A stretch of DNA of 41,482 bases from Desulfuromonadales bacterium. Its GTDB lineage: Bacteria > Desulfobacterota > Desulfuromonadia > Desulfuromonadales > Geoalkalibacteraceae. Every line of letters starts with the position of its first letter. Positions within the stretch are counted from its first letter, which is position 1. Where the stretch lies: the NCBI GenBank assembly GCA_024636255.1, contig JAGXHK010000035.1:1-41482 (forward strand), given 5' to 3'. Under the pieces are notes generated by a model. It was not told where the DNA came from and did no database searches. It saw nothing but the letters and a program-made list of their open reading frames with translations. Below, piece by piece: positions 1 to 41,482 of this stretch. A program made the translations under genes and the position numbers.

Positions 1-1
1 C

Positions 2-550
2 CTGGGTTCCCGCGGCGTCGAGCTGCCCGAGGGCGCGCCCGAGGACCCGCCGTCCGCCGATACCGTCTGCGGGCTGGGCAACCGCAAGAACGAGGCGTTC
101 AACGAGGTGCTCGCGCGCGACGGCGTGACGGCGTATCCCGGCAGCGTGGCGCTGCTCGACCACCTGCGCGATCGCGAGGTGCCGCTGGCCGTGGTCTCCT
201 CCTCCGCCAATGCTCCCGCCGTGCTTGCGGCCGCGGGCCTGCTGGACCGCTTCGCGCACGTCGTCGACGGCCGGGTGGCCACGGCCGAGGGCCTGGCCGG
301 CAAGCCCTCGCCCGAGACGTTCCTGCACGCGGCCGCGCTGCTGGGCGCCGGACCGGAGCGCAGCGTCGTGCTGGAGGACGCCGTGTCCGGGGTGCAGGCC
401 GGGGCGGCCGGCGGCTTCGGCGACGTGATCGGCGTCGACCGCGGCGCCGGTGAGCAGGTGCTCCGAGGGGCCGGCGCCACGGTCGTGGTCGCCGACCTGG
501 CAGAGCTGGTGCCCGCGGCGTCGACCCGGGCGGGGCAGGGGCCCCGATGA
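2..550 (+). CDS. pgmB: Beta-phosphoglucomutase family HAD hydrolase, 5' end outside window
   Basis: The frame is open from the left edge, so the N-terminus with the DxD nucleophile motif is missing. What remains shows HAD motif II (VVSSSAN), the motif III lysine in GKPSPETF, and motif IV as VLEDAVSGVQAG. The run GLGNRKNEAF near the left edge is typical of beta-phosphoglucomutases, which convert beta-glucose-1-phosphate to glucose-6-phosphate. The stop overlaps the ATG of the next gene (ATGA at 547-550), and that gene is a GH65 enzyme. A GH65 phosphorylase releases beta-glucose-1-phosphate, so the pair forms a disaccharide phosphorolysis module. Base composition is extremely GC-rich with almost only G or C at third positions, unlike the genes after about 1.9 kb. 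I infer an actinobacterial source for this segment. Confidence 0.85.
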   Translation: MGSRGVELPEGAPEDPPSADTVCGLGNRKNEAFNEVLARDGVTAYPGSVALLDHLRDREVPLAVVSSSANAPAVLAAAGLLDRFAHVVDGRVATAEGLAGKPSPETFLHAAALLGAGPERSVVLEDAVSGVQAGAAGGFGDVIGVDRGAGEQVLRGAGATVVVADLAELVPAASTRAGQGPR

Positions 551-2994
551 GGCGCGAGGCCCCCCCGCTGGACCCCCGGCGCTGGCCCGCGGCCCCGTGG
601 CGGCTCGTCGAGACTGCTCACGAGCCCGCTGACCTCGGCGTCACCGAGACGCTCTTCAGCGTCGCGAACGGCTACCTCGGCATGCGCGGCAACCCCGAGG
701 AGGGCCGCGACGCGCACGCGCACGGCACCTTCATCAACGGCTTCCACGAGACCTGGGACATCCACCACGCCGAGGCCGCCTTCGGCTTCGCGCGCACCGG
801 CCAGACCATCGTCAACGTGCCGGACGCCAAGGTGCTCAAGCTCTACGTCGACGACGAGCCGCTGATCCTCGGCACGGCCGACCTCGAGCACTACGAGCGC
901 TCCCTCGACCTGCGCGACGGCGTGCTGCGCCGCTCGCTGATCTGGCGCACGCCCGCCGGCAAGCGGGTGCAGGTGGACTCCACGCGCACCGTCTCCATGG
1001 TGGAGCGGCACCTCGCGCTGTTCACCCTCGAGGTGACCATGCTCGGTGGCGACGCCCCGGTCGTCGTCTCCTCCCAGCTGATCAACCGGCAAGACGGCGA
1101 GGACGAGTACCACGTGAGCGAGCACGCGATGGGCAGCCGCGGCGACCCGCGCAAGGCGAGCCGCTTCCCGGCCCGCGTGCTGCTCCCGCGCATCTCCTAT
1201 GCGGACGCGTTGCGCACCACGCTCGGTTTCCAGTGCGCCCGCTCGGGCATGACCCTGTGCGTCGCCGCCGACCATGCCATCGAGACCGAGGACCACCACG
1301 AGGTCGTCCACCGGGCCGGGGACGACCTCGTCAAGGCGGTCTTCCGCGTCGACGCGACGCGCGGCAGGACGCTGCGCCTGACGAAGTACGTCAGCTACCA
1401 CACCTCCCGCGGCGTGCCGCCGCGCGAGCTCTCGGACCGGTGCGACCGGACGCTCGACCGCGCGCGCAGCCACGGCGTGGCGCACTACCACCGGGCCCAG
1501 CGGGAGTGGTTCGACGCGTTCTGGCGCGATGCCGACGTCGAGGTCGCCGCCCGGGTCGACGGCGGCGGCCCGGGGGCAGCGGGGATGCCCGCCCGCGACG
1601 GGCGGGTGGCCTCGCCCGAGGCGCTGCAGCAGACGGTCCGCTACAACATCTTCAACATCGCCCAGGCCAGCGCGCGGGCCGACCAGCAGGGCGTGCCCGC
1701 CAAGGGCGTCACCGGCTCGGGCTACGAGGGCCACTACTTCTGGGACGCGGAGGTCTACGTGCTCCCGTTCCTCGTCTACACCCAGCCAGAGATCGCCCGG
1801 AACCTGCTGCACTTCCGGCGCCGAATGCTGCGGGCGGCGCGGCAGCGCGCTCGCGAGATGGCCCACTTCGGCGCCCTCTTCCCCTGGCGCACCATCAACG
1901 GCGAGGAGGCTTCGGCATATTACGCCGCCGGAACCGCGCAGTACCATATCAACGCCGATATCATCTACGCGCTGCGCAAATACGTCGAAATCACCGACGA
2001 CAAAGCCCTGCTTTTCAATGAAGGGGCCGAGATGCTGGTGGAGACCGCCCGCTTGTGGCTCGATCTGGGCTTCTATTCCAAGCGCCAGAACGGCAAATTC
2101 TGCCTCCACGGCGTGACCGGGCCGGATGAATACAATACCGTGGTCAACAACAATGCCTACACCAACCTCATGGCCCGCGAAAATCTCTGGTGCGCAGCGC
2201 AAACCGTTCGTTACATGCGGGACAATTTCCCCGAGCACTTCCAGAACCTGAAGCACCGCACCGGCCTCGATTCCGGCGAGGTCGAGCAGTGGCAAAAGGC
2301 CGGCGACAGCATGTACATCCCGTACGATGAGGAGCTCGGGATCAATCCGCAGGACGACAACTTTCTCGATCGCGAGGTCTGGGACATCGAAGGCACGCCG
2401 CGCAGCCGGTTTCCCCTGCTGCTCTACTATCATCCGCTGGTCATCTATCGGCATCAGGTGATCAAGCAGGCCGACGTGGTGCTCGCCATGTTCCTGCTCG
2501 GCGATGAATTTTCCCTGGCACAGAAAAAACGCAATTTCGAGTATTACGACCCGCTGACCACCGGTGATTCGTCGCTCTCGGCCTGCATCCAGAGCATCAT
2601 CGCCACCGAAATCGGCGATATGGCGAATGCGCTCAAATACGCCCGCTACGCCGTGCTCATGGATCTTGCCGACGCGGGCGGCAACGTCAAGGACGGCTGC
2701 CACATCGCCTCGATGGGGGGAACCTGGATGGTCATGGTGCACGGCTTCGGCGGCATGCGCGATTACGGCGGGCAGATCAGCTTCACCCCGCGCCTGCCCG
2801 CCATCATGAACCGGCTGCGCTTTCGCCTGACGGTGGGCAATCAGCTGCTGGAGGTCGATGTGGCCCGCAAGGAGTGCACCTACCTTCTCAAGGAGGGGAC
2901 CGAGTTGCCCATCCTCCACATGGGCAAAGAAGTTCTGGTGCGGCGCGGCGAGAGCGTCACCCTGCCTGTTCGCCAGCCCGATTCAACTGAATAG
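547..2994 (+). CDS. GH65 family glycoside phosphorylase/hydrolase, composition mosaic
   Basis: This 815-residue protein has full GH65 length. Visible hallmarks are FWDAEVY near residue 398, GVTGPDEYN near 522-530 (Glu528 is the expected general acid), the phosphate/sugar-site run VIKQADVV, and a C-terminal DYGGQISFTPRLP segment. The family includes maltose, trehalose and kojibiose phosphorylases; the specificity cannot be read here. It overlaps the upstream phosphoglucomutase by 4 nt, a usual pairing. The odd feature is inside the frame. Up to about nt 1905 (residue ~455) codons are nearly all GC-ending, then abruptly AT-ending codons such as GCA, TAT, CAT, GAT, AAA and GAA become common and the rest matches the neighbouring genome. 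The reading frame and family alignment are uninterrupted, so the two halves are homologous pieces from different genomes, joined either naturally or by assembly. Confidence 0.9.
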   Translation: MRREAPPLDPRRWPAAPWRLVETAHEPADLGVTETLFSVANGYLGMRGNPEEGRDAHAHGTFINGFHETWDIHHAEAAFGFARTGQTIVNVPDAKVLKLYVDDEPLILGTADLEHYERSLDLRDGVLRRSLIWRTPAGKRVQVDSTRTVSMVERHLALFTLEVTMLGGDAPVVVSSQLINRQDGEDEYHVSEHAMGSRGDPRKASRFPARVLLPRISYADALRTTLGFQCARSGMTLCVAADHAIETEDHHEVVHRAGDDLVKAVFRVDATRGRTLRLTKYVSYHTSRGVPPRELSDRCDRTLDRARSHGVAHYHRAQREWFDAFWRDADVEVAARVDGGGPGAAGMPARDGRVASPEALQQTVRYNIFNIAQASARADQQGVPAKGVTGSGYEGHYFWDAEVYVLPFLVYTQPEIARNLLHFRRRMLRAARQRAREMAHFGALFPWRTINGEEASAYYAAGTAQYHINADIIYALRKYVEITDDKALLFNEGAEMLVETARLWLDLGFYSKRQNGKFCLHGVTGPDEYNTVVNNNAYTNLMARENLWCAAQTVRYMRDNFPEHFQNLKHRTGLDSGEVEQWQKAGDSMYIPYDEELGINPQDDNFLDREVWDIEGTPRSRFPLLLYYHPLVIYRHQVIKQADVVLAMFLLGDEFSLAQKKRNFEYYDPLTTGDSSLSACIQSIIATEIGDMANALKYARYAVLMDLADAGGNVKDGCHIASMGGTWMVMVHGFGGMRDYGGQISFTPRLPAIMNRLRFRLTVGNQLLEVDVARKECTYLLKEGTELPILHMGKEVLVRRGESVTLPVRQPDSTE

Positions 2995-3783
2995 CCGCTG
3001 CCACTGCTGTACGGTCAGGGCGTTGCGAAGATCGAAAATGATGGCCAGCAGTTTCTGGAAGATGGCGTCCTGCGCGCTGTCAAAGCGCTCGAGCCCGACC
3101 CGGAAAGAATCCGGGCGCGCATCGTAGCTGGCAAAAAGGCGCGAGAGCTGGCTTGCGGCGAGCTCAGCCTGCCGGTCAAGAGTCGCGGATTCTCGCTCGG
3201 CGCGCTCCAGAACGGCCAGAGCGTGGCTGCGCGCCGCCGGATCGCTAAGAGCGGTGCCGATTCTCGTTTCAAGCGCGCTGATGGTTTCGCGCAGGCTGCG
3301 GGGATCTTCCGGAGTAAAAAAAGGGGCCTGGTCGTCGCGCTCCGTCAGTGTCCGCCACTGTTCGCGATCGGCCATGGCTTTGAGCGTGAACAGATTGTCC
3401 ACCAGGTCCCGCCACAGCGCCCGGCGCTCGTTCTCGTAACCGGCCCGCAGGGTCTGAAACTCTTCCCGGACGCTCGCCGGATCGGCGATCAGCCTGGCAA
3501 GATCGCGGTTATAGCTGCGGGTCTCTTGCTCGAGCTCAATCGCCAGCTGCTCCATCCACTCGGCAAGCGAGCCCATCTGCGCCGCGCGCTGAGCCGGGGT
3601 GACCACGACCGGGATACGCGCCTTGAACTCGCTCAGCATCCTGGGAGGCTCCGGAGCCTGCATTGCCGGCTGCGTGGGCAGTGCAGCCTTCTCCTGCGGC
3701 CGTGCACAGGCGACAAGCAAAAGGGCGGCGACCAGTATCCAGAGGGGTTTGCTCCAGTATCGGATGTTTTTCTTCTCTGCCAT
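2983..3783 (-). CDS. Predicted lipoprotein, helical, unknown function
   Basis: This is a 266-residue protein with a short basic N-terminus, a hydrophobic stretch and a lipobox LLLVACA, so the mature protein should be anchored through Cys near residue 26. The rest is rich in Glu, Arg, Leu and Ala with heptad-like spacing and is probably all helical. I recognise no enzyme motif and cannot name a family. The start is supported by GGAGAG just upstream of the ATG. Its 3' end overlaps that of the convergent GH65 gene by 12 nt. Codon use fits the resident genome. Confidence 0.75.
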   Translation of the reverse strand: MAEKKNIRYWSKPLWILVAALLLVACARPQEKAALPTQPAMQAPEPPRMLSEFKARIPVVVTPAQRAAQMGSLAEWMEQLAIELEQETRSYNRDLARLIADPASVREEFQTLRAGYENERRALWRDLVDNLFTLKAMADREQWRTLTERDDQAPFFTPEDPRSLRETISALETRIGTALSDPAARSHALAVLERAERESATLDRQAELAASQLSRLFASYDARPDSFRVGLERFDSAQDAIFQKLLAIIFDLRNALTVQQWQRLFS

Positions 3784-3893
3784 CGTTCTCTCCTCAATGA
3801 GCCATTTTCATCGACAATCCGCCAGGAGCGGTCAAATCTGCCATGCGTTTTAGCCGGCAGAACGAGAATTGTTTGCCGTGCATTTTGCGTCTC

Positions 3894-4805
3894 TCATCTT
3901 TGCTGCCTCGCATCCCTTCTTTCATGCAAGGCTCTGCATACAGCCTCTTCAAATCCTGTCAATTCAAAGGGGAGTAACTCCCGGATCCGTGTGTCGTTGC
4001 ACACGACATCATTTTGTACACCGGAAATAAGTGCCTGGGCCAGGCCGGTTTTTACCGGCGTGACCAGACCGATCCAGCGGGCGATGGCGCGGGGCAGAAG
4101 CGGGGGTACCGGAGCCGCGAGATGCGTACTGCCAAGGACCGCCGCAAAGCGCTCAAGCATTTCATAATAGGTCATGACCTCAGGGCCGCCGATATCGAAG
4201 GTATCCCCCCCGGTGCGCTCCTCGTACAGGCAGCCGACCAGGTAGCGGATCACATCGTCCACGGCGATCGGTTGACAGCGCGCCTGCAGCCAGTGATGCT
4301 CTGGAAGCACCGGCATGGTGCGCACCAGAAAGCGGATCATCTCATAGGATGACCCGCCAGCGCCAATAATCACACCGGAGCGCAGAACCGTAGTCTGAAA
4401 ACGTCCACTGCGCAGGATCTCTGCGACCTGCTGGCGACTCTGAAGGTGCTCGGAGAGGCCCGCTCCCGATTCGCCCAGCCCCGAGAGATAGATCACCCGG
4501 CGCACTCCGGCCTGCTCGGCCGCCTCTGCGAAATGGGTCGCCGCCCGTGCCTCGGTATCGCTGAAGCTCTTCTCTTCGCCCATAGAATGCACCAGATAGT
4601 AGGCCACATCGACGCCTGCCAGGGGGCCGTCCAGACTCTGGCGCTGGAGCAGATCGCCGGTCGCCTGCTCCACATCCGCGGGGAAGCTGTGACCGGCGTT
4701 TCTGGAAAGAGTTCTCACGCGCACATTGTCCGCAAGCAGGGCAGGGACCAGGCGTCTGCCGATAAATCCGGTGGCTCCGGAGACAAGTACGGTGCCGATG
4801 CTCAT
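3894..4805 (-). CDS. Atypical short-chain dehydrogenase/NAD(P)-binding epimerase-like protein
   Basis: The 303-residue protein opens with a Rossmann beta-strand and the glycine motif GATGFIGRRL, followed by an acidic strand and GDL, the pattern of extended/atypical SDR proteins. The run AYYLVHSM and the later YLSGLGE are typical of the NmrA-like or 'SDR a5' group found in many bacteria; a canonical YxxxK active site is not obvious, so it may be a redox sensor or a quinone or sugar-nucleotide related protein. AAGGACG precedes the ATG. It is transcribed alone, with a ~110-bp spacer to the downstream lipoprotein gene and a ~200-bp spacer to the divergent Mla operon. Confidence 0.75.
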   Translation of the reverse strand: MSIGTVLVSGATGFIGRRLVPALLADNVRVRTLSRNAGHSFPADVEQATGDLLQRQSLDGPLAGVDVAYYLVHSMGEEKSFSDTEARAATHFAEAAEQAGVRRVIYLSGLGESGAGLSEHLQSRQQVAEILRSGRFQTTVLRSGVIIGAGGSSYEMIRFLVRTMPVLPEHHWLQARCQPIAVDDVIRYLVGCLYEERTGGDTFDIGGPEVMTYYEMLERFAAVLGSTHLAAPVPPLLPRAIARWIGLVTPVKTGLAQALISGVQNDVVCNDTRIRELLPFELTGFEEAVCRALHERRDARQQR

Positions 4806-5006
4806 TTGCGTCGTCCTTTGCGGCTAAAGCTCCGTTTTAAGTCTATCTCTCTCATCATCCTGCGCAATAGACCCGGAACGCTGCGGTTCCGCTCTGCCTT
4901 TCGCGTCGCTGCACCTTGCCAGGGGGGCATTCCCATGGTAATTTTCAGAGCAAGATACCGGGGATTCAAGCAGTTTACCTGATTGCCAAGCGACGGGCCA
5001 GAGGCG

Positions 5007-6143
5007 ATGCAGACAGATCAGGATTGCGCGCAGTTCGAAATTCATCGCGGCGCAGAGGGAAGAGTCGAGCTGGAACTCTCAGGCCGCTGGACCATGCAGA
5101 GCCGGCTGCCCGATCGCGAACTGCTGGCAGCAATCTGCCAACCCGAAGTCAGACAGCTGGCTTATCGGACTCGGGATCTCGAGGCCTGGGACAGCATCCT
5201 GATCACTCTTCTGCGCCGGATCGAGAGAGCCTGCGGAGCGCGGGGAGTGGCCGTCGATCGCTCGGGCCTGCTCGAGAGCATCCGCCGCATGCTGCAGATG
5301 GCTGAGGCCGTTCCCGAGCGCCAAGGCGCCCGGCGCGAGGACAAAAAGAACCCCTTCGTCATAAACGTGGGGGAGCAAACCCTCGATCTGGGCCAGAGAT
5401 CTCTCGACACTCTGGCCTTTCTTGGTGATACGACACGCAGCATCGGGCGCTTTTTCACCGGCCGGGCCCGCTTTCGCCGCCGCGATCTGCTGCTCTATAT
5501 CCAGGAGAGCGGCGCCAATGCTTTTCCCATCGTCACGCTGATCAGCCTGCTGGTCGGGCTGATCCTGGCGTTCGTCGGGGCGGTCCAGCTGCAGATGTTC
5601 GGCGCAGAGATCTTCATCGCCAACGCCGTGGGGCTGGGGATGGCCCGCGATATGGGAGCGATGATGACCGGCATCATCATGGCCGGACGCACCGGCGCAG
5701 CCTTTGCCGCCCAGCTCGGCACCATGCAGGTCAATGAGGAGATCGACGCGCTGCGCACCCTGGGGATCTCGCCGATAGATTTTCTGGTGCTGCCGCGCAT
5801 ACTCGCTCTGACCCTGATGCTGCCGCTGCTCACCATCTATGCGGATCTGATGGGCATCATCGGCGGCTCTTTCGTCGGCGTTTTTCTTTTCGATATCACC
5901 CCGATGCAGTATTTTATCCAGACCCGCGACTCGGTCGCGCTGAATCATTTCTGGGTTGGACTCGCAAAAAGCGGCGTCTATGGAGTGATCGTCGCGCTTG
6001 CCGGCTGCCTGCGCGGCATGCAGTGCGGCCGCAGCGCAATGGCGGTGGGAGGCGCAGCCACCTCGGCTGTGGTTACGGGGATCGTCTGGATTGTGGTCTC
6101 GTGTGCCATACTGACGGTGATGTTTCACATGCTCGGGATATGA
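5007..6143 (+). CDS. mlaE: MlaE-type lipid ABC transporter permease with fused N-terminal STAS-like domain
   Basis: This is the inner-membrane permease of an Mla/MCE-type phospholipid transporter. Residues ~1-90 look like a degenerate STAS domain (VELELSGRWTM and a later WDSILITLL run), a role done by separate MlaB in E. coli. The permease domain follows, with five or so hydrophobic segments and the family signature GRTGAAFAAQLGTMQVNEE continued by IDALRTLGISPIDFLVLPR. I chose ATG 5007 because the STAS-like domain begins right there; a TTG at 4983 is also open but has no ribosome-binding site. It is the first gene of a four-gene operon (mlaE, mlaF, mlaD, auxiliary lipoprotein). No separate mlaB or periplasmic mlaC is present. 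Confidence 0.9.
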   Translation: MQTDQDCAQFEIHRGAEGRVELELSGRWTMQSRLPDRELLAAICQPEVRQLAYRTRDLEAWDSILITLLRRIERACGARGVAVDRSGLLESIRRMLQMAEAVPERQGARREDKKNPFVINVGEQTLDLGQRSLDTLAFLGDTTRSIGRFFTGRARFRRRDLLLYIQESGANAFPIVTLISLLVGLILAFVGAVQLQMFGAEIFIANAVGLGMARDMGAMMTGIIMAGRTGAAFAAQLGTMQVNEEIDALRTLGISPIDFLVLPRILALTLMLPLLTIYADLMGIIGGSFVGVFLFDITPMQYFIQTRDSVALNHFWVGLAKSGVYGVIVALAGCLRGMQCGRSAMAVGGAATSAVVTGIVWIVVSCAILTVMFHMLGI

Positions 6144-6192
6144 ACGCGTGGTGTTCGAATGGGGCGCGATGGACAAACGTGAGGATAAATCC

Positions 6193-6996
6193 GTGAACGG
6201 CTGCGAGAACACTGGCGGGGAGCGCGAAAAAGCGCAGCCGCACATCCGGGTGGAAAATCTCACCATGGCGTACGGGGACTTCGTCATCCAGCGTGATCTT
6301 AATTTTACCATCCGCCGCGGCGATATCTTCATCATCATGGGCGGCAGCGGCTGCGGCAAAAGCACTCTGCTGCGCCACCTTGTCGGTCTCCATCGCCCCG
6401 CGGCCGGGCGGGTCGATTTCGACGGCATCGATTTCTGGGCCGTTGAGGATGCCGAGCGCGCCCGCCTCATGCGCCTCTGCGGCGTTCTCTATCAGCGCGG
6501 CGCGTTGTGGAGTTCGCTGACACTGGCCGAGAACATCGCTCTGCCGCTGCAGGAGTACACCAGGCTCAATTCGGCTCAGATTCGCGAACTCGCCTCTCTC
6601 AAGCTCTCCCTTGTGGGGCTGACCGGCTTCGAGGACTATTATCCTGCAGAAATCAGCGGCGGGATGCAGAAGCGAGCCGCGCTGGCCCGCGCCATGGCTC
6701 TTGATCCCGAGGTCCTTTTTTTCGATGAGCCCTCGGCAGGGCTCGACCCGATCAGCGCTCGCATGCTCGACGACCTGATCATCGAACTGCGTGAAAGCCT
6801 GGGGGCGACAGTGGTGGTGGTGACGCATGAGCTGGCGAGCATCTTTGCCATCGGCAGCGATTCAATCTTTCTCGATGCGGAGACGAAAACCATAATCGCC
6901 CAGGGGCCGCCGCGAGACCTGCTCGAACAATGTTCTGAGCCCAGGGTGCGTCAATTCCTGACCCGCGGGGAAGAAAAGAAGAAGGGAGATTCATGA
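6193..6996 (+). CDS. mlaF: MlaF-type lipid ABC transporter ATP-binding protein
   Basis: This ATPase powers lipid transport by the MlaE permease. It shows Walker A GGSGCGKST, the ABC signature ISGGMQKRAALARA, Walker B EVLFFDEPSAGLDP and the switch histidine in VVVTHEL. ISGGMQKR is the form seen in MlaF proteins. GTG 6193 has GAGG eight bases upstream and is my preferred start (267 residues); in-frame GTG 6148 and ATG 6169 are possible but lack good ribosome-binding sites. Its stop overlaps the mlaD start (ATGA), so the two are probably translationally coupled. Confidence 0.9.
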   Translation: MNGCENTGGEREKAQPHIRVENLTMAYGDFVIQRDLNFTIRRGDIFIIMGGSGCGKSTLLRHLVGLHRPAAGRVDFDGIDFWAVEDAERARLMRLCGVLYQRGALWSSLTLAENIALPLQEYTRLNSAQIRELASLKLSLVGLTGFEDYYPAEISGGMQKRAALARAMALDPEVLFFDEPSAGLDPISARMLDDLIIELRESLGATVVVVTHELASIFAIGSDSIFLDAETKTIIAQGPPRDLLEQCSEPRVRQFLTRGEEKKKGDS

Positions 6997-7979
6997 GCAA
7001 AAAAGCGAATCCGGCTCTGATCGGCGCCTTTGTTATTGGCGCTCTGATCCTTCTGGCCGCCGCGGTTATCGTGCTCGGCACGGGCAGGCTGTTCAAGGAG
7101 CACCCCCGGCTCGTGCTCTATTTCCCCGGTTCGGTGCAGGGTCTGAACATTGGCGCGCCTGTGGTTTTTCGCGGCGTCAAGGTGGGGACGGTTAGCGATA
7201 TCCGACTCCAGTTCGACGAGCAGGATGTTTCGTTTCGCATTCCGGTGGTCATTGAAGTTGATCCCGAGCGCATCAACCTGATCGACGGCGTTCAGGACCC
7301 GCTCAAGACCGAGCCCGGCGCCTTTGTCGACCGGCTGGTCGCCAGGGGACTGCGCGCCCAACTGCAGATGCAAAGCCTGGTCACCGGACAACTGCTGATC
7401 CAGCTCGATATGCGCCCGGATAAAGAGCCGCGCTTCGCTCAGGTCGAGACCGCATATCCGCAGATCCCGACCATCCCCTCGCAATTCGAGCAAATCACCC
7501 GGACCATCGAAAGCATTCCCCTTGAAGATGTTATTGAGCAGGCGCTTTCCGCCCTGGAGGGGATCGAGCGCGTGATCAACTCGCCCGAGCTCGCCAGAAG
7601 CATCCGCGGCGTGGACGAGACCCTGCAGGACGTGCGTGGGCTGGTGCGCAACATGAACGAGCGCCTGGGCACCACGGATGCCGCCATGCAGAGCACGCTC
7701 GCCGAGGTGCGTGCCTTGGTCACCGATCTCGACCGCCAGGTCGAACCGCTGGCGCTGAGCCTGCGCGAGACATCCGAGACCGCACAAGAAACCTTTGCCG
7801 CCGCCCATGATGCCATGGGGAACCTGGACGCCGTACTCGGCGAAAATTCCGAAGTCCGCTACCGCCTCCTGCAGACGCTCGAGGAAGCCGGCGCCGCGGC
7901 GCGCTCTTTGCGCGTGCTGACCGACTATCTCGAGCGGCATCCCGATGCCCTGCTGCGAGGCCGCCCTCAAGGAGAATAA
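6993..7979 (+). CDS. mlaD: MlaD-type MCE domain protein, membrane anchored
   Basis: The 328-residue protein has one N-terminal transmembrane helix (residues ~8-28) followed by an MCE domain, recognisable by LVLYFPGSVQGLNIGAPV and FRGVKVGTVSDI. MCE proteins form hexameric rings that receive lipid in the periplasm. The C-terminal half (residues ~150-310) is helical and coiled-coil-like, as in longer MCE proteins that bridge part of the periplasm. GAAGGGAGA precedes the ATG, and the start overlaps the mlaF stop. It is longer than E. coli MlaD (about 180 residues), consistent with a PqiB/YebT-like or deltaproteobacterial variant. Confidence 0.9.
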   Translation: MSKKANPALIGAFVIGALILLAAAVIVLGTGRLFKEHPRLVLYFPGSVQGLNIGAPVVFRGVKVGTVSDIRLQFDEQDVSFRIPVVIEVDPERINLIDGVQDPLKTEPGAFVDRLVARGLRAQLQMQSLVTGQLLIQLDMRPDKEPRFAQVETAYPQIPTIPSQFEQITRTIESIPLEDVIEQALSALEGIERVINSPELARSIRGVDETLQDVRGLVRNMNERLGTTDAAMQSTLAEVRALVTDLDRQVEPLALSLRETSETAQETFAAAHDAMGNLDAVLGENSEVRYRLLQTLEEAGAAARSLRVLTDYLERHPDALLRGRPQGE

Positions 7980-7981
7980 TC

Positions 7982-8608
7982 ATGCTGCTGCAGCGCCTTG
8001 TGTTGCTGGCTCGCTATGCGACGCTGTCTCTATCGCTACTTCTGACCGGCTGTATCACCCTTGGCAGCGCCCCTGGTGAGCCGACCCGGCACTTCACGCT
8101 CCATGCCCTGAGCGAAAGCAGAGCCACACCGGCCGAATCCAGCACGCAGGGCCTGACGATCGGCGTCGGTCCCATCGACCTGCCCTCGTATCTGGAGCGG
8201 CCGCAGATCGTCACCATGCGCCAGCAAAGCGAATATGAACTCTCATCCTCCGCCCAATGGGGCGAACCTCTCAGCGAGAATGTAAAGCGGGTGCTCGCGG
8301 CGAACCTGCGCGAACTGCTGGCCACCGACCGGGTCGTCCTCTTTCCCTGGCGACGGGCCATACCGGTCGATCTGCAGGTGGTTGCCGATATCCAGCGCTT
8401 CGACGCCGGACCGGATGATCAGGCGCGGCTGGTGGTGAACTGGTCGATTCTCGATGCGAAGGGGCAATTGCTTGAGATGCAACAGAGACGATATCAGGAA
8501 CAGGTGGGCGATATCAACGAGCCCGCGGCCGTAGTGGCGGCTCTGAGCCGACTTCTGGCCGGCTTGAGCCGCGATTTTGCCGATGCGATCTTGCGCGCCG
8601 GTACGTGA
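7982..8608 (+). CDS. ABC-type transport auxiliary lipoprotein, PqiC-like
   Basis: This 208-residue lipoprotein (lipobox LLLTGC after a hydrophobic N-terminus) has the fold signature of the ABC_trans_aux/PqiC family: FTLHAL after the Cys, IGVGPIDLPSYLERPQIV, and a WGEPLSENVKRVLAANL run. Family members are outer-membrane lipoproteins encoded with MCE transporters and are thought to dock the lipid channel at the outer membrane. It starts two bases after mlaD, with AAGGAGA directly upstream, and closes the operon. Confidence 0.85.
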   Translation: MLLQRLVLLARYATLSLSLLLTGCITLGSAPGEPTRHFTLHALSESRATPAESSTQGLTIGVGPIDLPSYLERPQIVTMRQQSEYELSSSAQWGEPLSENVKRVLAANLRELLATDRVVLFPWRRAIPVDLQVVADIQRFDAGPDDQARLVVNWSILDAKGQLLEMQQRRYQEQVGDINEPAAVVAALSRLLAGLSRDFADAILRAGT

Positions 8609-8673
8609 ACAGGGCCGCCGGGCAGATTCCTTTCGGCGCCCTGAGCCGGGAGACATCACCTGAGGAGAATGCC

Positions 8674-8703
8674 GCCGCCTTTGCACATGCAGGCAAAGGC
8701 GGC
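8674..8703. terminator. Hairpin between convergent genes, probable bidirectional terminator
   Basis: There is an 11-bp perfect inverted repeat (GCCGCCTTTGC / GCAAAGGCGGC) with an 8-nt loop, extended by partly matching GAGAA/TTCTC flanks. It sits between the Mla-operon lipoprotein and the convergent lipoprotein gene. There is no T-tract on either side, so its terminator strength is uncertain. Confidence 0.5.
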
Positions 8704-8707
8704 GTTC

Positions 8708-9334
8708 TCAATCCGAGGTCAAGCGCTGATAGAAGGAGGGGCCGAGAAAGCGGAAGGATTCTGCGAACTGGTTGAAATCGTCGATATGACCGCGGTCAAA
8801 CGCGCGATCTTCCGGTCGCCACTGCGTGAAATAAAACGCCACGACCCGCTCGCCGCGACGTGCGAAGATAACGTTGACCAGCACCTTCTGAGCGAGTACC
8901 GGCTCGTGTCCGACAGTTTCGGCCCGCAGGGCCTCTTTGCCGAAAAGGGTGGTCTTCTCCAGACGCGGCTCCTCGAAATTAACCCGCGCCGCCCACAGGA
9001 AACGCTCGAAGAATTCCTCCTGGCGCTCCTCAAAGACCCGCGAATAGCCGAAGGGTTCCTCGGCATACGCCATGGTCGATTCGCAGGGGAAAACGCGCGG
9101 CATCCTGTCCGCGCAACTGTGGTAGAAGGCGACGGAGTAGTCATCCTCATCGAGTTGGATCAGACTCCAGGGCGCCGGGGGCGGCACGAACTCGTATTCC
9201 TGCTGCCAGACCACTGTCCCCGCGGGGGTGCGCAATGCGGCCAGAGGATCGGCGGGCTGCGGCTGCTGTACGGCGCAGCCGCTCAGAAAAAGCAACGCAC
9301 AGGCGAGAAAACGGAACAAGGTCGACCTGCTCAT
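8708..9334 (-). CDS. Predicted lipoprotein of unknown function, coupled to the peroxiredoxin
   Basis: The 208-residue protein has a signal peptide with lipobox LLFLSGCA (Cys ~20). The mature part is a mixed alpha/beta domain with no motif I recognise; it is rich in aromatic residues and Arg/Glu. Its ATG overlaps the stop of the upstream peroxiredoxin (ATGA), so the two are co-translated, which suggests a shared job in the envelope. It is the last gene of a leftward three-gene cluster. Confidence 0.75.
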   Translation of the reverse strand: MSRSTLFRFLACALLFLSGCAVQQPQPADPLAALRTPAGTVVWQQEYEFVPPPAPWSLIQLDEDDYSVAFYHSCADRMPRVFPCESTMAYAEEPFGYSRVFEERQEEFFERFLWAARVNFEEPRLEKTTLFGKEALRAETVGHEPVLAQKVLVNVIFARRGERVVAFYFTQWRPEDRAFDRGHIDDFNQFAESFRFLGPSFYQRLTSD

Positions 9335-9894
9335 CGGCTTTTCTCCTCTTCATGCAGCGCCTTGAGCTGCAGTAGAATCTCGCGATAATCGGGGGATCCG
9401 TGCTTTAGGTAGCGGATCGTGCCCCACTTGTCGATAATCACCGTCGCGCGCGAGAACATGGGGTAGCCTTCGCGCAGAGTCCCGAAGAAGATGCCGAGAT
9501 GCCCCACCGTGTTGGAGAAAAGGGGAAATGTCAGGCCGAGGTCTTCGGCCCAGAATTTCAGTGTCTGTACATCGTTGCGGCTAACGCCCGCCACGCGGGC
9601 GTTGAAGCGGTCATAGAGATAGAGGTTTCTCTGATGACCCTCCATTTCCCCCGTTCAGACAGGGGTGAAGCCGGCCGGCACGAAGGTCATGACCAGGTGG
9701 TGCTTGCCGTAGTAATCGCGGTCGTAATCCGCCAGGGTGCCCTGCGATGTGGCGACGGCGAAGATGGGCGCACGCTCGCCGACTCCTTTCGACAGATCGG
9801 GTCTCTCCTGAGCGGCTGCCGCCGGCAGGGCGAGCAGAGCGGCCAGGAGAACAGTCGCCACCGTTCCTGACAGGATTTTCATGGTGGGATGCAT
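9331..9894 (-). CDS. Exported peroxiredoxin-like protein, probable selenoprotein (TGA read as Sec80)
   Basis: Two open frames lie in the same reading frame, separated by a single TGA at 9657-9655. Joined, they make a 187-residue AhpC/TSA-like protein: signal peptide (residues ~1-25, ending AAAAQ), a short beta domain (GERAPIFAVATSQG), the catalytic run VPAGFTPV-TGA-TGE, then NLYLYDRFNARVAGVSRN and GLTFPLFSN. Peroxiredoxins carry PxxxTxxC at this point (P-AGF-T-PV-C), so the TGA falls exactly on the peroxidatic Cys. A hairpin starting 16 nt after the TGA could be a bacterial SECIS. Start 9894 has AGGAAGGA upstream. The alternative is a nonsense-mutated gene or sequencing error, but the position of the TGA and the intact downstream half argue for selenocysteine. 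The protein would act on peroxides in the periplasm. Confidence 0.8.
9609..9639 (-). promoter_or_regulatory. Candidate bacterial SECIS hairpin
   Basis: On the coding (minus) strand, 16 nt after the TGA, the mRNA can form a 6-bp stem GGUCAU/AUGACC, a one-base C bulge and a further 5-bp stem AGAGA/UCUCU, with an 8-nt loop AACCUCUA. The loop begins ~28 nt after UGA, within the usual bacterial SECIS distance. The first two loop bases are not G, which departs from the usual consensus, so this is a candidate, not proof. Confidence 0.5.
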
Positions 9895-9922
9895 GCTTTT
9901 TCCTTCCTGAAAAATGAGGTCT

Positions 9923-10570
9923 TTAGATGAGCCGCTTTTCCTCAAGGCTGTCGATAATCGTATCCACAAGCCCTTCGATTTCCCGCTCCAGCCCCTTCCT
10001 GGCGAATGTCTCGGAAAGAGCCGACCAGATCACCTCGCCGTTTTCGGCCTGATAGAGATTGGTTTCAAGCTGATACACTGTCGCCTCGGTGGTGGTGGCC
10101 GGCGTGCGGGTCACCTGATAGCTGTGGCGATAATAGGCATCCCAGGAGCGATAATAGGGATAATGCCAGCTCGGGTAGCGATAGGGGGAGACGCCGGAAT
10201 CCACATATACGCGCTCCGGATGGCGCACCTTGACCTCTTCCTGGTCGATAATCCGGGTGATCAGAATGCTGTCGAGGCCAAGTTCGCGCACCTTCTCCTC
10301 GACCCGCGCTTTTTCCAACTGGTCGGCCTCGGGAAATACCCGATAGCTCGCAACGGCATTCACACCCCGCCGCTGCAGGGCGGTTGCCAGGTTATCTTCG
10401 GAGAGGCGGCGCAGAGTATCGTTCTTGGTCACCCCGACCACAAGCGTACTCGCCACCGGACCTTTCCCGTATTCGGGATCTTTCCACACCGCGTTAAGGG
10501 TTGTCGTAGAACAGCCGGCAAGAAGATTCAGGCCGACCAGAAAAAGGGCAGATACCAGGATTCGTCGCAT
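9923..10570 (-). CDS. Predicted lipoprotein, DUF4136-like
   Basis: A 215-residue lipoprotein: signal peptide with lipobox LNLLAGCS (Cys ~20), then LNAVWKDPEYGKG and a domain with a Tyr/Trp-rich loop (PYRYPSWHYPYYRSW) followed by the closing pattern QLETNLYQAENGEVIWSALS. The layout resembles DUF4136-type outer-membrane lipoproteins, whose function is unknown. It lies 28 bp upstream of the peroxiredoxin on the same strand and probably begins that operon. Codon use is that of the surrounding genome. Confidence 0.7.
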   Translation of the reverse strand: MRRILVSALFLVGLNLLAGCSTTTLNAVWKDPEYGKGPVASTLVVGVTKNDTLRRLSEDNLATALQRRGVNAVASYRVFPEADQLEKARVEEKVRELGLDSILITRIIDQEEVKVRHPERVYVDSGVSPYRYPSWHYPYYRSWDAYYRHSYQVTRTPATTTEATVYQLETNLYQAENGEVIWSALSETFARKGLEREIEGLVDTIIDSLEEKRLI

Positions 10571-10641
10571 AGGTCAACTCCTTGAAAATTCACCAACAAT
10601 TCTAGCTTAAATCGATGAGAAAGCAAGGAGCGGCAAAAAGC

Positions 10642-10806
10642 CTAGTGTCCCGTGCGGTTAGTAGCATCAATTAAATCTGAGTCATTTTGGTCGCTGTCAA
10701 GGCGCGCCGACGCAGGCATAGCCAGAGCTAAGCCGAGGAGGCGCAACGCCGAGAGCGGGCAAAAGGGCCAGAATTAGAAGAGGGAACTAGCCGCACGGGG
10801 CACTAG
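10642..10806. repeat. 165-bp palindromic repeat element / MITE-like
   Basis: The outer ~21 bases of each end are near-perfect inverted copies (CTAGTGtCCCGTGCGG at the left against CTAGTGcCCCGTGCGG on the opposite strand at the right; 19 of 21 match over the full arms). There is no reading frame inside. The interior has a GC-rich core with a CATAGC..GCTAAG-like short hairpin and GGAGGCGCAACGCCGAG. It occupies the promoter-side spacer between a lipoprotein gene and pepF. It looks like a dispersed, non-autonomous element; only one full copy is in this window. Confidence 0.7.
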
Positions 10807-10904
10807 GGTTTTGCGCGGTTGAGCGATAAGAGGGCAGGGCGGGGGAGAGGGGAGCAGGAGAACGGAGCGCCCAGCGCAGCGGCCCGCGCTCTGCGGTTTT
10901 CACG

Positions 10905-10933
10905 TTGACAGCCCCGATAGCGCCAGCTACCTT
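10905..10933 (+). promoter_or_regulatory. Sigma70-type promoter for pepF
   Basis: TTGACA at 10905-10910 is a perfect -35, followed by a 17-bp spacer and TACCTT at 10928-10933 as a weaker -10. Transcription would begin ~30 bp before the pepF start codon, and a strong AAGGAGG ribosome-binding site lies at 10958-10964. Confidence 0.6.
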
Positions 10934-10971
10934 GTGAAACCTGACACGAGCAAAAGCAAGGAGGACAAGAC

Positions 10972-12765
10972 ATGAGCACCATCACGGCAGAGCGGGGCTG
11001 GGATCTTTCCCCTCTCTACAAGGGACCCGGCGATCCCCGCATCGACCAGGACCTGGAAAGCCTGCAGAAACTGGCGAAGACGTTTCGCCGCGATTTTCGC
11101 GGACGGATCGACTCCGACCGCCTTTCCGCCGATCTTCTGGTGGCGGCTCTGAAAAATTACGATGATCTGCAGCGCAAGGGGCTCGTCCCCTACCTGTACG
11201 CGCATCTGCTTTTTTCACAAGACAGCCGTCCGGATGCGCACAAGGCCCTGCTGGCCCGCGTGCGCGAGCTCTGGAGCGCGGTCAGCCAGGAGGTGCTGTT
11301 CTTCGAGCTTGAAATCCTCAAGATCGACCAGGCCCGCTTTCTCGAGATTCTCAAAGACCCCGAAGCCGCCGCCTACGCCCACTATCTTCAGCAGCTGCGA
11401 GCCCACGCTCCCTACACCCTGAGCGAGGAGGTCGAGCAGGCCCTCAAGCGCAAGGATCTTTCCGGCAAAGAGGCCTTCGTGCAGCTCTTCGAAGAGCTGA
11501 CCTCCTCTCTGCGCTTCACCTTCACGATGCCGGGCGAAGAGACGGAGCGCGAGGTCACCGGCGAAGAGCTGCTCTCGCTGCTGCATCACCCGCAGCGCGA
11601 AACGCGCGAACGCGCCTACACCTGCTTTCTCGAAAAACATGCCGAGAACGCCCTGGTGCTCACCTCGTGCTTCAACAACCTGCTTCTCGACCACGCAAAA
11701 GAGGTGGAGCTGCGCAGATACCCCGAAATCATGACCCCCACCCATCTTTCCAGCGAGACCGAACCGGTCATGGTGGAGCGGATGATGGAGGTGACGGAGG
11801 ACAATTATTCCCTGGCCCAGGAATATTTCACCCTCAAGCGCGACCTGCTCGGCCTCGGGGAGATGAAAAACACCGATCTCTATGCGCCGCTTTCCGCAGC
11901 GGAGCGCAAGGTTTCCTTCGATGAGGCGCGCACGCTTGTCATCGACTCTTTTCGCGCCTTCTCAGCGCGCCTTGCCGATGAGGCGGATGCCTTTTTTCGA
12001 GAGGGGTGCATCGATGTCGATCCCGCCCCGGGAAAAACCGGAGGAGCCTTCTGCATGGGGATGCTGCCCGGCCTTTCTCCCTATGTGCTGCTCAATTACA
12101 CGGGCAATCTGCGCGACGTCAGCACCCTCGCCCATGAACTCGGCCACGGCGTGCATTTTTCCCTGTCTCAGGCCCAGAATCTTTTCCACTACCATGCCTC
12201 CCTGCCGATGGCCGAGACTGCCAGCGTTTTCGGCGAAATGCTGCTGACGCGCCACCTGCTGGCCCATGAGCAGGATCCGCAGGTCAAAATCTCGCTGCTC
12301 TGCGCCAAACTCGAGGATATCATCGCGACCACCTTCCGCCAGACGGTGCTCACGCGTTTCGAACAGGCAGCGCATAATAAACGCGCCGATGGCCTGCTCT
12401 CTCCGGATGATTACTGCCGGCTGTGGAGCGAAGAGAACGCCAGACTGTTCGGCGACGCGGTGACAATGATCGAACCCTATCGCTGGGGGTGGAGCTACAT
12501 CAGCCACTTTATCCACGCGCGATTTTACTGCTACAGCTATGTCTTCGGCGAACTGCTGGTGCTGGCTCTCTATCAGAAATACCTCGAAGAAGGGGATGCC
12601 TTTGTTCCCCGATATATGGACCTGCTGAGCCAGGGCGGCAGCCGGAATCCGCAGGAGATGCTCGCGCCTCTCGGCATCAACCTGGCCGATCCTGATTTCT
12701 GGCAGAAGGGGTATGATGCCGTGCGCGGCCTGCTTGAGGAACTGAAGGCGCTGGTGAACCGGTAA
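10972..12765 (+). CDS. pepF: M3 family oligoendopeptidase F
   Basis: A 597-residue cytoplasmic zinc metallopeptidase that cleaves short peptides. The zinc-binding HExxH motif is present as LAHELGHGVHFS in the C-terminal half, with the third ligand glutamate expected in the MAETASVFGE segment ~25 residues on. Length and the N-terminal helical lobe match the PepF/M3B group. AAGGAGG sits eight bases before the ATG, with a good promoter upstream. It is monocistronic, ending at a strong hairpin shared with the convergent proX gene. Confidence 0.95.
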   Translation: MSTITAERGWDLSPLYKGPGDPRIDQDLESLQKLAKTFRRDFRGRIDSDRLSADLLVAALKNYDDLQRKGLVPYLYAHLLFSQDSRPDAHKALLARVRELWSAVSQEVLFFELEILKIDQARFLEILKDPEAAAYAHYLQQLRAHAPYTLSEEVEQALKRKDLSGKEAFVQLFEELTSSLRFTFTMPGEETEREVTGEELLSLLHHPQRETRERAYTCFLEKHAENALVLTSCFNNLLLDHAKEVELRRYPEIMTPTHLSSETEPVMVERMMEVTEDNYSLAQEYFTLKRDLLGLGEMKNTDLYAPLSAAERKVSFDEARTLVIDSFRAFSARLADEADAFFREGCIDVDPAPGKTGGAFCMGMLPGLSPYVLLNYTGNLRDVSTLAHELGHGVHFSLSQAQNLFHYHASLPMAETASVFGEMLLTRHLLAHEQDPQVKISLLCAKLEDIIATTFRQTVLTRFEQAAHNKRADGLLSPDDYCRLWSEENARLFGDAVTMIEPYRWGWSYISHFIHARFYCYSYVFGELLVLALYQKYLEEGDAFVPRYMDLLSQGGSRNPQEMLAPLGINLADPDFWQKGYDAVRGLLEELKALVNR

Positions 12766-12790
12766 ATCGGAAGCCGGATGAGCAGCAGCT

Positions 12791-12831
12791 AAACGCAAAA
12801 GGCCGCCCCGAGGGGACGGCCTTTTGCGTTT
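12791..12831. terminator. Bidirectional rho-independent terminator between pepF and proX
   Basis: A long inverted repeat (AAACGCAAAAGGCCG / CGGCCTTTTGCGTTT plus inner C and G runs) with a tiny GAG loop. A-rich left and T-rich right flanks let it serve both the rightward pepF and the leftward pro operon transcripts. Confidence 0.85.
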
Positions 12832-12849
12832 CACAGAGAACTCACCGGA

Positions 12850-13740
12850 TCAGGGCAGCCACTGCTGCACTTTTTCCGGATTCTCATTGATCCAGCGCTT
12901 GGCGCTTTCGTAGGGCTTGGCCCCCTCCTCGCGGTTCCAGACCATGACCTGCTGCATGTCCTCGGGGCTCCATTGAAAGGCGTCGAGAAACGCGTGGACC
13001 TCAGGCATGTCCTCCTGAAGTCCGGTGCGCACGATGGTGTGGATCTTTTCGGCACCTCCGTAGACTTTCTTCGGATCCTCCAGATATTTCAGGTCCCAGC
13101 GGGCGAATTTCCAGTGCGGCGTCCAGCCGGTAACCACGATCCACTCCTCGTTGCGGATGGCATCGGAGAGGGCAGCGGTCATGGTCGCGCCGCTGCCTTC
13201 GACAAGTTTGAAATTCTCCAGGTTGTACTCCTCGAATACCGTCTCGGTCTTGGACATCAGGCCTGCACCCGGGTCGATGCCGATGATCTTGCCGTTGAAT
13301 TTCTCTGCATTCTCATCGAGCTCGGCGATGGAGTCGATGGCTTCGTAAGAGGGGACGACCAGGCCGATTTTGGTCCCCTCGAGATTGGGGCCGAGGTCAA
13401 CCACTCTGTCGCCCATCTTCTCCAGGTAATGGCCGTGCGTGGTCGGCAGCCACGCACCGACCATGCCATCGACGTCACCTGTAGCCACCGCCTGCCACAT
13501 GGCGGCGCCGCTGACCGGGGTCAACTCGACCTCGTAGCCCATTTTTTCCTGCAGGACGGCCTGAACCACGTTGGTGCTCGCCACCTCGGTGGCCCACTCC
13601 ACATAGGAGAGCTCAACCGTCTTTTTTTCCGCCTCGGGCGCCGCGGCTTGTCCTTCGGATTGCTGCGCTTCCTGCTGGCAGCCGGTCACCAGCAGGGTGG
13701 CGGCCAGCAACAGTGCAATTCGGGTCAACATCTGCTTCAT
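12850..13740 (-). CDS. proX: Glycine betaine/proline ABC transporter substrate-binding lipoprotein
   Basis: A 296-residue OpuAC/ProX-type binding protein: lipobox LLVTGCQ (Cys ~20), then VELSYVEWATEVASTNV, GAAMWQAVATGDVDGMVGAWLP and IIGIDPGAG, the usual OpuAC landmarks; the Trp and Tyr residues in them are candidates for the aromatic cage that binds quaternary ammonium groups. I chose ATG 13740 because it has GGAGAG upstream and starts the signal peptide; an earlier in-frame ATG (13776) would add 12 non-signal residues. It is the last gene of proV-proW-proX and delivers compatible solutes to the permease. Confidence 0.9.
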   Translation of the reverse strand: MKQMLTRIALLLAATLLVTGCQQEAQQSEGQAAAPEAEKKTVELSYVEWATEVASTNVVQAVLQEKMGYEVELTPVSGAAMWQAVATGDVDGMVGAWLPTTHGHYLEKMGDRVVDLGPNLEGTKIGLVVPSYEAIDSIAELDENAEKFNGKIIGIDPGAGLMSKTETVFEEYNLENFKLVEGSGATMTAALSDAIRNEEWIVVTGWTPHWKFARWDLKYLEDPKKVYGGAEKIHTIVRTGLQEDMPEVHAFLDAFQWSPEDMQQVMVWNREEGAKPYESAKRWINENPEKVQQWLP

Positions 13741-13780
13741 CGATCTCTCCATTGTTAGGGTGAAAGACAGCATCAATATA

Positions 13781-14623
13781 TCAAGTTTTCTTCTTCGTGC
13801 CGAACCGCTGGGTCATGCGATCAAGCACCATCGCGATGATCACCACGCCGAGGCCGGCTTCAAAGCCGTCTCCCGGCTCGAAGCGCTGAATCGCCTTCCA
13901 GACTTCGCCGCCCAGACCCTTGGCGCCGATCATGGCGGCGATAACGACCATGGAGAGCGAGAGCATAATGGTCTGGTTGATGCCAGCCATGATCGTGGGA
14001 GTCGCAAGGGGCAATTGCAGCTTGAAGAGTTTCTGCATGCGATTGGCGCCGAAAGAATCGGCCGCCTCCACCAGGTCTTTGGGAACCTGCTGGATACCGA
14101 GGCAGGTCAGCCGGATAGCGGGCGGCATAGCGAAGATAACCGTGGAAAAGATCGCCGATACCGGACCCAGGCCGAAGAAGGGGATGGCCGGGATCAGGTA
14201 GACGAAGGCCGGCATGGTCTGCATGAAATCGAGGATCGGCATGATCACCCGATTCAATCCGCCATAGAGCGCGGCGGCGATGCCGATGGGCAGGCCGATC
14301 GCCACAGCGATGACGGTGGCGATCAGGACCAGGGCGATGGTGGAGACCGTCGGCTCCCACAGCTCAAGGTTCCAGATCAGCAGCAGCCCGACCAGGGTGA
14401 AAATACCGACCCGGGGTCGACGGGTCATCCACCAGGCCAGCCCTGAGAAGACCAGAATCATCACCCAGGCGGGGAAAAAGAGCATGGCGTCCACCAGAAC
14501 ATCGATGCCGGTCTCCATCAGATCAGACACAGCGCGGGTGATGAAGGCGAAATTTATCGTGAAATAATCGATGACCGCCTCGATGGCGTCACCGATCTGT
14601 AGCTTGGGTAAAGGCATATCCAT
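13781..14623 (-). CDS. proW: Glycine betaine/proline ABC transporter permease
   Basis: A 280-residue inner-membrane permease with about six transmembrane segments. The EAA-like cytoplasmic loop reads AADSFGANRMQKLFKLQLPLA, as in ProW/OpuAB; LPIGIAAAL and PAIPFFGLGP are family-typical. Its start codon overlaps the proV stop (TGATG), so translation is coupled. A 40-bp gap separates it from proX. Together with ProV and ProX it imports osmoprotectants. Confidence 0.92.
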   Translation of the reverse strand: MDMPLPKLQIGDAIEAVIDYFTINFAFITRAVSDLMETGIDVLVDAMLFFPAWVMILVFSGLAWWMTRRPRVGIFTLVGLLLIWNLELWEPTVSTIALVLIATVIAVAIGLPIGIAAALYGGLNRVIMPILDFMQTMPAFVYLIPAIPFFGLGPVSAIFSTVIFAMPPAIRLTCLGIQQVPKDLVEAADSFGANRMQKLFKLQLPLATPTIMAGINQTIMLSLSMVVIAAMIGAKGLGGEVWKAIQRFEPGDGFEAGLGVVIIAMVLDRMTQRFGTKKKT

Positions 14624-15804
14624 CAGCTGCTCCTTTTCTCCGCCAGTGCGGCAAGTACCGCCCCGCGGATGATAAGTCCCTTGAGCCGGTTCTTCTCATC
14701 GACGACCGCCACGGGAAACTTCTCCTCGGCGAAGACCTCGTTGATGCGTTCTTCCGGGTGCACGGTAGGCACATCGCGTTGAATGATCGACTCGAGGCTG
14801 GGGACGTTTTTCCTGGCCAGCTGTATGGCGCCATCGGCAGAGACCTGGCCGATCAGGCGGCGATCGGTATCGACCACGAGAATATTGGAGATGCCGATCT
14901 CTTTCATCTTGTGCAGCGCTGTCTTGGGGCCGTCCTTGGGAAAGGTGACGGCAGAAGCCTTGTGCATGATGGATCCGGCGGTGAGCACTTTGGCCAGGTT
15001 GACGTCCTCGACGAATTTTTCGACATAGGGAGTGGCCGGCTCGGTGAGGATTTCCTCGGGTGTACCGATCTGCACGATCCGTCCATCTTTCATCATGACG
15101 ATGCGATCGCCGATCTTGAGCGCCTCGTCCAGATCGTGCGTGATAAAGAGGATCGTCTTGTGGACCCGGCTCTGCAGGGCCAGCAGCTCGTCCTGCATCT
15201 CGCGCCGGATCAGCGGATCAAGCGCACTGAAGGCTTCATCCATAAGCAGAATGTCGGGGTCGATCGCCAGGGCCCGGGCCAGACCGACACGCTGCTGCAT
15301 GCCGCCCGAGAGCTGTTCGGGATAGTTATCCTCCCAACCCTTGAGTCCGACCAGCTCGAGGGCATTGCGGGCTTTCTGCTCGCGCTCGGCGACGGGGACG
15401 CGCTGAATCTCAAGTCCGAATTCGGTATTCTGCAAAACGGTTCGATGCGGCAGCAGGGCGAAGCGCTGAAAGACCATGCCGAATTTTTTGGCACGCAGGG
15501 CGAGCAACTCTTTTTCAGAGAGCTGGGTTATATCCACATCGTCGATGTAGATCTTGCCGGCAGTCGGCTCGATGAGCCGGTTGATGCAGCGCAGCAGCGT
15601 CGACTTGCCGCTGCCCGAGAGCCCCATGACCACCAGCAGCTCGCCTTTTTCGACTTCGAAAGAGGCGTCGCTGACACCCACCGCGAGGCGGGTTTTCTGC
15701 ATGATCTCTTCTTTTCCCAGCCCCTCCTCGATCATTCTGACCGCTCGGCCGGCATCGCGACCGAAGACTTTATAGACGTTTTCAACCTTGATTTGGGGTG
15801 GCAT
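14623..15804 (-). CDS. proV: Glycine betaine/proline ABC transporter ATP-binding protein with CBS domains
   Basis: A 393-residue ATPase: Walker A GLSGSGKST, signature LSGGMQQRVGLARA, Walker B ILLMDEAFSALDP, switch histidine in FITHDLDEA. The C-terminal ~110 residues form a tandem CBS pair (AVTFPKDGPKTALHKM.. and ..HPEERINEVF), the ionic-strength sensor known in OpuAA/ProV. The N-terminal VYKVFG..AVRMIEEGLGKEEIMQ extension is also ProV-typical. AAGGAAGG precedes the ATG. It begins the operon; the ~200 bp upstream is probably where osmotic control acts, but I see no clear promoter. Confidence 0.93.
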   Translation of the reverse strand: MPPQIKVENVYKVFGRDAGRAVRMIEEGLGKEEIMQKTRLAVGVSDASFEVEKGELLVVMGLSGSGKSTLLRCINRLIEPTAGKIYIDDVDITQLSEKELLALRAKKFGMVFQRFALLPHRTVLQNTEFGLEIQRVPVAEREQKARNALELVGLKGWEDNYPEQLSGGMQQRVGLARALAIDPDILLMDEAFSALDPLIRREMQDELLALQSRVHKTILFITHDLDEALKIGDRIVMMKDGRIVQIGTPEEILTEPATPYVEKFVEDVNLAKVLTAGSIMHKASAVTFPKDGPKTALHKMKEIGISNILVVDTDRRLIGQVSADGAIQLARKNVPSLESIIQRDVPTVHPEERINEVFAEEKFPVAVVDEKNRLKGLIIRGAVLAALAEKRSS

Positions 15805-16013
15805 TTCTTCCTTTCCTTCCTTGCGGGATGGTTATCCCTCCATAAATACGGGTGCCGGAACCTGGGCCGGCAGAAAAACGGTGCTTAAAAGCAGTCAAGT
15901 CAGGATTGCGGGTAGAAGCAATTTTTCGCAGAAAAAAGGAGGGTTTTTATCCCGCGGTTGCGACTGCAAATCATCTTTATTCCGTCAGCTGGCAGCGGTT
16001 TTCGCGTAAAGTT

Positions 16014-16042
16014 AAAAAACCCACGTCAGAACATGGGCTTTT
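16014..16042 (-). terminator. Rho-independent terminator downstream of transketolase
   Basis: On the minus strand a 6-bp stem (CCCATG/CGTGGG, one G-U pair) with a six-base loop is followed by TTTTTT. It lies ~90 bp past the transketolase stop. The rest of the 15805-16130 gap holds the hairpin at 16051-16083 and the presumed proV promoter; I find no gene in it. Confidence 0.6.
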
Positions 16043-16050
16043 ACAACCTA

Positions 16051-16083
16051 ACAGGGGACCATAAAAAATTCATGGTCCCCTGT
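16051..16083. repeat. Perfect 12-bp inverted repeat with 9-nt A/T-rich loop
   Basis: ACAGGGGACCAT and ATGGTCCCCTGT face each other around AAAAAATTC, between the transketolase stop and its T-tract terminator. It lacks a T-tract of its own, so it may be an mRNA 3'-end stabilising hairpin or a small repeat. Confidence 0.6.
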
Positions 16084-16130
16084 CAAGGCGCGAGGTTCTG
16101 GAAAAGCCGTTTAAAGATCGATTTTTTCGC

Positions 16131-18131
16131 CTAGCTCCGGTCGCTTAAGGCGATCTCAACTTTTTTTGCAAGCTGCGCTCCGGTAAATCCGAAATGCTCC
16201 ATGAGAAGGTCGCCGCGCGCGCTGGCCCCAAAGCGATCCAGGCCGATAATCAGGCCGTCGAGGCCGACGTAGCGCTCCCAGCCGAAAGGGGAGGCCGCTT
16301 CCACTGCGACGCGCAGGGCGGCGCCGGGCAGGACGCTGTGCTTCCAGGAAGAGTCCTGGGCATCGAAAATCTCCCAGGAAGGTAAAGAGACGACACGGGT
16401 GCCGATCCCGTCGCCCTGCAGCACCTCTCGGGCCGCCAGCGCAGGGTGTACTTCGGAGCCGGTGGCGATAAGAATAACCTCCAGGTCCCCGTTTTCGGCC
16501 GCCAAAACATAGCCGCCGCGTTCGCTGTGGGTCGCGTCCGCGTATTTATTCCTGTCGAGCACCGGCAGTCCCTGGCGGCTTAGAATCAGCGCGGTCGGAC
16601 CACTGCGGCGGCTGATCGCCATCTGCCAGGCGACGGATGTCTCATTGGCATCGCAGGGACGGATCACTGTCAGGTTGGGAATCGCGCGCAATCCCGCAAG
16701 CTGTTCGATCGGCTGGTGGGTGGGGCCATCTTCCCCCAAACCGATGGAATCGTGCGTGAACACGTAGATCGGCGCCACCCCCATCAGGGCGGCCAGTCGC
16801 ATCGGCGGGCGCATGTAATCGGAAAAGATCAGAAAGGTCCCGCCGTAGGGAATTAGCCCCGAGGTGTGCGCCAATCCGTTGAGAACTGCGCCCATGGCAT
16901 GCTCGCGCACGCCGAAATGGATATTGCGGCCGCATCCGTAGGCGGTGAAGCTCTGCTCGCCCTTAAGCGTGGTATTGTTGGAGGGACCGAGGTCGGCCGA
17001 TCCGCCGAGCAGTAGCGGAAGCCGCGCGGCCAGTGCGTTCAGAACGATGCCGCTGGCTTTGCGGGTGGGCAGGGGGCCGTCTTCTGTTGCAAAAACCGGC
17101 AGATCTTTGTTCCAGCCATCCGGCAGATGTTCACCCTGAGCCTGCAGGTAGGTCGTCAGGGCTGAATCCGGCCGACCGGCGAGCCGCTCGAATCGTTGTC
17201 GCCAGGCGTCCTCGAGGTCGCCGCCGCGCTCGCCGCACTCGAGCAGGTGCTCTCTTACCGTCTCCGGGATGTGAAACATCGCCTCCGGATCCCGCCCATA
17301 GGCCACTTTCGTCTGGCGCAGTTCCTCGGCCCCGAGCGGCGCCCCGTGTGCCTCGGCGGTATCGACCTTGGTCGGCGCGCCGATCGCTATGTGGGTGCGG
17401 GCGATGATCAGGGAAGGGCGGGGATCGCGCTTGGCCCGCTCGATGGCCTCATCGATCTCGCGAAGGTTCTCGCCCTCGACCCGCTCCACGTGCCAGTCGT
17501 ATCCTCTGAAACGGGTGCCGACATCTTCGCTGAACGCCAGAGAGGTCTCCCCCTCGATGGTGATGCGGTTGTCGAGATAAATCGAGATCAGGTTTCCGAG
17601 TTTCAGATGGCCTGCCAGCGAGGCGGCTTCGGCGGCCACCCCTTCCATGAGGTCGCCATCCGAACAGAGCGAATAAATATGATAGTCGAACAGATCGGGA
17701 TCGATCCGTTCGGCAAGAAAGCGCCCCCCCATGGCCATGCCGACGCCGACGGCGAACTCCTGCCCGAGAGGGCCGGTGGTCGTCTCGACTCCGGGAATAT
17801 CCCCGTACTCGGGATGGCCGGCTGCGGGGCTCTCGAGCTGCCGGAAGTTGCGGATTTCCTCCAGACTGAGCGCGTAGCCCGTCAGGTGCAGCATGGAGTA
17901 GAGGAGCATCGAGGCATGTCCGCAGGAGAGAATGAACCGGTCGCGTCCGGCCCAGTCGGGATTTTTCGGGTTGTATCGCAGGTGCCGCGCATAGAGCAGA
18001 TAGGCGATTGGGGCAGCTTCCATCGGCGTTCCGGGGTGTCCCGATTTGGCCTGCTCGACGGCATCGGCGGCGAGCAGACGGATCGTATCGATCGCTTCGC
18101 GCACCAGCGTTGAATCGGTCTGAGGGGTCAT
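16131..18131 (-). CDS. tkt: Transketolase
   Basis: A 666-residue thiamine-diphosphate enzyme of the pentose phosphate pathway that moves two-carbon units between ketose and aldose phosphates. Seen in order: the N-terminal substrate/TPP site SGHPGTPMEAAP, HASMLLYSMLHL, the TPP-binding run CSDGDLMEGVAAEAAS ending near an Asn in YLDN, the central pyrimidine-binding domain (FGVREHAMGAV, HDSIGLGEDGPTHQP) and a C-terminal regulatory domain. Length is normal. GGAGGAAAT is close to the ATG. It is apparently monocistronic, with terminator hairpins downstream. Confidence 0.96.
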   Translation of the reverse strand: MTPQTDSTLVREAIDTIRLLAADAVEQAKSGHPGTPMEAAPIAYLLYARHLRYNPKNPDWAGRDRFILSCGHASMLLYSMLHLTGYALSLEEIRNFRQLESPAAGHPEYGDIPGVETTTGPLGQEFAVGVGMAMGGRFLAERIDPDLFDYHIYSLCSDGDLMEGVAAEAASLAGHLKLGNLISIYLDNRITIEGETSLAFSEDVGTRFRGYDWHVERVEGENLREIDEAIERAKRDPRPSLIIARTHIAIGAPTKVDTAEAHGAPLGAEELRQTKVAYGRDPEAMFHIPETVREHLLECGERGGDLEDAWRQRFERLAGRPDSALTTYLQAQGEHLPDGWNKDLPVFATEDGPLPTRKASGIVLNALAARLPLLLGGSADLGPSNNTTLKGEQSFTAYGCGRNIHFGVREHAMGAVLNGLAHTSGLIPYGGTFLIFSDYMRPPMRLAALMGVAPIYVFTHDSIGLGEDGPTHQPIEQLAGLRAIPNLTVIRPCDANETSVAWQMAISRRSGPTALILSRQGLPVLDRNKYADATHSERGGYVLAAENGDLEVILIATGSEVHPALAAREVLQGDGIGTRVVSLPSWEIFDAQDSSWKHSVLPGAALRVAVEAASPFGWERYVGLDGLIIGLDRFGASARGDLLMEHFGFTGAQLAKKVEIALSDRS

Positions 18132-18280
18132 GATTATTTCCTCCAGGTTAATTTACCGAAAGATATTCAAGCAGCCGCAGTGCCTGAATTCAAGAGAAAA
18201 TGCCGCGGCGTTCAAAATTCGCTACAATAGAAAAGCGGTCTCTTTTGGCCGCGCAAATTCAGACCCAAAGGAGGTAGTAC

Positions 18281-18736
18281 ATGCTCTACTTCGCCTATGG
18301 CGCCAATCTCGACCCGGAAACCCTTGCCGCACGCGGGGTCACTTTCTCCCGCCTATGCACCGGGCGGGTTAAAAACGCCCGCCTCGTCTTCCATAAGCCG
18401 GGACATGACGGTACCGGAAAAGCTGATTTGCAGGATGACCGCGGCGGGTATGTCGAAGGGGTCATCTACGATGTGGCCGATGCGGCTTTAGACAACCTCG
18501 ATGTCTACGAAGGGGTCGATAAAGGACATTACCGTCGCATGCGCGTGACGGTGCAGACCTCACGCGGGGAGTTGGAGTGCGTCGCCTATCGTGCGGCCAA
18601 ATTCAAGACCGGACTCAAGCCGAGTCGCACCTATCTTGATGCCATGCTGCGCGGTGCCGATTACCATGACTTGTCGCCGGGATATCGCAACTTCCTCAGT
18701 TCGCATACGACCATGGAAGAAGCCGACCGGAAATAA
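18281..18736 (+). CDS. Gamma-glutamylcyclotransferase/AIG2-like protein
   Basis: The 151-residue protein begins MLYFAYGANL, the substrate-loop motif (YGSNL-like) of the GGCT/AIG2 fold, and has the expected catalytic acid in DVYEGVDKGHYRR. The family releases 5-oxoproline from gamma-glutamyl compounds, though many bacterial members are uncharacterised. AAAGGAGGT precedes the ATG, and a TACAAT -10-like box lies ~60 bp upstream. It converges on the glutathione-synthesis gene gshA, which fits a role in gamma-glutamyl metabolism. Confidence 0.85.
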   Translation: MLYFAYGANLDPETLAARGVTFSRLCTGRVKNARLVFHKPGHDGTGKADLQDDRGGYVEGVIYDVADAALDNLDVYEGVDKGHYRRMRVTVQTSRGELECVAYRAAKFKTGLKPSRTYLDAMLRGADYHDLSPGYRNFLSSHTTMEEADRK

Positions 18737-18751
18737 AGTGGTGGAGAAAAT

Positions 18752-18800
18752 TTTCAGGGCCGGTACCGGGAGGAGGCATTCCCGGTGACCGGCCCTGAAA
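18752..18800. terminator. Long hairpin between convergent genes
   Basis: The arms at 18752-18771 and 18780-18800 pair at 20 of 21 positions with a single-base bulge (TTTCAGGGCCGGT... core) around an 8-nt loop. It probably terminates the GGCT-like and gshA transcripts from either side; the T-tract is short (TTTT on the minus strand). Confidence 0.6.
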
Positions 18801-18823
18801 GGTCTTGCTAGAGGGAGTAAGAA

Positions 18824-19000
18824 ATGAAGAAGGGATTCTTCACATCGAGAGCCCGCCTGCCACAACAGGCTTTCGATAGTTTTAACTATAGCCGCGGCAA
18901 CCACCAATCTCTACGGTGTTCCCCGCAAATAATAGATAGCGGACCTGCACTCGGAGACTGTGCATTTCCACAGGTCACGGATTGCTCGTCAGTTCGTTGA
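18824..19000 (+). CDS. Possible 58-residue small protein
   Basis: ATG 18824 is preceded at good spacing by GAGGGAG and opens a frame of 58 codons starting MKKGFFTSRARLP and ending in a Cys-containing tail (CSPQ, GDCAF, TDCSS). Its 3' end overlaps the gshA 3' end on the other strand. I recognise no family. The strong ribosome-binding site is the only support; it could equally be chance. Confidence 0.3.
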   Translation: MKKGFFTSRARLPQQAFDSFNYSRGNHQSLRCSPQIIDSGPALGDCAFPQVTDCSSVR

Positions 19001-20354
19001 AACCACAGTGGTCAATCAGGGCCGCGACTTTCTCGTTCCGATCCCCCCGCCAGCGCTGCAGCAGACGTTCCGCCAGGGTAATGCCGCTTTCGGCGATCTC
19101 TGCGATCTCGTCGAGATAAACCGTTTCATCCAACCCGCGATCATCGCGGACCTGTTGGCGGGCCAAGCCCGCACGCGCCGCCTGAACAACCTCCAATGCG
19201 ACCTGTTGCAGGGTGCGTGAGCCCATCGAGGCTCTGAGCCCCTGGCGCCAGGCTGCGCGGTTAAGCACCTGACGCTCCTGTGCGCTCTGATGCCGAAAAA
19301 TCTCCCAGACCTGCGCCAGAGCCTGCGAGTCGTACATGATGCCCTTGACCAGAGCCGCCACCGCCATGGTCAGGCGCGGCGGCAGGCTGTCTGCGGAGCG
19401 CAGTTCGATCTGTGGGCGCAGGCGCGCTTCGGGAAACAGGGTCGAGAGATGCATGTCCCAATCGGCCAGCGTTGCGCGATGCGCGCCATGACCTTCGCGC
19501 AGATAGCGGCGAAAAGTAAAACGCTCTCGGGTCAGATCGAGATAAGCGTCGTTGCGATAAATGAAATACATTGGTACATCGAGCGCCCACTCCACATAGG
19601 TCGGAAATCCAGCCCCTTCAGCAAAGATTTCCGGCAACAGCCCGGTCCGCTCCGGATCGGTGCGATCCCAGATTTCGCCGCGGGTCGAGAGAAAGCCGCT
19701 CGGCTTACCCTCGAGCAGGGGAGAATTGGCGAACAGGGCGTAGAAGAGGGGGGCTAGGGCCAGACTCAGGCGCAGCTTGAGAATGCAGTCGGCTTCGTCC
19801 GCAAAATCCAGATTCACCTGCAGACCGGCGCTCTGCTTCATCATGCGCTGGCCCATATCCCCGGTACGGGACATGTACGGGCCCATTACCCGATAGCGTC
19901 CCTTGGGAATCCAGTCGATCTTGTCGAGGGCGGTAAAAGGCTGCACGCCAAGACCTAGAAAGGCTATCCCCAATCCCTCGGCCGCCCGGATCACCTCCTG
20001 ATGGTGGCGCAGAAAATCGCCCCAGCAGCAATGGATGTCGGGACAGAGTTCGCCGGAGAGTTCAAGCTGGCCGCCCGGTTCGAGGGTAACCGAAGAGTTG
20101 GCGCCGCTGAGCGCGATCAGCAGATCTCTCTCGCGAACCCCGCGCCATGGCGAGGTCCCTTCCAGGCGGGAAAGGAGATGGGCGATCTCGGAATAGTTGG
20201 CCGCTTCGCCGCTATCGCGCATGATCACCAATTTTTCCGACTCGGCGCCGATCCCCCAGCATTTCCGGGGCCGCGCTCCGCCTGCCAGATAGTCGACCAG
20301 ATCCTGCGGCGAATGCACAGGCATATCCAGGCCCGGTTTTGTCATTGTGGTCAT
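18975..20354 (-). CDS. gshA: Glutamate-cysteine ligase, plant-like/class II type
   Basis: A 459-residue enzyme that joins Glu and Cys in the first step of glutathione (or gamma-glutamylcysteine) synthesis. Family landmarks are the N-terminal GIGAESEKLVI (catalytic Glu pair), TLEPGGQLELSGE, DWIPKGRYRVM and QSAGLQVNLDF, all typical of the GCS2/plant-type group and not of E. coli GshA. AAGGTAG precedes the ATG; an in-frame second ATG follows three codons later. No gshB is adjacent, so the final product cannot be told from this window. Confidence 0.9.
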   Translation of the reverse strand: MTTMTKPGLDMPVHSPQDLVDYLAGGARPRKCWGIGAESEKLVIMRDSGEAANYSEIAHLLSRLEGTSPWRGVRERDLLIALSGANSSVTLEPGGQLELSGELCPDIHCCWGDFLRHHQEVIRAAEGLGIAFLGLGVQPFTALDKIDWIPKGRYRVMGPYMSRTGDMGQRMMKQSAGLQVNLDFADEADCILKLRLSLALAPLFYALFANSPLLEGKPSGFLSTRGEIWDRTDPERTGLLPEIFAEGAGFPTYVEWALDVPMYFIYRNDAYLDLTRERFTFRRYLREGHGAHRATLADWDMHLSTLFPEARLRPQIELRSADSLPPRLTMAVAALVKGIMYDSQALAQVWEIFRHQSAQERQVLNRAAWRQGLRASMGSRTLQQVALEVVQAARAGLARQQVRDDRGLDETVYLDEIAEIAESGITLAERLLQRWRGDRNEKVAALIDHCGFNELTSNP

Positions 20355-20435
20355 GCTCTACCTTACCATGAAGCGCCAGTGAGGCAATTTTTTCACTCCG
20401 GATGAGAAGGAGATCCGCCCCGCTTCATCAAGAGA

Positions 20436-21740
20436 TCAGCTGTGCAGGTAGCGAGTGATCGTTTTAGCGATCGTTTCGAAAATCCGGCTGAACTCCTGTT
20501 CATCCATTTCGAGCAAAGTGATGCGGAAACCCTGCAGGGGGGTGAAAAAGGATGACAGCGGAACCACGCAAATACCGGTCGCGGCCAGCAGATAATAGAC
20601 AAAGCGCTTGTCCGGAGAGACTCCGCCCGCGCTGACCAGATTCTCGACAAGGTCCCGGACTTCAGGGTTTTCAATCGGCAGGCTCTGGTGAGAAGTGAGA
20701 ACCCCTTCCTTGAAGGCGACGCTCATGTAAAAAGCGCCGTTGGTCCGGTTGACCTTGACTCCGGGCAGAACTTTGAGAATTTTGTAGGCGGTGTTCGAAT
20801 GGCGCTCGTATCGCGATTTTCGCTCTTCCAGGTATTCGGAGTATTTGGGGTGACTCAGAATGGCCGGAATCGCTTTCTGCGGCAGAGTGGTCGAGCAGAC
20901 CTCGACCATTTTCGAATCCACAACACTTTGTATATAGCGGCGAAACACCTGATCCTTGTCCGCATTATAGACTTCAATCCAGCCGCAACGCGAACCGGGC
21001 CAGGGCAGTTCCTTGCTGATCCCTTTCATGCAGATCGCCGGCACTTCGCCGATCAGGTCGGATATCGGCTTGGTCGATTGGCCGTTGTAGACCAGGTTCT
21101 GGTAGATTTCATCTGCAATGATGAACAGGTCGTATTCGCGGGCAATATCGATCATTTCACGAAGAATTCGCTCCGGCCACACGGCTCCTGTCGGATTGTC
21201 AGGATTGATGATCAGAATGCCGGAGATGGCCGGGTTGTATTTAACCGACAGGCGCAGGTCATCGAGGTCCGGATACCAGTTATTATCCGGATCGAGTCGG
21301 TAGCAGACAGGCCTCTGACCGGCGTGCGCAGCCTCGCCCGAAGAGTGCGTGGAGTAGGTGGGGGAGGGGCCGATGACACGGGCCTCGCGGCGCAGAAGAC
21401 CATAGACTTTCTGGATCGCATCGCCCAGACCATTGAAAAAGATAATGTCATCGGAGGTGATCTGGATCTTTCCGCGCCGGTTCGTCATTTCGGCTAGAAA
21501 TTCGCGTGTTTCCAGTACGCCTTTGGTCGAGCAGTACCCGTAGGTACAATCCTTCATGGCGAGATCGGCCACGATCTCCTTCATCCAGATCGGGATTTTT
21601 TCCCCCTTGGCGACCGGATCGCCGATATTCTCCATATTGACCTTGATGCCGAGTTTCTTGAGTTTCTCGGCGATCTCCACAATCGCGCGAATCTCGTAGG
21701 TCAACTCGCCAGCACCGATATGAACGATATTGTTGCGCAT
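20436..21740 (-). CDS. PLP-dependent class I/II aminotransferase
   Basis: A 434-residue fold-type I aminotransferase. The PLP site shows NPDNPTGAVWP, IADEIYQNLVYNG and the Schiff-base lysine in MKGISKELPWPGSRCGW. The N-terminus (MRNNIVHIGAGELTYEIRAI) and STKGVLETREFLAE are those of the AlaA/aspartate-aminotransferase-like bacterial group. The amino-acid substrate cannot be read. It lies 81 bp upstream of gshA on the same strand and might share its transcript. Confidence 0.88.
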   Translation of the reverse strand: MRNNIVHIGAGELTYEIRAIVEIAEKLKKLGIKVNMENIGDPVAKGEKIPIWMKEIVADLAMKDCTYGYCSTKGVLETREFLAEMTNRRGKIQITSDDIIFFNGLGDAIQKVYGLLRREARVIGPSPTYSTHSSGEAAHAGQRPVCYRLDPDNNWYPDLDDLRLSVKYNPAISGILIINPDNPTGAVWPERILREMIDIAREYDLFIIADEIYQNLVYNGQSTKPISDLIGEVPAICMKGISKELPWPGSRCGWIEVYNADKDQVFRRYIQSVVDSKMVEVCSTTLPQKAIPAILSHPKYSEYLEERKSRYERHSNTAYKILKVLPGVKVNRTNGAFYMSVAFKEGVLTSHQSLPIENPEVRDLVENLVSAGGVSPDKRFVYYLLAATGICVVPLSSFFTPLQGFRITLLEMDEQEFSRIFETIAKTITRYLHS

Positions 21741-21790
21741 GATTTATTCCCCCACTTTCTCAACGTTTTTTTTTGATGGAATCTAAATGC

Positions 21791-21829
21791 AAAAAGGGCT
21801 ACGCAACATTGCTGCCCGTAGCCCTTTTC
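21791..21829. terminator. Strong rho-independent terminator
   Basis: Perfect 12-bp stem AAAAGGGCTACG/CGTAGCCCTTTT around a 13-nt loop, with A-runs and T-runs on both sides. It ends the leftward transcript from the bactofilin side, ~260 bp beyond the bactofilin stop, and stands just ahead of the aminotransferase gene. Confidence 0.85.
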
Positions 21830-21868
21830 TCGCTGGTGACGTAAGCTGATTAATCCGAGATAGAGTCG

Positions 21869-21985
21869 TCAGACAGGCGTAGGCGATCCTGCGGTTGCCA
21901 CCTGTGCGGCGACCGCGTTCATAGCTCGCGCTATCATCGTCTGAGCGTACATTGATTGAATAACTCCGTGTATCCCACGATTCAT
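21869..21985 (-). CDS. Possible 38-residue small protein or structured RNA in terminator-bounded gap
   Basis: In the 345-bp gap between bactofilin and the aminotransferase, the minus strand holds a short frame MNRGIHGVIQSMYAQ.. ending ..GSPTPV, Ala/Met/Gln-rich and protein-like. An internal ATG at 21952 has GGAG 11 nt upstream and would give 27 residues. The same bases can fold as RNA: UCAGAC at the start pairs with GUCUGA over the stop, enclosing ATAGC/GCTAT and GCGGT/ACCGC hairpins, then the terminator follows. Upstream the frame is open for ~14 more codons without ATG, so it may be the remnant of a longer gene. Confidence 0.3.
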   Translation of the reverse strand: MNRGIHGVIQSMYAQTMIARAMNAVAAQVATAGSPTPV

Positions 21986-22085
21986 ATTATGCAGTTCTGC
22001 AATAGCATGTGGAGTAAGGAAATGTCAATCGACTTCATCGCCCCGGACACTCTTGGATTCTTCGCATTTTCCTGCTAAGTCACTG

Positions 22086-22487
22086 TTATTTCGATTTTTT
22101 CTCGGATTTTTCCGGAGTTGAGACCTGCATTTGCACCGTTCCGTTAAGGACAACCCCGTCCTCGATAAGAAGTGCCGGTGTTTCGATATTGCCTTCGATC
22201 TGTGCGGGGGACCTCAGTTCAACCCGCGAGCTGGCGACAATATTTCCTTTGATCTTGCCACTGAGAATAAGAACTCCGACATTCACTTCGGCTTGCAGAT
22301 CGGCGCTCTGACCAACGATCAGGGTATCCTTTGAGATAATTTCACCCCGAAAGGTCCCGTCCACACGCACAATTTCAGTAAAGGCAAGCTTCCCCTCGAA
22401 CTGGCTTCCGGGACCGAGAAAAGCCTTCACATCACTTTTTTCCAACGGCGTTTCTTTGCGCGCCACCTGTTTCCCCTTTCCGAACAT
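22086..22487 (-). CDS. Bactofilin
   Basis: A 133-residue polymer-forming cytoskeletal protein. It has the short polar N-terminus of the family, then the beta-helix with repeats of hydrophobic-Gly spacing (VDGTFRGEIISKDTLIVG.., LSGKIKGNIVAS.., IEGNIETPALLIEDG), and a Lys/Glu/Ser tail. Bactofilins assemble without nucleotide. It sits 26 bp after parB. In Myxococcus bactofilin scaffolds position ParA and parS regions, so a link to segregation here is plausible but inferred. No clear ribosome-binding site is visible. Confidence 0.92.
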   Translation of the reverse strand: MFGKGKQVARKETPLEKSDVKAFLGPGSQFEGKLAFTEIVRVDGTFRGEIISKDTLIVGQSADLQAEVNVGVLILSGKIKGNIVASSRVELRSPAQIEGNIETPALLIEDGVVLNGTVQMQVSTPEKSEKKSK

Positions 22488-22513
22488 GATTTAAACCAAC
22501 ACGCGCCAGGTCA

Positions 22514-23365
22514 TCAGGAGATGCCAAGCAGCTGCACAAGCCGATTGAGATCATCGGCGGAATTGTAGGAGATTTCAATCCGCCCCCCTTTACCGCGCGG
22601 GGTGATCTTGACAGGGGCACCAAGGGCCCGTTTGAGTTCTCCGGCCAGGTGAACAAGTTCGGGATCGAGTTCCCGGGCGTTTTTTTTCTTGGGCTGGCCG
22701 AAGTTTTTGATCTTCTTGACCATCGCTTCGGCTTCGCGCACCGACATTTTCTTTCGTTGCAGTTCACTGCTGGCCTCAACAATATCCCCTTCATTCTCAA
22801 GCGCCAGCAGCGCCCGTGCGTGGCCCATGGTCAGATGTCCGAGCAGCAGATCCTTGCGCACCGGATCCGGCAGACGCAACAGGCGCAAGGCATTCGCTAC
22901 CGTTGAGCGATCCTTGCCGACGCGACGGGCCACCTCTTCCTGGGAGAGCTCGAAATTGCCCATCAGGTTGCGGTACGCGTCCGCCTCTTCGAGAGGATTG
23001 AGATCCTCTCTCTGGATATTCTCGATCAAGGCCATCTCCAGGGCCCAGTCTTCGGTGACATCCTGAATCACCACTGGAATCTCGGTCAGGCCTGCCTTTT
23101 GGGCCGCCCGCCAGCGCCTTTCGCCAGCGATGATCTGATAATGCTCATCGCCGCGGCGCACCACCAGCGGCTGGATGATCCCTTTTTCCCGCACCGAGGC
23201 GACCAGCTCTTCCATCTTCTCATCGCTGAACGTCTTGCGCGGCTGACCGGAATGGGGCTTGAGCTCTTCGATCGGACAGAGAAAGTATCGCCTCCCGTCG
23301 CTTCCGGATGACGTCGAAGTCAGAAGGGCGCCCATTCCTTTACCGAGGCCCGGACGTTTTGCCAT
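22514..23365 (-). CDS. parB: Chromosome partitioning CTPase/DNA-binding protein ParB
   Basis: The 283-residue protein starts with the GLGKGMGALL tail that stimulates ParA, then the CTP-binding segment GERRWRAAQ and the ENIQREDLNPLEEA box, a central helix-turn-helix (SQEEVARRVGKDRSTVANAL) and a C-terminal dimerisation domain. ParB loads at parS and spreads as a CTP-bound clamp. GGAGG precedes the ATG. It follows parA by 4 bp, and a good parS lies ~3.4 kb away between mnmG and mnmE. Confidence 0.96.
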   Translation of the reverse strand: MAKRPGLGKGMGALLTSTSSGSDGRRYFLCPIEELKPHSGQPRKTFSDEKMEELVASVREKGIIQPLVVRRGDEHYQIIAGERRWRAAQKAGLTEIPVVIQDVTEDWALEMALIENIQREDLNPLEEADAYRNLMGNFELSQEEVARRVGKDRSTVANALRLLRLPDPVRKDLLLGHLTMGHARALLALENEGDIVEASSELQRKKMSVREAEAMVKKIKNFGQPKKKNARELDPELVHLAGELKRALGAPVKITPRGKGGRIEISYNSADDLNRLVQLLGIS

Positions 23366-23369
23366 TTTG

Positions 23370-24134
23370 TTATCCTCCCAATCCGATGATTTCCCGAGCC
23401 AGGTCCAGATACGCCACGGCTCCTTTGGAGCTGACGTCGTAGAGCAGAACCGGCAGTCCGTGGCTCGGAGCCTCGGAGAGACGCACGTTGCGCGGGATTA
23501 CGGTTTGAAAGACCTTGCCGTTAAAATGTTTGCGAACTTCTTCGGAGACCTGGTGAGAGAGATTGTTGCGACCATCGAACATGGTCAGAAGGATGCCGTG
23601 GATCTGCAACTTCGGATTGATCTGCTGCTGAATGATGTGAATGGTGGTCATCAGCTGCGAGAGTCCTTCCATGGCGAAAAACTCGCATTGCAGCGGCACC
23701 AGCACCGAATCGGCGGCGGTAAGCGCATTGACTGTGAGCAGGCCGAGAGAAGGGGGGCAGTCGATTACGATGAAATCGTAATCGGATCGGACCCCGTCCA
23801 GCGAAACCTTCAATTTGGTCTCGCGGGAAAACGCTGAAACCAGCTCGATTTCGGCACCTATCAGATCGGTGTTGGAGGGGGCCACCTGCAGCAGTTCAAG
23901 ATCTGTGGGAATAATCGCATCGGCTAAATCGGCCTCACCGAGCAAGACATGATAGATCGTGCTTTTCAACACCGTCTTGTCGATTCCGACTCCGGTGCAG
24001 GCATTGGCCTGCGGATCCATATCGACAAGCAGAGTGCGCATTTCGGCGGCCGCCAGCGATGCGGCCAGATTAACCGCGGTTGTGGTCTTTCCCACCCCGC
24101 CTTTTTGATTGGCAATGGCGATAATTTTGGCCAT
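23370..24134 (-). CDS. parA: Chromosome partitioning ATPase ParA/Soj
   Basis: A 254-residue ParA ATPase: deviant Walker A KGGVGKTTTAVNL with the signature lysine, switch I LLVDMDPQANAC, Walker B FIVIDCPPSLGLL. There is no N-terminal helix-turn-helix, so it is the short chromosomal Soj type. It dimerises on ATP, binds DNA non-specifically and pulls ParB-parS complexes. GAGGAG precedes the ATG. It is in one leftward unit with rsmG upstream and parB downstream. Confidence 0.97.
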   Translation of the reverse strand: MAKIIAIANQKGGVGKTTTAVNLAASLAAAEMRTLLVDMDPQANACTGVGIDKTVLKSTIYHVLLGEADLADAIIPTDLELLQVAPSNTDLIGAEIELVSAFSRETKLKVSLDGVRSDYDFIVIDCPPSLGLLTVNALTAADSVLVPLQCEFFAMEGLSQLMTTIHIIQQQINPKLQIHGILLTMFDGRNNLSHQVSEEVRKHFNGKVFQTVIPRNVRLSEAPSHGLPVLLYDVSSKGAVAYLDLAREIIGLGG

Positions 24135-24215
24135 GGATCGAACTCCTCACGGATCAGTCGGAGCAAAAGATTAGCACAGGTGGAGGTTAAGCGAAAACAA
24201 TTATTGTCCACTCCG

Positions 24216-24875
24216 TCATACTGTCTTGTGCAGGACAAGAATGGTGCGCGCGGACCGGGATTCCGGCAGTCTAAAAGAACGTGTTTCGCTTAGGGAAAGT
24301 CCGCTCTCCGTGATCCTCTGGCGGCTGGTTGAGAGGTCCTCCTCCACCTCGGCCCCTTTCATGACCAGAAGACGCCCGCCCTCTTTTGTGAGTGGCGCGC
24401 AGGAATCGACAATCGTGCTCAGCGAAGCGAAGGCCCGAGAGACCACCACGTCGAATCGGTTCTTGTCTTCGGCGTTTGCAGCCAGCTCCTCGATGCGTAT
24501 ATGCAGTGCATTCACCCGATCCTGAATGCCGAGCAGGCGGACTGCATGACGCTGAAACTGAATTTTTTTCGCGACCGAATCCACGCTCGTCACCTGCAGT
24601 TCCGGCAGAGCGACTGCGAGCGGTATACCGGGGAAACCTCCCCCGGAGCCAACATCGAGAAGAGACTCGTCTTTTTTCAATAAAGGTATGAGAGTCAGCG
24701 AATCGAGCAGGTGCTTCTCAACCCCTTCTTCAAGAGAACGGATCGCTGTCAGATTCATGCGCCGGTTCCAGCGCAGAAGCTCTTGTAGGAACAGTAACTC
24801 CTTCTCGCAGACCTGGGCGCACAGGGAAATGCCGAGCGCAGCCGCCTGGCTGCGCAACCGGGACGCTGCATCCAT
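24216..24875 (-). CDS. rsmG: 16S rRNA (guanine527-N7)-methyltransferase RsmG
   Basis: A 219-residue SAM-dependent methyltransferase. The SAM loop is LLDVGSGGGFPGIPLAV, with the family runs MNLTAIRSLEEGVEKHLLDSL ahead of it and VVSRAFASLSTIVD after it. It modifies G527 of 16S rRNA. Its ATG overlaps the mnmG stop (TGATG), so it is translationally coupled to the tRNA modification gene, as in many origin clusters. Confidence 0.95.
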   Translation of the reverse strand: MDAASRLRSQAAALGISLCAQVCEKELLFLQELLRWNRRMNLTAIRSLEEGVEKHLLDSLTLIPLLKKDESLLDVGSGGGFPGIPLAVALPELQVTSVDSVAKKIQFQRHAVRLLGIQDRVNALHIRIEELAANAEDKNRFDVVVSRAFASLSTIVDSCAPLTKEGGRLLVMKGAEVEEDLSTSRQRITESGLSLSETRSFRLPESRSARTILVLHKTV

Positions 24876-26737
24876 CAGCGCCTCCGCAGCAGGACCGCAA
24901 GAATAGCGATCGCCGCGGGGGTGACCCCGGAGATCCGGGATGCCTGACCGAGGCTGCGCGGCTGGACCTTCTGCAGTTTCTCGCGAACTTCGGAAGAGAG
25001 CCCGGGAACTGCGCCGAAGTCGAAATTTTCCGGAACGCGGACGTCTTCGGTGCGCCGGAAGCGCTCCACCTGTTCACGCTGGCGCTCGATATACCCGGCG
25101 TACTTGGTGCTGATCTCGAGTTGCTCGCGTGCCTGACCTGAAATGCCCGCCAGATCCTCATCGAGAAAAAGAAGATCGGCCAGCGTGATTTCCGGGCGGC
25201 GCAGCAATTCTTCGAGCGACACGCCGTTTTTCAGGGTTTCAACGCCAAGGCGCTTTATTTTCTCTTTTTCGCCCGGTGCGATGCGTTGCTGGCCGAGGAT
25301 TTTCCGTCCCCTCTCGATTTCCTCACCCTTACGGGTAAATGCTGCCCAGCGCGTTTCGCTGACCAATCCGATTCTGCGCCCAATCGGCGTCAGGCGCAGA
25401 TCGGCGTTATCCTCGCGCAGCAGCAGACGGTATTCGGAGCGTGAGGTGAACATCCGGTAAGGCTCTTCAGCACCCTTGGTCACCAAATCATCGATCAGAA
25501 CGCCCGTATAACCAAGATCGCGCGTAATGACCAGAGGCTCTTTTTCCTGGACCCGGAGCGCTGCGTTGATACCGGCCACAAGGCCCTGCGCCGCCGCTTC
25601 CTCATATCCCGAGGTGCCGTTCACCTGGCCGGCGTGAAAGAGGCCCTCCACATGACGGGTTTCCAGGGTGGGGAAAAGTTCTGTTGGGTTGACGAAATCA
25701 TATTCGATGGCATAACCGGGACGCATGATCTCCACCTGCCCGAGACCAGCGATGGAGCGATAGAATGCCAGCTGAACGTCCGGCGGCAGCGAGGTGGACA
25801 TTCCGCTTGGGTACACTTCGTGCGTTGTGAGCCCTTCAGGCTCGAGAAACATTTGATGGTGATCCTTGTCCGGAAAACGCATCACCTTATCTTCAATGGA
25901 AGGACAGTACCGGGGTCCCACACCCTCGATCACGCCGGTATAGAGAGGAGATCTGTCCAGCCCGCCGCGAATAATTTCGTGTGTCCGCTCATTGGTGTAG
26001 GTGATATGGCAACAGATCTGGTCCTGATCGATCCCTTTTGTCAGAAAAGAGAATGGAGGCGGCGGAGTGTCGCCGGCCTGTTTTTCGAGTTTTTCATAAT
26101 CGATCGTCCGACCGTTCAGGCGGGCGGGGGTCCCCGTCTTCAGTCGGCCGACCTTGAAGCCGAGGCTGCGCAGCTGATCGGATACTCCTTCAGAGGCGGG
26201 CTCGCCCGCCCGTCCTGAAGCGTAGTGATGAAGCCCCACATGCACCAACCCGCGCATGAACGTGCCGGTCGTTAGTATCACCATCTTCCCCGCAAACGAG
26301 AGTCCTTCTCGCACTTCGACCCCTACGACGCGGCGCCCCTCGATCTGAAGGCGAACAACCGAGCCCTGCTTTAAATCAAGGCCGGGCTGCTCCTCGATGA
26401 CCTGTTTCATGCGCAGCCGGTACTGCTGGCGATCGGCCTGGGCGCGTGTCGCCCGCACCGCCGGACCCTTTTTCGTGTTGAGAGTGCGAAACTGGATCCC
26501 TGTGGCGTCGATATTGAGACCCATTTCTCCGCCCAGAGCGTCGATTTCGCGAACCAGGTGACCTTTGGCCAGACCGCCGATAGCCGGGTTACAGGACATC
26601 AGGGCGACCGCATCGATATTCATCGTGAGGAGCAGGGTTGAGCAACCCATCCGCGCAGCTGCCAAGGCAGCTTCACATCCGGCATGGCCCGCTCCAACCA
26701 CAATGACATCGTATTTTTTCCCGTAACTTGAAAGCAT
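24875..26737 (-). CDS. mnmG: tRNA uridine-34 carboxymethylaminomethyl synthesis enzyme MnmG
   Basis: A ~620-residue FAD protein that with MnmE forms cmnm5U at tRNA wobble position 34. The FAD motif is VVGAGHAGCEAALAAARMG, followed by MSCNPAIGGLAKGHLVREIDALGG and the GYEEAAAQGLVAGINA run. I chose ATG 26737; an in-frame TTG at 26755 would add six residues and sits nearer the parS site. Its partner gene mnmE is just upstream. Confidence 0.96.
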   Translation of the reverse strand: MLSSYGKKYDVIVVGAGHAGCEAALAAARMGCSTLLLTMNIDAVALMSCNPAIGGLAKGHLVREIDALGGEMGLNIDATGIQFRTLNTKKGPAVRATRAQADRQQYRLRMKQVIEEQPGLDLKQGSVVRLQIEGRRVVGVEVREGLSFAGKMVILTTGTFMRGLVHVGLHHYASGRAGEPASEGVSDQLRSLGFKVGRLKTGTPARLNGRTIDYEKLEKQAGDTPPPPFSFLTKGIDQDQICCHITYTNERTHEIIRGGLDRSPLYTGVIEGVGPRYCPSIEDKVMRFPDKDHHQMFLEPEGLTTHEVYPSGMSTSLPPDVQLAFYRSIAGLGQVEIMRPGYAIEYDFVNPTELFPTLETRHVEGLFHAGQVNGTSGYEEAAAQGLVAGINAALRVQEKEPLVITRDLGYTGVLIDDLVTKGAEEPYRMFTSRSEYRLLLREDNADLRLTPIGRRIGLVSETRWAAFTRKGEEIERGRKILGQQRIAPGEKEKIKRLGVETLKNGVSLEELLRRPEITLADLLFLDEDLAGISGQAREQLEISTKYAGYIERQREQVERFRRTEDVRVPENFDFGAVPGLSSEVREKLQKVQPRSLGQASRISGVTPAAIAILAVLLRRR

Positions 26738-26769
26738 TTTCCGCTTACTCTTCAATAACTTAAGGTTTA

Positions 26770-26785
26770 TGTTTCACGTGAAACC
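26770..26785. promoter_or_regulatory. parS site (ParB-binding palindrome)
   Basis: TGTTTCACGTGAAACC matches the conserved parS consensus TGTTTCACGTGAAACA at 15 of 16 positions. It lies in the short spacer between mnmG and mnmE, close to the parAB genes and ~4-6 kb from the oriC candidate, the usual place for an origin-proximal parS. Confidence 0.92.
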
Positions 26786-26789
26786 TGAC

Positions 26790-28160
26790 TTATTTACCAA
26801 TACAGAAACGCGCAAAGATTCGATTCAAAACCTCTTCAGGTGTTGTCTCTCCGGTAATTTCCCCCAACGCAGAAAGGGCCCCCTGAAGGTCGACGGCGAT
26901 AAGCTCGGGAGGCACCTCAGATCCGAGTCCGGATAAAGCCGATTCCAGTTGCCGAGATGTGCGAAGAAGGGCATCCCGATGACGGCGGTCGGCAATCACA
27001 ACATCCTCTGCAGCCTCGCTGCGCTCGCCGCGGCGAAAGAAAGCGACAATCGCGTTTTTCAGATCTTCCAGACCCTGATTCTTATGGACGGAAACGGTAA
27101 TGGATGAGAAATCTGAAAAAGGGGAGGGGAGGGCACTCTTTCCAAGATCCTGCTTATTTCCGATAACAAGTATTTTTTCGGCCGGACACAGGTCAAGAGC
27201 AACAAAATCCTCTTCATTCAGGGGCCGACTCACATCGAGCACGAGAAGAATCAAGTCAGCTTCTGCAATTTTTTCGGTCGCTCGCTTAACCCCTTCTTTT
27301 TCAATTTCATCTTCGGTTACCCGCACACCCGCAGTATCAATAAGCCGTAATCGCAGACCCTCAAGGAAGATCCCTTCCTCAATGGTATCACGCGTAGTCC
27401 CGGGCAATTCCGTAACGATGGCTCGAGATTGGCCAAGAAGCGCATTCAGCAATGAGCTCTTCCCGACATTCGGCTTACCCAGAATAAGCACCCGGGCGCC
27501 ATCGCGGATAATGCGCCCCTGCTCAAAGGTGGCAACCGCGGCCGCAATTTCATCCCTGACCTCTGCGATACCTGAGGCGATACGTTCAATATCCGTGCGC
27601 TCAATATCTTCTTCGGGAAAATCAATCCAGGATTCAAGCAGCGCCAGCGCATCGAGGAGTTGGTCGCGAAATTCTGAGACCAGAGAAGACAATCTGCCTT
27701 CCATCTGCCCGACAGCCAACTGGCAGGCCCTTTCGGATTGAGCACGAATGACATCGACGACGCCTTCGGCCTGGGCCAGATCAATGCGTCCGTTGAGAAA
27801 AGCGCGCAGCGTGAATTCGCCGGGCCGAGCCAGCCGTGCTCCTTGATCGATAAGCTGATCGAGAATGCGCCGAGTCACCAGCACCCCACCATGGCAATGA
27901 ATCTCTGCGACATCTTCGCGGGTGTAACTGCGCGGCGCCTGCATAAAAACAGCCATGACCTCATCGCGCACATCACCATGAGGCCCGATGATCTGCCCGT
28001 GATACAGATGATGAGAGGCAAATTCATCCTTGAGTCGGGCAGAGGGGCGGAAAGCTTTTTTCAATAAAGGAAGTGCAGATGGCCCGGAGAGGCGAAGAAT
28101 GTTAACACCCCCGTCACCGATGGCGGTGGCGGGGGCGACAATGGTATCTTCTTCAAACAC
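26790..28160 (-). CDS. mnmE: tRNA modification GTPase MnmE
   Basis: A 456-residue GTPase: N-terminal formyl-THF-binding domain (TIVAPATAIGDGGVNILRLSG), a helical domain, an inserted G domain with GKPNVGKSSL, PGTTRDT, DTAG and NKQD, and the C-terminal Cys motif CIGK. It works with MnmG on tRNA U34. The start codon is GTG (28160). It follows yidC by 19 bp with no jag gene between them, although that gene often sits there in related clusters. Confidence 0.96.
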   Translation of the reverse strand: MFEEDTIVAPATAIGDGGVNILRLSGPSALPLLKKAFRPSARLKDEFASHHLYHGQIIGPHGDVRDEVMAVFMQAPRSYTREDVAEIHCHGGVLVTRRILDQLIDQGARLARPGEFTLRAFLNGRIDLAQAEGVVDVIRAQSERACQLAVGQMEGRLSSLVSEFRDQLLDALALLESWIDFPEEDIERTDIERIASGIAEVRDEIAAAVATFEQGRIIRDGARVLILGKPNVGKSSLLNALLGQSRAIVTELPGTTRDTIEEGIFLEGLRLRLIDTAGVRVTEDEIEKEGVKRATEKIAEADLILLVLDVSRPLNEEDFVALDLCPAEKILVIGNKQDLGKSALPSPFSDFSSITVSVHKNQGLEDLKNAIVAFFRRGERSEAAEDVVIADRRHRDALLRTSRQLESALSGLGSEVPPELIAVDLQGALSALGEITGETTPEEVLNRIFARFCIGK

Positions 28161-28179
28161 GATTTAATTCCGCTTTCAG

Positions 28180-29796
28180 CTAGTCTTTTTTGCGATTGAT
28201 CAGGGCCTGTTGGCCGATTGTGAGAACATTATTCACCAGCCAGTAGATCACCAGGCCAGAGGGGAAGTTGAGAAACAAAAAGGTAAAAACAATCGGCATG
28301 GCCAGGAAAATTTTCGCCTGGGTCGGGTCCATCTGTGTGGGTGTCATTTTTTGCTGAAGAAACATCGTGGCACCCATCAGCAACGGCGTGACGTAGTAGG
28401 GGTCCTTAGCAGAAAGATCGGTGATCCAAAGAAAAAATTCGGCCTGGCGTAACTCGATAGAGAACAATAACACCTTGTACAGTGCAAAGAAAACAGGGAT
28501 CTGGATGAGCATCGGCAGACATCCGCCAAGTGGGTTGACCCGGTGTTCTTTGTATAGATTCATCATCTCCACATTGAGGCGCTGCTTGTCATTCTTATGC
28601 TTTTCCCGCAGTTTCTGCATTTCAGGCTGCAGTTTCTGCATATTTTTCATTGAACTATAGCTTTTCTGAGTCAGAGGCCAGAAAAAAGCTTTTATAATCA
28701 CGGTGAGAAGAATAATGGCAACCCCGTAGTTGCCGATGAAAGAGTAGAAAAATTTCAGAACATGCAGAAGCGGCCGAGAGAGAAAACCGAAAAAGCCGAA
28801 ATCAATTGCCTCCGATAGTTGATGATCGACACTTTTAAGAATATCGAAATCTTTCGGGCCAAAATAACCAAGAAAATCAAAACGTGCGGACTCTCCCGGG
28901 TTCAGACTCCGGTAAGGGGTGATTACCGAATTGATCACCAGATCGCCGCTTCCCTCGATCCGTGCCCGCTCGCTCGAGCCTACCAGAGGAACAAATGCGG
29001 AAAGAAAATATTTCTTCTGAAAGCCGGTCCAGGCAATATTATTTTGAAATTCCTTTGACCCTTCAGCAAGATCATCGACATCGACATTATTTAATTCGCC
29101 ACCCGAATATATGGACGGACCAACGAATTCATTGTAAGAACCCGCCATCGACTCGTCCCAAATTTCAGCCACCCCGACCGCAATATTTCCCGACAGCGTC
29201 CCGCCGCTGCGATTGAGAACTTCGACGGAAAAATCGACGTCGTAACTCTCCGCAGAGAACCGATAAACTTTGGCGATATCAAGGCCGTTATCAAGGCGGG
29301 TCGAAAAAACGATTTCGACCTCTTCCCCGGGAGCAAGACGGACTTCATCGCGCTCCAAATTCACCTGATAGAGAGCGTCTTCTTCTACCCCGAACCCATC
29401 GGAACCGCGGGTAAACAAACTTCCCCCCGGGCGCCCGCTAAAGTCGGAAAGGGTAACGGCGCCGGTTACCTTTTCCTTATCCTTTTGATATTCGGTCAAC
29501 GCGACCTGCTTAATTACCCCCCCTTGGGAGGACAGGATATACTCATAGATCCCGCTGCGAACGGTTATTCGACGCGCTTCGGCTTGCCGATCGGCGGTGA
29601 AACGCGGAGCCGGGACGGCATCCGCAGTCCCCTCAATCGAGGATGCCGGCGTCTGCTCAGCCACAGGTGCTCGGGTTTCCTCGGTTTGCTGATCAGCCGG
29701 CCCACCGGTCGGCTTTTCCGGGGGAAACAGGACGGTAAATCCCATCCAGACGATAAGCATAAGCAGGATGGCGATCAGTGTCCGTTTGTTTTCCAT
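28180..29796 (-). CDS. yidC: Membrane protein insertase YidC
   Basis: A 538-residue insertase of the long Gram-negative type. An N-terminal signal-anchor helix (residues ~6-25) leads into the large periplasmic beta-domain (residues ~60-340), then the conserved core with five hydrophobic segments, including GNYGVAIILLTVIIKAFFWPLT, MQKLQPEMQKLREKHKND, NPLGGCLPMLIQIPVFFALY and PSGLVIYWLVNNVLTI. It inserts small membrane proteins with or without SecYEG. Confidence 0.96.
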   Translation of the reverse strand: MENKRTLIAILLMLIVWMGFTVLFPPEKPTGGPADQQTEETRAPVAEQTPASSIEGTADAVPAPRFTADRQAEARRITVRSGIYEYILSSQGGVIKQVALTEYQKDKEKVTGAVTLSDFSGRPGGSLFTRGSDGFGVEEDALYQVNLERDEVRLAPGEEVEIVFSTRLDNGLDIAKVYRFSAESYDVDFSVEVLNRSGGTLSGNIAVGVAEIWDESMAGSYNEFVGPSIYSGGELNNVDVDDLAEGSKEFQNNIAWTGFQKKYFLSAFVPLVGSSERARIEGSGDLVINSVITPYRSLNPGESARFDFLGYFGPKDFDILKSVDHQLSEAIDFGFFGFLSRPLLHVLKFFYSFIGNYGVAIILLTVIIKAFFWPLTQKSYSSMKNMQKLQPEMQKLREKHKNDKQRLNVEMMNLYKEHRVNPLGGCLPMLIQIPVFFALYKVLLFSIELRQAEFFLWITDLSAKDPYYVTPLLMGATMFLQQKMTPTQMDPTQAKIFLAMPIVFTFLFLNFPSGLVIYWLVNNVLTIGQQALINRKKD

Positions 29797-29848
29797 AAGA
29801 TGTCCTCCGCTGAAGCGCAGTCTGTTTTTTCATGAAAGATGATAGAGT

Positions 29849-30073
29849 TTACGAATCCTTGCAGCGAACCGGGTCGAATCCGCCGGGATGCCAGGGATGA
29901 CAGCGCAAAATACGCCGGAAACCGAGCCACAATCCCTTGATGGCACCATGGATCTGCAAGGCTTCGATGCAGTAGGAAGAACAGGAAGGATAAAAGCGGC
30001 AGGTGGGCGGATTGAGAGGGGAGATGACTTGCTGATAAAAACGGACCGTCAGGATCAGAGTTTTTTTGACCAT
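29849..30073 (-). CDS. yidD: YidD membrane protein insertion efficiency factor
   Basis: A 74-residue amphipathic protein with the family pattern [45 protein letters not shown] and the conserved Cys and Pro residues. It aids YidC-dependent insertion. Its 5' end overlaps the rnpA 3' end by 19 nt; it precedes yidC by 52 bp. Confidence 0.95.
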
Positions 30074-30423
30074 GAGGTGTTCTTCCCAAGTCCCAGCAGG
30101 AGTTCCTCCCTTACCTGGGAGAAATTGAGCCGAGCCGCCCCCGGCTTGGCAATAATCGAGAAATCGTAATCGTTTTCAAATTCGGTGCTAAATTTCCGAA
30201 AAAATTCCCGCACAAATCGCTTGACGCGGTTGCGTACAACGGCGCCGCCCACTCTGCGACTCGCTGTTATTCCAAGGCGACTCGGCGGTTTTTCCCGTGC
30301 TCTGACGTAAACAATAAAGTGGGGCGTTTTCAACAAACGCCCCTCCTTTTTGACCTCAAGAAACTCCTTGCGCCGCCTTAATCTCTTTTCGGGAGGGTAG
30401 GTGAATTCACCCCGGCCCGGCAC
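30055..30423 (-). CDS. rnpA: RNase P protein component
   Basis: A ~122-residue basic protein that helps the RNase P RNA cut tRNA leaders. The family core reads [16 protein letters not shown], the RNR motif [24 protein letters not shown] and the C-terminal [23 protein letters not shown] chose GTG 30423, six bases after the rpmH stop, giving the usual length. The frame stays open for 83 further codons across the whole of rpmH (to 30672), an arrangement treated as a finding. Confidence 0.85.
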
Positions 30424-30428
30424 GCGGA

Positions 30429-30581
30429 TTACTTCTTCGGCGTACTTGCGCACAGGCTCTTGCGCCCGCGTGAGCGACGACGGTTGATCAAATGACGGCC
30501 GTTTTTCGTCTGCATCCGCTTGCGGAACCCGTGTGTTCTTTTTCTCCGGATTCGACTCGGCTGATAAGTTCGTTTGGACAT
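30429..30581 (-). CDS. rpmH: 50S ribosomal protein L34
   Basis: A 50-residue Arg/Lys-rich ribosomal protein starting [19 protein letters not shown] and continuing [20 protein letters not shown], the near-invariant L34 sequence, with a slightly longer tail ending in STPKK. GGAG lies ten bases before the ATG. It is the first gene leftward from the dnaA spacer. Confidence 0.97.
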
Positions 30582-30954
30582 TCTTTTGCTCCTTTATCTC
30601 TCTTCGAAAAGCGTCAAGTAAAGGGGATTTTAAAACACACATCAACTCCGAAGTCAAGCGCGAAAAGGCCAACCCGTTGCTCTTCGAATCGCCAAATCCG
30701 AAAGAGAAACTCCCGAGTTAAATTTTTTCTCTTTATCCACAAAATATCCAGCGACAAAGAGGCTTGCATTCCGTGCGCCCTCTCTGTTACTTTATTCAAT
30801 CCTTTAAAGGATTCAGAATATTAGATACAAAGCCTTGAAAATAAAGATTTTTTCCTTGTTCCACAGCTGTTTATAAGCTGTGAATTGTCTGTATTGAAAA
30901 GGCGGGAGAGAACGCGAACGCCTCCCCTTATAAAAAAAGATAATTGTATTTTCA
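30582..30954. promoter_or_regulatory. rpmH-dnaA divergent spacer with one perfect DnaA box and two palindromes
   Basis: This 373-bp AT-rich gap contains TTATCCACA (30733-30741), a perfect DnaA box; a 16-bp palindrome AATCCTTTAAAGGATT (30798-30813); and an inverted repeat CACAGCT-7-AGCTGTG (30862-30882). It must hold the divergent rpmH and dnaA promoters and may be a secondary part of the origin or a dnaA autoregulation region. No gene is supported on the plus strand. Confidence 0.6.
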
Positions 30955-32310
30955 ATGGATAGACTCTGGCGCGAAACATTAACAGCTCTTGAACAGACGA
31001 TGAAGCCCCAACACTTCACAACCTGGATTAAACCGATCCGGTTTGTGCGGGTCGATAAATCGGAAGTTTATCTGGAGGTGCCGAATCGCTTCTTTCTCGA
31101 CTGGGTCCGGGATAATTATGCCGGCCAGATCACGCAGACCCTCTCCTCGATCGGCGCGATCGATTACCAGGTCAGCTTCCAGGTGGCGCAAAAACATCCC
31201 GGGGAAAAACCCGGCCGCGGTTCCGAACCTCGCCCGGAGCCGGCCATGCCGCAGCCGCCGGTAAAAACTCCCGCCAAATCGGAGAGCTTTGCCTCGAATC
31301 TGAATCCGAAGTATATTTTTACCGACTTTGTCCCAGGATCATCAAATCAATTTGCTCACGCCGCCGCAATGGCTGTGGCGAATAATCCCGCAACCACTTA
31401 CAATCCCCTGTTCATCTACGGAGGCGTTGGCTTGGGAAAAACCCATCTTGCCAATGCAATCGGCAATGCCATCCTCAAGAAGAATCCGGAGATGAGCGTC
31501 TGCTATTATGCTTCCGAAAAATTTATGAATGAGTTGATCAACTCGCTGCGCTATGCCCGAATGGATGAATTTCGCAACAAATTTCGCTCCATGGATGTCC
31601 TGCTTATCGACGATGTTCAGTTTATCGCCGGCAAAGAACGTACGCAGGAAGAGTTTTTCCACACGTTCAACGCCCTTTACGAGTCGCACAAGCAGATCGT
31701 TGTGACCTCGGATAAATTTCCGAAGGAGATACCGGGTCTCGAGGAGCGTCTGCGCTCGCGCTTTGAGTGGGGGCTGATTGCAGATATACAACCACCGGAT
31801 GTGGAGACCAAACAGGCGATTCTGCGCATGAAGGCAGAGAAAAACGGGATTGAGCTTCCGGAGGATCTGGCTATTTTTCTGGCCAATTCCGTATCAAGCA
31901 ACGTTCGGGAACTCGAGGGCTATCTGATAAGGCTGGGCGCTTACGCCAGTCTGACTTCCACCCCGATCACCCTGGAGCTGGCGCGCGACGTTCTCAAGGA
32001 TATTCTGATCGAAAAGAACCGGGAATTGGGGGTGGATGAAATCCAGAAGGTCGTCGCCTCTCATTTCGGCATAAAAATTTCAGATCTCAAATCGGCCAAA
32101 AGACTTAAGGCCCTGGTGCTGCCTCGCCAGATTGCCATGTATCTTTCGCGTCAACTTACGTCTCTCTCATTTCCCGAGATCGGCGATCGCTTCGGTGGCA
32201 AGGATCATTCGACAATCATTCATGCGATTAAGAAAATTGAGAAGAAAATGGAGGAGGACCTGCAGCTTCGCTCAGCGATCACAACGCTCAGAAATAGCCT
32301 CTCCCGTTAA
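30955..32310 (+). CDS. dnaA: Chromosomal replication initiator DnaA
   Basis: The 451-residue protein shows domain I (LWRETLTALEQ..FTTWIKPI), a Pro-rich linker, AAA+ domain III with Walker A YGGVGLGKTHLANAIG, Walker B VLLIDDVQFIAGK and sensor residues, and domain IV ending in GGKDHSTIIHAIKKIEK, the DnaA-box reader. It unwinds oriC when ATP-bound. No good ribosome-binding site precedes the ATG, which is common for dnaA. Confidence 0.97.
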   Translation: MDRLWRETLTALEQTMKPQHFTTWIKPIRFVRVDKSEVYLEVPNRFFLDWVRDNYAGQITQTLSSIGAIDYQVSFQVAQKHPGEKPGRGSEPRPEPAMPQPPVKTPAKSESFASNLNPKYIFTDFVPGSSNQFAHAAAMAVANNPATTYNPLFIYGGVGLGKTHLANAIGNAILKKNPEMSVCYYASEKFMNELINSLRYARMDEFRNKFRSMDVLLIDDVQFIAGKERTQEEFFHTFNALYESHKQIVVTSDKFPKEIPGLEERLRSRFEWGLIADIQPPDVETKQAILRMKAEKNGIELPEDLAIFLANSVSSNVRELEGYLIRLGAYASLTSTPITLELARDVLKDILIEKNRELGVDEIQKVVASHFGIKISDLKSAKRLKALVLPRQIAMYLSRQLTSLSFPEIGDRFGGKDHSTIIHAIKKIEKKMEEDLQLRSAITTLRNSLSR

Positions 32311-32543
32311 AATGGAGTGTGCATAACCTCGGTATGTGCCGGGGGATGGATCGGGGGATAACTACTTTTCCACAATCGGCCCGCCAGAAGGGTCGCTTCG
32401 GCCACACCCCCATGCACACGCGCCAGAGCGGACTGCGACTGGGCCAGAGCTGCGTTTCAACATATACACAGCCCCTACTATGTACTACTATTTAAAGCTT
32501 TAAAACCTATAATAACAATAGGTCATGTGAATAAGGAGGCTTT
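32311..32543 (+). other. Candidate oriC: DnaA boxes, DnaA-trio-like repeats, AT-rich unwinding region
   Basis: The dnaA-dnaN gap contains four box-like sites: TTATGCACA (32318-32326, minus), TTTTCCACA (32366-32374, plus), ATATACACA (32462-32470, plus) and TTATTCACA (32526-32534, minus). Directly after the third comes GCCC and then CTACTA (32475-32480), TGTA, CTACTA (32485-32490) and ~30 bp of AT-rich DNA (TTTAAAGCTTTAAAACC...). On the bottom strand CTACTA reads 3'-GATGAT, the DnaA-trio pattern of the B. subtilis basal unwinding system, in the same order: box, GC spacer, trios, AT-rich. The dnaN ribosome-binding site AAGGAGG closes the region. Confidence 0.75.
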
Positions 32544-33662
32544 ATGAATTTCGCCATTGAAAAGGAATTTTTTCTCAAGGGGCTTGCCAGAATTCAAGGC
32601 ATCGTCGAAAGACGCAACACCATCCCTGTTCTGGCCAATGTGCTGATCGAGACCCATGAGGGAGAAATCTGTCTGACGGCTACCGATCTCGAAGTCGGAA
32701 TGCGATCCTTTTATCCGGCTAAAATAAAAGAATCGGGACGGATCACCGTTTCGGCTAAAAAGCTCTACGAAATCGTGCGCGAGTTGCCCGAGGGTGAACT
32801 CTCCTTTAAAGCGAAAGAGAACTGCTGGATCGAGATCCGCTCGGGCAAAGCAATTTTCAACATTGTCGGTCTTTCACCAGAGGAATTTCCCCATTTTCCC
32901 GATACGGCGCAGCAGGGGTTCATCTCGCTGCCTCCCGAAACTCTCAGGGAGATGATAGATAAAACCACTTTCGCCATGTCGACGGACGAAACCAAATACA
33001 ACCTCAATGGCATTTTTTTCCGCTCCTTCAGCGACGATCAGGTGCATCATCTGAGCCTGGTGGCCACCGACGGCCATCGCCTGAGCAAAATAGAGCGTGA
33101 AATCCCCGCAGTAGATATTCCGCAGTTGCACAAAGGGGTTATCTTCCCGCGCAAGGGGATTATGGAGTTGAAGAAAATGTCGGAAGAGGGAGAGGGGAAT
33201 CTCGAACTCGGCTTCATAGAGAACAGCGCAGTCATCCGGCGCGCCAAAACCGTGGTCGTCATGCGCCTGGTTGATGGTGAATTTCCCGAGTACGAACGGG
33301 TCATTCCGCGCGACAACGAGGTTTCGGCTATCATCCCGACCGCTGTTTTCCTGCAGGCCCTGCGCCGCATGGCGATTCTATCCAGCGAAAAATCGCGCGG
33401 TGTAAAAATATCCCTGCAGCCTGGCGTGCTGGAGGTTTCCTCTTCGAACCCCGAATTTGGCGACGCCCGTGAAGAGATCGGGGTAGACTTTGATGGACAG
33501 GCGCTGTCCATCGGTTTTAATGCCCGCTATCTTCTCGATATTCTTCAGAGCATGGAGGCGGAGAAGGTTGATTTGCGGCTCAAGGACAACCTTTCCCCGG
33601 GGCTTCTCGTGCCCGAGGAAGAGGGGAATTACCTGGCGGTGATCATGCCGATGCGTCTTTGA
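32544..33662 (+). CDS. dnaN: DNA polymerase III beta sliding clamp
   Basis: A 372-residue clamp made of three similar domains. Typical runs are the N-terminal IVERRNTIPVLANVLIE, LSLVATDGHRLS in the middle domain and the C-terminal YLAVIMPMRL. It tethers the replicative polymerase. AAGGAGG at 32533-32539 precedes the ATG. It is the first gene on the dnaN side of the putative origin. Confidence 0.97.
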   Translation: MNFAIEKEFFLKGLARIQGIVERRNTIPVLANVLIETHEGEICLTATDLEVGMRSFYPAKIKESGRITVSAKKLYEIVRELPEGELSFKAKENCWIEIRSGKAIFNIVGLSPEEFPHFPDTAQQGFISLPPETLREMIDKTTFAMSTDETKYNLNGIFFRSFSDDQVHHLSLVATDGHRLSKIEREIPAVDIPQLHKGVIFPRKGIMELKKMSEEGEGNLELGFIENSAVIRRAKTVVVMRLVDGEFPEYERVIPRDNEVSAIIPTAVFLQALRRMAILSSEKSRGVKISLQPGVLEVSSSNPEFGDAREEIGVDFDGQALSIGFNARYLLDILQSMEAEKVDLRLKDNLSPGLLVPEEEGNYLAVIMPMRL

Positions 33663-33688
33663 GGAATCGGCTCCCGCCAAACGGAAAG

Positions 33689-33717
33689 GCTTTTTTCTAT
33701 TAAAAAGCTTTTTTTTT
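33689..33717 (+). terminator. Weak AT-rich hairpin with T-tract after dnaN
   Basis: GCTTTTT and AAAAAGC can pair around six bases and are followed by nine T. The stem is AT-dominated, so it could attenuate instead of stopping transcription into recF. Confidence 0.45.
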
Positions 33718-33733
33718 GACGGGAGAGATTGGT

Positions 33734-37223
<3,490 letters not shown>

Positions 37224-37242
37224 AAGCCGGACCTGTAGGCAT

Positions 37243-37283
37243 AAGGCGCCGGTGCCGGGAACCTGCTCTTCTCCCGGCGCCTT
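37243..37283. repeat. 10-bp perfect inverted repeat in the gyrB-gyrA spacer
   Basis: AAGGCGCCGG and CCGGCGCCTT face each other across 21 nt, with an inner CCGGGA/TCCCGG possibility. There is no T-tract, so it is unlikely to be a full terminator; it could tune gyrA expression. Confidence 0.6.
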
Positions 37284-37330
37284 GCGGGCCAGGAGCCGAT
37301 CGGCCGATTTTAAAAAAGGACCATTGAACA

Positions 37331-39844
37331 ATGCTCGAATCATCAAAATTCACCGTCAATATCGAAGACGAGATGCGCAAGTCCTACATGGACTATGCGA
37401 TGAGCGTTATTATCGGGCGTGCCCTGCCCGACGTGCGCGATGGGCTCAAACCGGTCCACCGACGGGTTCTCTTTGCTATGCACGATCTGGGCAACGAGTG
37501 GAACAAGCCGTATAAAAAATCGGCGCGCGTGGTCGGCGACGTGATCGGTAAATATCATCCCCATGGCGACTCAGCGGTCTACGACACGATCGTGCGTATG
37601 GCGCAGGAATTCTCGATGCGCCATCCTCTGGTCGACGGCCAGGGGAACTTCGGCTCGATCGATGGCGACTCGGCCGCAGCGATGCGTTACACCGAGGTGC
37701 GCATGGCCCGCCTGGCTTCGGAACTGCTCGACGATATCGAAAAAGAGACGGTCGATTTCTCACCGAACTATGATGAATCTCTGCATGAACCGATTGTCCT
37801 GCCGGCGAAATTCCCGAATCTTCTGGTCAACGGCGCAGAAGGTATCGCGGTGGGCATGGCGACCAAGATTCCGCCTCATAACCTGGGCGAAATCGTTGAC
37901 GGGCTGGTGGCGATCATCGAGGATCCGCGCATCCGAATGGATGAACTGATCGAGAAGATTCCCGGGCCGGATTTTCCCACCGCCGGTTTCATCTTCGGTG
38001 TCGAAGGGATTCGCGAAGCCTATCGCACAGGGCGGGGTATCCTGCAGATGCGCGCGCGGGCCCTGGTCGAGGTGGACAAACGGACCGGCCGCGAGGCCAT
38101 CGTTATTACGGAAATCCCCTATCAGGTCAATAAGGCCCGCCTGATCGAAAAGATAGCCGAGCTGGTCAAAGACAAGAAAATCGAGGGAATATCGGACCTG
38201 CGCGACGAGTCGGACCGCGAAGGAATGCGCATTGTCATTGAACTCAAGCGCGATGCGATCCCCGGCGTCATACTCAACCAGCTCTTCAAGATGACGGCGA
38301 TGCAGTCCAGCTTCGGCATCATCATGCTCGCTATTGTCTCCGGACAGCCGCAGATACTCGATCTGCGCCGGATGCTCGAGCTGTTCATCGAGCACCGCAA
38401 AGAGATCGTCACCCGCCGCTGCATCTTCGAGTTGAAGAAGGCCGAGGCCCGTGCTCACATCCTCGAAGGCCTCAAAATTGCGCTTGAGAACCTCGATGAG
38501 GTGATTCAGATCATCAAAACCTCGGCCAATCCCCGCGAAGCCCAGGATCGATTGATCGAGCGCTTCAAATTCAGTGAAATCCAGGCCAAAGCCATTCTCG
38601 AGATGCGTCTGCACCGACTCACCGGCCTCGAGCGCGACAAGATCATCGCCGAGTATGAAGAAGTTCTGGCAACGATACGCCGGCTCAAGGAGATTCTTGC
38701 CTCCGAGGTGGAAATCCTCAAGATCATCAAGACCGAGCTTCTCGAGATCAAAGAGCGCTTCGCCAACCCGCGGCGCACCGAAATCGTGCCGCACACCGGC
38801 GATCTCTCCCTCGAAGACCTGATTGTCGAAGAAGACATGGTGGTGACCGTTTCTCATACCGGCTACATCAAGCGCAACGCCGTTTCTCTTTACCGTGCCC
38901 AGCGCCGCGGCGGCAAAGGCAAGACCGGGATGCGCCCCAAGGAAGAGGACTTCGTCGAGCGTTTATTCATTGCTTCGACGCACAGTTACATCCTGATCTT
39001 TACCGATCTGGGGAAGGTGTACTGGCTCAAGGTTCACGAAATACCCCAGGGCGGCCGGGCCTCGCGCGGCAAAGCGATTGTCAACCTGCTGAATCTGGCA
39101 CCCAATGAACGCGTGATGACCATCCTGCCGGTCAAGGACTTCGAGGAGGGCAAATACATCATTACCGCCACCCAGAAAGGGGTGGTCAAGAAAACCGAAC
39201 TGATGGCGTATTCCAAGCCGCGTACCGGCGGGATCATCGCTCTGACCATCGACGAAGATGATCATCTGATCGCGGCCCGGCTCACCGATGGTGAGCAGGA
39301 TATACTGCTCGCCACCCGCAACGGCAAAGCGATTCGCTTTCACGAAACCGGCGCCCGTTCCATGGGACGTACCGCTCGCGGAGTGCGCGGCATGATGCTC
39401 GAGGGCGACGACGAGGTGATCGGGATGGAGGTTGTCACCGGGGCGACCGCCGCGACTCTGGTCACAATCACTGAAAACGGCTATGGCAAACGGACTGAAA
39501 TCGACGAATACCGGGTTCAGAGCCGCGGGGGGAAGGGGATCATCACCATCAAAACCTCGGCGCGCAATGGCAAGGTCGTCGATATCAAGCTGGTTGGTGA
39601 AGATGAGGACCTGATGCTTATCACTAATCGCGGCAAAGTGCTGCGCACCCGGGTTTCGCATCTCTCGATCATCGGGCGCAATACCCAGGGGGTACGCATG
39701 ATGGTCCTTGAACCGGAGGAGCGCATCGTCGCCGTGGCCAAGCTCGCCGAAAAGGATGAGGAGAATGGACTCGAACTCGGTCCAGAAGCTGAAGAAGAGG
39801 ATTCTGAAGGAGGAATTGAGCCGGAGGAAGGGCAGGAAGAGTAG
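37331..39844 (+). CDS. gyrA: DNA gyrase subunit A
   Basis: An 837-residue breakage-reunion subunit. The catalytic tyrosine is in [10 protein letters not shown], preceded by the [10 protein letters not shown] quinolone-resistance region (note [15 protein letters not shown] just before it, with Ser and Asp at the usual quinolone-contact positions). The C-terminal beta-pinwheel carries the GyrA box [10 protein letters not shown]. The tail is strongly acidic ([17 protein letters not shown]). The last 80 nt overlap the start of the next gene. Confidence 0.97.
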
Positions 39845-40658
39845 GCGCCGGCTACTTCTAATTCTGTTTCTCCTGCTTCTGGTAGCGACGGGCGGGGCTG
39901 TCATCGGCGGTGAATTTTACAGTCGGGAGGCGATTGCCGAGCGCCAGTTCGCCCGTGCCGAAAAGCTGCTCGCCGAAAAAAAATATGCGGATGCGTCCGG
40001 TGCTTTTCGGGAAATCTACCAGCTCTATCCGAATCATCACCTGGCTCCGCGCTCCCTGTTCACCAGCGGTGAAATCAAGCACCTCTATCTTGAAAGCCCG
40101 GAAAAAGCCCTGCTCGATTTTCTCCTGGTGGAGAAAACGTACCCGGACAGCGATTTCCGCGAAACCGCCCAGCGCCGGATCGCCGCGCTCTACATGGAAA
40201 GGCTCGAGGATTTCGAGCGGGCCGTCGTGGCCTATCAGAAGCTGCTTGACGAGGGCGTTGCGGATGCCGACGGCATTCAGTACCGCATCGGCGAAGCGTA
40301 TTTCAAGCTCAATAATTTTGAACAGGCGCGCATCGAATGGGAAACCCTGCTGAAAAGATCACCTGAGAGCGCTCTGCTCCCTGAGGCGCTCTACCGCATC
40401 GGGGTCACCTGGTCGCTGGAGAAGGATTACCAGGCGGCCGAAGAGACGTTTCTGCAGGTGATGGACGCATATCCGCAAAGTCCGTACGCACCGGAGGCGC
40501 GCTTTTCCCTGGCGGCCATCTACGAGGAACAGGAGCGCTTGGCTGCAGCCTTGGATCTTCTTGAAACGCTTCAAGGCGAATATCTGAGCCAAAAGGCCCT
40601 GGATAAGAAAATGGAGCAGGTGCGTGAACGAATGACGAGAAAGAAAAAAGCGATTTAG
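39765..40658 (+). CDS. Membrane-anchored tetratricopeptide repeat protein
   Basis: A 297-residue protein with a basic N-terminus ([12 protein letters not shown]), one transmembrane helix (residues ~30-50) and then repeated TPR-like helices: [27 protein letters not shown]-type units followed by five or so more ([58 protein letters not shown]). TPR proteins are scaffolds; the role is unknown, similar in shape to YbgF/BamD-type envelope proteins. I chose ATG 39765 with AAGGATGAGGAG upstream. Its start lies 80 nt inside gyrA, so it is probably co-transcribed. Confidence 0.85.
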
Positions 40659-40695
40659 CCCCGGACGGGTTTTTTGCAAGTGGGAGGAGTCAGAG

Positions 40696-41482
40696 ATGCG
40701 TATCGGAGTCATCGGCGCTGGAAGTTGGGGGACAACCCTGGCAGACCTGGTTGCCCGGAAACAACACGATGTGACCCTGTGGGCCTATGAACCTGATTTG
40801 GTGGAGCGCATGCGCGCGCGGCGCGAGAACGATCTGTTTCTTGCCGGGCACTCTCTGGACCCGGGGCTGAAGTATACCAACTCCTTGAGCGAGGCGGTCA
40901 CAGGGATGGACCTGCTCGTGCTGGTTCCGCCGGCGCAGGTGATGGGAGCGCTGATGGAGCAGGCGGTGGCGCATATTTCCACCGACTGCCTGGTCGTTTC
41001 GGCGTCAAAGGGGATCGAAACGGAGTCTCTGAAGACCATGTCGGAGGTGCTCGAAGCGATTCTCCCCGGCGAGTTGCAGAATAGGCTGGTCTTTCTCTCC
41101 GGGCCATCCTTTGCCAAAGAAGTTGCCGCCGGCATGCCGACCGCGGTGGTCTCCGCTTCGCGCAGCGCCTCTGCTGCTCTGCGTGCCCAGGAGGCGTTCA
41201 GTACCGAAACCTTTCGCGCCTATACCAACGACGATCCGATCGGAGTGGAACTCGGCGGCGCGCTGAAAAATGTCATCGCCCTGGCCGCAGGTGTTTCCGA
41301 CGGACTCGGCTTCGGGTACAACAGCCGCGCCGCACTGATTACCCGCGGACTGGCTGAGATGACGCGCCTTGGCGTTGCCAAAGGGGCCAAGGCCGCCACC
41401 TTCGCGGGCCTGGCCGGAATGGGCGACTTGGTTCTCACCTGTACCGGCGATCTGTCGCGCAACCGAACCGTCGGACTCGAAC
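40696..41482 (+). CDS. gpsA: Glycerol-3-phosphate dehydrogenase [NAD(P)+], 3' end outside window
   Basis: The frame starts at ATG 40696 (GGGAGGAG upstream) and runs off the right edge after 262 codons. It shows the Rossmann motif IGVIGAGSWGTTLADL, VSASKGIE, LSGPSFAKEVAAG, the catalytic lysine in GGALKNVIALAAG, and GFGYNSRAALITRGLAEM. It makes sn-glycerol-3-phosphate for phospholipid synthesis. The normal length is ~330 residues, so ~70 are missing. It is 37 bp after the TPR gene. Confidence 0.95.
   Translation, partial: MRIGVIGAGSWGTTLADLVARKQHDVTLWAYEPDLVERMRARRENDLFLAGHSLDPGLKYTNSLSEAVTGMDLLVLVPPAQVMGALMEQAVAHISTDCLVVSASKGIETESLKTMSEVLEAILPGELQNRLVFLSGPSFAKEVAAGMPTAVVSASRSASAALRAQEAFSTETFRAYTNDDPIGVELGGALKNVIALAAGVSDGLGFGYNSRAALITRGLAEMTRLGVAKGAKAATFAGLAGMGDLVLTCTGDLSRNRTVGLE

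Follow-up and report, generated by a model that had tools for sequence, protein, structure and literature searches.

A one-base phase break recurs in the putative DnaA-trio arrays of Desulfuromonadia replication origins

How would DnaA open an origin whose trios do not keep a single three-base register? This question is raised by the spacer between dnaA and dnaN in a Desulfuromonadales genome, where CTA repeats beside a DnaA box are interrupted by a 4-nt step that displaces the later repeats by one base. We analyzed the whole stretch of 41,482 nucleotides that contains this spacer (hereafter, the window), which forms one of the 201 contigs in a MAG of 82% completeness, from a family that includes Geoalkalibacter (Desulfuromonadales). 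The plus strand carries dnaA (30955 to 32310, 451 amino acids; Pfam Bac_DnaA, Bac_DnaA_C, and DnaA_N), dnaN (32544 to 33662, 372 amino acids; Pfam DNA_pol3_beta domains), a RecF/SMC-family gene (recF), and gyrB, and the minus strand carries parB, parA, gidB, mnmG, mnmE, and yidC. Between dnaA and dnaN lies a spacer of 233 bp (32311 to 32543) with a cluster of DnaA boxes, in a layout that is conserved in relatives. A parS-like site, TGTTTCACGTGAAACC, with one mismatch, is found on the plus strand at 26770 to 26785, between mnmG and mnmE; this near-perfect site adjoins parA and parB.

The cumulative GC-skew minimum of the window falls at 33081, inside dnaN, in a skew that is weak (−0.016 on the left and +0.017 on the right). 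For the nearest family relative by DnaN with a large contig (G002), 20-kb samples gave positive skew on the side after dnaA-dnaN and negative skew on the side before it. Samples taken 180 kb to 1.3 Mb past these genes were positive and those lying between 2.3 Mb and the end negative, with mixed values in the intervening part. On the skew check suggested with the original prediction of an oriC, the minimum at 33081 and the G002 pattern are consistent with an origin, but the sampled skew of another family member (G001) showed no clear pattern. Taken together, gene order, the parS-like site, and the local minimum in skew are in keeping with an oriC. Toward the left contig end (window positions 1 to 2000), the G+C content is 71 to 75%, versus about 50 to 60% near oriC.

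Upon searching for matches to TTATNCACA with at most one mismatch, we obtained 22 box-like sites in the window, compared with 10.75 expected, a number reached in none of 100 shuffles. The four box-like sites previously reported in the spacer were all recovered by this search. An exact match, TTATGCACA, lies on the minus strand at 32318 to 32326, and TTTTCCACA, with at most one mismatch, on the plus strand at 32366 to 32374. Near the trios, a weak box, GTTTCAACA (32454 to 32462, plus strand), overlaps a better one, ATATACACA (32462 to 32470, plus strand; at most one mismatch), yielding a co-oriented overlapping pair that had been overlooked as such; at the position of the weak upstream box, relatives carry TTATCAACA or TTATCCACA. 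An inverted box, TTATTCACA (32526 to 32534, minus strand; exact match), stands against the dnaN ribosome-binding site. A second cluster of boxes lies upstream of dnaA (30720 to 30955), with an exact TTATCCACA at 30733 to 30741 and TTATAAACA on the minus strand at 30868 to 30876. The B. subtilis origin has two parts, and the upstream cluster recalls that layout.

The box pair is followed on the plus strand by a 4-nt GC spacer, GCCC (32471 to 32474), a first trio block, CTA CTA (32475 to 32480; bottom strand 3'-GAT GAT-5'), the step TGTA (32481 to 32484), a second trio block, CTA CTA (32485 to 32490), and a 30-bp stretch of 83% A+T (32491 to 32520) that is the putative unwinding region. The trio strand accordingly reads 5'-TAG-TAG-TACA-TAG-TAG-3', and TGTA, a 4-nt step that can be read as an additional base followed by GTA, shifts the later trios by +1. 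This confirms the order of box, GCCC, CTACTA-TGTA-CTACTA, and AT-rich DNA that had been noticed earlier. The array CTACTATGTACTACTA at 32475 to 32490, four bases past the box, is the sole match in the window (0.23 expected per 41 kb at up to two mismatches), and shuffling the spacer alone produced four CTA within 16 nt in only 17 of 20,000 cases. Conservation in relatives puts the array well beyond chance.

We then asked whether this element qualifies as a basal unwinding system (BUS). The published search rule (PMC8287927) calls for a box with at most two mismatches and, 0 to 16 nt from it, three or more NAN trios in phase, and in the window it selects ATATACACA, a spacer of 11, and GTA CTA CTA TTT. 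The rule also selects about 9% of shuffled spacers, a share that drops to 0.05% when at least two exact CTA trios are required; because the rule is this loose, conservation is the stronger evidence. Those relatives that bear names belong to Desulfuromonadales and Geobacter-like bacteria. Nearly all of the 129 distinct spacers from relatives contain the box pair, a short GC-containing spacer, and CTA-rich trios, as exemplified by TATCAACAAATCAACAGGCATCTACTACTATCTACTG (L011). This conservation of the trios beside the box pair, the lack of which the original prediction had named as a refutation, marks the element as a probable BUS and, along with layout and gene order, supports the reading of the spacer as an oriC with box, GC spacer, trios, and AT-rich DNA in that order. 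A continuous three-base register from the box is absent, as only CTA CTA keeps to it and the later trios are at +1. The B. subtilis model has such continuity but the search rule does not demand it, so that we class the locus as a variant BUS. Three MAGs titled Gillisia, Spirochaetales, and Elusimicrobia (L042, L068, and L104) carry dnaA-dnaN loci of the Desulfuromonadia type and are probably mislabeled.

The emphasis originally placed on an occurrence outside Firmicutes is not supported: a BUS has been predicted in 1755 of 2070 origins (85%) across most bacterial phyla, and it is active in vitro in the Gram-negatives H. pylori, S. elongatus, and D. radiodurans, in H. pylori also by genetic evidence (PMC8287927). 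A BUS outside Firmicutes is thus not new, and the locus appears to be an ordinary oriC carrying a known kind of unwinding module. With the B. subtilis BUS (incC, DnaA-boxes 6/7 plus trios), it shares the position in the dnaA-dnaN spacer, a co-oriented box pair, a GC spacer of about 4 nt, 3'-GAT-5' trios, and AT-rich DNA; it differs in the weak upstream box of its pair and in its TAG-TAG blocks, which lie four bases apart instead of six and hence one base out of register. The Gram-negative systems likewise combine a box with trios (PMC8287927), but in H. pylori the trio strand quoted in PMC10316083 forms a single in-phase run, whereas the array in the window is phase-broken. In the Thermotoga maritima oriC with its eTrio, TAG repeats apart from the box-proximal trios bind DnaA and an inverted box takes part, both of which resemble the present locus, although the essential TAG repeats there lie past other annotated trios and the box consensus is another one (PMC10316083).

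What sets the array apart is its phase. The original prediction described TGTA as an insertion splitting the trios; the interruption is real, but it is better called a +1 phase break, one that recurs class-wide in many sequence forms. Measuring how far apart successive CTA lie within the array region across Desulfuromonadia, we counted 206 distances of the form 3k, 55 of 3k+1, and 6 of 3k+2, against control ratios (3k:3k+1:3k+2) of 1:7:2 upstream and 17:13:7 on the opposite strand. Split by group, which was done by locus list and is hence approximate, the ratios were 138:23:4 in Desulfuromonadales and 54:25:1 in Geobacter-like loci; other Desulfobacterota classes gave 49:4:1 from only 27 arrays. 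The excess of 3k+1 over 3k+2 (48 to 5) has a binomial p of 7e-10, a value that is too small because the rows are related. Array anatomy, conservation, and this 3k/3k+1 rule can be read directly from the sequences. A strict three-base repeat would not predict a +1 jump kept across the class, and literature searches on phase or register breaks in trios and on Geobacter with DnaA-trio returned nothing relevant and no paper, respectively.

In the 97 rows for which a DnaN protein was at hand, arrays were at +1 in 47 cases, in phase in 42, and at +2 in none, with 8 unclassed. Mapped onto a DnaN tree, a quick build with many weak branches from which one doubtful +1 row (L067) was left out, the array state changed at least nine times, and both states were clustered. 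On these comparisons, the phase-broken array appears as a recurrent variant within the class, of which no description turned up in the papers searched. Two loci with nearly identical DnaN, from Geobacter argillaceus (L088) and a MAG labeled Deltaproteobacteria SKS3.bin71 (L091), have different trio arrays (CTACTACTATTACTA and CTACTGCTACTACTA), both in phase. As the window comes from a fragmented MAG, its one-base offset could in principle be an assembly or sequencing error, a notion largely refuted by the relatives: the nearest one (L003), a different genome with a 3.5-Mb contig, shares the position of the break, and 46 further arrays carry a +1 break. We regard such an error as very improbable.

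In Geomonas the break comes after one trio, in the window and in its nearest relative after two, and in others after three, and its four bases vary widely (TGTA, TTTG, TCTG, TCTA, TTGA, CTTA, CTGA, and CTAA). What recurs is therefore the +1 offset and not a particular sequence. This variability also bears on the proposal that the spacing is set not by DnaA but by an overlapping element such as the −35 of a dnaN promoter. In some relatives the break does coincide with TTGACT, TCGACT, or TAGACT, and TATAAT-like elements commonly stand some 30 to 36 nt before dnaN (in the window, TATAAT at 32508 to 32513, plus strand, is a possible −10). Yet a promoter element would have to accommodate break bases that differ so widely and that come after different trios, and a search of the window spacer for a sigma-70 promoter gave no full match; we consider this explanation improbable. 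The dnaN promoter was also tried as the source of the CTA repeats themselves and was rejected on the same two counts, the missing full match and the varying break sequence.

A more serious alternative holds that only trios in one register are used, either the two box-proximal CTA or the second block, and that the +1 break reflects drift in the unused part. The second block alone, as GTA CTA CTA TTT 11 bases past the box, agrees with the published rule, and B. subtilis DnaA disfavors a register shift: a register-shifting one-base deletion significantly slowed strand separation in vitro, whereas a three-base deletion did not slow unwinding (PMC6669920). The later trios of the window may therefore contribute little, and a class-wide +1 break needs explanation. 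Drift, however, predicts 3k+2 breaks as often as 3k+1, since one-base gains and losses would be equally acceptable, and we observed 47 arrays at +1 and none at +2, with at least nine changes of state. In many genomes, moreover, neither block has lost its exact CTA repeats. The deletion shortens the step while +1 arrays lengthen it, so that the B. subtilis result is compatible with tolerance of a +1 step. We hold the use of a single register to be somewhat unlikely.

Our preferred reading, in which DnaA crosses the break, draws on the structure of the protein. The best PDB match of the window DnaA is B. subtilis DnaA 8BTG, over the whole length, and the ISM residues E183, N187, I190, R202, K222, E223, and E228 are conserved, with Ala in place of Asn196; the trio-reading residues (B. 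subtilis N187, I190, R202, and E228) are conserved in relatives as well. The cryo-EM structure of the B. subtilis protein bound to its BUS shows bases one and two of each trio captured in a pocket that adjacent protomers form, and the third base facing away, uncaptured (PMC10721633). By analogy with other species, from which DnaA binding, strand choice, and unwinding at the window origin are inferred, DnaA would bind the box pair at 32454 to 32470, the oligomer would pass across GCCC onto the bottom-strand trios (3'-GAT GAT ACAT GAT GAT-5'), and, once bound there, it would open the AT-rich DNA at 32491 to 32520, with the inverted box at 32526 to 32534 bounding the far side. Two bases of each trio would be captured and the third left outside; in Desulfuromonadia, this outside linker may occasionally hold two bases, which would amount to tolerance of an extra uncaptured base and would let the oligomer cross a step of 4 nt, whereas one of 5 nt or 2 nt would stop it. 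Overall, we assign a probability of roughly three in four to the account of the locus as a Desulfuromonadales oriC with a BUS core and +1-displaced later trios, for which the occasional two-base linker is our proposed mechanism.

Because Asn196 contacts the uncaptured base in B. subtilis and is Ala here, residue 196 was considered as the determinant of the +1 break and rejected: the raw association was strong (Fisher p 1e-7) but vanished when independent pairs were compared on the tree, and in other classes Glu or Gln occupies this residue where the origins are in phase. With kinship considered, we found no DnaA feature that tracks the +1 state.

The far side of the AT-rich stretch may hold a counterpart. 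On the minus strand, the inverted box at 32526 to 32534 is followed by TGAC and then by CTA TTG TTA TTA (32510 to 32521), a possible second, inward-facing trio set that the BUS rule also selects. An inverted box-like sequence that covers the dnaN ribosome-binding site is retained in relatives, and in the 41 spacers with better inverted boxes, trio-like YTA was enriched (147 versus 99 in shuffles), as was the YTA step of 3 (33 versus 7.5 in shuffles). The origin may thus carry a second, facing BUS; as the inward set overlaps the −10-like site, its reading is ambiguous, and two-sided opening is no more than a possibility. The wider proposal, that Desulfuromonadia DnaA reads through the +1 break, with two captured bases and a linker of one or two, and that the origin may open from both ends, is tentative.

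The DnaA-trio has been described as a trinucleotide code with a register that matters, on evidence from one species. A class with recurrent +1 but no +2 breaks offers natural variants that test the strictness of this code, and the +1 arrays also probe how far the helix of DnaA on single-stranded DNA can stretch. Origin finders that require in-phase trios are suggested to mis-register such arrays. If the tentative wider proposal were true, the single-stranded code of these bacteria would consist of two captured bases followed by a one- or two-base linker, in place of a strict triplet.
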